Shown here: positions 1-64,000 of the stretch, one piece after another
How positions within the stretch are numbered: position 1 is the stretch's first letter
How the letters are laid out: each line of letters opens with the position of its first letter
From: Caldisericum sp.
GTDB taxonomy: Bacteria > Caldisericota > Caldisericia > Caldisericales > Caldisericaceae
Direction of reading: 5' to 3'
DNA length: 64,000 nucleotides
NCBI GenBank assembly: GCA_022759145.1
Contig: JAEMPV010000016.1
Location: 1,864-65,863, forward strand
The notes under the pieces: generated by a model
Seen by the model: the letters and a program-made list of their open reading frames with translations, nothing else
Told to the model about the DNA's origin: nothing
Databases searched by the model: none
Translations under genes and position numbers: made by a program

Positions 1-2058
1 AATGACTTCCTCTTCCGAGCCTTGAAAATTATGAATCACGCCAACCCTAACTCTGTTCTCGATACCCTTGTCTTTTGCTATCCTTAAGATCAAATTTGCC
101 TGGTGTCTATATGGTGTAACAATGCCAACTCTTTGGTTATTATCAAGTGATGGAAGAATACTTTCAGCTAAATTTACACACAAAAGAGCGTTATAAAGAT
201 TAAATCTTCCACCGGAAAATGCCTGGCTTGCCCAGGGATTTGCAGAAGATGTGTCAACAAGAATAACGGGCTTATTACCTGAAATTTTATCCTCAACTTC
301 TTTATAATCAGTTTTTCTGTCGTTTATAACTTCCTGGTAAATAAATTTGTTTGATATTTTAGATATAGATGGATGCATCCTGTATTGCGTCTTCAATAGC
401 TTTATTCTATTATCATAAAGCACTCTTTTAACATCATTTATTCCAAGGGTATCAAAAATACTTTTTACTAACCATTTATGGGCAAATTCATTTTTTGAAA
501 CCGAAATAGGAGGAAGTTGCATAAAATCACCGACTATTGTAATAGCTGTTGAGGCTTTCGATGCAGCCCAAAATAACATTGGCTGGGGTGCCATACTAAC
601 TTCATCTACAACTAACACATCAAAGGATAAAGTTTCAAAAACCTTTGCAATATAAGTCATAGTAAGCGTTGTGCCAACTACTAACGCTTCTTCTAAAATT
701 CCTAATTGCATCTTGTCAAGTGCTTTTTGAATATCGGAAATCTTGGACTTGAGCGCTTCTATTTTACTCTTCAGATTCTCCATATACGAATCTATCTCCC
801 GTATACTGACACTGAGATTTTTTAACGAATCTTCCAGATATTTTTGAGATTCGCCCTTTTTTATCTGTAAAGTCGAGAGTTCTGCCTTTAGACTTACAAT
901 GCTATTCTCTAATTCTCTTTCTTGCTGCCTTTTTGACATTATTTCTTCCTCTAACTTCTCTAATCTTGCTTTTATAACTTCAGGATTTAGCCCCAAAAAC
1001 AATCTCTTTAGTGCGTTGCTTTCATTGGCTTTCAAAAGCCTATTTTGGAGTTCTGCTTTTACTTCCAACAACTTTTCGATCTGCTCATTTAAATATGACA
1101 GAATTTGAGTCTTTTCATTTAAAATCTTCTCAGTTGCATTTATCTTGTAATCAATATTTTGTATGAAATTGTATAGTTTTTTTGCCTCTTGAGCCTTTTC
1201 GAGTTTTGTATTCAGAGTTGTAAGTTCCCCTGTTAGTCTACTTTTCTCACTCAGTAAATTTTCGGATTTCTTTTTAAAAATTTCATCAAATCTAATTAAG
1301 TCTAAATTTTCTTCTTTAATTTTCTGTAAATATTCTGGCTTTATATTACCAAATCTTACCAATTTGCCTTCTTCGTAAATAGAAGACTTTCTAAATTTTT
1401 CACCGATTCTTAGCATTGCTTCATCAACTGCGTTATTAGAATGCGATACCAAAAGAACTCTTCTTCCAAGTTTAATGTGTCCTTCAATGAGTTTTACTAT
1501 CGTTTTAGTCTTTCCTGTCCCTGGAGGTCCCCAAATAATGCAAAAAGAGTTAAGAAGGGAAGCTTTTACAGCTTCCTTCTGTGACTCATCTAACTCATTA
1601 CCAATAAAAAAATTATCATTTTCAAGCAAATAAATATTTGAGTGTATAGGACTTGCTTCACCGGAAAATAATTTTAAACTTGAAGTAAACTTCTTTGAAT
1701 CATCTGCACTCTCTTCAAACTTTCTTTTAAGTTCTTCAAGCAAATACCATGTATTTATTTTAAGTTTAGCAGAGGGTATTTTATTCCCTAAATTCTCATC
1801 CAAGGAAAGAACAACATTTTGACCTTCTATCGTAACAATATAACATCTATAATTTTTACCATTAACTTCAATTTCTGCTGGAGTATCATCCATAGTTGAA
1901 AAAACATTATCGACAACAAATTGATAAATATAGGAATTGCTAGACTCTTGAACAATTATCCCATCAAAAACGGAAATTGTTCTTCCACTATGACCTTCTT
2001 TTAGCTCTTTAATTTCAGCGTCTAATGCTAATACTATTTCCTTAATTGTAGGATGCAT
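1..2058 (-). CDS. SF1 (UPF1/IGHMBP2-like) DNA/RNA helicase with coiled-coil insertion, C-terminus off the window
   Basis: Translating the minus strand from the ATG at 2058 gives 686 uninterrupted codons to the window edge, so the gene is partial at its 3' end. Visible superfamily 1 motifs, in order: a Q-motif-like stretch (DESQKEAV, about residue 160), Walker A GPPGTGKT (about 176-183), Walker B VVDEVSMAPQP (about 480), motif III GDFMQLPP (about 507), KTQYRMHPS (about 552), TPYRHQ (about 644) and the start of motif VI, HNFQGSEEEV, at the edge. About 270 residues between Walker A and Walker B are Lys/Glu/Leu-rich and look like a long coiled coil, as in some UPF1/IGHMBP2-type helicases. The family unwinds nucleic acid with ATP; the substrate cannot be told from sequence. 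Start chosen as the first ATG of the frame; no strong ribosome-binding site precedes it. Confidence 0.88.
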   Translation of the reverse strand, partial: MHPTIKEIVLALDAEIKELKEGHSGRTISVFDGIIVQESSNSYIYQFVVDNVFSTMDDTPAEIEVNGKNYRCYIVTIEGQNVVLSLDENLGNKIPSAKLKINTWYLLEELKRKFEESADDSKKFTSSLKLFSGEASPIHSNIYLLENDNFFIGNELDESQKEAVKASLLNSFCIIWGPPGTGKTKTIVKLIEGHIKLGRRVLLVSHSNNAVDEAMLRIGEKFRKSSIYEEGKLVRFGNIKPEYLQKIKEENLDLIRFDEIFKKKSENLLSEKSRLTGELTTLNTKLEKAQEAKKLYNFIQNIDYKINATEKILNEKTQILSYLNEQIEKLLEVKAELQNRLLKANESNALKRLFLGLNPEVIKARLEKLEEEIMSKRQQERELENSIVSLKAELSTLQIKKGESQKYLEDSLKNLSVSIREIDSYMENLKSKIEALKSKISDIQKALDKMQLGILEEALVVGTTLTMTYIAKVFETLSFDVLVVDEVSMAPQPMLFWAASKASTAITIVGDFMQLPPISVSKNEFAHKWLVKSIFDTLGINDVKRVLYDNRIKLLKTQYRMHPSISKISNKFIYQEVINDRKTDYKEVEDKISGNKPVILVDTSSANPWASQAFSGGRFNLYNALLCVNLAESILPSLDNNQRVGIVTPYRHQANLILRIAKDKGIENRVRVGVIHNFQGSEEEVI

Positions 2059-2089
2059 TTTCAAATTCCCAATTCATTTAAACTAATAC

Positions 2090-2118
2090 ATTTTAATCTT
2101 TAATTAGTTTTTCTGCAA
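2090..2118 (-). promoter_or_regulatory. Candidate promoter of the helicase gene
   Basis: On the minus strand TTGCAG (2113-2118) and TAAAAT (2090-2095) are separated by 17 bases and lie about 30 bases before the helicase ATG. Matches are moderate, so this is tentative. Confidence 0.4.
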
Positions 2119-2393
2119 ATTTTTTAATTCATATAAAACATAAATCACGCTAAATACTAAAACATAAAAATTATTTAAACCTCTTCGATTTGCCTATATT
2201 GTTTCTCAATTCTTCAAGAATCTAATCCTTTCCAATTCTCGTTTTTTAAAGTATCTTTAATTGTTGAGAAAGTTAGCCTTTTTTCGATGTACATAAAAGG
2301 CTTTTGTGTTCAGTGTAGAGGACAAAGATAAATTATTTTTTATATTAGCTTGTATCTTTCCTTATTAAGAAAATAAAGCATTGTAAGATTAAA
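2119..2393. other. Non-coding spacer, nothing recognised
   Basis: AT-rich sequence between the helicase promoter and the end of the DUF2726 gene. I see no open frame of useful length on either strand, no tRNA and no clear repeat. Confidence 0.5.
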
Positions 2394-2414
2394 GGGCAGG
2401 ACTATAGCCTACCC
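2394..2414 (-). terminator. Possible terminator of the DUF2726 gene
   Basis: Inverted repeat GGGTAGG / CCTGCCC (one G-T pair, seven-base loop) lying 11 bases after the stop codon on the minus strand. The T tract after it is poor, so termination strength is uncertain. Confidence 0.4.
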
Positions 2415-2425
2415 GAATTTCAAAC

Positions 2426-2914
2426 CTAGATTCTTGGATTTGTTTGTATAATTTCTTCTCTTATCTTATCTGTATCAGGCACATTCTTGACATTCCATCT
2501 TATAATACGAATACCTGCTGACTGAAGTGCTTTATTCTTTTTGTCATCAGCTTCTTGCCTTCGCTCACTATTGTGGGAAGAATCGTCAAGTTCAATTGCT
2601 GCTACAATACTGAAATCCTTTTTACACACAAGAAAATCAATGGTCATTCTGTTAATTTTATTAAGCCATTCCATATAATTGGCACCTTCTTTTACACCGA
2701 GAAATCTTGACAATGAAACTTGGGAAAGAATCACATATTCAGGAAGTGCTTTTTCAAGTTTGTAATACAATGATTGCTCTACAGGCGTTAAAGGTTTCTT
2801 TGCATAAAAAGGAAAAGCAGCAATCTCCTCTTTCTCTCCTTTTGAAGATGAAAGAAACCTCAGAACAAAAATGATTGCCACTAAAATGATAAGCACTAAA
2901 AATAATGTAGTCAT
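2426..2914 (-). CDS. Membrane-anchored DUF2726 domain protein (nuclease-like fold)
   Basis: 162 residues. Residues 3-22 form one N-terminal hydrophobic helix (TTLFLVLIILVAIIFVLRF), so the protein is probably tethered to the membrane with the rest in the cytoplasm. Residues from about 40 to the end match the DUF2726 pattern: LTPVEQSLYYKLEKAL, then IDFLVCKKDFSIVAAIELDDSSH, then KNKALQSAGIRIIRWNVK. DUF2726 is usually regarded as a relative of restriction-endonuclease-like folds; the Asp and Glu-Leu-Asp around residues 93-110 are plausible acidic positions, but activity is inference. The start at 2914 has GGAGG eight bases upstream. The gene stands alone between its own promoter and a weak terminator. 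Confidence 0.8.
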   Translation of the reverse strand: MTTLFLVLIILVAIIFVLRFLSSSKGEKEEIAAFPFYAKKPLTPVEQSLYYKLEKALPEYVILSQVSLSRFLGVKEGANYMEWLNKINRMTIDFLVCKKDFSIVAAIELDDSSHNSERRQEADDKKNKALQSAGIRIIRWNVKNVPDTDKIREEIIQTNPRI

Positions 2915-3011
2915 GCTATTACCTCCGTGCAGTATTTGTTGTTAATGTATTGTTCCCTAAATCGTGTGACTACACACTCTTTCATCTTTACTTGCACCTC
3001 TTAGATTTTTG

Positions 3012-3039
3012 TTTGTATCAAAATTAAAGATTTTGTCAA
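3012..3039 (-). promoter_or_regulatory. Candidate promoter of the DUF2726 gene
   Basis: Minus-strand TTGACA (3034-3039), 16-base spacer, TACAAA (3012-3017). It implies an untranslated leader of about 90 bases before the ATG at 2914. Confidence 0.5.
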
Positions 3040-3199
3040 GAAGCAAATTGCTGCCCTCCTTGTAGTGCTTTCGAGTTCTTATAGAAAAAAGTCTGTGCAA
3101 ATCCTCATATAGAACAAGATATTATACCTTAAAAAGAGGAGTCACCAAATTATGGGATTAGCACATAAAGATATGACTTAAAAAAGGTTTTATATCGGA

Positions 3200-3275
3200 T
3201 GGTGCCGAGGGACGGAATTGAACCGCCGACACGTGGATTTTCAGTCCACTGCTCTACCGACTGAGCTACCTCGGC
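3200..3275 (-). tRNA. tRNA-Phe (GAA)
   Basis: Reading the minus strand, a seven-pair acceptor stem (GCCGAGG/CCTCGGC), D arm, anticodon loop CTGAAAA with anticodon GAA, and T arm with TTCAATT fold as a complete cloverleaf. The terminal CCA is encoded (3200-3202). Last gene of a three-tRNA run downstream of secG; a T-rich stretch follows. Confidence 0.95.
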
Positions 3276-3278
3276 ACA

Positions 3279-3353
3279 TGGTGGGCGAAAGAGGATTCGA
3301 ACCTCTAACTTCTTGCGTGTAAGGCAAGCGTTCTACCGTTGAACTATCCGCCC
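3279..3353 (-). tRNA. tRNA-Val (TAC)
   Basis: Minus-strand cloverleaf with acceptor GGGCGGA/TTCGCCC, anticodon stem CTTGC/GCAAG, loop CTTACAC and anticodon TAC. CCA is encoded (3279-3281). Only three bases separate it from tRNA-Phe. Confidence 0.95.
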
Positions 3354-3356
3354 ACA

Positions 3357-3441
3357 TGGTGCTGGGAGTGGGAGTCGAACCCACACGGGAGTGCCCACAC
3401 GCCCCTCAAACGTGCGCGTCTGCCAATTCCGCCATCCCAGC
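3357..3441 (-). tRNA. tRNA-Leu (GAG)
   Basis: Long-variable-arm class II tRNA on the minus strand: acceptor GCTGGGA/TCCCAGC, anticodon stem CACGT/GCGTG with loop TTGAGGG (anticodon GAG). CCA is encoded. It begins ten bases after the secG stop codon, so it is probably cut from the secG transcript; secG followed by a Leu(GAG) tRNA also occurs in Escherichia coli (secG-leuU). Confidence 0.95.
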
Positions 3442-3451
3442 ACTTAAAAGC

Positions 3452-3685
3452 CTAAAAGACTTTAAATACGTTTAAAAATATTGTAGTAAGGACGAATAGT
3501 ATACCAAATACGGTAGCCAAACGCTCTAACAAAATATCTTTTGCAGTCCTATTGTGGAAGACTGTTGCGCCACCAGAAATAGCACCTAAGCCAGCACCTT
3601 TCGGATCCATCAACAAAATCGATAAAATGGTGCCAACTGCAAAAATCAAGTCCAATACTATCAATACAATCGCAAATGTACTCAT
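3452..3685 (-). CDS. secG: Preprotein translocase subunit SecG
   Basis: 77 residues, the usual size for SecG, with two hydrophobic helices (about 3-25 and 55-75) joined by the conserved loop containing DPKGAGLGAISGGATVF. SecG sits beside SecYE in the inner membrane and assists SecA-driven export. The start at 3685 is preceded by an AAGG-type ribosome-binding site. Three tRNA genes follow immediately on the same strand, and no terminator separates them from secG. Confidence 0.95.
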   Translation of the reverse strand: MSTFAIVLIVLDLIFAVGTILSILLMDPKGAGLGAISGGATVFHNRTAKDILLERLATVFGILFVLTTIFLNVFKVF

Positions 3686-3708
3686 ATCCTTTACCTTCTT
3701 CCATATGT

Positions 3709-3736
3709 ATTATATAGATTTGAGAATAAATTTCAA
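3709..3736 (-). promoter_or_regulatory. Promoter of secG and the tRNA run
   Basis: Minus-strand TTGAAA (3731-3736), 16-base spacer, TATAAT (3709-3714), about 23 bases before the secG ATG. Confidence 0.65.
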
Positions 3737-3769
3737 GTAGTTTTACGAAAAATTATATAAAAACTCTAT

Positions 3770-3804
3770 AAAAACAAAAAAGCCTGCCCAAAAAAAGGCA
3801 GGCT
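3770..3804 (-). terminator. Intrinsic terminator of gap-pgk
   Basis: Perfect eight-pair stem AGCCTGCC/GGCAGGCT (3781-3788 with 3797-3804), A-rich eight-base loop, followed on the minus strand by a T-rich tract. It lies 18 bases after the pgk stop codon. Confidence 0.9.
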
Positions 3805-3822
3805 CTTAAAAAACTTCAATAT

Positions 3823-5013
3823 TTATTCCTTATTGTCTAATGCGTCAACCGCTGGAAGAACTTTTCCTTCGAGGAATTCAAGGAAAGCACCGCCACCAGT
3901 TGAAAGGTGTGTAATTTTGTCCTGAAGATTGAATTTTCTGAATGCTGCAACTGTTTCACCACCACCTGCAACCGTTGTAACACCTGAAAGACTTCCAATA
4001 AATTTTGCAATCTCAAAAGTGCCTTGTGCAAATTTCTCAATTTCGAATACGCCGAGAGGTCCATTCCATACAATTGTTTTTGCCTTAGATAATTCGTTTT
4101 CAAACAGCTTTACCGTCTTTGGTCCGATATCTACGCCAACAAGGTCGCTTTTCATATCCTCAATATCAAAAATCCCTGCATAGCCCTCTTCTTTTACATC
4201 AGTTGCGGCAACAATATCGACAGGCAAGACAATTTTTACCCCTTTCGCCTTCGCTTCTTCTAAAAGACTTTTTGCAACATCGAGTTTATCATCTTCGCAA
4301 AGCGATCTTCCGATATTATAGCCCTGTGCCTTAAGGAATGTGAAGCACATACCACCGCCTATGAGGAGTTCATCGACCTTACCGAGAAGGTTCCTTATAA
4401 GACCAATCTTATCCGATACCTTTGCTCCCCCTAAAACTGCAATGTAAGGGTGTTCTGGGGATTCAAGTAGGTTCGAAAGAATTGTAATCTCCTTTTCCAT
4501 AAGAAGCCCTGCAACCGATGGAAGATACTGCGTAATTCCAACTGTAGAGGCTGCAACTCTATGCGCTGTTGCAAATGCATCATTTACAAAAATATCACCA
4601 AGGCTTGCAAGTGCTTTTGCAAATTCGGGATCATTGTCCTCTTCGCCTTTATAGAAACGCAAGTTCTCAAGGAGAACAACTTCGCCTTCTTTAAGAGTCT
4701 CGTCGATAAATTTCTTGACGCTATCGCCGATGCAATCATCAAGTTTATAAACCTTAAATCCTCCAAGTTCCTCAAGGGCTTTTGCAACAGGGTCCATTTT
4801 GAGGGATTCGTCTTTGCCCTTTGGACGCCCAAGGTGGCTCATTAAGATAACCTTTGCGTTTCTTTCTCTCAGGTAATTGATTGTAGGAAGGGCACTTAAA
4901 ATCCTAAAATCATCCAAAACTTTTCCGTCTTTAGTAATCTGGACATTAAAATCAACCCTTACAAGGACCCTTTTACCAACAACATCAACATCCCTCAAGG
5001 TTTTTTTATTCAT
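3823..5013 (-). CDS. pgk: Phosphoglycerate kinase
   Basis: 396 residues, the normal length for bacterial Pgk. It transfers phosphate from 1,3-bisphosphoglycerate to ADP in glycolysis and runs backwards in gluconeogenesis. Seen: substrate motif VRVDFNVQ (about 18-25), [10 protein letters not shown] (about 58), the hinge-side [10 protein letters not shown] (about 195), NGPLGVFE (about 317) and the nucleotide loop [14 protein letters not shown] near the end. The start at 5013 has GGGAGG upstream. It follows gap by 17 bases and shares the promoter upstream of gap; a strong terminator closes the pair. The genes catalyse consecutive steps. Confidence 0.98.
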
Positions 5014-5030
5014 CTATGCCTCCCTTATAA

Positions 5031-6041
5031 TTAATAACCTGCCTTTTGGACTACAAGTTTAGTGAGATCTGCAACTCTACAGGAATATCCCCACTCGTTA
5101 TCATACCAGCTTACAACATTCAAAAGATTCCCATCAACTACCATTGTTGAGAGTGCATCAACAACGCCTGAGTATGTAATGCCTTTAAAATCGGAGGACA
5201 CTAACGGCTCTTCAGTATATCCAAGGATACCTTTCATATAGGTTTCGGATGCTTCCTTAAGATAACCGTTAACTTCTTCTGCTGTTGCATTTCTCTTTAA
5301 TACCGCGTTAAATACTGAAATTGAAACTGTTGGGGTTGGCACTCTCAAGGCAAAACCATGTAGCTTTCCTTTAAGTTCTGGAATTGTTAGTGCAACTGCT
5401 TTAGCTGCACCAGTTGTTGTAGGAATAATGTTGGTTGCAGCAGACCTTGCCCTTCTCGGATCCTTGTGGGGCGAGTCAAGAAGCCTCTGGTCCTGTGTGT
5501 ATGAGTGTGTTGTTGTGAGGAACCCCTTTTCGATACCAATCTTATCATGGATTACTTTAATAACTGGTGCAATGCTATTTGTTGTGCATGATGCATTTGA
5601 AATAATTACATGTTTTTCCATATCAAGAAGGTTCTCATTTACACCAAGAACAACGGTAATGTCTTCTCCTTCTGCTGGGGCTGTAATAATTACCTTCTTT
5701 GCACCAGCCTGGATGTGAAGCATTGCTTTGTCTCTTTTTGTGAATGCACCTGATGATTCGATTACAATGTCAACTCCAAGATCTTTCCATGGGAGATTTG
5801 TAGGGTCTTTCTCTGCAAACATCTTTGTCCTTCTGCCATCGACAACTAATTCGTTTCCTTCAAGTTTAATGTCCCTTTGCCAGATGCCGTAATTTGAGTC
5901 ATACTTTGCAAGGAATGCAAGTTGATCTGGCGGGAATAAGTCGTTAATTGCAACAATTTCGATTTCTGGATAGACTTCTGTAAGTCTCTTAAAAACCTGT
6001 CTTCCAACTCTACCAAAACCGTTAATTGCTACTTTTGCCAT
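5031..6041 (-). CDS. gap: Glyceraldehyde-3-phosphate dehydrogenase, type I
   Basis: 336 residues. It oxidises glyceraldehyde 3-phosphate to 1,3-bisphosphoglycerate with NAD. Seen: Rossmann motif INGFGRVGRQ (6-15), Asp34 after the second strand (AIND, consistent with NAD preference), active-site SNASCTTNS with Cys152, and the catalytic His in TTTHSYTQDQ (about 179). The start is preceded by CAGGAGG. First gene of a two-gene operon with pgk, driven by a recognisable promoter at 6085-6112 and ended by the terminator after pgk. Confidence 0.98.
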   Translation of the reverse strand: MAKVAINGFGRVGRQVFKRLTEVYPEIEIVAINDLFPPDQLAFLAKYDSNYGIWQRDIKLEGNELVVDGRRTKMFAEKDPTNLPWKDLGVDIVIESSGAFTKRDKAMLHIQAGAKKVIITAPAEGEDITVVLGVNENLLDMEKHVIISNASCTTNSIAPVIKVIHDKIGIEKGFLTTTHSYTQDQRLLDSPHKDPRRARSAATNIIPTTTGAAKAVALTIPELKGKLHGFALRVPTPTVSISVFNAVLKRNATAEEVNGYLKEASETYMKGILGYTEEPLVSSDFKGITYSGVVDALSTMVVDGNLLNVVSWYDNEWGYSCRVADLTKLVVQKAGY

Positions 6042-6084
6042 ATTTACCTCCTGTATATTTTTACTAAATTTATAAACTATGTTA

Positions 6085-6112
6085 ATTTTAGCAAAATACT
6101 AATTTATGTCAA
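6085..6112 (-). promoter_or_regulatory. Promoter of gap-pgk
   Basis: Minus-strand TTGACA (6107-6112), 16-base spacer ending TTTTGC, TAAAAT (6085-6090). The TGC before the -10 box gives an extended -10 element. It lies 43 bases upstream of the gap ATG. Confidence 0.65.
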
Positions 6113-6164
6113 TATCAGAAATTACAATATTGTGTAAAAAATAACTAATAAATTGAATACCAAC

Positions 6165-7403
6165 TTAACTAATTTTCCTCTTGGAAGAACTCGGTATATT
6201 AAGTTTTTCCCTGTATTTGGTAATTGTCCTCCTCTTTATATCATAACCCTCTTTATTTAGCATGTCGCATATCTCATCGTCTGTATAAGGATGTCTTTTA
6301 TCTTCGCTATCAACAATTTCCTTAATTAATTTAAGAACTTTTTCTTCGCCAAACTTTTCGTTTTTGTGTTTAAAAAAATACCTCAAAGGGAAAATTCCGC
6401 AAGGAGTAAGGATGTATTTCCCCTGGATAAGACGTGAAAGTGTCGCTCTGTCAAAATTTTCATTTTCAAATTCTTCAAAAGATATTTTCTTTACTTCACT
6501 ATTTCCCTTGAAGAACTCTACATTCTCCATTGCTATCCTTTTTCCGATTTCCTCAAGAAGTCTATCCCTCTCCTCGATTGCGTGGATTGACCACTGAGCT
6601 TTTGCAAGCAAGTTTTCAAGTTCTTCTTTCTCTATTTTATCCTGAAGTTTGTCTATAAGTCTTGCGTAATCCTCAACAAGGCGAATAACCCTTCTTGAAG
6701 ACCTATTCACAAAGGCACTGTAATTTTCCCCGTCATTCTCAACAATAATATCAGGGAATTTTGTAATAAACTTTACACTCTTAAAGTCCTTTCCAGGGCA
6801 TACGTCGAGCGTTAGCAATTTTTCTCTCAGTCCGAAAAGTTCTTCCTTAGATATCTTGTATTTTTTTACAAGCGCTTTATAGTCCTCTTTCATAAGTAAT
6901 TCGAGGTCGTCCTGAATTAACTTTCTATAGGTATTGGGAAGTTCTCCTTCATTTTCAAGTTGGATTACAAAATACTCCTGTATGTTTCTTGAGCCAACAC
7001 CAATGGGGTCAAGGGTTTTGAGAAACTCAAGCGCCTTTTTGAATAGGTTTTTCTTAATGCCAAGTTCCTTTATCAAAGTACTCTCATCCTTAGACAAAAA
7101 ACCGCATTCATCGAGATTATCTACGATTTTATACGCAACTTCTTTAATTTCCTCCTCAACAGGCGACACCTCAATTTGTATCTTTAGAAATGAGTATATG
7201 TCATCTTCTTGATTATCGGGGAAAGTTTCAAACTCTTCGTAAACAATTTCATCTCCTTCGTCAACAAATGGGTTACTCTCAATTAGTTCTTCTATGTACT
7301 TGTTTAATTCAGGATTTGGAAGTTCAAGAATGCGGGACTTCAAAACAAGATATGGAAGAAACTTTTGCCTTAAAACTTGTTTTGCTTTTACTCTATTCTC
7401 CAT
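6165..7403 (-). CDS. rpoN: RNA polymerase sigma-54 factor
   Basis: 412 residues from the ATG at 7403, a little shorter than typical RpoN. The activator-interacting region I is at the N-terminus (ELPNPELNKYIEELIESNPF, about 29-48), followed by the acidic region II, the core-binding domain, a helix-turn-helix region, and the diagnostic RpoN box RRTITKYREKL near residue 395. It directs polymerase to -24/-12 promoters that need an AAA+ activator. A TTG nine bases upstream is in frame, but the ATG is preferred. The start overlaps the end of whiA by 11 bases, as the last gene of rapZ-yvcK-whiA-rpoN. No sigma-54 activator gene lies in the window. Confidence 0.95.
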   Translation of the reverse strand: MENRVKAKQVLRQKFLPYLVLKSRILELPNPELNKYIEELIESNPFVDEGDEIVYEEFETFPDNQEDDIYSFLKIQIEVSPVEEEIKEVAYKIVDNLDECGFLSKDESTLIKELGIKKNLFKKALEFLKTLDPIGVGSRNIQEYFVIQLENEGELPNTYRKLIQDDLELLMKEDYKALVKKYKISKEELFGLREKLLTLDVCPGKDFKSVKFITKFPDIIVENDGENYSAFVNRSSRRVIRLVEDYARLIDKLQDKIEKEELENLLAKAQWSIHAIEERDRLLEEIGKRIAMENVEFFKGNSEVKKISFEEFENENFDRATLSRLIQGKYILTPCGIFPLRYFFKHKNEKFGEEKVLKLIKEIVDSEDKRHPYTDDEICDMLNKEGYDIKRRTITKYREKLNIPSSSKRKIS

Positions 7404-8217
7404 AGGATTCAATCTTCTTTAACCTGTAATATATTTCTTGCTTTGAAAATCTTCCTTTAGATTTTTCTGAAAGTTCCCTGAGTGACGAAAGAGGGTTGTT
7501 AAGCCTTAAAAGGGCAACTTCCTTAAGTTCAGAATCAAGTTTTTCGAACTCTCCTTTCTCAATAATCGATTTTATCGCTTTTATCTCTTTCGATGCAGAG
7601 TTTGTAAGCCTTTTCAGGTTTGCAAACTCGAAATTAGCAAGACGATTCACTTCATTTGATACCGATTTTTCAATAGCATCATTCTCCAATTCTGTATAAA
7701 TTCCAAAAGCCTTCACGGTGTAAAGAAAATCCTTTATGTTCTCACGCCCTTTAATGAAAATTCTTCCTTCTCTTACAGAGTGTTTGATTCTAAAATGGTT
7801 AAGGATTGAAGAAACAAGGTCCCTTTCGCTTTCCTTTTCAAATCTGAACTCAAGATGATACGAAGGTGGACTCGAAATAATGCCACAGCCAAGATAAACA
7901 CCTCTCAAGAAAGCCTTTTTCTCATTTACCAACGCTTTTTTAACTAACGAAAAAATGTTTTCGAAATTGAAATCCAGATCAAACCCCGTCAAAAACAACT
8001 CGTGAATTCCCCTTTCGGAAGAGAGGATATCTTTCTCCCTTTTTATTTTAAGTTCATTAAAAAGAGTTAGGATCTTTCTTATCACGAATAATTCACGAGA
8101 GGAGAACTTAAGCATCTTCTCATTTGAATAAATGACTTTAGCGTTTCCAACAATAAATCCATAAAGTTCAAAAAGAGGCTCTTCGTTTATGCTTGCAAGT
8201 TCTCTTTTAAGACGTAT
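7393..8217 (-). CDS. whiA: WhiA-family DNA-binding protein; start codon unclear
   Basis: WhiA joins a degenerate LAGLIDADG-like N-terminal domain to a C-terminal helix-turn-helix. Seen: FLRGVYLGCG in the N-terminal part, NRLANFEFANLKR in the linker, and the C-terminal LKEVALLRLNNPLSSLRELSEKS helix-turn-helix. The first ATG (8115) would give only 240 residues. The frame stays open upstream and encodes RLKRELASI, then FELYGFIVG, matching the family's N-terminus, but offers no ATG, GTG or TTG. I place the start provisionally at an ATA at 8217, just after the yvcK stop, giving 274 residues. It overlaps rpoN by 11 bases. Order yvcJ(rapZ)-yvcK-whiA is conserved in many Gram-positive and thermophilic bacteria. 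Confidence 0.88.
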   Translation of the reverse strand: MRLKRELASINEEPLFELYGFIVGNAKVIYSNEKMLKFSSRELFVIRKILTLFNELKIKREKDILSSERGIHELFLTGFDLDFNFENIFSLVKKALVNEKKAFLRGVYLGCGIISSPPSYHLEFRFEKESERDLVSSILNHFRIKHSVREGRIFIKGRENIKDFLYTVKAFGIYTELENDAIEKSVSNEVNRLANFEFANLKRLTNSASKEIKAIKSIIEKGEFEKLDSELKEVALLRLNNPLSSLRELSEKSKGRFSKQEIYYRLKKIESYGE

Positions 8218-8219
8218 GT

Positions 8220-9530
8220 TTAAACTCTCGACCGCGCTAACTTCATTATTATTTCGCCTAAGGCTTCTGGATCGTGTCGTATGAGACCACCTCTTTCCTT
8301 TGCAAAATCACCCAAAACTGGTTTTACGCCTAATTTTTCAATATTTTCAACATCTGCTAATACTTGCTCAGAATTCGAAAGTTTGTAACGTGAAAGGGTC
8401 TCAGGAGAAAACTGTTTCGTATTTACAATAGCATAGTCAAGGACTCCTTCTCCGAGCGTATCAACGATTACCTTTACATGGTCCGATGCTTTAAAATTAT
8501 CCGTTTCTCCATGTTCTGTCATTGCGTTAACGATGTATATCTTTACTGCATGCGACCTTCTTATAGTATCAACGACAGAGGGAAGAAGTAACGGCGGCAT
8601 AATGCTTGTGAATAGGCTTCCAGGACCAATTACAATAACATTAGCATTTATTATCCTTTCAAGCGCAGGAAGATAAGGCTTTATTGAATCATCTTTCAAG
8701 AAAACCCTCTTAATCCTTTTTCCTCTTGCGGTAATTTCAGCCTCTCCCTCAACAATTTCACCATCTTCAAATTCTGCGCATAGAGTTGCCTCTTCCTCCG
8801 TAAAAGGTAAGACCTCTCCTTCAATATTAAGGAGCTTTGATAGCTTCAATACAGCATCTCCAAAATCATTTGTAACTTTAGTAAGACCAGTAATAAGGAT
8901 ATTCCCAAGATTATGACCATCAAGACAGGAGCCAGGTGCATTGAATCTATACGAAAGTATTTTTCTTGAAAGAGAGTTTTCTTCAGTAAGCGCAATAAGA
9001 CAGTTCCTTATATCTCCTGGCGGGGGAACATTAAGTTCTCTTCTTAGTCTTCCAGAGGAGCCACCAGAATCCGCAACTGTTATTACGGCAGAAATCTTTA
9101 GAAATTTTCCTCTCAATCCTTCAAGGACTGAGGTCGTCCCTGTGCCACCCCCGATATTAACAACACGCTTTTTAAGGCCATCCTTTCGCCTTTCGAAAAG
9201 AAGATCCATAATTTCGCTATAAGGTTTGTCAGGGACAAGCGCCTTTGCAACAGATTGGATCAGAAGAGAAATACCTACATAAATCAAAATTATAGAGATA
9301 ACGATCAGGGCTACTGCAAAAAGTTGTATGTAAAAACTTTCAAAAGGGACATCAAAGTATTTTCCTATGTAAAGTGAGCTATTCATAAAATACTCATTAT
9401 CAGAAAGAACAGTAGAAAGCAAGAAAATACCATAAATAAGAAGAAGGATAGAAACAACAATTAAGAGAATAAACCTTTTGAGGCGAAGCCCCGGTAATAA
9501 AAACCGAAGCCTGCTATTTTCTATCTTCAT
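8220..9530 (-). CDS. yvcK: YvcK/CofD-like protein with N-terminal membrane segments
   Basis: 436 residues. Residues about 120-436 are the YvcK (gluconeogenesis factor, UPF0052) domain, with GGGTGTT (127-133), ADSGGSSGR (153-161), PPPGDIRN (169-176), DGHNLGN and IGPGSLFTS. In Bacillus YvcK affects growth on gluconeogenic carbon sources, binds UDP-sugars and helps place cell-wall enzymes. Here about 110 extra N-terminal residues carry two hydrophobic helices (about 20-41 and 67-91), so the protein is probably held at the membrane. The start overlaps the end of rapZ by 17 bases. Confidence 0.95.
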   Translation of the reverse strand: MKIENSRLRFLLPGLRLKRFILLIVVSILLLIYGIFLLSTVLSDNEYFMNSSLYIGKYFDVPFESFYIQLFAVALIVISIILIYVGISLLIQSVAKALVPDKPYSEIMDLLFERRKDGLKKRVVNIGGGTGTTSVLEGLRGKFLKISAVITVADSGGSSGRLRRELNVPPPGDIRNCLIALTEENSLSRKILSYRFNAPGSCLDGHNLGNILITGLTKVTNDFGDAVLKLSKLLNIEGEVLPFTEEEATLCAEFEDGEIVEGEAEITARGKRIKRVFLKDDSIKPYLPALERIINANVIVIGPGSLFTSIMPPLLLPSVVDTIRRSHAVKIYIVNAMTEHGETDNFKASDHVKVIVDTLGEGVLDYAIVNTKQFSPETLSRYKLSNSEQVLADVENIEKLGVKPVLGDFAKERGGLIRHDPEALGEIIMKLARSRV

Positions 9531-10398
9531 TTTTCAAATCTCTGTGTTCAATTGCAACAACAAAACCTTTCTCCTTCAACATATTTGCAATAATTTCACC
9601 TATTGCAACTGACCTGTGATGTCCACCAGTACAGCCCAGGGAAATTGTAAGATAGGATTTACCCTCTCTTATGTAGTAAGGTATAAGAAAGAGGAGAAAG
9701 TCCATAAATTTCTGAACAAACTCCCTTGTTTCCGGGAAGCTCATAACAAAATCCTGTATCTCCTTGTCAAGACCTGACTTATTTGTCAATTCCTCCTCAT
9801 AGTAAGGGTTGGGGATAAAACGGACATCTACAACGATATCAGATTGAAGTGGAACTCCGTACTTGTAGCCAAAAGTTATTATCATTATGTGAAGCGCTTT
9901 TTCTTCTGGAAGGGTAAGAATATCGATAATTCTTTTCTTCAAGTCCTGCACCTTGAAGTGAGTAGTATCTATAACTATATCAGCCATTTCCTTTATTGGC
10001 GCAAGACAATTCATTTCTTCTTTTATTTTCTCTTCAAGTGTTACAGATACACTTTCGTCGAAGGGGTGTTTTCTTCTCGTCTCGGAAAATCTTTTTACAA
10101 GGGTCTCTACCGATGCTTCAAGGAAAATTATTTTAAGGTTTATATCCTCTCTATTCTTAAGTTCCTTTACAATCTGGGGAAACTGTTGTAGAAAATCTTT
10201 GCTCCTTATATCAATAACAGCACATATTTTGTTAATTTTTCCTTCAGTGCTTTGTGCAATCCTTATAAAATCGTTTATAAGAGTTGGAGGAATATTATCA
10301 ATACAGTAATAACCGAGGTCTTCCATTACACCAACGGTTTTTGTTTTTCCTGCACCGCTTAGTCCTGTTATTATTACAAAATTAATTCGTTCTTTCAT
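9514..10398 (-). CDS. rapZ: RapZ/YvcJ nucleotide-binding protein
   Basis: 294 residues from the ATG at 10398. Walker A GLSGAGKT (12-19), YCIDNIPP, and the C-terminal signature GCTGGHHRSV (about 256). RapZ binds nucleotides; in enteric bacteria it guides RNase E to the sRNA GlmZ, while in Gram-positives YvcJ has a less defined role. An in-frame TTG 15 bases upstream also exists. The ATG is preferred because a -10 box (TATAAT) sits only six bases before it, leaving no room for a ribosome-binding site: the mRNA is probably leaderless. First gene of the four-gene operon ending in rpoN; rapZ is also linked to rpoN in E. coli. Confidence 0.93.
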   Translation of the reverse strand: MKERINFVIITGLSGAGKTKTVGVMEDLGYYCIDNIPPTLINDFIRIAQSTEGKINKICAVIDIRSKDFLQQFPQIVKELKNREDINLKIIFLEASVETLVKRFSETRRKHPFDESVSVTLEEKIKEEMNCLAPIKEMADIVIDTTHFKVQDLKKRIIDILTLPEEKALHIMIITFGYKYGVPLQSDIVVDVRFIPNPYYEEELTNKSGLDKEIQDFVMSFPETREFVQKFMDFLLFLIPYYIREGKSYLTISLGCTGGHHRSVAIGEIIANMLKEKGFVVAIEHRDLKNEDRK

Positions 10399-10404
10399 CA
10401 GAAT

Positions 10405-10432
10405 ATTATACAATTTATTTGACTTTTGTAAA
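10405..10432 (-). promoter_or_regulatory. Promoter of the rapZ operon, probably leaderless
   Basis: Minus-strand TTTACA (10427-10432), 16-base spacer, TATAAT (10405-10410), then six bases to the rapZ ATG. Transcription would begin at or next to the A of the start codon. Confidence 0.65.
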
Positions 10433-10445
10433 AAATCGCTATAAT
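10418..10445 (+). promoter_or_regulatory. Promoter of the DUF4388 gene
   Basis: TTTGAC (10418-10423), 16-base spacer, TATAAT (10440-10445), 43 bases before the ATG. It overlaps the divergent rapZ promoter, so the two may compete for polymerase. Confidence 0.55.
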
Positions 10446-10488
10446 AATTAAGAGCAAGTAAATTCTTTTATTAAAATGGAGGCCAAAG

Positions 10489-11250
10489 ATGGCTTTAACA
10501 GGAGATTTAAGTGAACTCGATTTAAGGGGTATTTTAAATTTAATTCAATCAATGAAAGGTACAGGTAAATTAGAGATTATTAATGATTCAACTCATGTCT
10601 TCCTTTACTTTAAGAATGGCGTAATTGTGAACGCAGAGGGTGATAAGGATCCAATTTCATCATTTGAAAAAGCTGTAGGACTCACTTCTGGAAAATTTGA
10701 ATTTATAAAGATGGATGATGTAAAAGAGAGTGAAAAAGCACAAGAACTTAAGGCGCTTGCACAGGACATTGACTCAATTTTAAAAAGGTGGGAAGAAATT
10801 AGAAAGAAGTTTCCGAATTACGATGTGGTATTTGACATTGGTGAAGCAAAGTCTGAAGAAGTAAAATTAACACCTGATGAATGGAAAATCCTATCGCTTG
10901 TTAGAGAACCAACAACGCTTTTGAGGTTACTTATGAATTCTCCTATGGGTGAGATGAAGACACTTGAACTCCTTGCATCTCTTTTTGACAAAGGACTCAT
11001 TACTATGAGTTTTGAAACCGAGGATGTTTTAAAGGACGAAGACCTTGTAATTCCTGTTAAAGAAACAGGCTGGTACGCAGTCAATACACCAATATACGGG
11101 GAAAGGAACATCGCTTTTTACAAAAAAATTGATGGGAGAAAAGACTTCCCCACAATCTGTAAGGAAATGGGCATTACATTAAGAGAAGGAAGACAAATTC
11201 TAAGATATCTTGTAAGTAACGGTAAGATTTCTTTGCGAAAAAAAGCCTAA
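10489..11250 (+). CDS. DUF4388 (PATAN-type) domain protein
   Basis: 253 residues. Residues 1 to about 95 match DUF4388: MALTGDLSELDLRGILNLIQ, then GTGKLEI, then FKNGVIVNAEG. In gliding and signalling proteins this domain occurs with response regulators and small GTPase systems. The remaining 160 residues are helical and look like two winged-helix segments (LTPDEWKILSLV and GMGITLREGRQILRYLVS-like); no enzyme motif is seen. The start has GGAGG six bases upstream. It is divergent from rapZ and convergent with hemW, with which its stop overlaps by four bases; its terminator lies inside hemW. Confidence 0.82.
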   Translation: MALTGDLSELDLRGILNLIQSMKGTGKLEIINDSTHVFLYFKNGVIVNAEGDKDPISSFEKAVGLTSGKFEFIKMDDVKESEKAQELKALAQDIDSILKRWEEIRKKFPNYDVVFDIGEAKSEEVKLTPDEWKILSLVREPTTLLRLLMNSPMGEMKTLELLASLFDKGLITMSFETEDVLKDEDLVIPVKETGWYAVNTPIYGERNIAFYKKIDGRKDFPTICKEMGITLREGRQILRYLVSNGKISLRKKA

Positions 11251-12407
11251 ATAAACTCCCTAAATACAATATTTGCATATTGCACTCCCCTTTTGGTGAG
11301 TGCAATTTTTTTACTGTCTACTTTTATTAGTTTTAGTTTCTTGAGTTTCGAAATTTCGTTTTTAAAGTCCTCAGTTATGAAACTTCCAAACTTGTGATAA
11401 TACTCATCAAAACCGATCCCTTCAAGAAGTCTAAGCCCCATCATTATAAATTCACCTTTTGCAATATCAACAGGAAGTCGTTTTTTGAATGAATAAGGCA
11501 AAACTCCTCTATCGATTTTTTCGAAATACTTCTCAAAACTCTTAACATTCACATAACGAATGCCGTTATAGAAACCACCTGCAGAAATACCAAACCCAAG
11601 GTAGGGATAACTTTTCCAATATGAAATATTGTGGAGACATTCGTAGGATTTCTTTGCATAGTTTGAAATCTCGTAATGTATAAAACCTGCATCCTCTAAC
11701 AAGCGTTCCCCGTATTCAAACTCCTTTAACCAGATTTTTTCATCCACAAACTTAAATTTACTCTTCATCCTGTTTAAGAGCGTTCCTCTTTCTACCATAA
11801 GCGCATAATAGGAAATGTGTTCTGGATTCAATTGAATTGCACTTTTAAGAGATCTGACCTGCATATCAAAGGTTTCATTTGGAAGAGAAAATATAAGGTC
11901 AAGATTTATGTTTGAAAAACCGATTTCACGAAGGAGTTCAAATTTTTCAATGGCAGTTTTGCTATCATGAATTCGCCCAAGAATCCTTAGCGTTTCATCG
12001 TTAAACGACTGAACCCCAATACTTACTCTATTTACTCCGAGCGCTTTAAAGGCTTCAAACTTAGTTTTTTCTATGCTCTCGGGATTTGCCTCTATTGTAA
12101 ATTCAGAAAGAGTTCTTAAATCAAAACGACTTCTTAAAAATGAAAGAAGGTTAGATAACAAATCTTCCTCAATAAGACTGGGCGTCCCTCCACCAAGATA
12201 AAGCGTCGAAATGCGTTTTTCTGAATTATCAGGAAACTTTTCAAGGAATAAGTCAATTTCTCTTTTAAGATAATCAAAATATTTTCTATACAAAGGCTTT
12301 TGGAATTTAAAAGATACGAAATCACAGTAAATACACTTACTTACACAAAAAGGAAAATGAATATAGAGGTGAAAGCCTTTGAAAGAGCTAATCTTCGGTT
12401 TCTCCAC
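11247..12407 (-). CDS. hemW: Radical SAM heme chaperone HemW
   Basis: 386 residues. The radical SAM motif is CVSKCIYC (Cys21, Cys25, Cys28), preceded by the family's LYIHFPF. Further family blocks: YLGGGTPSLI (about 96), TIEANPE, GVNRVSIGVQSF and the HEMN C-terminal domain after about 290. HemW-like proteins lack the extra N-terminal residues of true HemN and are thought to deliver heme rather than oxidise coproporphyrinogen. Its start lies 20 bases inside the end of lepA, the third gene of clpC-lepA-hemW; lepA-hemW adjacency is widespread. Confidence 0.92.
   Translation of the reverse strand: MEKPKISSFKGFHLYIHFPFCVSKCIYCDFVSFKFQKPLYRKYFDYLKREIDLFLEKFPDNSEKRISTLYLGGGTPSLIEEDLLSNLLSFLRSRFDLRTLSEFTIEANPESIEKTKFEAFKALGVNRVSIGVQSFNDETLRILGRIHDSKTAIEKFELLREIGFSNINLDLIFSLPNETFDMQVRSLKSAIQLNPEHISYYALMVERGTLLNRMKSKFKFVDEKIWLKEFEYGERLLEDAGFIHYEISNYAKKSYECLHNISYWKSYPYLGFGISAGGFYNGIRYVNVKSFEKYFEKIDRGVLPYSFKKRLPVDIAKGEFIMMGLRLLEGIGFDEYYHKFGSFITEDFKNEISKLKKLKLIKVDSKKIALTKRGVQYANIVFREFI
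11279..11312 (+). terminator. Intrinsic terminator of the DUF4388 gene, inside hemW coding sequence
   Basis: Nine-pair stem ATTGCACTC/GAGTGCAAT (11279-11287 with 11298-11306) followed by a run of seven T on the plus strand. It starts 28 bases after the DUF4388 stop and lies wholly within the last codons of the opposing hemW gene. Confidence 0.8.
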
Positions 12408-14184
12408 TCTTTACTGAAAGTATCGAGAAAAATGCCTCCTGTGGTATTTCGACATTGCCAACCATTTTCATTTTTTTCTTTCCTTCTTTTTGCTTTTCGA
12501 GAAGCTTTCGTTTACGGGTTACATCTCCACCGTAGCATTTTGCAAGGACATCTTTTCTATATGGAACAATCCTTTCCTTTGCGATAATTTTTCCTCCAAT
12601 TGCGGCCTGCAAACTTACTTCGAACATCTGCCTTGGAATAACTTTTCTCATCTTTTCAAGCATAGAGCGTGCAATGTAATACGCTTTATCTTCATGTGCC
12701 ATAAAAGAAAGAGCATCAACAGGTTTCTTATTTATTAGAATATCGACCTTAACGATATCAGCCTTCTTAAAGCCAATAAACTCATAATCAAGTGTTCCGT
12801 AACCACGAGTTACCGACTTAAGTGCATCAAAGAAATCCGTAATAATCTCCTGAAGCGGAACTTCGAAACGAATGATAACTCTCTTTTCCTCTGGGTAAAG
12901 CATATCCTTGTAAATCGCCCTTCGAGAAGTAATAAGTTCCATTACATTTCCGATATAATCTGGCGGAATCATTATTGATGCATCAACTATTGGTTCTCTT
13001 ATTTCAAGGATCTTCGAAGGGTCAGGGAATTTTGCAGGGTTGTCAATTGTGATAGTCCTTCCATCTCTTAACACTATTTCGTATTCAACATTTGGAACGG
13101 TTGCAATAATATCCTGCCCAAACTCAATTCTGAGTCTCTCGATTGTAATCTCCATATGAAGAAGTCCTGAGAAACCACATCTAAAACCAAATCCAAGCGC
13201 TTCAGAAGATTCAGGTTCAAAAGTAAAAGCAGGATCATTTAGATGGAGTTTTTCAAGAGATTTTTTTAATTCTTCAAACTCGTTCGTATTAAGGGGGAAA
13301 ATGCCTGCAAAAACCATTGGCACATTTTTTCTAAACCCAGGGATAGGCTCTTTTGTTGGATTTACTGCAGAGGTTACCGTATCTCCAATCTGGACATCAA
13401 GTGGGTCTCTAATAAGCGCTGTAAAATAACCGACAAAACCTGCTCTAAGTTCATTCACAGGTTCCATTTTAAGCCTGAATATCCCAACCTCTTCAACTTC
13501 AAACTCTTTATTTGTGGACATAAATTTTATTCTATCGCCCTTTTTGATTGTCCCGTCTTTTATACGCACATAAACAACAACTCCCTTGTAGGTATCAAAG
13601 TGAGAATCAAAAACAAGGGCTTTTAAGGGAAGATCTGGATCACCTTGAGGAGGGGGGATCCTCTCAACTATTGCCTTTATGAGTTCATCTACACCTTCTC
13701 CAGTCTTTGCGCTTATCTTGAGGATTTCTTCTTCATTAAAGCCAAGGATATCCTTTATTTCCTTTGCAGTGCCTTCAATGTCTGCATCTTTAACATCAAT
13801 CTTATTTATTACGGGAATTATTACGAGGTCGTTTTCGAGAGCAAGATATGTATTTGCAATTGTTTGCGCTTCGACACCCTGTGTTGCGTCCACAAGAAGT
13901 ATTGCTCCTTCGCATGCCTTGAGGCTCCTTGACACTTCATAAGAGAAGTCAACATGACCCGGTGTATCAATAAGGTTAAAAAGATACTTTTCCCCGTTTA
14001 CTTCTATATCGAGGCTTACAGGGTGGGCTCGGATTGTAATCCCTCTGTCCCTCTCGAGCTCCATACTATCGAGCATCTGCTCGCCTTTTACAACAAGCCC
14101 ACCTCTTTCAAGAAATCTATCTGCAAGCGTTGACTTACCGTGGTCAATGTGTGCAATTATAGAAAAGTTTCTAATTTTATCCAT
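12388..14184 (-). CDS. lepA: Elongation factor 4 (LepA), ribosome back-translocase GTPase
   Basis: 598 residues, typical for LepA. GTPase motifs: G1 AHIDHGKST (11-19), switch region RGITIRAH, G3 DTPGH (about 73), NKID (about 127). Domains II, III and V follow as in EF-G, and the unique LepA C-terminal domain is present (LINKKPVDALSFMAH, then AKCYGGDVTRKRKLLEKQKE). It acts on ribosomes stalled or mis-translocated under stress. It overlaps clpC upstream by eight bases and hemW downstream by 20. Confidence 0.98.
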   Translation of the reverse strand: MDKIRNFSIIAHIDHGKSTLADRFLERGGLVVKGEQMLDSMELERDRGITIRAHPVSLDIEVNGEKYLFNLIDTPGHVDFSYEVSRSLKACEGAILLVDATQGVEAQTIANTYLALENDLVIIPVINKIDVKDADIEGTAKEIKDILGFNEEEILKISAKTGEGVDELIKAIVERIPPPQGDPDLPLKALVFDSHFDTYKGVVVYVRIKDGTIKKGDRIKFMSTNKEFEVEEVGIFRLKMEPVNELRAGFVGYFTALIRDPLDVQIGDTVTSAVNPTKEPIPGFRKNVPMVFAGIFPLNTNEFEELKKSLEKLHLNDPAFTFEPESSEALGFGFRCGFSGLLHMEITIERLRIEFGQDIIATVPNVEYEIVLRDGRTITIDNPAKFPDPSKILEIREPIVDASIMIPPDYIGNVMELITSRRAIYKDMLYPEEKRVIIRFEVPLQEIITDFFDALKSVTRGYGTLDYEFIGFKKADIVKVDILINKKPVDALSFMAHEDKAYYIARSMLEKMRKVIPRQMFEVSLQAAIGGKIIAKERIVPYRKDVLAKCYGGDVTRKRKLLEKQKEGKKKMKMVGNVEIPQEAFFSILSVKSGETED

Positions 14185-16621
14185 GCGACGGAATCTTTTC
14201 TTTTATTTCGAATACGATGCCAGTATCTTCTTTGTAATCAACTACTATAAGGCTTCCCTCTTTTATTTCTCCTTGCAGGATTTTAACTGCAATTGGGTCC
14301 TCAACTTCCTTTTCTATGAGCCTTTGTAGAGGCCTTGCGCCGTATTCAGGGTTGTAACCTGTCTTTGCAAGGTATTCTCGAGCCGCTTCGGTAAGTTCAA
14401 TTTCAATATTATTTTCGGATGCATTCTTTTCAATCCTCTTCATAATGATATCAACAATTTGCTTAATCTCATCAAGTGTGAGAGGATAGAAAACTATTAT
14501 GTCGTCAAGCCTATTCAGGAATTCAGGTTTAAACAATCCCTTTAAGGACGACAATAACTTCTTTTTCTTTTCTTCAAATGTTGCTTCGCTTCCTCCAAGT
14601 TCAAATCCTACATTTTTCTCTCTTAATCCCTCGGTCCCAAAGTTTGAAGTAAGAATTATTACGGTATTTTTGAAGTCAACAGTCCTTCCTTGAGAATCAG
14701 TAAGACGCCCTTCATCCATTATTTGAAGAAGAATATCAAATACATCAGGGTGTGCCTTCTCTATCTCGTCAAAAAGAACGACAGAGTACGGCCTTCTTCT
14801 AACTGCCTCTGTTAATTGTCCGCCTTCTTCATAACCAACATAACCTGGAGGAGAGCCAATGAGCCTTGAAACGGTGAATTTCTCCATATATTCAGACATA
14901 TCAAGCCTGATGAGAGCATTTTCGTTACCAAAAAGGAACTCTGCAAGAGTTTTTGCAAGTTCTGTTTTACCAACACCAGTTGGACCAAGGAAAAGGAAAG
15001 TTCCAATAGGCTTGTTAGGGTTCTTCAAACCAGAACGTGCACGCCTTATAGCACGAGATACTGCCTTTACCGCCTCTTCTTGCCCGACTATACGCTTGTG
15101 GAGTTCTTCTTCCATATGAACAAGACGTTCTTTTTCATCCTTAACCATTTTTTCTGCAGGGACACCGGTCCATAAGGATATCACTTTTCTTATATCGTCT
15201 TCAGACAAAACTGGAATCTCCGTTTCCTTTTCACTTGCAATAAGCCTCAGTGCATTAAGAAGGTTCTTTTCTTCCTCCCTTAAGCGTTCTGCCTCGAGAA
15301 GCCTTTTTTCCCTTATAGCCTGGAATCTCCTATCTTTTATATCCCTAATCTTTTTCTCAAGTTCCTTTATTTCAGAGTTTTTGGACAGTTGAAGTTTTAA
15401 TCTTGCTGAGGCTTCATCAATAACATCTATCGCCTTATCAGGCAGGAATCTATCATTAATGTACTTTACGGAGAGTTTCACGGCAAGCTCAATCGCTTCG
15501 TCAGGTATTCGGACTCCATGGAACTTTTCGTATCGCTCACGGATTCCCTTCAAAATTTCTATTGCCTCTTCTACACTCGGTTCTTTTACATAAACGGGCT
15601 GAAACCTTCTTTCAAGAGCAGGGTCTTTTTCAACATATTTTCTGTATTCCTTTAGTGTTGTTGCACCAATAACCTGTATCTCTCCACTTGCTAAAGAAGG
15701 CTTAAGAATATTTGACGCATCAATTGCACCTTCTGCAGCACCTGCACCCACAAGTGTATGGAATTCGTCTATAAAGAGAATTACATTTCTGTTTGTTTTC
15801 GCAACCTCTTTAAGGATTTTTTTCATTCTCTCTTCAAACTCGCCACGGTACTTCGTTCCTGCAATAACAGAGGCAAGGTCTAATGATACAATTCTTTTGC
15901 CTTTAAGGAGGTCCGGCACATCGTTATCGGCAATTTTCTGGGCAAGCCCCTCTACAATTGCGGTTTTACCAACACCAGGGTCTCCTATTATTGCCGGGTT
16001 ATTTTTCTTCCTTCTCATAAGGATTTCTATTACACGCTCAATTTCGCCTTCTCTTCCAATAACAGGATCAAGTTCGCCACGAGTTGCAAGATATGTAAGG
16101 TCCCTTGAAAACTGATCTAAAGTAGGTGTCTTTGTTTCTCTAAACTCACGGGTCTGCGTTGCCTCTTTTGTCGCCTTTTCACCAATCATTGAGTAAATAG
16201 TTTCTTCGAACTTCTGGATATCAACTCCTAAATCCTGGAGAATCTTTATCCCAACGCCTCCCCCTTCATGAAGGATTGCAAGAAGGATATGTTCAGTGCT
16301 AATATAATTATCACCAAGATTTATTGCTTCTTTCTCAGCGAGTTCAAGGACTCTTTTTGCACGTGGAGTAAGAATTATCTCATCGCTTGTCTTACCTGAG
16401 AAATTCCTGTTTTCCTTAATAAAGTTCTCAATACGCTCTATAACCTCTTCAGGATCAACCCCCATACTGAGGATTGCATTGTAAGCAATTCCTTCTTCAA
16501 CTTTAATAAGCCCAAGCAATAGATGCTCCGTCCCGAGATAATCATTCCCGAGACTATGTGCCTCTTCCTGGGCAATTAAAATCGCTTTTTGTGCTCTTTC
16601 TGTTAAATTGTTCCAATTCAT
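14177..16621 (-). CDS. clpC: ATP-dependent Clp protease ATPase subunit ClpC
   Basis: 814 residues. Two Clp N repeats (about 5-145), AAA+ module 1 with Walker A GDPGVGKT (213-220) and FIDEFHTLVGAG, an M-domain with a UVR-like helical stretch (about 415-455), and AAA+ module 2 with GPTGVGKTELAK (about 548) and LFDEIEKAHP. A UVR/M domain of this size separates ClpC from ClpA and ClpB. ClpC unfolds proteins and feeds them to ClpP. The start has AGGAGA seven bases upstream. No mcsA, mcsB or ctsR genes are adjacent, unlike Bacillus; the gene leads the clpC-lepA-hemW run. Confidence 0.96.
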   Translation of the reverse strand: MNWNNLTERAQKAILIAQEEAHSLGNDYLGTEHLLLGLIKVEEGIAYNAILSMGVDPEEVIERIENFIKENRNFSGKTSDEIILTPRAKRVLELAEKEAINLGDNYISTEHILLAILHEGGGVGIKILQDLGVDIQKFEETIYSMIGEKATKEATQTREFRETKTPTLDQFSRDLTYLATRGELDPVIGREGEIERVIEILMRRKKNNPAIIGDPGVGKTAIVEGLAQKIADNDVPDLLKGKRIVSLDLASVIAGTKYRGEFEERMKKILKEVAKTNRNVILFIDEFHTLVGAGAAEGAIDASNILKPSLASGEIQVIGATTLKEYRKYVEKDPALERRFQPVYVKEPSVEEAIEILKGIRERYEKFHGVRIPDEAIELAVKLSVKYINDRFLPDKAIDVIDEASARLKLQLSKNSEIKELEKKIRDIKDRRFQAIREKRLLEAERLREEEKNLLNALRLIASEKETEIPVLSEDDIRKVISLWTGVPAEKMVKDEKERLVHMEEELHKRIVGQEEAVKAVSRAIRRARSGLKNPNKPIGTFLFLGPTGVGKTELAKTLAEFLFGNENALIRLDMSEYMEKFTVSRLIGSPPGYVGYEEGGQLTEAVRRRPYSVVLFDEIEKAHPDVFDILLQIMDEGRLTDSQGRTVDFKNTVIILTSNFGTEGLREKNVGFELGGSEATFEEKKKKLLSSLKGLFKPEFLNRLDDIIVFYPLTLDEIKQIVDIIMKRIEKNASENNIEIELTEAAREYLAKTGYNPEYGARPLQRLIEKEVEDPIAVKILQGEIKEGSLIVVDYKEDTGIVFEIKEKIPSHG

Positions 16622-16678
16622 AAAATCATCTCCTAATAATATTGTAGCGAATTTTTGATTTTTTAAAAGTGGATTTAG

Positions 16679-20326
<3,648 letters not shown>

Positions 20327-20334
20327 GGTGGCAT

Positions 20335-22770
20335 ATGGCAGACCTATTTCATGAAAAAGTAATAAATATACCAATTGAAGAAGAGGTAAAGAAATCTTAT
20401 CTCGATTATTCAATGAGTGTTATCATAGGAAGGGCGCTTCCAGATGTAAGAGACGGACTAAAACCAGTCCATAGAAGGATCATATATGCAATGAATGAAC
20501 TTGGATGCCTTCCAAATAGACCATACAAAAAGAGCGCAAGAATCGTTGGAGAAGTTCTTGGAAAGTATCACCCACATGGAGATGCATCCGTATATGACGC
20601 ACTCGTTCGAATGGCACAACCATTTTCACTTAGGTATCCGCTTGTGGACGGTCACGGTAATTTTGGCTCGATCGATGGAGATGTTGCAGCTGCAATGAGA
20701 TACACAGAAGCAAGACTTTCGCACATCGCAATGGAGATGCTCGACGGCCTTGATGAAAATACGGTAGATTTTGTTCCCAACTTTGATAACACCCTTAAAG
20801 AACCAGTTGTCCTTCCAGCAAAATTTCCTAATCTTCTTGTTAACGGCTCATCTGGTATTGCTGTTGGTATGGCAACAAACATCCCTCCGCACAACCTTAG
20901 AGAAGTAATCGATGCGTTAATATACCTTATTGATACGGAAATTATAAAAGGTAACATTGTAACAACGGAAGAACTAAGGCACTTCATTAAAGGACCGGAT
21001 TTCCCAACTGGTGGTTCGATACTTGGAACAACTGGAATAAAAGAGTATTTCGAAACAGGCAAGGGATCCGTCACCATAAGAGGAAAGTACAAAATAGAGG
21101 AAGGAAAGCACAAAAGAAAGTATTTTGTAATAACTGAGATTCCATACGAAGTAAATAAGGCAGAACTCGTAGAAGAAATCGCAAATCTTGCAAAAGAAAA
21201 GAAAATAAAAGGTATCGAAGACATAAGGGATGAGTCAGATAGGGAAGGTATTAGAATTGTTATAAAACTATCGGAAGATGTTAAGCCTGAAATTTTCGAA
21301 GCAGAACTTACAAAATTTACAAGATACGAAATTAGATACGGCGTCATACTTCTTGGGATTCTCGACAACCAGCCAAAGGTATTTACAATAAAGGAACTTC
21401 TTAATGAGTTCTTGAAATTTAGAAGCGATGTTTTAAGAAGACAAATACAGTTTAAACTTGAAAAAGCAAGGAGAAGCCTCGAAATATTAAGCGGAATAAG
21501 AAAGGCAATACTTAATATAGATGCAGTTATTCCTCTCATTAAGGAATCGCAAGATACGGAAGTTGCACGCAATAAATTAATGCAATTCCTTGCTCTTTCG
21601 GAGGAGCAGGCGAGGGCAATACTCGATATGAGGCTTGCAAGACTGACAAGCCTTGAAGTAGAAAAGATTGATGCAGACATAAAGGAAACAGAAGAACTTA
21701 TCAAGAACTTCAATGAAATTCTTACAAACAAAGAGAGATTCTATAACGAAATTAAGGAAGACCTGAGGAGAATAGGCAACAAATTCGGAGACGCAAGGAG
21801 AACGGAAATTCTTCACTCTTATGAAAAAATAGACGAAGAAGAGTTAATACCAGATGAAAATGTAATAGTAATTGTAACTCGTGGTGGATACCTGAAAAGA
21901 ATGAGAGAAGATGTATTCAAGGTACAAAGACGCGGAGGAAAAGGCGTTATAGGGCAATCAGTAGGGCAAGAGGATTACCCAATTGAAATACTCCCCACAA
22001 CATTGAAGAGTACAATTCTTTTCTTTACAAATCTTGGAAAGGTTTACTCTCTTAGGACATACGAAATACCAGAACTCGAGCGAACTGGAAAAGGAACTCC
22101 AATACACAGGCTTCTAAAACTGTCACCGAACGAGAACATAAGTAAGGTTATTTCAATAGACAAGGAACACAAGATAAAGAGTTTGCTTTTTGTTACAAGG
22201 CACGGTCTTGTAAAGAAAACAAAAATGGAAGAGTTCGAACGAATTACATCTGCTGGTAAAATTGCTTTAAAGCTAAGAGATGGCGATGAACTTGAGACAG
22301 TTATACCTCTTGCAGAAGAAGCAGAGGTTATGATAATTTCTAATGTAGGTCTTGCGGTGCGTTTTGACACAAAGACAATTCGTGAGATGGGAAGAGCATC
22401 GGCAGGAGTAATAGGAATGAGAGTAAAACAGGAAGAATTCGTTGTCGATGCCGAGATTCTCAAAGAAGATGACAGAGTAATTCTTGTTACCGAAAAAGGC
22501 TACGGAAAGATATTAAGCGTTAAAGAAATAAGAAAAACAAAACGAGGTGCAAAAGGTGTTAAGTGCATAAAATTAAGTAAAAAGACAGGAAATCTTGTTG
22601 CAGTAAAGGTTATACATGACGAAGAAAATGTTTACCTACTTTTAAAATCGGGAAATGTTATTAAAATAGAATTGAAAGATATAAAGGAGTTGGGTAGAAA
22701 TACGAGAGGTGTAATTCTTGTCAGATTTAAGGAAGGAGAAGATACAGTTTCTGCAATTGCGTTAGAGTAA
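20335..22770 (+). CDS. gyrA: DNA gyrase subunit A
   Basis: 811 residues. The catalytic Tyr123 lies in [12 protein letters not shown], after the QRDR-type stretch ([18 protein letters not shown], 77-94). The C-terminal beta-pinwheel has the GyrA box QRRGGKG (about 527-533), which allows DNA wrapping and so marks a gyrase rather than topoisomerase IV. The start has GAGGTG upstream and lies eight bases after the gyrB stop. No parC/parE pair is visible in the window. Confidence 0.97.
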
Positions 22771-22771
22771 G

Positions 22772-23788
22772 ATGAATAAAGAAATAAAAAATGCGCTTTT
22801 TACAAGTTTTGTTTTGGTTGTTGCAGTAGTGATCCTATACCTACTGTACACTGTAAGAGGTGTAATACCACCGATAATATTTGGCGCAGTGATTGCTTAT
22901 GTATTACTACCAGTAACAAATTTCTTTGAGAAACTCAAGTTTCCAAGATCCCTTGCTTCTTTTGTAACGCTACTTCTCTTTTTCTTTGTAATAATACTTC
23001 TCAGTTACTTCCTTCTGCCTCTCATCTTAAGAGAACTTATAGAACTCGGGCACAAAATACCAAACCTACAGGAAAACATATCTTCTTTTTTTGAAAATTT
23101 AGGAAAGGTTCTCAACGCCCAAGTTGAGAGCGCTTTTGTCCGAAATATAATATCTAATGCAACAACAACACTTCAGAGTGTAATTCTTAATTTCATATCA
23201 AACTTTGCAAAACAAGCAGGTTCAACGCTATCAAATATAGGTTCTCTTGTAATTTCCTTTCTTCTTGCGTACTTTTTTATGAAAGATTCCAAAGCACTCT
23301 ATAGAATTACTTTAAGAAGATTTGACCCAAGAATAAGAGTGAAGATTAAACAATACCTTGATAGAACAAATAGTGAAATGCGAACATACTTTTCAACACT
23401 CGTAATTATTTCAATTATTGTGGGCTTTTTTATGGGGCTTGGAAGTTTTATCGCTGGTGTAAAGTATGCTGTTTTTATAGGTTTTATTGATTCTTTTCTT
23501 GAGATGCTTCCCTACATTGGACCAACAATTGTATTTTTAACAGGCGCACTTCTATCTCTTACCCAGGGCTTCAAAACATTTCTTGCGTTTATCATCGTAT
23601 TCTCTATAGTCGAAGGTTTATTCAGCAATGGCATTTTACCTCATATGGTTGGTGACAAATTAAAAGTTCCACCTGTAATTATAATCCTTATGATTGCAAT
23701 AGGGGGCGCGATTTTCGGTCCTCTCGGAGTCCTTATCGCAACCCCCACATTCCTTATTTTGAGGAATATAAGAATAATCTTTAGTTAA
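22772..23788 (+). CDS. AI-2E family transporter (permease)
   Basis: 338 residues and seven to eight predicted membrane helices, arranged as in the AI-2E_transport family: a helix pair at about 10-48, a further helix near 60-85, a central amphipathic region (about 85-145), then helices from about 148 to the end. The conserved block near 235-275 (AVFIGFIDSFLEMLPYIGP) and the closing GPLGVLIATP are present. Substrates vary in this family (autoinducer-2, Na+/H+, peptides), so none is assigned. The start follows the gyrA stop by one base, so it is probably cotranscribed with gyrBA. It ends one base from the convergent DUF5666 gene. Confidence 0.85.
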   Translation: MNKEIKNALFTSFVLVVAVVILYLLYTVRGVIPPIIFGAVIAYVLLPVTNFFEKLKFPRSLASFVTLLLFFFVIILLSYFLLPLILRELIELGHKIPNLQENISSFFENLGKVLNAQVESAFVRNIISNATTTLQSVILNFISNFAKQAGSTLSNIGSLVISFLLAYFFMKDSKALYRITLRRFDPRIRVKIKQYLDRTNSEMRTYFSTLVIISIIVGFFMGLGSFIAGVKYAVFIGFIDSFLEMLPYIGPTIVFLTGALLSLTQGFKTFLAFIIVFSIVEGLFSNGILPHMVGDKLKVPPVIIILMIAIGGAIFGPLGVLIATPTFLILRNIRIIFS

Positions 23789-24793
23789 TTATGGCTTTTT
23801 AGGTGCTGGTACTTTAATTTTGAAAGTAATAATGTTCGAAATTTCAACAGTGCTAACATCGACATATTTGCCAAGAATAAGAACCCTATCTCCAACTTTT
23901 AGGTCTGTAATTTTTACTTTACCTTTGTAGTCCTGAGGAAACTTGAAAGTTATAAGTGGTAGTTCTGATAACTTCAAAGTCTTGTTTTCAAGGTCAATAA
24001 AGGAAACTGTTCCGCCCACTGCAACTGCTGTATTCGGTTTAAAGGCAAGGACAACTATTGATGTTGCAAAGTAATTGCCTGATGCTGCATCGAGCCTTGC
24101 ATGAATTTGAACTGGGTCTCCAACCTTTAAATCAGCAAATTTGATACGACCTGTTCCGACCTTTGTAATTGAAGTTTTATCGTTTACAAAGATTTGATAA
24201 TCAAAGTCTTTTACTTTCACATAGTTAGAACCGATTTCTGTTATATAGGTCCTCATTTCAAATTCCTTATGTGAAATTATCAGAATTTCCTTTGCAACAT
24301 ACACATCCTGCGAGTATTCACCGTGAACTACAACCCTATCGCCCACCTGAATCTCAGAAAAACTGACTAATTTCCCTTTGAACCTTACTTTAGTATCCGC
24401 ATTTACAACAATTGTTTTTCCGTTAACGACTATTGCATTTTGTGAAATAGATGAGACCTCACCTGAAATAGTAAACACCTTTGCAATAGATAAGTCGGTG
24501 AATGCAAGTACAAGTCTTGCAACAAGTTTATTGTCGAGGTTCTCGCACATCGCAATCGCCTGCATGCCTACCTTAATATCATTTATTGTTGCAGACTTCC
24601 CGTTAAGCCTCAACACAGTATCGTCTTTAATCGAAACTTCCTTGCCTCCAATTTTAATAGAAGTTGCAGAAATTGATTCTATTGCGCCCTTAACGACTTC
24701 AACCTTCGGTAGCGTAGTCTTTGCACCTGCGCTTACTGGTAACAGCGCCACAATCAAAAGCAAAACTAATACAAAAACCAAAAATCTCTTCAT
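23789..24793 (-). CDS. Secreted protein with repeated DUF5666-like beta domains
   Basis: 334 residues from the ATG at 24793, chosen over an in-frame GTG 15 bases earlier because that GTG lies in the ribosome-binding site (GGAGGTG). Residues 1-25 form a classical signal peptide ending near SAGA. The mature part has four tandem modules of 70-80 residues, each following the pattern 'inhibit-free' GxVxxI...IxVxGKxIxVxxxTxV...FxDLKVGDxVxVxG, for example EIQVGDRVVVHGEY, DLKVGDPVQIHA and DLKVGDRVLILGKY. This resembles DUF5666. No catalytic residues are evident; an exported beta-rich structural or binding role is a guess. Confidence 0.72.
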   Translation of the reverse strand: MKRFLVFVLVLLLIVALLPVSAGAKTTLPKVEVVKGAIESISATSIKIGGKEVSIKDDTVLRLNGKSATINDIKVGMQAIAMCENLDNKLVARLVLAFTDLSIAKVFTISGEVSSISQNAIVVNGKTIVVNADTKVRFKGKLVSFSEIQVGDRVVVHGEYSQDVYVAKEILIISHKEFEMRTYITEIGSNYVKVKDFDYQIFVNDKTSITKVGTGRIKFADLKVGDPVQIHARLDAASGNYFATSIVVLAFKPNTAVAVGGTVSFIDLENKTLKLSELPLITFKFPQDYKGKVKITDLKVGDRVLILGKYVDVSTVEISNIITFKIKVPAPKKP

Positions 24794-24805
24794 CCTTATC
24801 ACCTC

Positions 24806-24828
24806 CACATAATAATATGTATTATGTG
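24806..24828. repeat. Nine-base inverted repeat before the DUF5666 gene
   Basis: CACATAATA (24806-24814) and TATTATGTG (24820-24828), five bases apart, ending directly at the ribosome-binding site of the DUF5666 gene. It could be an operator or an mRNA hairpin affecting translation. Confidence 0.6.
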
Positions 24829-24884
24829 TCGAAAATGTTACAAAAAGAATGAAATTAAATTTTCTTAAAAATTGATTTCTACTC

Positions 24885-24913
24885 TTGACAGAGGAAAAAA
24901 AGATATCTATAAT
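24885..24913 (+). promoter_or_regulatory. Consensus sigma-70-type promoter of the asparagine synthetase leader
   Basis: TTGACA (24885-24890), exactly 17 bases, TATAAT (24908-24913): a perfect consensus and the best promoter in the window. The expected start of transcription is near 24920, only about five bases before the leader-peptide ATG. Confidence 0.88.
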
Positions 24914-24924
24914 ACATCCAAAGT

Positions 24925-24999
24925 ATGGAAAGGGTTAGATTAGCAGTAGCAAATAATAACAATAATAATAACCTGCCCGGCGCCGGTCGGTTTGGGTAG
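24925..24999 (+). CDS. Asparagine leader peptide (attenuator), 24 residues with seven consecutive Asn
   Basis: ATG at 24925 opens a 24-codon frame ending in TAG at 24997-24999: MERVRLAVA, seven Asn (AAT/AAC at 24952-24972), LPGAGRFG. It has almost no untranslated leader and no Shine-Dalgarno sequence. Seven Asn codons in a row directly upstream of a terminator and an asparagine synthetase gene are the signature of a ribosome-mediated attenuator: translation speed through the run reports the supply of Asn-tRNA(Asn). The protein product is probably unimportant. Too short for usual gene callers. Confidence 0.88.
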   Translation: MERVRLAVANNNNNNNLPGAGRFG

Positions 25000-25046
25000 C
25001 TACTGCTAATCTTTACCCAAAGGCCGGCAAAGAAGCCGGCCTTTTT
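24937..25046 (+). promoter_or_regulatory. Asn-responsive transcription attenuator with alternative hairpins
   Basis: Three mutually exclusive structures are visible. Stem A: 24937-24950 pairs with 24999-25012 (14 pairs). Antiterminator: TTTGGGTA (24991-24998) with TACCCAAA (25014-25021), extended by GCCGG (24982-24986) with CCGGC (25024-25028). Terminator: GGCCGGC (25022-25028) with GCCGGCC (25035-25041), then five T. A ribosome stalled on the Asn codons covers the 5' arm of stem A and lets the antiterminator form. A ribosome reaching the TAG covers the antiterminator's 5' arm and lets the terminator form. Confidence 0.85.
25022..25046 (+). terminator. Conditional intrinsic terminator upstream of the asparagine synthetase gene
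   Basis: Seven G/C-rich pairs (GGCCGGC/GCCGGCC), loop AAAGAA, T5. It lies 31 bases before the synthetase ATG and is the OFF state of the attenuator. Confidence 0.9.
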
Positions 25047-25077
25047 AAATTTTAAAAACAAAATTTAGGAGGTAAGA

Positions 25078-25959
25078 ATGAAAAAGGAAGTTTTAGAAGT
25101 GCAAAGTGAAGCCATCTTCAGGATGGGAGAGTTTTTGAGAAACGAAGGCTTTGTCGAGTTATTACCTGTAATTATTTCCCCGCTAACCGATCCTTTGAAC
25201 CACTCTGTTTACGATGCTAAGATTCCTTATGGTAATGGCTACTATTCACTTACGAAGTCAATGATATTTCACAAGCAACTTGCCCTAAGAGAATATCCAA
25301 AAATTTTCATTTTCTCACCCAATGTAAGGCTTGAAACTGAGGACAAAAAGCATACAGGAAGGCATCTTATTGAATTTGTTCAACTTGACCTCGAAGTAAA
25401 AGATGCAACCCGAGAAGACATTTTAGACCTTGTAGAAAGGCTTCTTGTTTACACAATGCAAAAACTTGAAGAAAAATTCGGTTCATTTATAAAATCAGTT
25501 AACCCAAACTTCCATATCCCAAAAACACCATTTGAAAGAGTAAAATACCTCGAAGCAAAGGAAAAATTTGGAAGAGATTTTGAGTTATTGCTTTCAAAAG
25601 AAAAAGAAGATCCGTTTTTCTTAATTGACATTCCTATTGAAGAACGCGAATTTTACGATAGATTAAGCGACGATGGAAAAACGCTTGTTGATATGGACCT
25701 TATTTATCCTTATGGATTTGGAGAAGGTATGTCTGGTGGAGAAAGAGAATACGAGCTTGATAGGATAATTATGAGGATGAAGTACAAGAATATGAACCTT
25801 GAGGATTGGAAGTGGTATCTCGAGGAAGTGAAAAAAGGCATACCAAAATCTGCAGGATGTGGTATAGGAATTGAAAGGTTTGTGCGTTTTGTCTTGAATT
25901 TACCAAGCGTCAAAGATACGAGGCTTTTTGCAAAATTGCCAGGTGAAATAGCCCTTTAA
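25078..25959 (+). CDS. Asparagine synthetase of the AsnRS-related (archaeal, AS-AR) type
   Basis: 293 residues forming a class II aminoacyl-tRNA synthetase catalytic core with no N-terminal anticodon-binding OB domain. Motif 2 spans about 82-100 (NVRLE ... TGRHLIEF) and motif 3 is GCGIGIERFVRF (about 260-271). Such core-only relatives of AspRS/AsnRS in archaea make asparagine from aspartate, ammonia and ATP; this is not the E. coli AsnA or the glutamine-dependent AsnB family. The leader peptide of seven Asn codons upstream independently supports an asparagine product. AGGAGG precedes the start. glnA follows 55 bases downstream. A truncated AsnRS paralogue of other function is the alternative, but it fits the leader less well. 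Confidence 0.85.
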   Translation: MKKEVLEVQSEAIFRMGEFLRNEGFVELLPVIISPLTDPLNHSVYDAKIPYGNGYYSLTKSMIFHKQLALREYPKIFIFSPNVRLETEDKKHTGRHLIEFVQLDLEVKDATREDILDLVERLLVYTMQKLEEKFGSFIKSVNPNFHIPKTPFERVKYLEAKEKFGRDFELLLSKEKEDPFFLIDIPIEEREFYDRLSDDGKTLVDMDLIYPYGFGEGMSGGEREYELDRIIMRMKYKNMNLEDWKWYLEEVKKGIPKSAGCGIGIERFVRFVLNLPSVKDTRLFAKLPGEIAL

Positions 25960-25968
25960 ATATATATT

Positions 25969-25996
25969 TTGAATTCGTAACTAACTTGCATATTAT
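25969..25996 (+). promoter_or_regulatory. Possible promoter of glnA
   Basis: TTGAAT (25969-25974), 16-base spacer, TATTAT (25991-25996), just before the glnA ribosome-binding site. No sigma-54 -24/-12 element is seen despite rpoN being present in the genome. Confidence 0.45.
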
Positions 25997-26014
25997 TAAA
26001 AGGAGGAGGCGGAA

Positions 26015-27340
26015 ATGAAAAATACAGAGGATTTAATAAGAGAAGTACATGAAAAGAAGATAGATATTATATGGCTCCAGTTTACTGACATTCTGGGATT
26101 TCCTAAACTTGTTGAAATTTCATCAAAAATGCTCCCCAAAGTTCTTTCCGAAGGCATTGCATTTGATGGTTCTTCGATTGAGGGCTTTGCAAGAATAGAG
26201 GAATCGGATATGCTTTTGAAACCAAACCCAGAAACATTTTCAGTACTCCCATGGACGCTTAAAAACGACATTAAAATAGGAAAAATCGTTTGCGATGTTT
26301 ATTTAGATGAGAACACGCCTTTTGAGGGAGACCCGCGCTTCAGACTTAAAAAAGTCCTTAAAGAGGCTGCTTCAAATGGCTATTTTATGCAAAATGGGGT
26401 AGAGGAAGAGTTCTTCCTATTTAAACTTAAGGACGGAAATCCTTCAACAGAACTTGTAAGCAAAGGAAGTTATTTTGAAATGCTTCCTGAGGATGTAGGC
26501 GAAAAGACACGTGCTCTCATAGCAAAAGCCCTCGAGGAAATGGGCTTCGAAATTGAGACTTCACATCACGAAGTGTCACCCTCACAGCACGAAATCGACT
26601 TCAAATACGCAGATCCCATTACTACGGCAGATCGTATTATAACCTTTAAAATTGCCGCAAAAACTATCGCATTAATAAACGGACTTTACGCAACATTTAT
26701 GCCAAAACCCCTCTTTGGAGTTAATGGATCTGGAGCACACACAAATATTTCCCTTATAGATGATAACGGAAACAACCTCTTCTTTGATAAAAATGAGGAA
26801 TTTGAACTCTCTCACATAGCAAGGTATTTTATAGGAGGAATTTTCAAGCACATTGATGCAATTACTGCGATTGCAAATCCAACAGTAAATTCATACAAAA
26901 GAATCGTCCCAGGGTTTGAAGCACCTGTTTATGTCTCCTGGGCTGTTAAAAATAGAAGCGCCCTCATAAGAATTCCTCAGGCAAACGAAAAGACAAAAAG
27001 AATTGAGTTTAGAAGCCCTGACCCAACTGCAAACCCATACCTTCTTTTTACAGTAATCCTCAAAGCAGGACTTGACGGAATAAGCAATAAAATTGACCCA
27101 GGTGAGCCTGCAAATGAAGTAAACATCTTCGAAGAAAACGAAAAATTCCCAAATAAATTCAGGACTTTGCCTGCAACCTTAAAGGAAGCAATTGAGGCAC
27201 TCAAAAAGGATGATGTTATACTTGAAGCACTGGGGAGTCAAATTGCACAAAAGTACATCGAGGCAAAGGAAGCAGAGTGGGATGAGTACAGAATTGCGGT
27301 AACTGATTGGGAAATTAATAAAATACTCCCTCTATATTAA
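26015..27340 (+). CDS. glnA: Glutamine synthetase, type I (alpha subtype)
   Basis: 441 residues, the length of GSI-alpha enzymes. It ligates ammonia to glutamate with ATP. Seen: the beta-grasp N-domain, GIAFDGSSIEGF (about 47-58), the metal-binding NGVEEEFFL (about 126), NGSGAHTNISL (about 240), KNRSALIRIP (about 311) and EFRSPDPTANPY (about 325). The Asn in the NGSG motif is normal for Bacillus-type enzymes. The start has AGGAGGAGG. It lies 55 bases after the asparagine synthetase gene, so two ammonia-fixing ligases are adjacent; glnA may be read both from the attenuated transcript and from its own weak promoter. Confidence 0.98.
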   Translation: MKNTEDLIREVHEKKIDIIWLQFTDILGFPKLVEISSKMLPKVLSEGIAFDGSSIEGFARIEESDMLLKPNPETFSVLPWTLKNDIKIGKIVCDVYLDENTPFEGDPRFRLKKVLKEAASNGYFMQNGVEEEFFLFKLKDGNPSTELVSKGSYFEMLPEDVGEKTRALIAKALEEMGFEIETSHHEVSPSQHEIDFKYADPITTADRIITFKIAAKTIALINGLYATFMPKPLFGVNGSGAHTNISLIDDNGNNLFFDKNEEFELSHIARYFIGGIFKHIDAITAIANPTVNSYKRIVPGFEAPVYVSWAVKNRSALIRIPQANEKTKRIEFRSPDPTANPYLLFTVILKAGLDGISNKIDPGEPANEVNIFEENEKFPNKFRTLPATLKEAIEALKKDDVILEALGSQIAQKYIEAKEAEWDEYRIAVTDWEINKILPLY

Positions 27341-27347
27341 AGGCTAT

Positions 27348-27375
27348 TTGAAAAAATAGGTCCTGAACATATAAT
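27348..27375 (+). promoter_or_regulatory. Promoter of the glycosyltransferase-surE pair, near-leaderless
   Basis: TTGAAA (27348-27353), 16-base spacer, TATAAT (27370-27375), then eight bases to the ATG; there is no Shine-Dalgarno sequence. Confidence 0.6.
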
Positions 27376-27383
27376 GATTTGAG

Positions 27384-28097
27384 ATGACAAGGTATATAAA
27401 GTTTTCTATTGTAATTCCTGCCCATAATGAGGAGAAGTACATAGAGGAAACATTAAAGCATCTAAAGGATGTTGGATATCCAAAGGATTATTATGAGGTT
27501 ATTGTTGTCGAAAATGGCTCGCAGGATAAAACCTATGAGGTTGCGAAAAAATTCGAAGGAGAAAATTTTAAGATTTTTTCTATCGATAAAAAAGGTGTAT
27601 CCATTGCGCGAAATTTTGGAGCAAAGCAAATTTCAAAAGATTCGGATTGGATTATATTTCTCGATGCAGATACACACCTTAAAAATGGGTTTTTAGATGA
27701 CTTAAATACCTACATTCAAAAAAACGAAAGTAAAAACATTGTTGTAGGCACAACCTCGTTAACACCTCTCAGCAATTCCTTTTATGCAAAACTCTGGTTT
27801 AGATTTTACGATATAGCGCATATATTGCTTCATGCATCTTTAAGTATCCAGATTGTAAGAAAAGATGTGTTTTATAAAGTTTGGTATGACGAGAATTTAC
27901 AGTATACTGAAGATTGGAAGATGATGAAAAATGCAGAACGTTTTGGCAGATTTTTCTTTATGTGGACAGATAAAGTTTACACCTCCACCCGAAGATTTGA
28001 TTCTGTTGGATATTTCAAGCAACTAATTCTCTTTATATATTGGGGGATATTGCCTGAGAAGTATAAAAGAAAGGTAAATTACGAGGTGATAAGATGA
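27384..28097 (+). CDS. Family 2 glycosyltransferase
   Basis: 237 residues. GT-A fold features: FSIVIPAHNEEKYIEETL at the N-terminus, VVENGSQDKT (about 41), the nucleotide-sugar/metal motif FLDADTHL (about 92), and acceptor-side YTEDWKMM (about 172). No membrane helix is evident, although the C-terminal LILFIYWGIL is hydrophobic. The family transfers a sugar from a nucleotide- or lipid-linked donor; the substrate is unknown. It overlaps surE by four bases, so the two are cotranscribed. Confidence 0.88.
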   Translation: MTRYIKFSIVIPAHNEEKYIEETLKHLKDVGYPKDYYEVIVVENGSQDKTYEVAKKFEGENFKIFSIDKKGVSIARNFGAKQISKDSDWIIFLDADTHLKNGFLDDLNTYIQKNESKNIVVGTTSLTPLSNSFYAKLWFRFYDIAHILLHASLSIQIVRKDVFYKVWYDENLQYTEDWKMMKNAERFGRFFFMWTDKVYTSTRRFDSVGYFKQLILFIYWGILPEKYKRKVNYEVIR

Positions 28098-28873
28098 GGA
28101 TATTACTTGTTAATGATGATGGCATTTACGCAAAGGGAATTAGGATTCTTGCAAAATTCCTTAGAGAATTGGGGGATGTGGTAGTTGTTGCACCTGACAG
28201 GCAAAAGAGCGCAGCAGGACATTCTCTTACAATTAACGATGTGCTTCTCATTAAGGAAGTCGAAATAGAAGAAGGCTTCAAGGGAATTGCAGTTGTCGAT
28301 GGGACACCAACCGATTGCGTTCTTGTAGGTGTAAAAGACATAATGAAAGACGAACCACCAGATTTTGTTGTTTCAGGAATAAATCACGGAGCAAATTTGG
28401 GAGGAGACATTCTCTATTCAGGAACAGTTGCAGGTGCACTTGAAGGACTTGCAAACGGTTTTAAATCGGTTGCAATTTCGCTCGATGTTCATAGCGATGA
28501 AGGACATTTTGAAACTGCTGCAACAGTTGCTAAGAAAATACTTCAAACACCGGAACTTTTTGAAGGGATTGTAGAAGAGCGCTCAATACTGAATGTTAAT
28601 GTTCCCAATGTGCCTTATGAAGAACTAAATGGTTTCAGGATTACAAGACAGGGAAAAACGCAATACGAAAACTACCTTGAAAAGTATGTTAATCCCCAGG
28701 GAAAAATTTTCTACTGGATCGGGGGAGACAGACCTCCTCACGAACTTGAGGAAGACACAGACTCTTTTGCCGTTGCAAATAAATATGTTTCGATAACACC
28801 AATAAATATTGACCTTACAAATTATGCACTAATTGGAAAACTCAAAAGAATCCTTCCAAAACTTACAGTGTAA
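28094..28873 (+). CDS. surE: 5'/3'-nucleotidase SurE
   Basis: 259 residues. The metal-binding NDDG (7-10) follows ILLV; APDRQKSAAGHSLT (about 35-48) and SGINHGANLGGDILYSGTVAGA (in two blocks from about 95) complete the active site. SurE is a metal-dependent phosphatase acting on nucleoside monophosphates and polyphosphate and is linked to stationary-phase survival. The start, with GAGGTG upstream, lies within the last codon of the glycosyltransferase. A hairpin after the stop probably terminates transcription. Confidence 0.96.
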   Translation: MRILLVNDDGIYAKGIRILAKFLRELGDVVVVAPDRQKSAAGHSLTINDVLLIKEVEIEEGFKGIAVVDGTPTDCVLVGVKDIMKDEPPDFVVSGINHGANLGGDILYSGTVAGALEGLANGFKSVAISLDVHSDEGHFETAATVAKKILQTPELFEGIVEERSILNVNVPNVPYEELNGFRITRQGKTQYENYLEKYVNPQGKIFYWIGGDRPPHELEEDTDSFAVANKYVSITPINIDLTNYALIGKLKRILPKLTV

Positions 28874-28880
28874 AAAAATG

Positions 28881-28898
28881 GGGGCACAGATGTGCCCC
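28881..28898. terminator. Bidirectional terminator between surE and htpX
   Basis: Inverted repeat GGGGCACA/TGTGCCCC flanked by an A run on the left (28872-28878) and a T tract on the right, between two convergent genes. Confidence 0.8.
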
Positions 28899-28918
28899 AT
28901 CAAATTTTTAATAAGTTC

Positions 28919-29818
28919 TTATCTTATTGTTAACGATCTAAGTCTTCTTATACGCTCTTCAATCGGTGGATGTGTTGCAAACATTTGATTAATATTCCCA
29001 AAAGGATTTGAAATGAACATATGAGCGGTTGCCTGGGTTGCTACTCTCATCGGTCTTGTATAACTTCCAATTTTCTCGAGTGCACTTGCAAGCCCTTCTG
29101 GATCCCTTATTATATAGGCACCAGTTGCATCGGCAAGGAACTCCCTCTGTCTTGAGATTGCAGCCCTAATTAGCGCAACAATTAGTGGAGCAAGTATCGA
29201 AAGGATGAGCCCGATAATAACAAGTATCGCCGATCCTCCTTCATCTCTATCTCGCCTTCTTCCACCAACCCCCCACCACATGCTTCTAAACATTATATCC
29301 CTTAAAATAAGCACAAGCCCGACAACAACACCAATTACAGTCATAAGAAGTATATCCCTGTTCCTTATATGAGCCGTCTCATGGGCAATTACACCCTGGA
29401 GTTCTTCCCTATTCATCATTGAAAGCAAGCCTGTAGTAACGCATATTGCAGCGTGATTTTGATCTTTTCCCGTTGCAAATGCGTTTGGCTGCATCTCGTC
29501 CATTATATAAACCTTTGGCTTTGGAATACCCGCAGCCAACGCAACCTCTTCAACTACATTATGTAAAACATAATACTCGTTTGGGTCGGCAGGGCGTGCA
29601 TTAACTGAGGCAAGCGCAATTTTATCGGAATTCTCGTAAGCAAACCAGTTGTAAAGGAATATGAAAACAACAAGCGCAACAATCCATGTTGTCCCACCAC
29701 CAAAGTACCACACAAAGAAATATCCTATCCCAAATAGTATCAGGGAAAAAATAGCCATAAAGAAGTATGTTTTTCTTACATTTTCTGCTTGAAGTTCATA
29801 CAAAGTTTTTCTTTCCAT
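28919..29818 (-). CDS. htpX: HtpX-type membrane zinc metalloprotease (M48)
   Basis: 299 residues. Zinc motif HETAH at 146-150 (after GVIAH) with the downstream Glu in [10 protein letters not shown] (about 217). Hydrophobic helices lie at about 17-40, 43-60, 158-176 and 193-212, so the protease domain faces the cytoplasm. HtpX degrades damaged membrane proteins. The start has AAGGAAGG upstream. lemA precedes it by 23 bases on the same strand; the LemA-HtpX pairing recurs in many bacteria. Confidence 0.95.
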
Positions 29819-29841
29819 ATAACCTTCCTTAAACTACAAAA

Positions 29842-30390
29842 TTAGAATTGAACTTTTACTGGACCTCTTGCTTCCTCCTCAACAGGGTAGTATTCTTTTG
29901 GCGTAAGGTTCATCATTCTTGCAACAAACATATCCGGGATTCTTTGTTGCTTTGCGTTGTATTGCATTACTATGTCATTGTAGAATTGCCTTGCAAAAGC
30001 AATCTTGTTCTCGGTGTTTGTTAATTCTTCCTGCAACTTTAAAAAGTTCTCATTTGCTTTAAGTTCAGGGTAGTTTTCTGCAATAGCAAAAAGAGTCTTT
30101 AGTGTTGCAGAAATTTGGTTGTTTGCATCACCTATATCTTTTACGGATGTAGCACCCATCGCCTTTGCTCTGAGTTCACCTAACTTTTCAAAGATTTCTT
30201 TCTCGTGCGCTGCATAACCTTTTACTGTCTCAACAAGATTTGGAATGAGATCATATCTTCTCTTTAGTTGGACATCAATCTGTGCCCACGCATTTTCAAC
30301 GCGGTTCTTAAGGTTAATGAAACTGTTGTAGGTTGCAATAAACCACAAAACAACCAGGATTAAAATTCCTATCAAAATCCAAATTCCCAT
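29842..30390 (-). CDS. lemA: LemA family protein
   Basis: 182 residues. One N-terminal helix (2-22), then the conserved NRVENAWAQIDVQLKRRYDLIPNLVETVKGY region (in blocks from about 32) and a long helical domain ending in FARQFYNDIVMQYN. This is the usual LemA topology: short N-terminus outside, one helix, cytosolic four-helix bundle. Function is not established, though operon pairing with htpX is common. A TATAAT box on the minus strand at 30408-30413 precedes the GGAGG-preceded start. Confidence 0.93.
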   Translation of the reverse strand: MGIWILIGILILVVLWFIATYNSFINLKNRVENAWAQIDVQLKRRYDLIPNLVETVKGYAAHEKEIFEKLGELRAKAMGATSVKDIGDANNQISATLKTLFAIAENYPELKANENFLKLQEELTNTENKIAFARQFYNDIVMQYNAKQQRIPDMFVARMMNLTPKEYYPVEEEARGPVKVQF

Positions 30391-30431
30391 TTTACACCTC
30401 CTCTTAGATTATACATAAATTTGTGAAAAAA

Positions 30432-30944
30432 CTATGAAAATTTTTCAAAAGACACAACCTCATCAAATGATTTTCTATCTTTCTCAAATACATTACCATT
30501 TTTAGGATACCCAAGTGTAAGAATTGCGCCAACCCTAACATTCTTCGGAATGTTTAAAATACTTTTTACCTCATCTTCGTTAAATGCACCAATCCAGCAA
30601 GTGCCAAGTCCCAAATGTGCCGCTTGAAGCGTCATATGGTCAAGCGCAATGCCAAGGTCAAGGATGTTAGAGTCATACCATCCGCCCATAAGATACCCTT
30701 TTTGCGTAATACAACCAACTATTAATACTGGGGCTTCTCCTACAAATTTCTGATTTGCACAAGCACGAACCATCTTTTTTCTGGTTTCCTCGTTTCTTAC
30801 AACAACAAACTTCCACGGCTGGATATTACAGGCAGACGGCGCAAGACGCCCAGCCTCAAGCACTTCTCTAAGTTTTTCCTCTTCAACTTCCTTGTTTAGA
30901 TAGCTTCGAACAGACCTTCTTTTCAAAATTGCTTCCAATATCAT
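30432..30944 (-). CDS. Nitroreductase family FMN protein
   Basis: 170 residues, typical of small nitroreductases. FMN-binding features: the N-terminal KRRSVRSY (8-15), [19 protein letters not shown] (about 31-49, in two blocks) and the C-terminal [11 protein letters not shown] with LTLGYP. The family reduces quinones, nitro compounds and flavins with NAD(P)H; the real substrate cannot be told. Its start overlaps the gatB stop by four bases, making it the last gene of the ligA-gatCAB run. Confidence 0.9.
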
Positions 30945-32389
30945 ACATTACCACCTTCCAGCTTCGATAATTCTTCATTTAATATTTTGTTCACAAGTTC
31001 TGGCTTGCCCTTTCCCTTTAATTCTTTCATAGCTTGCCCTACCAAGAATCCGAATACCTGTTTTTTCCCAGACAAGTACTGTGATACAGGAGTAGGATTA
31101 TTATTAATTACCTTTATAATAACCTCTCTTAAGTAACTTTCATCGGTAACCTGTATCAATCCCTTGCTTTCAATAATTTCTTTTACGGATTTTTTAGTTT
31201 CAACACTCTCTTCGATGACGCTTTTTGCAATGTTTGTGGAAATCTGTCCCGAGTCAAGATAGGAAAATAGTTCCTTAAAGGAATCAACCCCAAACGAGAG
31301 GTTTTCAATATCCAAACCAATCTTATTGAGAATCCCGAGAATGTTAACAAGGAAAAAGTTTGCAACCTCTTTAGGATGAGAAACCTCTCTTACTATATTT
31401 TCAAAGTAATCTGCATACTTCTTATTGTAGGCAATTGTTCTTGCATAATCCTCCTGAAGCCCGTAGGTCTCAATGTATCTAATCGCTTTTTTGTGAGGAA
31501 GTTCTGGAATTTCTTTCTTCAGTTCATCAACATAATCCTTTGATAAAACAAGCGGTGGTAAATCTGGCTCTGGAAAGTATCTATAGTCATTTAACTCTTC
31601 TTTTACCCTCATAGGTTTAGTCGTCCCTTCCTTCTCATCGAAGTGACGGGTCTCCCTGACTATCCTCTCCCCATTTTCAAGCGCTTTCACTTGCCTTTCT
31701 ATCTCAAAATCAATCGCCCTTTTTACACTTCTAAACGAGTTAAGGTTTTTTATTTCAACCTTCGTGCCTCTATTTTCGTCCTTAGAAACAGAGACATTTA
31801 CATCACACCTGAGCGCACCTTTTTCCATATCTCCAGAAGATACACCAAGGTATCTTACAATACTTCGTAAAAGAGTTAAAAACTCATATGCTTCGTCACC
31901 AGATTCAAAGTCCGGATATGTTACAATTTCCATAAGGGGAACCCCAGACCTATTAAAATCAATAAAAGAATATTCTGATTCAGTAATATCGCCTATGTGT
32001 ATTGATTTTCCTGAATCTTCCTCGATATGCCCTCTTTCTATTCTTATTTTCTTAACTTTTCCTTCCATAGGGATTTCAAGAAATCCTTCAAAGCCAAGAG
32101 GAAGTGAGTACTGAGTTATTTGATACCCCTTCGGAAGATCGGGATAAAAGTAGTTTTTCCTGTAAAAAGTGGAAGTAAGGTTTATGTTTAAGTTCAAGGC
32201 ATGAGCAAGTTTAATTCCATATTTCACCGCCTCTTTATTTATAACAGGAAGAGCACCAGGAAGCCCAAGACAAACCGGGCAAACATGTGTGTTCGGCGGA
32301 TCGCCAAATTCAGTGCTACAACTACAGAACATTTTTGATTTTGTTGAAAGTTGAATGTGTATCTCAAGGCCAATTGTTGGCTTATACAT
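30941..32389 (-). CDS. gatB: Aspartyl/glutamyl-tRNA amidotransferase subunit B
   Basis: 482 residues from the ATG at 32389 ([14 protein letters not shown]), which has GGAGG upstream; the longer open frame is not used. GatB_N kinase-like domain with [31 protein letters not shown] (zinc-site cysteines), [17 protein letters not shown], and [11 protein letters not shown]; a YqeY-like C-terminal domain ends with [20 protein letters not shown]. GatB activates the side chain of Glu-tRNA(Gln) or Asp-tRNA(Asn) by phosphorylation. It overlaps the end of gatA by eight bases. Confidence 0.97.
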
Positions 32390-33806
32390 GGCTTTCCTCC
32401 TCAAGGACATATGCAAAATTCAAAAGCTCGCCCTCATTAAACCACTTACCAATAACCTGGAGTCCAATAGGAAGTCCTGTTTTATCGTATCCAAAAGGAA
32501 CAGATACTGCAGGGAGATATGCAAGATTAATAGGAGTTGTAAAAACATCACTCAAATACATCTCAAGCGGCGTTGCCTTTGCTCCAAATTTGAATGCAGT
32601 TGTTGGTGTTGTAGGCGTAAGAATTGCATCGCAATCATCAAAGGCTTTCTTAAATTCCTCAAAAATTAGTCTCCTTACTTTTGATGCCTTAAGGTAATAC
32701 TCATCGTAATAACCCTCCGAAAGAGCAAACGTCCCAATAAGAATTCTCCTCTTTACTTCTTTACCGAAACCATTTGTCCTTGTATCCTCGTAGAAATCTC
32801 TTAAGTTTTCGCCACTTCCCTCAAACCCATAGCGTATACCGTCGTATCGAGCAAGGTTCGCTGAGGCTTCTGACGGTGCAATAAGATAATAAACTGAAAG
32901 AGCGTATTTAAGATGAGGAAGAGAAATTTCTACAATCTCTGCACCATTATTTTCAAATACCTTAAGAGCGGAAGAGAAGGCATCACTTATTTCCTCTTGA
33001 ATAGAAAAATCTCTTATCTCTTTAATTATACCAATCCTTTTACCTTTTATGTCACCCGTAAGATACTCCTCAAAGTTTTCAGTCGGAACATTTGCAGTAG
33101 TTGAGTCATGAGGATCAAAACCCGAAATGACAGAAAGTAATCTTGCAACATCCGCAACGCTTCTTCCAATCGGACCAATAACATCAAGAGAGGAACCAAA
33201 TGCAACAAGACCATATCTTGAAACCCTTCCGTATGTAGGCTTGAGCCCTACAACTCCACAGAATGATGCAGGTTGCCTAACGGAGCCCCCCGTATCCGAG
33301 CCAAGCGCAACAAGTGCCTCCTTCGCCCTAACCGAAGCAGCAGAACCACCAGAAGAACCACCAGGAACATACTCAAGGTTTACAGGATTCTTTGTTTTGA
33401 AGAAAGCCGAGTTTTCAGTTGATGACCCCATTGCAAATTCGTCGAGATTCGTTTTACCAATGATAATAGCACCTTCATTTTTTATCTTTTCGGTAACAGT
33501 TGCATCATATGGTGCAATGTAACCTTTAAGGATCTTCGAACCTGCCGTAAGTTCAAAATCTTTTACAGAGATATTATCTTTAATGGCTATAGGCACACCA
33601 AGAAGTTTCCCAACCTTGTTATCGCTTTCATCAATCTCTTCTGCCTTCTTTACTGCATAATCAGAGAAAACACTTAGAAATGCCTGTATGTCTTTATCGA
33701 GTTTGTCTATGTTTTTTAAGTAACTTTCAACAACTTCCTTTGCTTTTAACTCTTTTGATTTTATTTTTGAGACAACTTCAGCAATCCTTAATTCTGTTAT
33801 TTCCAT
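32382..33806 (-). CDS. gatA: Aspartyl/glutamyl-tRNA amidotransferase subunit A
   Basis: 474 residues. The amidase Ser-cisSer-Lys triad is visible as Lys76 (PIAIKDN), Ser151 in [12 protein letters not shown] and Ser175 in [10 protein letters not shown]. GatA releases ammonia from glutamine and channels it to GatB. It lies between gatC (one base gap) and gatB (eight-base overlap). Presence of GatCAB suggests that at least one of GlnRS and AsnRS is missing or backed up; the window contains tRNA-Gln(TTG) and a free-asparagine synthetase, so the Gln route is the likelier need. Confidence 0.97.
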
Positions 33807-33807
33807 A

Positions 33808-34089
33808 TTACTCTCCTATAATCCTTTTCACCTTGAAGTATCCATCGCCAAATAGTTCTCTAAGTCTTTCGAGGTCTTTTATGGTTAATCCATCTTTTAC
33901 AACATCCTCTCTTAGAACCAATTCTATTTTCTCACCGTACACCATAGGCTCAACACCTGTAGTATCGACTTCTTTGAGGTTTTCGAAATAACTTATAATC
34001 TCTTCAAGATCTTTTGCAATTGACTCTTTTTCGCTCTCATCCAACCTTAGAGCAGCAAGTTTTTCTATTCTTTCAAGGTCAATTTTCAT
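33808..34089 (-). CDS. gatC: Aspartyl/glutamyl-tRNA amidotransferase subunit C
   Basis: 93 residues. IEKLAALRLDESEKESIAKDLEEIISYFENLKEVDTTGVEP is the standard GatC pattern (here split across residues 8-48), followed by LREDVVKDGL. GatC is the small belt that stabilises GatA on GatB. GGAGG lies upstream of the start. It begins five bases after the ligA stop. Confidence 0.95.
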   Translation of the reverse strand: MKIDLERIEKLAALRLDESEKESIAKDLEEIISYFENLKEVDTTGVEPMVYGEKIELVLREDVVKDGLTIKDLERLRELFGDGYFKVKRIIGE

Positions 34090-34094
34090 AAGTT

Positions 34095-36137
<2,043 letters not shown>

Positions 36138-36148
36138 TTACTTATTCA

Positions 36149-37318
36149 CTACTTTGTGAGTACTTTAAGTTCAACCCCCTCAATGATATAAACATTTTGT
36201 GAGTTTTGAGAAACTATAAAAATTGGATTATCGGTAGTGAAAGCCTTTATGAAACGTCCAATCTCTCGATCCCGCGAATCCTTTATTATCGCCTGATAAA
36301 AAATTGTCCCCTGAGGATTAATGTTTTTGTATATAAACGCCTTAACCTTAGCTCCTTCAAGATACTCATAAGGTGTAAAATCCGTTTTTGGCAAGTTATT
36401 CAAAAGATTCCCTCTTGAATCGTAGAAGTAGAAACCCGAGTTTGTGGCGAAGACTACTTTCTTATTACCTATGAAGATGTTGTTAATGTTACTGTCAAAA
36501 CTCGTCTTTGCAAGTTGTGAAAGAGAATTAGTATAGAAATATACAGGCAAAGTACTTTTTGCATTACCATTTTGGGAAGATTCTGCGTTAATTACTTTAT
36601 ACCCTGCAACTATATTTCCATTTGTGAAATACGCAAAAGCATTGCTTATGGAACTTGTTTGTTTTTCTCCAATTGAGGTTTTAGCTACAATTCTTGAACC
36701 ATTAAGGAGATATAAGTCTCCTCCCTCAAGAATGAATGCAACAGCACCGGTTGAGTCTATTGAAATTTGAGAATTCTGACCCATGTCAGGAACAACATCC
36801 TTTGCAACTACTTTGCCGCTTTTATCAATGGTTACTATTAAGTATGAAAGGTCTTTAAGAGATTGGAAAAGAAGTTTCGTACCACCGTCGTTTAAAAAAG
36901 TAGCAAAAGGATCTCTTGGTATGTAGTTATCAAAGCCCACATTGAAAAGTTCTTTGAAATCTTTATCAAGAATGTGGAACTTAACACCTGCAATAAAAAC
37001 AGATCCATCGGAAGGATTAGAAACAAGACCGAATATTTTATCATCAATTTTCTTGCTAAACTGCACTTTCCCCGAATTATCAACATAGGCAATGTAGCCT
37101 TGAGAATTTCCTATTAAAACTCCATCCTTATACGAAATTGCGGCAGTGGGCGGCTCCTGAAAAGCTTTTAATGTTTTTTCGTTTAAAACAATCTGCTTAA
37201 TAAAGAAAAGCCTGTAGATTATAAGTCCTGCAGAAATTAAAAGGAAAAAAGTCAACAAAATTAAAATTATCTGCTTTTTAGAAAGCCTCTTAACTTGTTT
37301 TGTATTTTTGTTTTTCAT
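36149..37318 (-). CDS. Membrane-anchored PQQ/beta-propeller-like protein of unknown function
   Basis: 389 residues. One hydrophobic helix at about 16-38 follows a Lys-rich start (NKNTKQVKRLSKKQ), so this is a type II membrane protein with the bulk outside. The rest shows repeated short beta blades of the kind GVLIGNSQGYIAYVDNSGKV, GSVFIAGVKFHILDKDF, IVTIDKSGKVVA and VAFILEGGDLYLLNGS, suggestive of a six- to eight-bladed propeller like BamB or PQQ-binding proteins. No catalytic motif is seen. It lies 23 bases upstream of ligA. The promoter leaves six bases before the ATG, so the mRNA is probably leaderless. Confidence 0.7.
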   Translation of the reverse strand: MKNKNTKQVKRLSKKQIILILLTFFLLISAGLIIYRLFFIKQIVLNEKTLKAFQEPPTAAISYKDGVLIGNSQGYIAYVDNSGKVQFSKKIDDKIFGLVSNPSDGSVFIAGVKFHILDKDFKELFNVGFDNYIPRDPFATFLNDGGTKLLFQSLKDLSYLIVTIDKSGKVVAKDVVPDMGQNSQISIDSTGAVAFILEGGDLYLLNGSRIVAKTSIGEKQTSSISNAFAYFTNGNIVAGYKVINAESSQNGNAKSTLPVYFYTNSLSQLAKTSFDSNINNIFIGNKKVVFATNSGFYFYDSRGNLLNNLPKTDFTPYEYLEGAKVKAFIYKNINPQGTIFYQAIIKDSRDREIGRFIKAFTTDNPIFIVSQNSQNVYIIEGVELKVLTK

Positions 37319-37324
37319 GCTTCA

Positions 37325-37352
37325 ATTGTATGTGAATTTGCTTTTTAGTCAA
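37325..37352 (-). promoter_or_regulatory. Promoter of the propeller-ligA-gatCAB run, leaderless
   Basis: Minus-strand TTGACT (37347-37352), 16-base spacer, TACAAT (37325-37330), then six bases (TGAAGC) to the ATG. Confidence 0.65.
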
Positions 37353-37399
37353 GATGTATATTCAATTGCCTTGAAATATGCTATTCAAAAGTAACTTTT

Positions 37400-37408
37400 T
37401 GCTATAAT
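37400..37408 (+). promoter_or_regulatory. Extended -10 promoter of the OPT transporter gene
   Basis: TGCTATAAT (37400-37408) with no good -35 box; a TGN extension often compensates for that. The ATG lies 40 bases downstream with GGAGG at 37437. Confidence 0.5.
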
Positions 37409-37448
37409 ATAGCGGGTTTGGGTGAAAAAATAATGCGGAGGAAGTTTA

Positions 37449-39035
37449 ATGCAGGAAAAACTTGCAAAGGAATTAAGACTTAGAACTATTGTTATTGCTG
37501 CGTTAGGCAGTGCTGTAATCTCAATGAGTTCCATCTATGTTGCACTAAGAATGGGGGCGCTTCCCTGGCCAACTATTTTTGTTGCAATTGTTTCAATGGC
37601 TGTATTAAAAGCCCTCAAGAACACAAATCTCAAAGAAATTAATGTTGCTCATACAGGAATGTCTGCAGGTGCACTTGTTGCAGGAGGTATTGCCTTCACA
37701 ATCCCAGGTATCTGGATGATCAGCGAAAATGTACAGGTTAATTTTCTTTATGTCTTTCTTACCTCACTTATCGGGGCGCTTATAGGCGTTTTTATGGTAG
37801 TCCTGATAAGAGAATTCTTCATCGAAAAGTCAAACTTGCCGTATCCAGTCGGTGTTGCAACCGCACAAACTCTTATTGCTGGCGACGAAGGTGGAAAAAA
37901 ATCAAAAATTGTTTTTTCTTCGTTAACGTTATCCGCAATTTTTACCTTTTTGCGTGATGGTTTTTCGAAAATTCCACAGGCAATTATGATAAAGGGCCTC
38001 GAAAACTATGGGATAGGCTTTTTTATGTCACCTATGGCTTTCGGCATCGGGTACATAATTGGTATCTTTTACATGGGCATCTGGTTTGTAGGCAGTGTCA
38101 TCGGTAATATTTTAATCCCTGTATTCTTCTCAACCTCCCTTGGAGGAATTGATAAGGCAGTTATTTTCAAGAACAATCTTGGTATAGGTTTGATTATTGG
38201 TGGAGGTATCGCACTACTCATAAAGGACATTATTCCAAAACTTGACACAATTTTTAAAAACGCCTTTCAAAAATTAAATGTGTCTTATAAGATACTTGCA
38301 GTTGTTTTGGTTGCAATCCTCGGTATAGAAATTTATTTCCTTAAATTGGGCATTGTAGCAAGCATATTAACCCTCGTAGGTGCTTCTGTTTCCGTAGTAA
38401 TGGCTGCATACACTGATGGTGCAACTGGAATAGTTCCAATGGAGATTTTCGGAATTATTATCCTCCTTTTCATTAAACTTGTGGTAGGTGCAAAAACGCT
38501 TTCATATCTTCCACTATTTGCTGTTGCATGCATTGTTGCGGTTGCAAGCGGAGTTGCTGGAGACAATTTACAGGATTTTAAAACAGGTTCGATCATTGGG
38601 ACAAATCCAAACGCACAGGTTATTTCTGAACTCGTAGGTGCTATTGTTGGTGCAGTCTTCGGCTCTCTTGCGCTTTTTATCCTTCACGCTGCATACGGAA
38701 AAATGGGACCCAATACATTTCTTGTTGCACCACAAGCATATGCAGTGTCGCAGATGATACAGGGACTTTCGGATCCAAGAAGTTTCACTTTCGGGCTTTT
38801 GACTGGGTTTGTCCTGTACTTTTTCAAAGTTCCATCTATGATTCTTGGTATAGGTATTTATCTTCCTTTTATAATCTCACTTACTGCATTCCTTGGAAGC
38901 TCTTTGAGAGTTATTATTGATAAGTTCTTCCCGAAGCAGAGCGAAAACCTCACTCTTGTTTCCTCTGGACTTTTAGGTGGAGAAGGGTTCGCAGGAACAA
39001 TTGTTGCAATTGTTAAGTTTATTTGGAGGCTCTAA
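37449..39035 (+). CDS. OPT family oligopeptide/metal-chelate transporter
   Basis: 528 residues and roughly 14 hydrophobic helices. OPT signatures: ALRMGALPWPT in the first loop, LPYPVGVATAQTLIAGDEGGKKS (in two blocks near residue 130), and GVAGDNLQDFKTGSIIGTNP (about 368-387), which is highly diagnostic. Prokaryotic OPT proteins import oligopeptides with protons; some plant relatives carry metal-nicotianamine. The next gene, a P1-family aminopeptidase, overlaps by one base (TAATG), suggesting peptide uptake coupled to breakdown. Confidence 0.9.
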   Translation: MQEKLAKELRLRTIVIAALGSAVISMSSIYVALRMGALPWPTIFVAIVSMAVLKALKNTNLKEINVAHTGMSAGALVAGGIAFTIPGIWMISENVQVNFLYVFLTSLIGALIGVFMVVLIREFFIEKSNLPYPVGVATAQTLIAGDEGGKKSKIVFSSLTLSAIFTFLRDGFSKIPQAIMIKGLENYGIGFFMSPMAFGIGYIIGIFYMGIWFVGSVIGNILIPVFFSTSLGGIDKAVIFKNNLGIGLIIGGGIALLIKDIIPKLDTIFKNAFQKLNVSYKILAVVLVAILGIEIYFLKLGIVASILTLVGASVSVVMAAYTDGATGIVPMEIFGIIILLFIKLVVGAKTLSYLPLFAVACIVAVASGVAGDNLQDFKTGSIIGTNPNAQVISELVGAIVGAVFGSLALFILHAAYGKMGPNTFLVAPQAYAVSQMIQGLSDPRSFTFGLLTGFVLYFFKVPSMILGIGIYLPFIISLTAFLGSSLRVIIDKFFPKQSENLTLVSSGLLGGEGFAGTIVAIVKFIWRL

Positions 39036-39985
39036 TGGGAAGCATTACAGATGTAAAAGGTGTTCTTGTTGGAAATTATGAAGATTTTAATAATATAACT
39101 GGTGCAACCGCAATCATTATTGAGAAAGGAGCAACCGCCTCTGTAGATGTAAGGGGGGGTGCTCCCGGCACAAGGGAAACAGACCTTCTAAACCCGGAAA
39201 ATCTTGTCGAATATGTTAATGCAATCTATATTGGCGGAGGAAGCGCTTTGGGTCTTGAAGGTGCAAGTGGGGTATCGAGATTTTTAGAAGAGAAAAATAT
39301 AGGTTTCGATACCGGCGTAAAAAAGGTTCCTATTGTAAGCGGTGCAATTATTTTTGACCTTTCAATTGGAAATCCCGTTTATCCTGATTTAAATGCAGGG
39401 TATATTGCAGCAAAAAACGCAACGGATAATTTTAACCTGAACGGAAATGTTGGTGCTGGCGTTGGTGCAACCGTTGGAAAAATAAGAGGAATGGAATTTG
39501 CAATGAAAGGCGGACTTGGGACTGAAAGCATAAAACTTGGAGATCTTGTTGTTGGGGCTCTTGTTGTCATAAATGCGCTTGGAGACATCTATGACTTTGA
39601 CAACAAAATTATTGCAGGTGCCTTGAACGACCAGAAAGACGGCTTCATAAATACTGAGGAATTTATTCTCAAGGCTCACTCAACACAGGTTCCCTTCAAA
39701 AACACAACAGTTGGAGTAGTTGCAACTAATGCGAAACTCACGAAGAGCAAACTTAAGCGACTTGCTATAATCTCGCATGATGCAATTGGAAGGAGAATAA
39801 AGCCGTCCCATACAATCTTCGACGGGGATACCATATTTACTATTGCAACAAATGAAGTTGAGTTTGAAGACCTCTTAACCCTTGGTGTGCTTTTTGAGAG
39901 TGTGCTTGAAAAAGCGATAATAAAAGCGGTAGTTAACGCAAAAAGTCTGGGAAACATTAAGGCATTTGCCGATTTTAGAATATAA
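39035..39985 (+). CDS. P1 (S58, DmpA-like) family aminopeptidase
   Basis: 316 residues from the ATG at 39035, preferred over an in-frame TTG that lies at its ribosome-binding site (TTGGAGG). Family blocks: VLVGNYEDFNNITGAT, ASVDVRGGAPGTRETDLL, YIGGGSALGLEGASGV, and the autocleavage region FKNTTVGVVATNAKLTK (about residue 228), where a Thr/Ser becomes the N-terminal nucleophile of the small subunit. The family includes L-aminopeptidase/D-Ala-esterases and beta-peptidases. Overlap with the OPT gene suggests it trims imported peptides. Confidence 0.92.
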   Translation: MGSITDVKGVLVGNYEDFNNITGATAIIIEKGATASVDVRGGAPGTRETDLLNPENLVEYVNAIYIGGGSALGLEGASGVSRFLEEKNIGFDTGVKKVPIVSGAIIFDLSIGNPVYPDLNAGYIAAKNATDNFNLNGNVGAGVGATVGKIRGMEFAMKGGLGTESIKLGDLVVGALVVINALGDIYDFDNKIIAGALNDQKDGFINTEEFILKAHSTQVPFKNTTVGVVATNAKLTKSKLKRLAIISHDAIGRRIKPSHTIFDGDTIFTIATNEVEFEDLLTLGVLFESVLEKAIIKAVVNAKSLGNIKAFADFRI

Positions 39986-40006
39986 TATTTATAAAGGAGG
40001 CTTAAA

Positions 40007-40471
40007 ATGGTTGAAGAAAACAAGTTAGCGCCAGATTTTGAATTGAAAGATTCCGAAGGCAATTTAGTTAAGTTGAGCGACTTTAGAGGAAAAACTGTAA
40101 TACTTTACTTCTATCCAAAGGCACTTACTTCAGGATGCACGAAAGAAGCCCAGGACTTCAGAGACAATTACGAAGAGATTAAAAAACTTGGAACAGAAGT
40201 TATTGGCGTTAGCGGTGACAAGGTGGAAACGATAAAAAAATTCAAGCAAAAGGAGAATCTTCCATTTATTCTTCTTAGTGACGAAGGCTTCAAAGTTTCA
40301 ACCGAATACGGAGTATACAAAGAGAAAAGTATGTATGGAAAAAAGTATATGGGCATAGAAAGGTCAACTTTCATAATCGATAAGGATGGTATTGTAAGAA
40401 AAATAATGAGAAAGGTTAAGGTACCAAACCATGTAAAAGAAGTAATCGAAGAAATTAAAAAATTGGGGTGA
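40007..40471 (+). CDS. bcp: Thioredoxin-dependent peroxiredoxin, Bcp/PrxQ type
   Basis: 154 residues. APDFELKDSEGN at the start and the peroxidatic Cys44 in YFYPKALTSGCTKEA. Most Bcp proteins have PxxxTPGCTxEAC with a second cysteine five residues later; here that position is Gln49 and no other cysteine occurs, so this is a one-cysteine version needing an external thiol partner. It reduces peroxides. AGGAGG precedes the start. Gap to the next gene is four bases. Confidence 0.94.
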   Translation: MVEENKLAPDFELKDSEGNLVKLSDFRGKTVILYFYPKALTSGCTKEAQDFRDNYEEIKKLGTEVIGVSGDKVETIKKFKQKENLPFILLSDEGFKVSTEYGVYKEKSMYGKKYMGIERSTFIIDKDGIVRKIMRKVKVPNHVKEVIEEIKKLG

Positions 40472-40475
40472 GAGT

Positions 40476-40988
40476 ATGAAGGCACTTATAATCGTTGATA
40501 TGCTTAAGGACTTTGTTGAAGACTGGGGGGCACTTAAAATAAACGGTGCAAAAACCATTATCCCTTATATAAAGGAATTAAAAGACCAATTTAAAAAGGA
40601 AAATCTTCCGGTTATCTATCTTGCCGATGCGCACGACAAATATGACAAAGAATTCGCTATCTGGCCACCACATTGTGTAGAAGGAACTGTCGGAGCAGAG
40701 GTTGTTGACGAACTAAAACCTGAAGAAGGTGATATATTAATAAAAAAGAAAACTTATTCAGGCTTTTTCAACACAAATTTGGACGAAACTCTAAAGTCTC
40801 TTAATGTCAATGAAGTTTATATCGTAGGTGTTGCAACAAATATATGTGTCCACTACACAGCATCGGATGCAGTTCTCAGAGGATACAAAGTTGTGATTCC
40901 ATGGAAATGTACAAAAGGCGTAACCGAAGAAGACGAAGCATATATGAAAAAACACTTCGAGAATGTCTTAAAGGTAACCATAATTTAG
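40476..40988 (+). CDS. Isochorismatase/nicotinamidase-family cysteine hydrolase
   Basis: 170 residues. The catalytic triad of the family is visible as Asp8 (IIVDML), a Lys in the KKKTYSGF block (about 90-92) and Cys124 in GVATNICVHYTA, with the cis-peptide VAT before it; Asp51 and His53 (ADAHD) are candidate metal ligands as in nicotinamidases. Nicotinamide deamidation in NAD salvage is the likeliest reaction, but close relatives hydrolyse other amides. GTG-AG spacing places it four bases after bcp. Confidence 0.85.
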   Translation: MKALIIVDMLKDFVEDWGALKINGAKTIIPYIKELKDQFKKENLPVIYLADAHDKYDKEFAIWPPHCVEGTVGAEVVDELKPEEGDILIKKKTYSGFFNTNLDETLKSLNVNEVYIVGVATNICVHYTASDAVLRGYKVVIPWKCTKGVTEEDEAYMKKHFENVLKVTII

Positions 40989-40997
40989 GAGGGTAAT

Positions 40998-41684
40998 GTG
41001 CTTACAAAGGATACCGTTTTAAAGAAGATTTTAGAAAGCGGAACAAAGGGGAAAACGAGAAGCGACATATACGGAAAGAAAACAAGCGAAAAAGAAACAC
41101 TCGAAAAAATTATTGACGAACTAAAAAAAGAGGGGAAGATTTTAGAGAAAGGTAAGAGGCTATATGGAGCAGAGCAAGTCTCTCAACTTCCTGTAAAGAA
41201 GGAAGAAGCAGGCGAAGGCTTCGTCAAAATGCAGGATTTCCTCACATTAAAGGAGTTGTTTTCAAAAGAGATAGAGAGTCTAAAAAAAGAAGTAAAAGAA
41301 TTAAGAGGACTAATATACCAGTTCAAAAGTGAAATAGACAGAGCCTACGACTACATAAACGACATATTTATATACCTTAAAGAGCCAAGCCATGAAAAAG
41401 TGGGTTCAGTGGACGTAGATCTTTTAAAGATGATTTACGATAATCTCAACGAAACTCGCCACTTTGGTGATTCTGTTCCTGTCCCGATTTTTAAGGACGA
41501 AGTTAAAAAGCATGTTGCTATTTCCGATGAGGAAATAGACAAAATACTTTTAGACCTCGATAGCAAAGAAATTATTTATCTACAGACACTTGATAACCCA
41601 GGCGATTTTAGCGACAGTGATAGGGGAATAAAATTTCAGGGAAGGATACTCTACTTTATAACATGGACGAAAAGAGAGTATTGA
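40998..41684 (+). CDS. Unrecognised winged-helix/coiled-coil protein, first gene of an ATPase-nuclease trio
   Basis: 228 residues starting at GTG (40998) with GGAGGG upstream. Three parts can be seen: residues 1-60 look like a winged helix (VLKKILESGTKGKTRSDIYG ... KIIDELKKEGKILEKGKRLYG), residues about 80-125 are a coiled coil (ELFSKEIESLKKEVKELRGL), and residues about 140-228 look like a second winged-helix domain (DEEIDKILLDLDSKEIIYLQ, then FQGRILYFITW). I recognise no named family. Its last 22 bases overlap the ATPase gene, so the two are translationally coupled. DNA binding or ATPase recruitment is inference. Confidence 0.7.
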   Translation: MLTKDTVLKKILESGTKGKTRSDIYGKKTSEKETLEKIIDELKKEGKILEKGKRLYGAEQVSQLPVKKEEAGEGFVKMQDFLTLKELFSKEIESLKKEVKELRGLIYQFKSEIDRAYDYINDIFIYLKEPSHEKVGSVDVDLLKMIYDNLNETRHFGDSVPVPIFKDEVKKHVAISDEEIDKILLDLDSKEIIYLQTLDNPGDFSDSDRGIKFQGRILYFITWTKREY

Positions 41685-43645
41685 TAGAAGAATTTAAAAA
41701 ACTACAACCATACAAAGACAATGTAATTAAAGATCCTTTTGGAAACGAAATAATTGATGTAGAAAGCATAAATAAAAGTGCATTTGACAAAGTTATAAAT
41801 GAACTTGTTGCTGTTAAGAAGTCAAAAAAATCTTCTATCCTTATTTTGCAGGGGGAACCTGGCTCTGGTAAGTCTCACCTTCTTGCAAGAATTTACAGGT
41901 ACGCAGAAATTGAAAGGTTTCTCTTTGCACTCTACAACCCTCTTTTAGTAAAAAGTGGCGCAACATATTCATCGCTTCTGAGAAGTCTTTTTGACAGCTT
42001 TGAAAGAAAACACTCAGAACTCAAATCAAAGCCAATAAATCATATTAGAGGAGAGATAGTAAAGATTGGATTGAGAAACTACAACGCACAGGAAGAGCCA
42101 AGAATCCAAGTATTAATAAAGGAAATAAAAAATCCCAGGAAAACAGTTGTCCCATATGCATTGTACGAAAGCTTTAGAGCCTTGCCAGCAAACATTCAGG
42201 AAAAATTGAGAAAAATTATAGCAGAAGAGGCGCTTCAATATGTAAGGGAGGAAACAGAATTTAAAATTGGAAAGAAGTACCTAAAAGCAATAATTGAAGC
42301 AATTATCGATGAAAATAAATACCCCGTCTTAAGAGAACTGATAAGTGAAGGAAGTTTAACCAGAGAGGATGCAGAAAAACTAAATTTAACGACAGGATTT
42401 TCCATTAACGAAGATATAGCGTTTGAAATTATACAATCGATTTTTGTCCTTTCACCTTTTCCAATTTTACTTTCAATAGACCAGATAGAACATTTCGATA
42501 GGCATCTTGACAAAGATGGAATTATTAACTTTCTTGAGGACCTTTACAATTTAGTTGCAAACACAAAAAATGTGCTTTTACTTTTGAGTGCCCAAACGGC
42601 AATTTTCAACAAATGGAGATCATTTTTACCAGAGTATCTCAAGGATAGATTTTCCAATACGGCATCTCTTGAAGGAATGAGCTCAGAAGAAGGACTTGAA
42701 ATAATAAAAGTAAGGAACAAGTATTTCTTCGAAAAACTCGAAGTTAAATTAGACGACCCCTATTTCCCCTTTGATAAAGATGATCTACTTAAAAAAATAA
42801 AGGACAACAAACTAAGATCGCCACGAAAAGTAATTGAACTTGCAAATGCGATCCTTGAGGGAGCACTTCCAGAGAAAAAAGGCGTTGAAGAAGAATTTGA
42901 AAACATCCTTAAAAAACAAATATACAATAAAGATGATTTTGAAGACTCTCTGGGTGAATTACTTGCAACCCTCTTTAATGCAGTAAATCTTTCGCCTCGT
43001 GGTAAGAAACTCGTGCTCCGTGTAGGAGAAATTGCTATAGGCATAGACAATTCGAAAAACTACTACTCAACGACAAGAAAACTTTCAAGCGCTTTAAGAA
43101 AGAAAGGGCTTAACAAAGCAATTTTCGTTAGGGACGAAAAAATTCCCGTAAGGGAAGGAACAAAATCAATCGAGCTTATACGTAAAAACAACATAATACT
43201 AAAGTACTACACGCTGGAAGCCGGGAAAAAGTTAATGGCTCTGCAAAAACTTATAAGTTACACTGAGTCTAAAGATATTGACCTTGACTTGAAAGATGTT
43301 TTGAAATTCGCAATGGATCTACTGAAGAATTTCTTTGAAGATGTTGTGTCGTTAGAAGAGTTGAATAAATCTATCGATAAACAGGAAGATTTTAAACAAA
43401 TTCGTAAGTCCAAAGAAGAAAGACAAATAAAAACAAAAGGAAACAAAACTGTTGCAGAAATTGTTGAAAGAATAAGAAGCGAATTTGAAGAAGGAAAAAT
43501 ACAAGTTGCAAGATTATCTCAATACATTTCGAAAGACCAATCTTCACTTGTTCCAGAAATTTTAAAACTCCTTGGGACAATACCGTTTATTAAGATCCGG
43601 GAACTAGAAAATGGAGAAATTTTTATTGCAAAAAAACCTTCATAA
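41663..43645 (+). CDS. AAA+/Orc1-Cdc6-like P-loop ATPase with C-terminal winged helix
   Basis: 660 residues. Walker A GEPGSGKS (64-71) follows SSILILQ; Walker B ILLSIDQIEHF (268-278) has Asp273 followed by QIE, as in STAND/Orc1-type ATPases; a sensor-1-like LLLLSAQT near 304; and a sensor-2-like LRSPRKVIELAN near 383. Residues about 600-660 look like a winged helix (VAEIVERIRSEFEEGKIQVA ... IREL). A helical insertion of about 150 residues separates Walker A and B. It overlaps its partners at both ends (22 and 35 bases). Similar ATPases load or remodel complexes on DNA, and some occur in defence systems such as BREX; no specific assignment is possible. Confidence 0.82.
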   Translation: MDEKRVLIEEFKKLQPYKDNVIKDPFGNEIIDVESINKSAFDKVINELVAVKKSKKSSILILQGEPGSGKSHLLARIYRYAEIERFLFALYNPLLVKSGATYSSLLRSLFDSFERKHSELKSKPINHIRGEIVKIGLRNYNAQEEPRIQVLIKEIKNPRKTVVPYALYESFRALPANIQEKLRKIIAEEALQYVREETEFKIGKKYLKAIIEAIIDENKYPVLRELISEGSLTREDAEKLNLTTGFSINEDIAFEIIQSIFVLSPFPILLSIDQIEHFDRHLDKDGIINFLEDLYNLVANTKNVLLLLSAQTAIFNKWRSFLPEYLKDRFSNTASLEGMSSEEGLEIIKVRNKYFFEKLEVKLDDPYFPFDKDDLLKKIKDNKLRSPRKVIELANAILEGALPEKKGVEEEFENILKKQIYNKDDFEDSLGELLATLFNAVNLSPRGKKLVLRVGEIAIGIDNSKNYYSTTRKLSSALRKKGLNKAIFVRDEKIPVREGTKSIELIRKNNIILKYYTLEAGKKLMALQKLISYTESKDIDLDLKDVLKFAMDLLKNFFEDVVSLEELNKSIDKQEDFKQIRKSKEERQIKTKGNKTVAEIVERIRSEFEEGKIQVARLSQYISKDQSSLVPEILKLLGTIPFIKIRELENGEIFIAKKPS

Positions 43646-44402
43646 GTTTTCAGTTTCAGAAATTCTTTTGATGTCAAAATGCAAAAAGGCACTTGAGCTG
43701 AAACGCAAGGGCTATAAAGTAAATTTTGGATATGAGAATCCCCCCTATACAGGCATACTGTTTCACAATGTAATAAATAAATTTGCAAAAAGTTTGGAAA
43801 ACAACCTTTTTAACGAAACAAATATCAAAGGTGAAAACTTATTAGCATTCATAAAAGATAGGCTTTACCAGATATTTATTCAAGAAATAGAAAAAGATAG
43901 AAAATCATCGCTTGATGTCGTCTGGAATTACCTTGAAGATTTTTCAGTACTTCTTTTTACCTTATTAGAAAATAGCAATGACAACCTGAGAGAAATATTT
44001 TTGCAATCAGAACGACCTTTTAAATTTAAGTTGATGGATAATGTAATGATCTACGGAAGGTATGATGTTCTCTTAAAAAGTGGAAATAAAGTAAAAATAA
44101 TTGATTACAAAACAAGAAATGAAGATTTTGAACGCGATACATTCCAGATTGCATTATACTATGAAGCAGTGAAAAAGACATTTGGGATAGAGCCTGAGCC
44201 CGTGGTGATGTATTTTGAGAACGGGAAGATTTTAACAGAAACTTATACAAGAGAAGAAATGGAAATAACGCTTGAGGTAATTAAAAACCTTGTAAACGAA
44301 TTTATAACCGAGTTTGAAAAAAGCGAAATCAAACCCACGCAAAATAGAGATACTTGCAAACAATGTAATATGCACAAATACTCTTTTTGTAAGTTTACTT
44401 AG
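43611..44402 (+). CDS. RecB/Cas4-like PD-(D/E)XK nuclease with probable Fe-S cluster
   Basis: 263 residues. RecB-family nuclease motifs: His52 (GILFHNVI), Asp152 (YGRYDVLL), Asp165-x-Lys167 (KIIDYKT) and Gln179/Tyr183 (FQIALYYEA). Four cysteines are placed as in Cas4 and AddB iron-sulphur nucleases: Cys24 near the N-terminus and Cys249, Cys252 and Cys260 at the C-terminus. Cas4/AddB-like exonuclease activity on DNA ends is therefore plausible. The start lies 35 bases inside the ATPase gene. No cas1, cas2 or CRISPR array is in the window. It ends overlapping the convergent lexA by eight bases. Confidence 0.85.
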   Translation: MEKFLLQKNLHKFSVSEILLMSKCKKALELKRKGYKVNFGYENPPYTGILFHNVINKFAKSLENNLFNETNIKGENLLAFIKDRLYQIFIQEIEKDRKSSLDVVWNYLEDFSVLLFTLLENSNDNLREIFLQSERPFKFKLMDNVMIYGRYDVLLKSGNKVKIIDYKTRNEDFERDTFQIALYYEAVKKTFGIEPEPVVMYFENGKILTETYTREEMEITLEVIKNLVNEFITEFEKSEIKPTQNRDTCKQCNMHKYSFCKFT

Positions 44403-44988
44403 AAATCCCTCTGTATAAGCCGATTACTTTACCTATAATCTTCACATCCCTTGTTATGAAAATCGGTTTGTACTTTGGATTTGCAGGCATAAGATAAAGA
44501 CCATCTTTCATCTTCTCAACTTTCTTAACTGTTGCCTCGTCTCCGATGACAGCAACACAGATATCACCAACGGAAGCAGGTATGTCAGGGTCAACTATAA
44601 CAAGATCTCCATCTTCAATGTGTGCTTCAATCATGCTATCGCCTTTGACCTTCAACACAAAGGCGTGGGGATGAAGCCTTGGATCAACAGGAAATGGAAG
44701 AAAGCCCTGTATTTCTTCAACCGCTACGGTAGGTTCACCTGCGTGGACTGCACCAACAAGAGGAAACTTATTCATAATAGGCGCAACAACTTTTATAGAG
44801 CGGGCTTTGCCTTCAGTTTTAACATAACCAAGTTTCTCAAGCCTCTTTACATAGTCGTAAACTGTTGCAATCGAGCGCAAACCAAGTTTCTCTTGAAGGT
44901 CTCTGTAGGTAGGGGTTATTCCCTCACCTAAAAGTTCAATCAAAGCATCGAGAACTTTCTTTTGCTTGTTAGTAAGTTTATTTTCCAT
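44395..44988 (-). CDS. lexA: LexA repressor
   Basis: 197 residues from the ATG at 44988, which has GAGGTGG upstream; an ATG 15 bases earlier lies between the -10 box and this site. N-terminal winged helix (LTNKQKKVLDALIEL, TYRDLQEKLGLRS), autocleavage site Ala83-Gly84 (VHAGEPT), and the Ser118 (GDSMIEA) and Lys155/156 (EATVKKVEK) dyad. It represses SOS genes until RecA filaments trigger self-cleavage. It is convergent with the nuclease trio. Confidence 0.96.
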   Translation of the reverse strand: MENKLTNKQKKVLDALIELLGEGITPTYRDLQEKLGLRSIATVYDYVKRLEKLGYVKTEGKARSIKVVAPIMNKFPLVGAVHAGEPTVAVEEIQGFLPFPVDPRLHPHAFVLKVKGDSMIEAHIEDGDLVIVDPDIPASVGDICVAVIGDEATVKKVEKMKDGLYLMPANPKYKPIFITRDVKIIGKVIGLYRGISK

Positions 44989-45003
44989 ATTCCACCTCAG
45001 CAT

Positions 45004-45031
45004 ATTATACGAACATTTTTTCAGTTGTCAA
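45004..45031 (-). promoter_or_regulatory. Promoter of lexA
   Basis: Minus-strand TTGACA (45026-45031), 16-base spacer, TATAAT (45004-45009). An autoregulatory LexA site would be expected here; GAAC ... GTTG half-matches occur in the spacer but no clean palindrome. Confidence 0.7.
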
Positions 45032-45073
45032 GTAGATAATAGTTTAATTTTATAGTACGCGCAGGAACGGTCC

Positions 45074-46339
45074 CTAAATTTCTCTCAAACTTGACTCTTC
45101 AACATAAATTTCACTCCTCTTTAAGCTTATATCTCCTTCGAATCGGTTAAGTAAAAGACCATTTAAAAGTTTTGGATAAAAATTTGTAGATTTTTCTGGC
45201 ATAAGAAGCCCAGCCTTTGTGATATTATCGATTTGTTCAATAGTCGGGGGTTTTAAGATAAACAAGATCTTTTTGCTCTCCTTTGCTTCTTTAATTGCTC
45301 TCTTTAGGTTTGTTTCGTAAGAAATCATACTATTATCAATATCTATAAGAGGGAGTATAAGCTTTTCAAGAACTACCGCACTTAAATTTCTAAACTTTTT
45401 AGGTACTCCTTTGAAAGAAATTTCGTCAAAACTTTGCTGTTTCTTTTTCAGGACAAAATAGTAATTGTTTCCTAAATAAATAGCAAAATCTTCCTCATCA
45501 GGATAAAGTCTTTGCTCTAAATCCTCTAAAGGTTTCTTATGCAAATAAAAGATTGAATTTAGCTTTCTCGAAAAATCATCCATATTAGAAACGCTAACAA
45601 GCCTATAAATTGGAAGAATGCTTATATTTTCCCTGGGATAAACATTCACAAAAGCCATCATGCGAAAACTAAAAACCTCATCAAAGTTATTATACTCTGC
45701 GTACCTTAGAGATGCTTCATACCTGTGATGGCCATCAGCGATAATTAGATATTTATCTTTCATTATTTTTTGTACTTTTGAAATAACTTTCAAATCGCTT
45801 ACTCGCCAGATTTTATGAATATTTCCATACCAATCTTCTGCCTCAATAACTGGAGAAACTTTCTTAAAAGGCTCAATAAGGGATTCAACTGAGTAGCTTT
45901 CATCCTTGTAAAGCGTGAAAATTGGTCCTAAATGTGCATGTGTAGACTTTAGAAAATCAAATTGAAGTTTAACAGCATCCGGGAAAGTCTTTTCATGAGG
46001 TCGTATAATCCCTGTATTATAAGGGGAGAGCCTCCCCAGCGCTATAAAGCCTTTCTGGACTTTCAGCTCTCCCCTTAAAGAATAAATCCTGTCGTAAGCG
46101 TAAATACTTTCCTCCGTCTCTTGAACAAAGACACCTTTTTTAATCCATTCATTTAAAACTCTATTCGTGTAATTAAAGTCCCCTTTTATAATTCTTACAG
46201 CATTAAAAGGACTCCTTTTTCTATACTCTTCTTCCATCCGTAAAGTAATCTCATCAAAAGGCTGAGTTACAACATTACTAAAGTCCTTTACAATATCTAA
46301 ATTGTAATAAAATGCTTTAAATGGTTTTATAAGAGCCAT
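45074..46339 (-). CDS. DUF1015 family protein
   Basis: 421 residues from the ATG at 46339 (MALIKPFKAFYYN), where the family normally starts and an AAGGA site lies upstream; the open frame extends ten codons further. Family blocks: VVTQPFDEI, RSPFNAVRIIKGD, IGLGRLSPYNTG-like FIALGRLSPYNTG, RPHEKTF, THAHLGPIF and IIADGHHRYEASLRYAE (about residue 205). The DGHHRYEA motif resembles the ParB/Srx-fold kinases, including free-serine kinases. It lies 22 bases after trpB2, in the same attenuated transcript. Serine phosphorylation for TrpB2 is a hypothesis only. Confidence 0.85.
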   Translation of the reverse strand: MALIKPFKAFYYNLDIVKDFSNVVTQPFDEITLRMEEEYRKRSPFNAVRIIKGDFNYTNRVLNEWIKKGVFVQETEESIYAYDRIYSLRGELKVQKGFIALGRLSPYNTGIIRPHEKTFPDAVKLQFDFLKSTHAHLGPIFTLYKDESYSVESLIEPFKKVSPVIEAEDWYGNIHKIWRVSDLKVISKVQKIMKDKYLIIADGHHRYEASLRYAEYNNFDEVFSFRMMAFVNVYPRENISILPIYRLVSVSNMDDFSRKLNSIFYLHKKPLEDLEQRLYPDEEDFAIYLGNNYYFVLKKKQQSFDEISFKGVPKKFRNLSAVVLEKLILPLIDIDNSMISYETNLKRAIKEAKESKKILFILKPPTIEQIDNITKAGLLMPEKSTNFYPKLLNGLLLNRFEGDISLKRSEIYVEESSLREI

Positions 46340-46361
46340 TTCAGGCGGTCCTTTCTCGATT

Positions 46362-47699
46362 TTATACATTGGGGAGTTCTCTCATTGCTTTTTCTATCTC
46401 CTCTTCTGGATATTCGTAATCCTGCAATTTATTTTGGAAGAAGGCATCATATGCCGCAAGGTCAAAATGCCCATGACCAGAAAAGTTGAACACGATAACA
46501 TCGTCCTTTGTTGCCTTTTTTGCTTCTTCTATTGTCGCTTTTATTGCGTAATTTGTCTCCGGTGCAGGTAAAATACCTTCGGTTCTTGCAAAAAGTATAC
46601 CTGCCTCAAAAACTTCTCGCTGGAAGTATGCTTGTGCCTCTATAAGTTGATGCTTCAAAAGAAGACTCAAAATAGGAGAATCCCCATGATAACGCAAACC
46701 ACCAGCATGTATTGGCGATGGAATAAATGAACTGCCAAGTGTAAACATTTTAAGAAGTGGTGTTACTTTTCCTGTATCTCCGTAATCGTATCGGTATTTT
46801 CCTCTCGTGAATGTTGGACAAGCAGTCGGCTCCACTGCTATGAACCGAATATTATTCCCCTCCAATTTGTCTTCAAGGAATGGAAGCATGAACCCACCAA
46901 AATTACTTCCTCCACCCACACAACCTATCATAATCGTCGGCTTAACTCCAATTTTCTGTAATTGCATCTTTGTTTCAAGCCCAATAACCGTCTGATGGAG
47001 TAAGACATGATTTAATACACTTCCAATAGCATATTTTGTATCTTTGTGAGTCAATGCATCTTCTACTGCCTCTGAAATTGCAATACCCAGACTTCCAGTT
47101 GTATCAGGAAATTGCTCTCTAATTTTTCTTCCAACTTCAGTCATTTCGGTTGGAGACGCATAACACTTTCCTCCCCAGGCCTCCATAAGTAATCTTCTAT
47201 AAGGCTTCTGCTCATAACTTGCCTTAACCATATAAACTTTTACTTGCAGCCCAAATTGGGCACCTGCAAATGATAGGGCTGAACCCCACTGTCCTGCGCC
47301 AGTTTCAGTTACGAGGTTTTTTACGCCCTCTTTTTTAGCATAATAAGCCTGTGCAACTGCTGTATTAGGTTTGTGAGAACCAGGAGGGGAGACGGACTCG
47401 TTCTTGTAAAAGATCTTTGCCTTCGTGCCAATAGCTCTTTCTAAATTTTCCGCTCTTACAAGTGGGGTAGGCCTCCATGTTGCATAGACATTTCTTACCT
47501 CTTCAGGAATTTCAATGAATCTTTCGAAAGCCATTTCCTGTTCAACGCTTTCTTTAGGAAAAATAGCCTCAAGTTGTTCAGGTTTTACCGGCTCGTTGGT
47601 TACTGGATCAAGGGGAAGTGGAACAGGTTCGGGTAAATCGGGAAGTACATTGTACCAGTACTTCGGTAGTTCTTCTTCGCTTACTACTACTTTTTTCAT
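46362..47699 (-). CDS. trpB2: TrpB2-type tryptophan synthase beta chain
   Basis: 445 residues, longer than TrpB1 and with the TrpB2 N-terminal extension ([19 protein letters not shown]). The PLP lysine is Lys110 in [11 protein letters not shown]; the phosphate-binding loop is [11 protein letters not shown] (about 239-249). TrpB2 makes tryptophan from indole and serine or O-phosphoserine without needing TrpA. No other trp gene lies in the window. A Trp-codon leader peptide and terminator precede it, which independently ties the gene to tryptophan supply. AAGGAGG precedes the start. Confidence 0.93.
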
Positions 47700-47723
47700 C
47701 TTTACCTCCTTAAAAATTATTTT

Positions 47724-47760
47724 TATAAATAAAAATAGGAGCCCCTTCCAGGGCTCCTAT
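47724..47760 (-). terminator. Conditional intrinsic terminator before trpB2
   Basis: Ten-pair perfect stem ATAGGAGCCC/GGGCTCCTAT (47751-47760 with 47735-47744), six-base loop, then TTTTTATTTAT on the minus strand. It sits 25 bases before the trpB2 start and after the Trp leader ORF. Confidence 0.92.
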
Positions 47761-47836
47761 CAGGATTTATCTATAATTACGGATTAACTTTTCATAAGAA
47801 AGTCATATCCGCCCTGGAGGGTAAACCCGTTTCCAG
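47735..47836 (-). promoter_or_regulatory. Trp-responsive transcription attenuator with alternative hairpins
   Basis: Reading the minus strand: protector hairpin CTGGA ... GGG ... CCC ... TCCAG (47814-47836) just after the Trp codons; antiterminator TCCAGGGC (47811-47818) with GCCCTGGA (47747-47754), extended by CCC with GGG across a one-base bulge; and the terminator, whose 5' arm and loop supply GCCCTGGA. Stalling at the Trp codons would cover the protector's 5' arm and favour the antiterminator; free translation favours protector plus terminator. Confidence 0.82.
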
Positions 47837-47894
47837 AGCGCCACCACCAAGCCCAACCAACAAACCTTACTTCAATATGAACTTTCTTTTCCAT
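47784..47894 (-). CDS. Tryptophan leader peptide (attenuator), 36 residues with WAWWW
   Basis: ATG at 47894 to TAA at 47784-47786. The peptide begins MEKKVHIEVRFVG, then W-A-W-W-W (residues 14-18), then RSGNGFTLQGGYDFLMKS. Four Trp in 36 residues, three consecutive, is far above chance. The ORF begins eight bases after a consensus -10 box and has no Shine-Dalgarno sequence. Its role is to let the ribosome measure charged tRNA-Trp upstream of trpB2. Confidence 0.88.
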   Translation of the reverse strand: MEKKVHIEVRFVGWAWWWRSGNGFTLQGGYDFLMKS

Positions 47895-47902
47895 TTTGGG
47901 CA

Positions 47903-47930
47903 ATTATACAAAAATAATATTTTCAGTCAA
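47903..47930 (-). promoter_or_regulatory. Promoter of the trpB2 leader
   Basis: Minus-strand TTGACT (47925-47930), 16-base spacer, TATAAT (47903-47908), then eight bases to the leader ATG. Confidence 0.8.
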
Positions 47931-47941
47931 GTATTTGCAAT

Positions 47942-47969
47942 TTGTTTTTAATGTTAACAATTGTATAAT
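47942..47969 (+). promoter_or_regulatory. Promoter of the metallophosphoesterase gene, leaderless
   Basis: TTGTTT (47942-47947), 16-base spacer, TATAAT (47964-47969), then only five bases to the ATG. It diverges from the trpB2 leader promoter with 11 bases between the two -35 boxes. Confidence 0.6.
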
Positions 47970-47974
47970 TAAGT

Positions 47975-48775
47975 ATGAAATATATTATAATTTTGCTTTT
48001 AATTTTGATAGCTGTTTACGGATTCTGGATTGAACCTAATATGGTTAAAATCTCAAATATAGAAATCGCCTCTTCAAAATTTGACGAAACCATAAACAAT
48101 TTCACAATAGTTCAGATTTCGGACTTGCACATAAAGGAATACGGCATAAAAGAGCAATTTGTAGTAAAATCACTTTTAACAATAAAGCCTAATCTGGTAG
48201 TTTTTACAGGAGACTTCATAGACAACAAAAACGATATTAATACTTTAAATGATTTTCTAAAAGCATTTAGAGCATCTTATGAAGGTGACTCCTTTGCAGT
48301 CTTGGGAAACTGGGATTATAACACTGAGCCTGACGAAGTTATAAAACTTTTAGATAATTACGACATAAAAGTATTGAAAAACAAAAATATCTACTACGAG
48401 TACGGAAACAACAAGTTTTACATAATAGGAGTTGACGACCCCATTACAGGGCATGATGATCTTGATGCAGCACTTTTCAGAGTTAACCAAGATTTATTCA
48501 ATTTGCTAATAGTACACGCACCTGATATAGTAAACAAGTTTCAAAATGGGACAAAGTTTGACCTGATACTAACAGGACATACGCACGGCGGTCAAATTGG
48601 TATCCCATTTATAGCAAGGAAATTGGCACCAACATCAACAGATTATATAAGAGGTTTATATAATACAGAATTTGGGACAATGTATGTGAATAGAGGAGTA
48701 GGAACAACTATTATACCTTTAAGATTATTTTGTCCGCCTGAACTTACAGTTATTAAACTAAAGAAACAAGATTAA
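47975..48775 (+). CDS. Membrane-anchored metallophosphoesterase
   Basis: 266 residues. One N-terminal hydrophobic helix (3-18) and then the calcineurin-like dimetal site: Asp50/His52 (ISDLHIKE), Asp80 (FTGDFID), GNWD (111-114), His in IVHAPD (about 179) and GHTHGG (about 201). The usual GNHD motif reads GNWD here, so its catalytic His is replaced by Trp. Relatives such as YkuE and LpxG/LpxH-like enzymes act at the membrane on lipid-linked phosphates; the substrate here is unknown. The promoter leaves five bases before the ATG, so the mRNA is probably leaderless. Confidence 0.88.
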   Translation: MKYIIILLLILIAVYGFWIEPNMVKISNIEIASSKFDETINNFTIVQISDLHIKEYGIKEQFVVKSLLTIKPNLVVFTGDFIDNKNDINTLNDFLKAFRASYEGDSFAVLGNWDYNTEPDEVIKLLDNYDIKVLKNKNIYYEYGNNKFYIIGVDDPITGHDDLDAALFRVNQDLFNLLIVHAPDIVNKFQNGTKFDLILTGHTHGGQIGIPFIARKLAPTSTDYIRGLYNTEFGTMYVNRGVGTTIIPLRLFCPPELTVIKLKKQD

Positions 48776-49145
48776 AAATTGGATTTTTCGCATAATTTCA
48801 AAGAAGATAACTCTTATTAACAATAATAAGGAATTCATGAGATAAAAAATGACAAAAACAACCAATTAAATAAGGGGTTAATTATACTAACAGAACCCTT
48901 TTAAAAGGCTGTTTCTTAAATTTTTATAAACCCTTGAGATTTTGAGTTTAGAGAGACAAAATTTTGTTCGTAGGTACTAATACCCATTTTGAGGTAAAAT
49001 TGACGCTCTACGACGCTTTAAATGCACGGTTTTAGATAAGTATTGATGCAGTCTCTACGAAAAAATGCGTGGTTTAAAGGGGTGGTTTTTGAGCAATAAA
49101 AATTCAAAAACGGCATGAAAAGTCCGGTTTATAGGAATGGCAATT
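48776..49145. other. Non-coding spacer with imperfect repeats, nothing identified
   Basis: About 370 bases without a credible ORF. A weak hairpin AAGGGGTT/AACCCTTT (48872-48879 with 48894-48901) could end the phosphoesterase transcript. Near-copies of a motif beginning CTCTACGA and containing ATGC(A/G)(C/T)GGTTT occur at about 49006-49034 and 49053-49079. An unrecognised small RNA or a decayed element are possibilities. Confidence 0.4.
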
Positions 49146-49229
49146 TGGTGCGGGAGGAGGGATTTGAACCCTCACGGGTCGCCCCACTGGAACCTGAATC
49201 CAGCGCGTCTGCCGTTCCGCCACTCCCGC
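49146..49229 (-). tRNA. tRNA-Leu (CAG)
   Basis: Class II cloverleaf on the minus strand: acceptor GCGGGAG/CTCCCGC, anticodon stem CTGGA/TCCAG with loop TTCAGGT (anticodon CAG), long variable arm, and encoded CCA (49146-49148). It begins six bases after the RNase J stop, so it is probably processed from that transcript. Confidence 0.95.
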
Positions 49230-49235
49230 AAGAAA

Positions 49236-50900
49236 CTATTTTTCTGTTAAAACAGAAGATATTACCATCGGAGGCTTTACACTCTTTTTGAGAATGCTTT
49301 TCACGCTCCGCTCAATTTCATTAGATATATTACCAAAATCTCCCTTTTTTGCAAAGGTTTTTACTATTTTTTCAACCTCTGCCTTTATTTCTCGCAAGAT
49401 TTCGCCCTCCTGCCCCCTGGGCAAAACAAAGCCACGAGTCTCAATGTGTATAGGACGTGCAAACTCTCTATTTTTCTTTAAGAAAACAATTATAAGAAGT
49501 ATGCCTTTTGTTGCAAGTTCTTTTCTCTCGCCAATATGAGTTAAATCTCCCTCGCTTTTAACGGGGAATTTCATATTGCCTTCTACAAGCACTTCGCCAG
49601 TTGAAATCTTTGGCAATTTTCTCAATTTTCCGTTTAATAGAGCAACTCCCAAACCGTTTTCTACAATAAAAATATTCTCTTTTGGAATACCCTCTTCTTC
49701 TCCAATTTTCTTTGCATAGACAAGGTGCTTGTACTCGCCATGAACAGGAACAAAATATTTAGGTTTCACAACATCTATCATAAAGCGAATGTCCTCCTGA
49801 GAACAGTGCCCCGAAACATGGATTCCGTCCTCTTTTCGATAGTAAACAAAAGCACCTAACTTAAAGAGTTTGTTAACAACCTCCGAAACCAATCTTTCAT
49901 TCCCAGGTATTGGATCCGCTGAAATTATTACGATATCGCCCTTTGTTATTTTAATGCCGTTATGCTCTCCATTTGAAATCCTTACAAGACCAGACATTGG
50001 CTCGCCTTGTGTTCCGGTTGTTACTATTGTTACCATTTTCTTTGGAAGTGCACTTATATCGGAAAGTTCGATAACGCTCTCATCCTTAACTTTGAGATAA
50101 CCAAGTTTAGAGGCAATTTTCACTGATTCTATAATGCTTCTTCCGTCGAATGCAACTTTTCTTCCAAGCCTTTCGGAAATATCAACAACCTGTTGTATTC
50201 TATGGATGTTTGTTGAGAATGTTGCAACAATAACCCTGCCTGGCGCAGACTCCATTATTTTGAACAAACTTTGCCCTACTATTGCTTCAGACCCAGTAAG
50301 TCCACTTTCATCTGCGTTTGTGGAATCAGAGAAAAGCACATCAAAGCCATCTTTGGAAAGTTCTTCAAGTTTCTCTATATCCATCTGCCTTCCATCTATT
50401 GGAGTTGCATCGAATTTATAATCTCCCGTAAAAAACACCCTTCCTTCGTCTGTCTTTACTACAACTCCAAAACTTGCAGGAATACTGTGAGTAACGGTTA
50501 TGAAGGTAAATTCAAAATTACCAACTTTAATAGTTTCTCTTGGCTTAACAACCTCAAACTTCAAAGCACTCTTTAGTTTTGGTGGAAGATTTTCTTTAAC
50601 AAGTCCTAAGGTTAAATCAGAACCTAATATAACTGAGGGTTTTACTTCTTCAAGAAGGAACCTTAGCCCACCAATATGGTCAAGGTGTCCGTGTGTAAGC
50701 ACGATTGCCTTAATCTTATTCTTGTTCTTTAATAAATAACTATAATCTGGGATTATAAAATCAACACCAAACAAATCAGGTGGTGGAAATTTAAATCCAA
50801 AATCAATAACAGCAATATCCCCTTTGTACTCAAGCATTGTAGAGTTCTTGCCAATTTCACCAATTCCGCCTAACGGAATAATCTTAAATTCGTTTTTCAT
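49236..50900 (-). CDS. rnj: Ribonuclease J
   Basis: 554 residues. Metallo-beta-lactamase zinc motif HGHLDH (70-75, with Asp74), further ligands in VTHSIPAS and FTGDYKFD, a beta-CASP domain (about 215-360, with TTGTQGEP and HVSGHCSQEDI), and a C-terminal domain. RNase J is a 5'-3' exonuclease and endonuclease central to mRNA decay and rRNA maturation in bacteria lacking RNase E. The start has AAGGAGA upstream. tRNA-Leu follows by six bases. Confidence 0.97.
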   Translation of the reverse strand: MKNEFKIIPLGGIGEIGKNSTMLEYKGDIAVIDFGFKFPPPDLFGVDFIIPDYSYLLKNKNKIKAIVLTHGHLDHIGGLRFLLEEVKPSVILGSDLTLGLVKENLPPKLKSALKFEVVKPRETIKVGNFEFTFITVTHSIPASFGVVVKTDEGRVFFTGDYKFDATPIDGRQMDIEKLEELSKDGFDVLFSDSTNADESGLTGSEAIVGQSLFKIMESAPGRVIVATFSTNIHRIQQVVDISERLGRKVAFDGRSIIESVKIASKLGYLKVKDESVIELSDISALPKKMVTIVTTGTQGEPMSGLVRISNGEHNGIKITKGDIVIISADPIPGNERLVSEVVNKLFKLGAFVYYRKEDGIHVSGHCSQEDIRFMIDVVKPKYFVPVHGEYKHLVYAKKIGEEEGIPKENIFIVENGLGVALLNGKLRKLPKISTGEVLVEGNMKFPVKSEGDLTHIGERKELATKGILLIIVFLKKNREFARPIHIETRGFVLPRGQEGEILREIKAEVEKIVKTFAKKGDFGNISNEIERSVKSILKKSVKPPMVISSVLTEK

Positions 50901-50941
50901 CTCTTGACTTCTCCTTAAAAATCATTAAAATATAAAGGCAT

Positions 50942-51016
50942 TGGGGCGTAGCCAAGCGGTAAGGCAACGGACTTTGGATCCGTCATTCGAAGGTTCGAAT
51001 CCTTCCGCCCCAGCCA
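50942..51016 (+). tRNA. tRNA-Gln (TTG)
   Basis: Cloverleaf with acceptor TGGGGCG/CGCCCCA, anticodon stem ACGGA/TCCGT, loop CTTTGGA (anticodon TTG), T arm with TTCGAAT, discriminator G and encoded CCA. It is alone on the plus strand between two minus-strand genes. Confidence 0.95.
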
Positions 51017-51024
51017 GCAAATAA

Positions 51025-51364
51025 TTAAAAAATATCTCTAATATAAGTAATTTCAAATTCATCTCCCACTTTAAGTATATCCAAAATTCCAATTTCGTAA
51101 TCAACATTTTTATTTCCTAAGTAAAAATTGATAGAATTCACTATATGGCTTATTTTTTCTTTTATTTACCGCTTCAACTCCTCTTCCATATTCAGAGGAA
51201 GTCCTTGTTTTCACTTCGACAAAATAGAGTTTTTTACCTTTTCTTGCAATTATATCGATTTCGCCAAAAGGAGTCCTAAAATTTCTTTCAACAATTTTAA
51301 AACCGTTGTTTTGCAAATATCTTGCGCCAATATCTTCCCCTTCTTTACCCAAAGAGCGTGACAT
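51025..51364 (-). pseudogene. yraN: YraN (UPF0102) nuclease-like protein, frameshifted
   Basis: The frame from ATG 51364 encodes SLGKEGEDIGARYLQNNGFKIVERNFRTPFGEIDIIARKGKKLYFVEVKTR (blocks across residues 4-54), the YraN PD-(D/E)XK core with Glu-Ile-Asp and Glu-Val-Lys. After VNKRK the frame ends early in a meaningless tail. In the +1 frame the missing C-terminus is present: ISHIVNSINFYL, then NVDYEIGILDIL and GDEFEITYI, ending at TAA 51025-51027. The shift falls in an A6 run near 51155. Deleting one A restores a protein of about 112 residues. This may be a sequencing error, real decay, or a slippage site. It overlaps rnhB by 20 bases. Confidence 0.8.
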
Positions 51365-51962
51365 TCTCAAGACCCCTAACAAATTTTTTTCTGTGGACAG
51401 GACTTATCCCAAATTTTTTCAAAGCTTCAAAGTGTTCCTTTGTTCCATATCCTTTATTTTTTTCAAATCCGTATTGAGGGTATGCATTTGCAAGAGCAAC
51501 CATAATATTGTCCCTGTAAACTTTTGCAATAATAGAAGCGCAACTTATCTCATATATGAGGTTGTCGCCATTCACGATAGCCTTTACTTTAAAGGGGATA
51601 TCAGGAATAGGTTTGTTACCATCAACAAGGACAATGAAATCCTCTGGATAGATTTCTCCAAATTGTTTTGTATAACTCAGAAGAAGGCTGTCAATAGCCC
51701 TTCTCATTGAAAGAAAAGTTGCATTCAAAATATTTAAGGATTCTATTTCTTCAACGGATGCGGTACCTACACCAAAGGCAATTGCGTGATTTATAATTTC
51801 GTTAAAAAGTAAAAATCTTTTCTTTGGGATAAGTTTTTTACTGTCCTTTACGCCTTCTATTCTGTGCTCTATGATTACAGCAGCCGATACAACTGGACCT
51901 GCAAGAGGTCCTCTTCCCGCTTCATCAATCCCTATTTTAAGGATTTTCCCCACTGTAAGCAA
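51345..51962 (-). CDS. rnhB: Ribonuclease HII
   Basis: Up to 205 residues. Catalytic Asp13-Glu14 in KIGIDEAGRGPLAGPVV, Asp in FIVLVDGNKP (about 114) and the C-terminal SCASIIAKVYRD. RNase HII removes ribonucleotides and RNA from RNA-DNA hybrids. The start is uncertain: TTG at 51962 or GTG nine bases later; both lie inside the end of lepB. Gene order rplS-lepB-rnhB-yraN is common in bacteria and is kept here. Confidence 0.95.
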   Translation of the reverse strand: MLTVGKILKIGIDEAGRGPLAGPVVSAAVIIEHRIEGVKDSKKLIPKKRFLLFNEIINHAIAFGVGTASVEEIESLNILNATFLSMRRAIDSLLLSYTKQFGEIYPEDFIVLVDGNKPIPDIPFKVKAIVNGDNLIYEISCASIIAKVYRDNIMVALANAYPQYGFEKNKGYGTKEHFEALKKFGISPVHRKKFVRGLENVTLFG

Positions 51963-52470
51963 TAAGACTCTGTATATGATTTATAGGCCAGTAAACAAGT
52001 ACAGCACGTCCAATAATGCTTGAAATTTTTATAGGACCAAATGCCCTTGAATCAAGACTAACAGACCTATTGTCACCCATTACAAAAACAGAGTCGTAAG
52101 GGACTTTCACTTCAGGCATATCAGACATTGGAGAATCTACATAAGGCTCTTTAAGAGGTTTGCCATTAATATAAACAACGCCATTCTGGATTGAAACAGT
52201 TTCTCCTGGAAGTCCAATTACCCTCTTTATGTATTTATCATTTGGATTATTAGGGGGGATAAACACAACCACATCCCCCCTGTGGGGCTTCGAAAACCTG
52301 TAAGTAATTTTCTCTACAAGCACAAGGTCGTTCGGCTCAAGGGTTGCAACCATTGAGGTCATTTGAACCCTGAAGGGCTGAATAACATAAGCCCTGAGCA
52401 AGAAAGAAATAGCAAAAGCAACTACTATTAAAACAATCCAGCTTTTAAGTTCTTTCTGAAAATCACTCAT
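51937..52470 (-). CDS. lepB: Signal peptidase I
   Basis: 177 residues. One N-terminal anchor (10-26), then the catalytic Ser39 in QMTSMVATL and Lys82 in KYIKRVIGLPGE, with the box D/E region VFVMGDNRSVSLDSRAFG. The Ser-Lys dyad cleaves signal peptides on the outer face of the membrane. It begins three bases after the rplS stop and overlaps rnhB. Confidence 0.96.
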   Translation of the reverse strand: MSDFQKELKSWIVLIVVAFAISFLLRAYVIQPFRVQMTSMVATLEPNDLVLVEKITYRFSKPHRGDVVVFIPPNNPNDKYIKRVIGLPGETVSIQNGVVYINGKPLKEPYVDSPMSDMPEVKVPYDSVFVMGDNRSVSLDSRAFGPIKISSIIGRAVLVYWPINHIQSLIAYSGENP

Positions 52471-52473
52471 TTA

Positions 52474-52866
52474 TTAAGCGTTATTTTCCTCTGAGTTATT
52501 AGTAGTTTCTACCTTCTCGGTATTTTCAACTTTTTCTTTTACATTCTGGGCTTTACCAAGTCTTTCTCTAAGATAGTAGAGTTTTGCCCTTCTAACATCA
52601 CCTTTTCTCTTTACTTCAATTTTTTTTACAAGAGGTGAGTGCAACGGAAAAACCCTCTCTACACCAACACCATAGGAGACTTTCCTAACAGTAAAAGTCT
52701 CGTTAATGCCGCCGCCATTCTTTGCTATAACGATACCCTCGAAGACCTGGACTCTTTCTTTTCCACCTTCTTTTACAATTGCGTGGACTCTGACTGTATC
52801 GCCAACACTAAAGTCGGGCCTTTCCTTAAGGTATTCCTTCTCAATTTCCTTCAAAATTTCCTTCAT
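52474..52866 (-). CDS. rplS: 50S ribosomal protein L19
   Basis: 130 residues from the ATG at 52866 (an upstream in-frame TTG is less likely; the AAAGGGG site suits the ATG). [31 protein letters not shown] (in two blocks), [21 protein letters not shown] and [14 protein letters not shown] are classic L19. The last 20 residues are a low-complexity Glu/Asn/Thr tail. In most bacteria rplS follows trmD; here it heads a separate operon with lepB, rnhB and yraN. Confidence 0.97.
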
Positions 52867-52905
52867 ATCAATCAACCCCTTTCACATTTTCAAATATACC
52901 AAAAT

Positions 52906-52933
52906 ATTATACAGATTTCGAATACTTTTGCAA
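52906..52933 (-). promoter_or_regulatory. Promoter of rplS-lepB-rnhB-yraN
   Basis: Minus-strand TTGCAA (52928-52933), 16-base spacer, TATAAT (52906-52911). Confidence 0.6.
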
Positions 52934-52950
52934 CAAATTTTAAAGCTTTT

Positions 52951-52959
52951 TGCTATAAT
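52951..52959 (+). promoter_or_regulatory. Extended -10 promoter of the EamA transporter gene
   Basis: TGCTATAAT (52951-52959), the same element as before the OPT gene, 26 bases before an ATG that has CCGGAGG upstream. Confidence 0.5.
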
Positions 52960-52984
52960 AATTTAAAAACTTCCGGAGGCACTT

Positions 52985-53878
52985 ATGGAAAAGAAAACTG
53001 GATTAATTGTAAACCTTAGTCTTTTTCTTCTTTTTCTTGTGTGGGCAAACTCCTACACATTTATTAAAATTGCAGAAAGACAACTTGAACCAATTGCACT
53101 TGTTATAGCAAGATTTTTTATAATTTTCCCTTTCTTATTTCTTTTTAAAGATTTTTATTCCGGTTTAAAAAAGATAAATTCAATTAACGACTTTTTAAAG
53201 ATATTTTTAGTTGGGCTCCTCATAGTTCCTTCATACCACATATTTCTAAATACCGCTGAAACAATGATTAACGCATCAGTTGCAGCACTTGTTGCTGGTT
53301 TTAGCCCCGTTATTACTGGCGTTTTTTCATCATTGATACTCAAAGAGAAACTTGAAAGAAAAAGAATCTTAGGTCTTTTTATTTCTCTTTTAGGAGTTAT
53401 ACTTCTTACCTATGGTATTTCCCACAAATTTGAAATCAAGAATACATTAGGCGTTATTTTAAGTTTGACATCAGTTACATCTTGGGCTCTTGCAACAGTT
53501 ACATCGAAGTCCCTTTACAACAAGTTTAAGCCAATTGAAGTTAATACACTCGGCCTTTTCTTTGGGACTCTTGCACTAACACCTTTCATAAAAAGAAGCT
53601 ACATTGAACAGATTCTAAGCATGAATACGCAAACTCTTATCGCTGTCTTGTATCTTGGAGTGCTGTGTATCCTTATAGGTTATGCAGTCTGGTTTAAAGC
53701 ACTCGAATATAAAGAAGCTTCGACAACCGCAACATTTATATATTTAAACCCAATAATAGGAAGTTTAAGCGGTGTAATATTCCTCAAAGAACCAATGAAT
53801 ATAACAATGATAATAGGTGGAATTACAATAATTCTTGGCTTGTTCTTTGTTAATCCGTTGAAGATGCAGAAGAAATAG
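52985..53878 (+). CDS. EamA/DMT-family transporter
   Basis: 297 residues with ten predicted membrane helices in two EamA repeats: the first (about 8-140) includes LFLVWANSYTFIKIAERQLEP and NAASAALVAG-like SVAALVAGFSPVITGVFSSLILKEKL (in blocks), the second (about 150-290) ends YLNPIIGSLSGVIFLKEPM. Members export or import small metabolites such as amino acids; the substrate is unassigned. Its 3' end overlaps the convergent RNA methyltransferase gene by 29 bases. Confidence 0.92.
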   Translation: MEKKTGLIVNLSLFLLFLVWANSYTFIKIAERQLEPIALVIARFFIIFPFLFLFKDFYSGLKKINSINDFLKIFLVGLLIVPSYHIFLNTAETMINASVAALVAGFSPVITGVFSSLILKEKLERKRILGLFISLLGVILLTYGISHKFEIKNTLGVILSLTSVTSWALATVTSKSLYNKFKPIEVNTLGLFFGTLALTPFIKRSYIEQILSMNTQTLIAVLYLGVLCILIGYAVWFKALEYKEASTTATFIYLNPIIGSLSGVIFLKEPMNITMIIGGITIILGLFFVNPLKMQKK

Positions 53879-54434
53879 CCTTAAAAGAAAGAATAATTCT
53901 ATCAAGAACGATTGATGCAGCGCTCCTCACCGAGAGGTGATTGAAGTCCGTAATGCCTACTATTGGCGGTAAAAAGCCATCAAAGTTTACTTCAAAGTCC
54001 TCAGGTATTCCCCAGCCAGTCCCGAAGCAAACAAGCACAGGCTTGTCTTCTATGAGCCTCTTTGCAATAAAGTCATAATCAACCTTGTTTTTACGCTCTT
54101 TTGCAGATGTTCCGATAATGAAAGGCTTTTCTTTTTCCTTTGATTCTATATCCTTAATTACATCGAAAAGTGAATCCTTAACATCCATTACTGAAATTGC
54201 CTCTAATCGATTAGGATTGTATTCATAGCCAACAGTTTGCCAGAACCGGACAATCCTGGACACGACCTTCTTCTGCTCTTCCATAGGTTGCACTACATAA
54301 AAGGTTTTAACTCCATAGGTTCTTGCTGCTCTCGACATATCATGAAGGTCATGGATAACGATACTTGTTGCAACAATTTCTCTATTTTTGTTATATGCTG
54401 GGTAATGAAGAAGAGCCATATAAAGTTTAATCAT
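53850..54434 (-). CDS. SPOUT-type RNA methyltransferase of the trmD-associated family
   Basis: 194 residues. IVIHDLHDMSRAARTYGVKTFYVVQP at the N-terminus and the C-terminal knot region PVLVCFGTGWGIPEDFE, then VRSAASIVLDRI, match the small SPOUT family found next to or fused with TrmD in Aquifex and Thermotoga. The knot binds S-adenosylmethionine and RNA is the presumed substrate, but the modified base is unknown. It overlaps the trmD stop by four bases. Confidence 0.88.
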   Translation of the reverse strand: MIKLYMALLHYPAYNKNREIVATSIVIHDLHDMSRAARTYGVKTFYVVQPMEEQKKVVSRIVRFWQTVGYEYNPNRLEAISVMDVKDSLFDVIKDIESKEKEKPFIIGTSAKERKNKVDYDFIAKRLIEDKPVLVCFGTGWGIPEDFEVNFDGFLPPIVGITDFNHLSVRSAASIVLDRIILSFKAISSASSTD

Positions 54435-55183
54435 GTTATTCTCCTTATTAACTCCTCAATTTCCAATCCGATTTCTTTTAAGAGTTCTTTTTCTTCTTTG
54501 GTAAATTCGTGCTTTAAAAGCAAATCTGGTCTCTTAAGTAAAGTCCTTTTAAGAGATTCCTTTTTTCTAAATCTTTCAATTTCCTTGTGGTTTCCGCTCC
54601 GTAAAACCTCTGGAACACTTTCCCCTCTAAAATCAAACGGGCGTGTATATTGAGGATACTCAAGGAGGTTACTTTCGAAAGTTTCTTCCGATAGAGATTC
54701 CTTGTTGTGAAGTAATCCCTCAACTAACCTTAATGCTGCATCAAGGATAACAAGTGAAGCTATTTCACCACCACTTAAAACATAATCCCCAATTGAAACT
54801 TCCATATCGACAAAATTCATAACCCTTTCATCAACACCTTCATAATGGGTTGGTATGAAAAGGATTTTCTCCTTGGAAGATAATTCTTTTGCAAGTGTCT
54901 GATCGAGTTTTATGCCTTGTGGAGAGGTAAGTATTTTGAATTGTTTACCATAGTTTTCTTCAATATACTCTACCCCTTTCACGATTGGTTCTACAAGCAT
55001 TACCATACCCGCTCCACCACCATAAGGCGTGTCGTCGGTTGTTTTATGCTTGTCCTTTGTAAAGTCCCTAAGGTTATGAACATAGTAATAAAGAATATTT
55101 CTTTCTATTCCAACTCTAAACAAACCAAAGGACCTTGCACATTCGAAAAACTCAGGGAATATGGTGAGAAAATGAGCTTCCAT
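54431..55183 (-). CDS. trmD: tRNA (guanine-37-N1)-methyltransferase
   Basis: 250 residues. FLTIFPEFFECARSFG at the start, DDTPYGGGAGMVMLVEP (about 50), the knot IGDYVLSGGEIASLVILDA (about 132) and YPQYTRPFDFRGESVPEVLRSGNH (in two blocks) are the TrmD active-site and tRNA-recognition segments. It methylates G37 of tRNAs to prevent frameshifting. It follows ylqD by 18 bases with a hairpin in that gap. rimM, usually adjacent, is not here. Confidence 0.98.
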   Translation of the reverse strand: MEAHFLTIFPEFFECARSFGLFRVGIERNILYYYVHNLRDFTKDKHKTTDDTPYGGGAGMVMLVEPIVKGVEYIEENYGKQFKILTSPQGIKLDQTLAKELSSKEKILFIPTHYEGVDERVMNFVDMEVSIGDYVLSGGEIASLVILDAALRLVEGLLHNKESLSEETFESNLLEYPQYTRPFDFRGESVPEVLRSGNHKEIERFRKKESLKRTLLKRPDLLLKHEFTKEEKELLKEIGLEIEELIRRIT

Positions 55184-55211
55184 AAAGTAAAAGAGGCACC
55201 CTTAGGTGCCT
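55184..55211 (-). terminator. Hairpin between ylqD and trmD, possible partial terminator
   Basis: Seven perfect pairs AGGCACC/GGTGCCT with loop TAAG, whose loop holds the ylqD stop codon, followed by CTTTTACTTT and then the trmD ATG. It may reduce transcription into trmD or limit its translation, because trmD has no other clear ribosome-binding site. Confidence 0.5.
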
Positions 55212-55621
55212 TCTTTAATCTCTACTACAACACCGTCTTTAACGAGGACCTCAACACCTGCAATCTTCTTGAAGAGATTGTCACCCACATCAACATCCAC
55301 AAGGCCCTCAATAACCGTATACGGATAAATGCTTTCAAGCGGTAATGCTTCTATTTCTTTGATCTTTTCTCTTAAATCGGCAGCAATAGCCTCTTGAAGC
55401 ATCCTTTCTTCTTCAATTCTTGCTTTTAAACTTTCAACATAGGTTGGATTTTGAATGCCTGCACTCTCAATAACAAGGCGCGCAAGCGACGATTTTAACT
55501 CACGCGCCTTGCCCTCTGCTGCTTCCAATTGTCTTGAAATTTCTTTTTTAAAATCTTCTTTAAACTTTTCGGTTACTATAACTTTGACTATTACATTTTG
55601 CTTAAGGTGAAGCACACTCAT
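55202..55621 (-). CDS. ylqD: YlqD family protein
   Basis: 139 residues from the ATG at 55621, which has AAGGAG seven bases upstream; the open frame continues 22 codons into khpA but that part is a shadow. A coiled-coil segment (about 25-100: FKEDFKKEISRQLEAAEGKAREL, ARIEEERMLQEAIAADLREKIKEI in blocks) precedes a small beta region ending VEVLVKDGVVVEIKEGT. YlqD genes lie between khpA and rimM/trmD in Bacillus; function unknown. Here it occupies the place of rimM. Confidence 0.85.
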   Translation of the reverse strand: MSVLHLKQNVIVKVIVTEKFKEDFKKEISRQLEAAEGKARELKSSLARLVIESAGIQNPTYVESLKARIEEERMLQEAIAADLREKIKEIEALPLESIYPYTVIEGLVDVDVGDNLFKKIAGVEVLVKDGVVVEIKEGT

Positions 55622-55637
55622 CGAGCACTCCTTTAGG

Positions 55638-55883
55638 TTATGCTCCTCTTGGCTTGGAGTTGATCTGAATGCTTGCTGCTTTTCCAATCTTAGAGGATGC
55701 TGCTTTTACAATAGTTCTTAGTGCGTTTGCGGTTTTACCCTGCTTTCCGATAACCTTACCGATATCGGAATCTGCAACCTTTATTTCGTAAATAACTGCA
55801 GTTTCACCTGCAACTTCTGTAACCTTAACTTCTTCTGGGTTATCAACTAATGCTTTAACAATGGTTTCAATAAGTTCTTTCAT
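55638..55883 (-). CDS. khpA: KH-domain RNA-binding protein KhpA
   Basis: 81 residues from the ATG at 55883, which shares its A with the rpsP TGA stop. A single KH domain with the GxxG loop in VIGKQGKTANALRTIVKAAS. KhpA binds RNA broadly, often as a partner of KhpB, and influences cell size and sRNA-mediated control. GGAGG lies within the end of rpsP. The rpsP-khpA arrangement is conserved widely. Confidence 0.95.
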   Translation of the reverse strand: MKELIETIVKALVDNPEEVKVTEVAGETAVIYEIKVADSDIGKVIGKQGKTANALRTIVKAASSKIGKAASIQINSKPRGA

Positions 55884-56155
55884 CACTTACCTCCTTTGAG
55901 TTTTAGGTACTCGTCCCAAATTTTTGCTCTTTTGAGAAGATTCAATACGCTTTCTGTAGGCTGCGCGCCTTTCTTTAACCACTCAAGAACCTTTTCCTTG
56001 TCGAAAACAAGTTCTTCTGGTTCCACAACTGGATTCCAGTGTCCAACAATTTCAATAACCTTGCTATCAGTTGCAAAACGCGAGTCGGAAACTATAACCC
56101 TGTAGAATGCTCGATGAGGTGCTCCAACTCTTGCAAGCTTAATTTTTGTAGCCAA
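55883..56155 (-). CDS. rpsP: 30S ribosomal protein S16
   Basis: 90 residues starting at TTG (56155), with GGAGG seven bases upstream. KIKLARVGAPHRAFYRVIVSDSR is the S16 N-terminus (in two blocks) and GHWNPV the central motif. S16 is an assembly protein of the 30S body. First gene of rpsP-khpA-ylqD-trmD-SPOUT methyltransferase. ffh/ylxM, often upstream, are absent. Confidence 0.97.
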   Translation of the reverse strand: MATKIKLARVGAPHRAFYRVIVSDSRFATDSKVIEIVGHWNPVVEPEELVFDKEKVLEWLKKGAQPTESVLNLLKRAKIWDEYLKLKGGK

Positions 56156-56193
56156 CTTTCGCCTCCTAAAATCAGTTTCGTCTAAATCAATTT

Positions 56194-56222
56194 ATTATAA
56201 CAAAAATCAAAATCGTTTGCAA
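56194..56222 (-). promoter_or_regulatory. Promoter of the rpsP cluster
   Basis: Minus-strand TTGCAA (56217-56222), 17-base spacer, TATAAT (56194-56199), 38 bases before the TTG start of rpsP. It overlaps the very end of the upstream yigZ-like gene's spacer. Confidence 0.65.
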
Positions 56223-56223
56223 G

Positions 56224-56817
56224 TTAAAAATTTAAAACAGAAAAATTTATTCTTACATCTTTTTTAAGAAGTGAAGAAAATTCATCCAATAGATCTTCAT
56301 CAATTTGTACTACTATTAAACCATCCTCTGTGAATTCCCTTTTTACAATTTTGTGCGGTATCTTACTCAAAGCGTAGTTCACAAAATTGAAGGAGGAGTA
56401 TGGAAACCTAACCTCTAAAGTTTTAGTTGTCTTCTCTTCTACAATATTTGCACTTTTTATTGCAAATTCCGCAGTCGATCCATACGCCTCTATTAAACCA
56501 GGGATGCCTAGTTTTACACCACCAAAGTAACGTGTTACAACAACACAAATATTGTAAACATCAAAATGTCTTATCGCATTAAAAATAGGAACTCCTGCAG
56601 AACCACTTGGCTCCCCATCATCCGAATAATACTGTTCACGCGTTACAAGCCTGTATGCATACGGGTTGTGGTTCGCATCTTTGTATTTTTCTTTTATAAC
56701 ATCCAAAAAAGCTTCCACCTCTTTTAAATTCGAAACCTTCTTTACGGTCCCTATGAAAATTGACCTTTTAATAACATTTTTTACTACGATATCTTTTTCT
56801 ACTGTATTAAATTTCAT
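56224..56817 (-). CDS. YigZ/IMPACT family protein
   Basis: 197 residues. The IMPACT N-terminal domain shows SIFIGTVKKVSN, ANHNPYAYRL, SDDGEPSGSAGVPIFN and VVVTRYFGGVKLGIPGLIEAYG (in blocks from about 20 to 115), followed by a ferredoxin-like DUF1949 C-terminus. YigZ-type proteins bind nucleic acids or ribosomes; the role is not settled. Its start overlaps the DUF763 stop by four bases. Confidence 0.93.
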   Translation of the reverse strand: MKFNTVEKDIVVKNVIKRSIFIGTVKKVSNLKEVEAFLDVIKEKYKDANHNPYAYRLVTREQYYSDDGEPSGSAGVPIFNAIRHFDVYNICVVVTRYFGGVKLGIPGLIEAYGSTAEFAIKSANIVEEKTTKTLEVRFPYSSFNFVNYALSKIPHKIVKREFTEDGLIVVQIDEDLLDEFSSLLKKDVRINFSVLNF

Positions 56818-57878
56818 ATTGCAAGGCTTTTTAACTTTGTAAGCAGTTTTTCCTTCTCAAATTCATCAAGTTTTGCCTTCTTAATTGATGTTTCAAAAAC
56901 TTCGATAGTTTTATCGTAAATATCTCTCATAACAGGATAGGGATAGCCATCTTTTCCACCGTGCGCAAAGGAAAATGTCGCAGGATCTTTGTAGGAAAGA
57001 GGCGTTCCAAAAAGAAGGTGCGAGGAAAGTGCTAATGCCCTTAAACTCTTTTCTCCGAGCCCTTTAACAAGCAATAATTCTTCAAAGTCTTTAGGATTTA
57101 CATCTTTTACAAAACTAAAAATCTTAGAAAGACGCTCTCTATCAAAATCACTTTCATAAATAGGATGGTGTGAAGGAAATTTTATTTTCTTTATTTCATT
57201 TACAAAATTACCATCATTTGCAAGGAAAACCATCTTCTCCTGTGTTTCTCCGATAGTAGCATCAACAAGGTTCAGAGGCTTTTCAAACTTTACAGTAATA
57301 ACTCCTTTATGCGGATCTTTTACAAAACTCTTAAGCCCAAAAGAGTTCCAGTGGTACCTCCGTGCATAACGATTTTCCTCTTTCATTCCCTGCTGCACAA
57401 TTGTCCAGTTTCCAAATTTATCAAATACAACGAAATGATGATAAAGTTTATAACCATCCTGCACACAGGAAGAGTCAATCTTTGCAACTAAACGAGAAGT
57501 CCTCTTTAAGGTATTTGCAATATTTTCACTTACATAGCCCTTCTCTAATATAAAATCAATATCTACTGGTGTATCTAAAGCCCTTGCCCCTTTCCCCCCT
57601 GCAAAAAATACGCCATAATTTTTGCTTTCCTCTCCAAATCCTGAAATTATTGCACCAGTTGTCGTTGTAGTAAGCCCCGAGCTGTGCCAGTCAAAACCAA
57701 GAAGACACCCAAATGATTGAAACCATACTGGATCGCTTAATCTTTTAAGGTACTCTTCAACTCCAAAGAATTCAATAATAGCAGAAGAAAGTGCTCGTGC
57801 AAGTTTCTCCATCCGCTTAAAAAGCCAGGGCGGTGCATGTCCTCCGTGAAGCGGCAAATCAACATATCCTTGTTTCAT
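56814..57878 (-). CDS. DUF763 domain protein
   Basis: 354 residues from the ATG at 57878 (MKQGYVDLPLHGGHAPPWLF), rather than the in-frame GTG five codons earlier, which lies inside the promoter. Family blocks: QSFGCLLGFDWHSSGLTTT, FFAGGKGARAL, IDSSCVQDGYKLYHHFVVFD and a helix-hairpin-helix-like LLLVKGLGEKSLRALALSSHL (about 275-295). DUF763 occurs mainly in archaea and thermophilic bacteria; a DNA-related role is suggested by the hairpin motif but unproven. The mRNA is probably leaderless. Confidence 0.87.
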   Translation of the reverse strand: MKQGYVDLPLHGGHAPPWLFKRMEKLARALSSAIIEFFGVEEYLKRLSDPVWFQSFGCLLGFDWHSSGLTTTTTGAIISGFGEESKNYGVFFAGGKGARALDTPVDIDFILEKGYVSENIANTLKRTSRLVAKIDSSCVQDGYKLYHHFVVFDKFGNWTIVQQGMKEENRYARRYHWNSFGLKSFVKDPHKGVITVKFEKPLNLVDATIGETQEKMVFLANDGNFVNEIKKIKFPSHHPIYESDFDRERLSKIFSFVKDVNPKDFEELLLVKGLGEKSLRALALSSHLLFGTPLSYKDPATFSFAHGGKDGYPYPVMRDIYDKTIEVFETSIKKAKLDEFEKEKLLTKLKSLAI

Positions 57879-57884
57879 ACAACA

Positions 57885-57890
57885 ATTATA
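57885..57890 (-). promoter_or_regulatory. -10 box of the DUF763 gene, leaderless
   Basis: Minus-strand TATAAT six bases before the ATG at 57878. No convincing -35 box and no ribosome-binding site. Confidence 0.5.
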
Positions 57891-57904
57891 CACATATCCA
57901 TCTT

Positions 57905-57931
57905 TTGAAAAAGGAGTGTTTTATATATAAT
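57905..57931 (+). promoter_or_regulatory. Promoter of the phosphate two-component genes, leaderless
   Basis: TTGAAA (57905-57910), 15-base spacer, TATAAT (57926-57931), then six bases to the ATG of the response regulator. Confidence 0.58.
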
Positions 57932-57937
57932 TAAAGT

Positions 57938-58606
57938 ATGAAGAGAATAGCGATAGTAGATGACGAAAAGGACATCGTTGACCTTGCCTCTTTTTATATC
58001 GAAAGGGAGGGGTTTAAGGTTGACAAGTACTACACTGGGGATAGTTTCCTTAATGCAATTGGTTCGAAAAGGTATGACTGCATTGTTCTTGACTTAATGC
58101 TTCCAAATGTCGATGGTCTTACAATCCTGAAAACGCTCAAGTCAAGAGAAGACACGAAGGATATCCCCGTTATAATACTCACTGCAAAAAATTCAGAGGG
58201 GGATATGGTGCTTGGATTGGAAATTGGTGCAAATGATTACATCCCTAAACCATTTTCACCAAGGGTTCTTGCTGCAAAAGTTAAGGCTTTTGTTAGAGAA
58301 GGTAAAAAGACAACAATCCAGGCAGGTGATATAACTCTTGACATCGCAAACTATGTTGCTTACTGCAAGGACAGAGCAGTAAAACTTACACCTACTGAAT
58401 TCCGCATTTTGAAGGTACTCGTTGAAGGCAAGGGAAAAGTCTTTACAAGAGAAGAACTTCTGAGTGAAGCCTTTCTGCACACTGTTTCACCAACGGAACG
58501 TGCTGTTGATGTCCATGTAAAAAGCATAAGAGACAAACTTCATGAGTGCGGAAAGTATATTGTTACGGTGAGGGGGGTTGGCTACAAATTCCAATTAGAA
58601 GAATAA
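57938..58606 (+). CDS. phoB: PhoB/PhoP-type response regulator (OmpR family)
   Basis: 222 residues. Receiver domain with acidic pocket Asp8/Asp9 (VDDE), phosphorylated Asp52 (VLDLMLPNVDG) and Lys near 104 (ILTAKN); C-terminal OmpR winged helix with LTPTEFRIL and VDVHVKSIRDKL. Together with the kinase it precedes pstSCAB-phoU, and repeated TTAACCA boxes lie in front of pstS, so phosphate-starvation control is well supported. The promoter leaves six bases before the ATG. Confidence 0.93.
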   Translation: MKRIAIVDDEKDIVDLASFYIEREGFKVDKYYTGDSFLNAIGSKRYDCIVLDLMLPNVDGLTILKTLKSREDTKDIPVIILTAKNSEGDMVLGLEIGANDYIPKPFSPRVLAAKVKAFVREGKKTTIQAGDITLDIANYVAYCKDRAVKLTPTEFRILKVLVEGKGKVFTREELLSEAFLHTVSPTERAVDVHVKSIRDKLHECGKYIVTVRGVGYKFQLEE

Positions 58607-59892
58607 ATTTTACCCTCTTAAGCGCTGCAGGGTTAATACTAATTTCCCTAATAACCTTACCTTTTAGGAACCTCTTAGGGTTATCTTTTACTTTGTTAAC
58701 AATTTCATTTTTAATCCTGGTTGCATACATCTTTATTGAATCAAACGAAATAGGTGACTTAGAAAAATTCCTTAAAAACCTCATAGAGAAAAAGGAAATA
58801 AAAAATTTCGAAGGTGACTCAAAGATCTTTGAAGAAGTTCGAATTTTCCTTAAAACTTTAGGCGAATCATATTTAAGGGAAGAAAGCGATTTAAGAAACA
58901 TAAGAACAATCTGTAATGAAATCTCTTCAAAAGTAGACGAAGCGATAATCATAATAAACGCAGAAGGAGAAATAGTTTTTAAAAATAAGGAGGCTGAAAA
59001 CCTTATTAAGCTTAAAGACAAGAAACTCTACTATGAAGCCATAAGAAATAGCACCATCATAACAATTATAGGAAACGCACTAAAGGAAAATAAAACAATA
59101 GAGCAAAATGTAGAAATTAACGGGGTTTTGTATAATGCCACACTTTCGCCAGTTACTCTTTATGACAAGCAACACATTCTTGCAATTTTCAAAAAACTTG
59201 AGGATTTTAGAAACGAGACATTCCTCAAGAGTCAATTTTTGGAGGCAGTTTCTCACGAGATGAAAACTCCACTTTCCTCGATTCTTGGAACAGTTGAGAT
59301 ATTAGAAAACGAAAATTTCATAAAGAAAAAAGGGCTGCAATTCCTTACAATATTAAAAGAAAATACCGAAAGGCTTAAGAAACTCACAGAAAGAATTTTA
59401 AAGTTAAGTGAAATTGAATCTGTTAGAAATAGCCTTAAAGAAATAGTAGACTTAACAAAATTAGGTGAAGAAGTTGTAAAAAAATTTGAGAATCAGTTTA
59501 AAGAAAAGGGACTTGAGTTTACATACGAGATACAAGAAAATACAAAAATAAGAGGCAACTACTTTTTATTAGAAGATGTTTTAATAAATCTCCTGGAAAA
59601 CGCAATGAAGTATACTGAAAGTGGTAGAGTATCTCTAAAGATATTCAAGGACGAAAAATATGCATACATTGAAGTAGAGGACACAGGAAAAGGAATAAGA
59701 GAAGAGAACATCGACAAAATCTTTGAACCTTTCTACAGAGAAGACCGCTCAAGAAACGAAAATGTAAAAGGGACAGGACTTGGTTTAACAATAACTAAAA
59801 GAATTGTGGATATGCATTCAGGAGAAATTAAGGTAGAAAGTAAACCTGGTGCAGGAACAAAGTTCACCTTAAAGTTCCCGAAAGTTGATTAA
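58546..59892 (+). CDS. phoR: PhoR-type sensor histidine kinase
   Basis: Up to 448 residues. Two hydrophobic helices near the N-terminus (about 23-40 and 45-65), a PAS-like region (about 125-215), HisKA with His237 in FLEAVSHEMKTPLSS, and HATPase_c with N box LLENAMKYTESG, DTGKGIREEN and GTGLGLTITKR. The only canonical in-frame start is a GTG at 58546, 61 bases inside the response-regulator gene and without a ribosome-binding site. An ATA overlapping the regulator's stop (58603) would give a more usual N-terminus. It phosphorylates the response regulator when phosphate is scarce. Confidence 0.92.
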   Translation: MRKVYCYGEGGWLQIPIRRINFTLLSAAGLILISLITLPFRNLLGLSFTLLTISFLILVAYIFIESNEIGDLEKFLKNLIEKKEIKNFEGDSKIFEEVRIFLKTLGESYLREESDLRNIRTICNEISSKVDEAIIIINAEGEIVFKNKEAENLIKLKDKKLYYEAIRNSTIITIIGNALKENKTIEQNVEINGVLYNATLSPVTLYDKQHILAIFKKLEDFRNETFLKSQFLEAVSHEMKTPLSSILGTVEILENENFIKKKGLQFLTILKENTERLKKLTERILKLSEIESVRNSLKEIVDLTKLGEEVVKKFENQFKEKGLEFTYEIQENTKIRGNYFLLEDVLINLLENAMKYTESGRVSLKIFKDEKYAYIEVEDTGKGIREENIDKIFEPFYREDRSRNENVKGTGLGLTITKRIVDMHSGEIKVESKPGAGTKFTLKFPKVD

Positions 59893-59931
59893 CACAATTT
59901 AACCATATTTTAACCATTTCTTAACTAAAAA
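59889..59931 (+). promoter_or_regulatory. Pho box: four TTAACNA repeats before pstS
   Basis: TTAACAC (59889-59895), TTAACCA (59899-59905), TTAACCA (59910-59916) and TTAACTA (59921-59927), spaced 10, 11 and 11 bases, one helical turn apart. Direct repeats of TTAACA type are the recognition unit of PhoP-like regulators. The first repeat overlaps the kinase stop codon. Confidence 0.82.
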
Positions 59932-59952
59932 TGCTTTTTTATGGATATTTTT

Positions 59953-59971
59953 CCACTTAAGATGTAAGTGG
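59953..59971 (+). promoter_or_regulatory. Hairpin against the pstS ribosome-binding site
   Basis: Seven pairs CCACTTA/TAAGTGG (59953-59959 with 59965-59971); its 3' arm includes the first G bases of the GGAGG site (59970-59974), eight bases before the ATG. It could damp translation of pstS. Confidence 0.5.
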
Positions 59972-59981
59972 AGGTGAAGGC

Positions 59982-60860
59982 ATGAATAAGAAAGGGAAAT
60001 TCTTAGCGTATCTTCTAGTAGCAGTCATCTCAGTGTCAGTCGTCTTTGGTTTTACCGGTTGCAAGCAGTCAGGGAGTAATCAAGGAGCAACTTCTCAACA
60101 ACCTGCTCAGGAAGTAAAAATCACAATGAACGGATCAACAACAGTTTTTCCAATTGCTCAAAAGGCTGCAGAAGTCTATATGGATAAACACCCGAATGTG
60201 AAGATTTCTGTTGAGGGAACAGGTTCTGGAAACGGGATTGCTGCACTTATCGATGGAACAACAGACATTGCAAACTCTTCAAGAGAAATTAAGCAAGAGG
60301 AGATTGAGAAAGCAAAGGCAAAAGGCGTAAATCCTTATGAAATCCCAATAGCACTCGATGCACTTTCTATTATTGTAAACCCGGCAAACCCCATAACGAA
60401 CCTCACACGGGAACAGGTAATCGATATTTTTACAGGCAAAATAACAAACTGGAAGGAATTAGGTTGGAAAGATGCACCAATTGTAGTTGTTTCAAGAGAC
60501 TCTTCGTCAGGTACATACGGTGCATTTATGGAACTTGCACTTCCTAAGGATGCAAAGATTACAGACAAAGCAGTCTATCAATCATCAAACCAGACGGTGA
60601 AAAATACTGTTGCATCTACAGAAGGTGCAATTGGTTATGTCGGGCTTGGATACCTTGATTCTTCAGTTAAGGCGGTAAGTTACGAAGGCGTAATGCCATC
60701 CAAAGAAACAGCAATTAATAAAACCTATAAGCTTTCAAGACACCTATATATGTACACAAATGGAGAACCAAAAGGAGAGGTAAAGAATTTTATAGACTTC
60801 GTTCTATCTCCTGAGGGGCAGGATATTGTAGAAAGTGTCGGTTTCATTAGAATAAAGTAG
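59982..60860 (+). CDS. pstS: Phosphate-binding lipoprotein PstS
   Basis: 292 residues. Lipoprotein signal with lipobox FTGC (Cys27). The mature part is a type II periplasmic binding fold: NGSTTVFPIAQKAAEVY, GTGSGNGIAALIDGTTDIANSSREI (in blocks), ITNWKELGW and SRDSSSGTYGAF, which hold the phosphate-binding Ser, Thr, Asp and Arg positions. It captures phosphate outside the membrane and passes it to PstCA. The first gene after the Pho box; pstC starts one base after its stop. Confidence 0.97.
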   Translation: MNKKGKFLAYLLVAVISVSVVFGFTGCKQSGSNQGATSQQPAQEVKITMNGSTTVFPIAQKAAEVYMDKHPNVKISVEGTGSGNGIAALIDGTTDIANSSREIKQEEIEKAKAKGVNPYEIPIALDALSIIVNPANPITNLTREQVIDIFTGKITNWKELGWKDAPIVVVSRDSSSGTYGAFMELALPKDAKITDKAVYQSSNQTVKNTVASTEGAIGYVGLGYLDSSVKAVSYEGVMPSKETAINKTYKLSRHLYMYTNGEPKGEVKNFIDFVLSPEGQDIVESVGFIRIK

Positions 60861-60861
60861 T

Positions 60862-61731
60862 ATGAAGAAAAACTTTGGGGAGTATTTACTTCCAATTTTT
60901 GGATACATTGCAATTATTATTCTTGCAGGAATAGTAATAACAATTGCAGACCAGGGATTGCCACTTCTTTCAAAGTACTCCCTGAAAGAACTATTGCTCG
61001 GTAAAGAGTGGAGGCCTACAAGCGTGCCTCCGCTCTTTGGCTTCCTTCCTTCAATTATCTCAACATTTTATATCTCCATATTTTCTATGCTTATTGCGCT
61101 ACCACTATCTCTTGGCACAGCCATATACCTTTCAAAAATAGCAAGCCCAAAGGTAAGAAGTATTCTTAAACCAGTAATTGAGCTTCTTGCAAATATACCA
61201 TCAGTAATTTATGGCATGTTTGCGCTATTATTTTTAGGTCCAATCTTAAAAAAGTTGTTCAATTTACCCGTTGGACTTAACGGGCTTAACGCAAGCATAG
61301 TTCTTGCAATAATGTCTATTCCTACGATTACGACACTTTCTGAAGATGCAATCTCGATGGTCCCAAAGGAACCAGAACTTGCATCATATGCACTTGGTGC
61401 ATCAAACCTTGAAACGATATTTGGGATAACAATACCATCAGCTTCTGCAGGAATTTTTGCATCAATCACTGCTGGCTTTGGAAGGGCGATTGGTGAGACT
61501 ATGGCTGTATTGCTTGCATCTGGCAATTCTATAAGAATTCCCCATAGCATCCTTGAGCCAATGCGACCAATAACTGCAACAATTGCTCTTGAAATGGCAG
61601 AAACAGCGGTTGGCTCAGACCACTACAGAGCGCTATTTCTCCTTTCTTTGGTGCTTCTTATTTTTGTCCTCTCATTCAATCTTTTAAGCAGGTATTTAAG
61701 GAAATTGTACAGGAAAAAATTATATGGATAA
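60862..61731 (+). CDS. pstC: Phosphate ABC transporter permease PstC
   Basis: 289 residues with six membrane helices. The binding-protein-dependent transport signature with the EAA-type loop is seen as EPELASYALGASNLETIFGITIPSA (in two blocks), and GFGRAIGETMAVLLASGN follows. PstC forms the channel with PstA. It overlaps pstA by eight bases. Confidence 0.97.
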   Translation: MKKNFGEYLLPIFGYIAIIILAGIVITIADQGLPLLSKYSLKELLLGKEWRPTSVPPLFGFLPSIISTFYISIFSMLIALPLSLGTAIYLSKIASPKVRSILKPVIELLANIPSVIYGMFALLFLGPILKKLFNLPVGLNGLNASIVLAIMSIPTITTLSEDAISMVPKEPELASYALGASNLETIFGITIPSASAGIFASITAGFGRAIGETMAVLLASGNSIRIPHSILEPMRPITATIALEMAETAVGSDHYRALFLLSLVLLIFVLSFNLLSRYLRKLYRKKLYG

Positions 61732-62575
61732 ATTAACGAAAGAAAAAATATTTTTTACAATATTTAGATTACTTGCATTTACATCTCTTCTGATTGTCTT
61801 TACCCTTATTTTCTATATACTCTCAAAGGGACTTAAAGTAATTTCTCTTAATTTCATAATCGATTACCCAAGAAACAGTTTTACCGAAGGTGGAATTTTC
61901 CCTGCAATTGTTGGAAGTTTGTATCTTGTGGGGCTTGCAATAATTTTTGCAGTTCCTATAGGTGTATTAGGCGGCATCTATCTTTCAGAATATACTAAGG
62001 AAAATACACTTACAGAGGCTATAAGACTTGCAATAGACACACTGTCCGGCATACCATCAATTATTTTTGGACTTTTCGGTTTGGCTGTGTTCTGCAAAAT
62101 ACTCAATCTAAAGGTTTCTTTAATTGCAGGAAGTTTAACACTTTCAATCCTTATACTTCCTACAATTTTTTCTGCAACCATTGAGAGTCTGAAACTTGTT
62201 CCAAAGGACTTTAGAGACGCATCCTATGCACTTGGCGCAACAAAATGGCAAACAACCTGGGAGATAGTAGTAAAAACTGCACTTCCAAATATTATTACAG
62301 GCGTTCTTCTGAGTATAGGAAGGGCGATAGGCGAAACAGCACCAATACTTTTTACTGGGGCTACTTTCTACACGAGAGGCCTTCCTGAAAGCATTTTTGA
62401 GCCGGTTATGGCGCTCCCATATACAATATACGGGCTTCTTGCGGAAGGAACTTTTCCTCAAAAGCAAGTTCCCATAGCATTTGGTGCATCAATCGTATTA
62501 ATTGTGCTTGTTTTCATAATAACGCTTCCTGGTATAATTATTAGGAACAAATTTAGGAGCAAGAAAAAATGGTAA
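61724..62575 (+). CDS. pstA: Phosphate ABC transporter permease PstA
   Basis: 283 residues, six membrane helices. [17 protein letters not shown], the EAA-type loop [20 protein letters not shown] and [16 protein letters not shown] are typical of PstA. It overlaps pstC by eight bases and pstB by seven, indicating coupled translation of the transporter. Confidence 0.97.
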
Positions 62576-63321
62576 AAATATCTGTAAGAAACTTAAAGGC
62601 ATTCACAAAAAAACAGGAGATTCTGAAAGGAATATCGCTTGATATCCACGAAAACTCCGTTACAGCAATTATAGGTCCTTCTGGATGTGGTAAATCAACA
62701 TTCCTTAGAAGTCTCAACAGGATGAATGACTTTTTTGAAGATATAACAGTCGAAGGTGAAGTGTTGCTTGATAACAAAAATATATACGATAAAGATGTTA
62801 ATGTTTTCGAGTTGAGAAGGCATGTAGGTATGGTGTTTCAAAAGCCAAACCCATTCCCAAAGTCAATATTCGAGAATGTTGCATACGGATTGAAGATCCA
62901 TGGGATAAGAGATAAAAAAACAATAGAAGAAAAAGTCATATGGGCGCTAAAGGAAGCAAATCTATTTGAAGAGGTAAAAGATAAGTTAGATGAGTCAGCT
63001 TTTAGCTTGTCAGGTGGTCAGCAACAGAGGCTTTGTATCGCAAGGGCAATTGCAGTTGAACCTGAAGTGCTTCTTATGGACGAACCTGCATCTGCCTTAG
63101 ACCCAATATCGACACTTCAACTCGAGCGCTTGATTGAGAAATTGAAAAAGGAGTTTACCATTGTAATCGTAACCCACAACATACAACAGGCAGGAAGAGT
63201 CTCTGATTATACTGCCTTCCTTTATATGGGAGAACTTGTAGAATACGATAAGACAGAAAGGATGTTTACAACGCCAAAGAATAAACTCACAGAGGATTAC
63301 CTTGAAGGTAGATTTGGATGA
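62569..63321 (+). CDS. pstB: Phosphate ABC transporter ATPase PstB
   Basis: 250 residues. Walker [10 protein letters not shown] (36-44), Q-loop [12 protein letters not shown] signature LSGGQQQR (about 146), Walker [14 protein letters not shown] and the switch His in [10 protein letters not shown]. It powers the PstCA channel. The start lies within the end of pstA. Confidence 0.98.
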
Positions 63322-63330
63322 GGTGAAAAA

Positions 63331-63993
63331 ATGTTAGAAGATAGATTAAAAGCGTTAACAGAAAAAATTTTGAAAATGTCAAGCATTGCAGAGGAAATGG
63401 TAAAACTATCAGTTAGATCGATAGTAGAAAAGAAAATGGAATGGGCTGAAAAGGTAATAAACGAACTTGAGCCTCAGGTAAACGATCTTGAAATAGAAAT
63501 CGATGACCTTGCCATAGAAACACTTGCACTTTACGCACCTCAGGCAAAAAACCTGAGAAAAGTTGCGATGATAATAAAGATGGTAAAAGACCTCGAGAGG
63601 GTTGGCGACCTTTCAGTAAACATAGCTGAGTTTGCAAGGGAATTAATACCGCAGCCAGATGTAAAGCCTTATATAGACCTTCCAAGAATGGCTGAAACTG
63701 CCTTGCAGATGCTTGACGATGCAATTACCGCTTTTGTAAACGAAGATAGCGCCCTTGGAAAAGAAATATGTATAAGAGACGACATAGTCGACCAACTTAA
63801 CGACCAAATTATAAGAGAACTTATAACCTATATGCTAAGCGATCCGAGAACAATAAACAGAGCAATACTCATAATAAGAGTTTCAGAAAATGTTGAGCGT
63901 ATCGCAGACCAGGCAACAAATATTGGTGAATATGTAGTCTATATAGGCGAAGGAAAAGTTATAAAGCACCACCACTTCGAAAAAGAGAGTTAA
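63331..63993 (+). CDS. phoU: Phosphate signalling complex regulator PhoU
   Basis: 220 residues, all-helical, with two PhoU repeats; the metal-binding patterns EIEIDDLAIETLALYAPQA and RVGDLSVNIAEFA in the first and ENVERIADQATNIGEYV in the second are present. PhoU links PstB to the kinase and keeps the regulon off in phosphate excess. It begins nine bases after pstB and completes pstSCAB-phoU at the window edge. Confidence 0.97.
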   Translation: MLEDRLKALTEKILKMSSIAEEMVKLSVRSIVEKKMEWAEKVINELEPQVNDLEIEIDDLAIETLALYAPQAKNLRKVAMIIKMVKDLERVGDLSVNIAEFARELIPQPDVKPYIDLPRMAETALQMLDDAITAFVNEDSALGKEICIRDDIVDQLNDQIIRELITYMLSDPRTINRAILIIRVSENVERIADQATNIGEYVVYIGEGKVIKHHHFEKES

Positions 63994-64000
63994 AGTTTTA

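Follow-up and report, generated by a model that had tools for sequence, protein, structure and literature searches.

Why should seven consecutive asparagine codons, set in a reading frame of 24 codons, stand between a promoter and a gene for asparagine synthesis? The question is raised by a locus in the 64,000-nucleotide stretch of Caldisericum sp. DNA analysed here (the window). We consider it highly probable that this leader attenuates transcription through the translating ribosome, sensing charged tRNA-Asn and controlling asnA together with the downstream glnA, the response to asparagine being predicted from the sequence and from folding models. The elements of the locus are as follows.

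24885..24913, plus strand: sigma-70-type promoter TTGACA-N17-TATAAT, 12 of 12 consensus positions
24925..24999, plus strand: leader peptide ORF of 24 codons, MERVRLAVANNNNNNNLPGAGRFG followed by its stop (from the sequence and its conservation in relatives)
24937..24950, plus strand: 5' arm of stem A, a genus-specific clamp, forming 14 pairs with 24999-25012
24952..24972, plus strand: putative regulatory codons, seven consecutive Asn codons (from the sequence; far above shuffles across relatives)
24977..24990, plus strand: protector hairpin 1:2 (24977-24981 with 24986-24990), between the Asn codons and the stop, covarying in 14 leaders
24982..24999, plus strand: segment 2, the 5' strand of the antiterminator with the stop codon inside it, pairing with 25013-25028 (covariation)
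24999..25012, plus strand: 3' arm of stem A, partner of 24937-24950
25013..25028, plus strand: segment 3, common to antiterminator and terminator (helix enumeration, 49 of 49 loci, covariation)
25019..25046, plus strand: intrinsic terminator 3:4 with its T5 tract at 25042-25046 (terminator scan, compensatory changes at four pairs)
25067..25072, plus strand: Shine-Dalgarno sequence AGGAGG of asnA (from the sequence)
25078..25959, plus strand: asnA, archaeal-type asparagine synthetase A, AsnRS-like without the anticodon-binding domain (NF005054 and PDB 3p8t)
26015..27340, plus strand: glnA, type I glutamine synthetase (TIGR00653, 503.4 bits against a cut-off of 429.15)

The asnA product scored 358.8 bits against the NCBIfam family NF005054 (cut-off 309), and the archaeal asparagine synthetase A (PDB 3p8t) is the best of its named structural relatives. 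On the other side of the leader region lies a divergent gene (23789-24808, minus strand). The perfect consensus promoter and the 24-codon frame with seven consecutive Asn codons ahead of the synthetase, both pointed out in a preliminary description of this DNA, are indeed present, and similar promoter elements precede the leader in relatives as well. The leader ATG is found 11 nt after the -10 box, and the predicted 5' end of the transcript some 5 nt before that ATG. The nearly leaderless start that had been read from this spacing is confined to the genus Caldisericum; the leaders of Mesoaciditogales carry a Shine-Dalgarno sequence. Overlooked in the preliminary description was glnA, both behind asnA and as a second target elsewhere: it follows asnA in five of five Caldisericum genomes and, in the window, after a gap of 55 nt without evident terminator, and is probably co-transcribed with it. 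Elsewhere in the window, at 16721-20326, a gyrB-like ORF of 1201 aa is interrupted by what is apparently an intein with homing endonuclease motifs (...HNTDGAHI).

Helix enumeration returned the same set of mutually exclusive pairings (stem A, antiterminator and terminator) that had been proposed from the letters. The antiterminator is made of 24982-24988 with 25022-25028 plus 24991-24999 with 25013-25021, and this duplex of 24982-24999 with 25013-25028 excludes the 3:4 terminator, in which 25019-25028 pairs with 25035-25044 ahead of T5. Earlier counted as seven pairs, the terminator has that number if G/C pairs alone are considered and 10 once the A/T flanks are included. The 14-pair stem around the Asn codons exists in the window as described and is a peculiarity of the genus Caldisericum, where stem A measures 14-19 bp in four species, with changed pairs; as such, it is absent from the second Caldisericaceae genus (G006) and beyond Caldisericum. 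The machine common to all type-1 leaders is the series 1:2 (just after the Asn codons), 2:3 and 3:4, with stem A as an added clamp.

From this anatomy, a ribosome short of asparagine would stall at the Asn codons and mask segment 1 along with the 5' arm of stem A, whereupon segment 2 would pair with segment 3 and RNA polymerase would enter asnA. With asparagine plentiful, the ribosome would reach the stop codon within segment 2, the antiterminator would be prevented from forming, and 3:4 would terminate transcription; a leader free of ribosomes, held by stem A and the 1:2 hairpin, would likewise end in termination. Masked folding of four leaders, in which the ribosome was represented by a mask of 17 nt before and 13 nt after the start of the A site (equilibrium energies only, with 37 C parameters though the organism is a thermophile), gave for the window a 2:3 pairing probability of 0.99 when any of the first four Asn codons occupied the A site; the value was 0.00 without a ribosome and did not exceed 0.05 at positions from Leu17 up to the stop (0.05 at the stop itself). 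Under the assumed footprint, segment 2 is already blocked when the last three Asn codons are masked, and antitermination resulted from a stall at any position from codon 2 through the fourth Asn codon. The leader of another Caldisericaceae relative (G004) behaved like the window, with probabilities of 0.84-0.86 over Asn codons 1-6. For Athalassotoga, where the modelled codon specificity is sharper than in the window, the value was about 0.85 with the ribosome on any of the first six Asn codons and close to 0 both more than two codons upstream of the run and two codons past it. Two values fit the model poorly, namely 0.73 for Athalassotoga with the ribosome at the stop codon and 0.72 for G006 without a ribosome. 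At equilibrium the full-length RNA preferred the terminator in every state (0.85-0.98), so the switch must be kinetic and decided during transcription.

Conservation speaks strongly for this model. Four species of the genus have an AsnA 81-88% identical to that of the window; the leader persists in three of them (MERVRLAVAINNNNINNSPGAGRFG, MDKLVNLAVVNNNNNNNSAGTGESG and MDRLVNLAVVNNNNNNYSAGTGESG), and in the fourth (G002) the leader is cut by the contig end with the terminator still visible. G006 carries MCRYLFSYEVNRNNNNSIGIGRLG, and the layout of Asn run, antiterminator and terminator thus recurs in all four Caldisericaceae relatives with an intact region, from two genera (G001, G003, G004 and G006). 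A scan of GTDB genomes extended it to the Mesoaciditogales within the Thermotogota, as in ...INNNNNNNSIGIGRLG of Athalassotoga saccharophila; among 103 Thermotogota genomes searched, the enzyme was found in 46, nearly all with an Asn-run leader, the tract having shrunk to DNN in a few Thermotogota leaders and reading DNDN in one of Mesoaciditogales. Runs of at least four Asn in a short ORF, counted up to 300 nt upstream of asnA, were present in 5/5 Caldisericaceae and 7/9 Mesoaciditogales, against 0.01 expected from dinucleotide shuffles in either group, and in 23/37 other Thermotogota, the shuffle expectation across groups being 0.01-0.04 and the Thermotogota count a lower bound owing to the exclusion of ORFs extended in frame upstream. 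No Asn-run leader was seen at any of 43 archaeal asnA genes or 14 Thermotogota asnB genes, which rules it out as a general trait of asparagine synthetases.

The leader is also missing at five other Caldisericaceae asnA genes. At three loci of other Caldisericaceae (L007, L008 and L009) a leaderless asnA comes immediately after amino-acid ABC transporter genes, its regulation there having been lost or replaced; in G008, where ABC-transporter genes precede asnA, no Asn leader was seen ahead of them.

A covariance model matched a single site in the genome of the window, that at asnA. In two Mesoaciditogales (loci L226 of G061 and L227 of G066) the model also picked out a second copy of the RNA switch, with GRLG-type leaders (...FANNNNNPIDTGRLG and MFAFFRMNNNNNNNNPIGTGRLG), directly before glnA, which places glutamine synthetase in the predicted asparagine regulon. 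One other Thermotogota (L255 of G165) has an NNNWPGS-type Asn leader before glnA (...NAANNNWPGSACSMP), known from the leader sequence alone. Glutamine synthetase is therefore predicted to come under asparagine control in at least two arrangements, behind asnA or with a leader of its own. Most glnA genes of the Thermotogota scanned have no such leader, these three being the only cases, and Asn leaders can be ruled out as a general feature of glnA. Weak covariance-model matches in other Caldisericota (E 0.002-0.006) are probably due to chance, and one in G115 proved to be an unrelated terminator. In G083, an Asn leader (..SKDNNNNNRPGSVGYCFI and stop) with a terminator lies upstream of a gene of unknown function (L228:270-480), and the asnA of that genome is preceded by a different Asn leader (L150).

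What signal would such a switch report? The genome of the window encodes a genuine AsnRS (590.9 bits, cut-off 414), which rules out tRNA-dependent asparagine synthesis as the sole source of Asn-tRNA, and has no asnB above cut-off, which disposes of that enzyme as an alternative in Caldisericum. Given a true AsnRS and the absence of asnB, the charging of tRNA-Asn should report free asparagine, the product of AsnA. Alternatively, and in our view possible though rather unlikely, the signal is nitrogen or amide status, low ammonia reducing tRNA-Asn charging such that the leader would act as a nitrogen sensor raising asnA and glnA. That glnA belongs to the asnA operon here, and that an Asn leader of its own precedes it in three Thermotogota genomes (two of them Mesoaciditogales), is suggestive of such a role. 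So is the amidotransferase: GlnRS is absent from the genome and gatB present, hence needed for Gln-tRNA, and the enzyme might also act on Asp-tRNA-Asn. The true AsnRS, however, means that Asn-tRNA can come from free asparagine, and most Thermotogota glnA genes lack an Asn leader. Sensing of nitrogen would in any case refine the attenuator model rather than replace it.

Evidence that the RNA helices themselves are maintained came from pairing statistics and covariation. At each of 49 loci scored (those with a terminator and an AAY tract of at least two tandem Asn codons, from related and hence not independent genomes), the best duplex between the region after the Asn codons and the 5' arm of the terminator was stronger than in 197 or more of 200 shuffles, with a mean z of -4.5. 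From group to group the sequences that pair are altogether different (CATCGGTC/GGCCGATG in Mesoaciditogales, CAGCGTCGGT/ACCGACGC in others), from which it follows that the pairing, and not the sequence, has been kept. In an alignment of 14 leaders, the lower antiterminator helix was 95.5% paired with four double-change cells (shuffle mean 0.9) and the terminator helix 95.8% paired with 10 (shuffle mean 3.2); the 1:2 hairpin, with 86.5% of cells paired, fits less well than 2:3 and 3:4 and had 13 double-change cells against 3.1. Sliding the partner by one column lowered pairing to 33-53%. Because plain MAFFT sets the upper antiterminator helix of Caldisericum one column out of register with that of Mesoaciditogales, the count was confined to the lower helix; some other covariation measures (further pair types) did not exceed the shuffles in this small sample of 14 sequences. 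The conservation of Asn codons and pairings in relatives, without which the preliminary description would have counted its reading as refuted, is thus strongly borne out by Asn runs far above shuffles and covariation in 2:3, 3:4 and 1:2, and the complete attenuator geometry it proposed is supported by anatomy, conservation and covariation alike, with the asparagine response predicted from sequence.

The same alignments speak to whether the nascent peptide, rather than slow decoding of Asn codons, could be the sensor, arresting translation upon binding free asparagine. In its favour, the C-terminal residues that follow the Asn run seem to be kept inside each group (GRLG, GPGSVG), but they change together with the RNA helices and differ from group to group while the Asn run and the pairings persist, and the N-terminal half of the leader is unconserved. 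We regard this mechanism as very unlikely.

Direct binding of tRNA or of a metabolite by the RNA, as in a T-box, has a precedent in the Asn-specific T-boxes of Firmicutes, which lie upstream of asnS and transporters (PMC2494555). These share with the present leader the sensing of tRNA-Asn charging and the control of Asn genes by antitermination, and differ from it in binding tRNA directly without a leader peptide. Searches of the window and seven relatives against Rfam returned no match besides tRNA, neither a T-box or other cis-regulator nor an operon leader of the His, Leu, Thr or Trp type, which rules out the known Rfam elements; moreover, T-boxes do not feature a conserved, translated ORF that carries regulatory codons. 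We consider this explanation extremely improbable. Equally negligible is the notion that a constitutive terminator of the ordinary kind follows an Asn-rich ORF that arose by chance, since AAT/AAC repeats do arise easily in an AT-rich genome but the near-universal presence of the leader against a shuffle expectation near zero, the antiterminator in every scored locus and the absence of the leader at asnB and archaeal asnA contradict it.

The ribosome-mediated attenuator model thus places the leader, in sequence and predicted structure, among those of the trp/his type. We know of no described asparagine attenuator. None was found in the open literature searched (the survey of Lopatovskaya et al. 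2010 lies outside that scope), and priority for a first description of an Asn-specific attenuator is not certain. With the trp, his, leu, ilv, thr and phe systems of the E. coli trpL type, modelled in PMC1183508, it shares a leader ORF with a run of codons for the product amino acid, segments pairing as 1:2, 2:3 and 3:4, a stop codon in segment 2 and an intrinsic terminator ahead of a biosynthetic gene. It departs from them in its Asn codons, in its targets (an AsnRS-like archaeal-type asparagine synthetase and glutamine synthetase), in its Caldisericota and Thermotogota hosts and, in Caldisericum, in the extra stem A and the near-leaderless start. The nearest parallel to that start, in codon run and ORF layout, comes from mycobacteria, whose leaderless polycysteine uORFs are reported to be attenuators (Canestrari et al. 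2020, as cited in PMC9031893); they likewise combine a homopolymeric codon run in a leaderless short ORF with amino-acid attenuation, there for cysteine and in actinobacteria.

A second leader design precedes asnA in Aminicenantes, Acidobacteriota and a few others. These leaders end in NNN(N)VPF or similar, and their codons lead without a break into a GUCCCC-GGGGAC hairpin whose loop contains the stop codon; a U-tract terminator is absent. Termination by Rho is one guess at how they might work.

Loci of the Aminicenantes/Acidobacteriota design, upstream of asnA: L080, L095, L102, L104, L105, L107, L111, L112, L115 and L116; also L157 and L158

Upstream of Bipolaricaulota-type asnA genes (L079, L090 and L103) lie stretches that code for peptides rich in Gln and Asn (QQNQHLLFHQQANQNA...), which may be Gln/Asn leaders. 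It is conceivable, though we would stop just short of calling it probable, that asparagine is a general attenuation signal in thermophilic bacteria of several phyla, with an asnA and glnA regulon and charged tRNA-Asn serving as a nitrogen sensor through its control of glutamine synthetase, and that the terminator-less design evolved in Aminicenantes/Acidobacteriota for the same enzyme.

As judged from sequence, dozens of related genomes from two phyla, the Caldisericota and the Thermotogota, carry the switch. Asparagine would thereby join the amino acids that ribosomes sense during translation, in phyla with little known regulation, and the conserved target set of asnA and sometimes glnA would offer a ready marker for Asn-regulated genes. 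The Asn attenuator may also serve as a test case for the coupling of transcription and translation in thermophiles, and its targets suggest that tRNA-Asn charging may govern nitrogen assimilation in these organisms.
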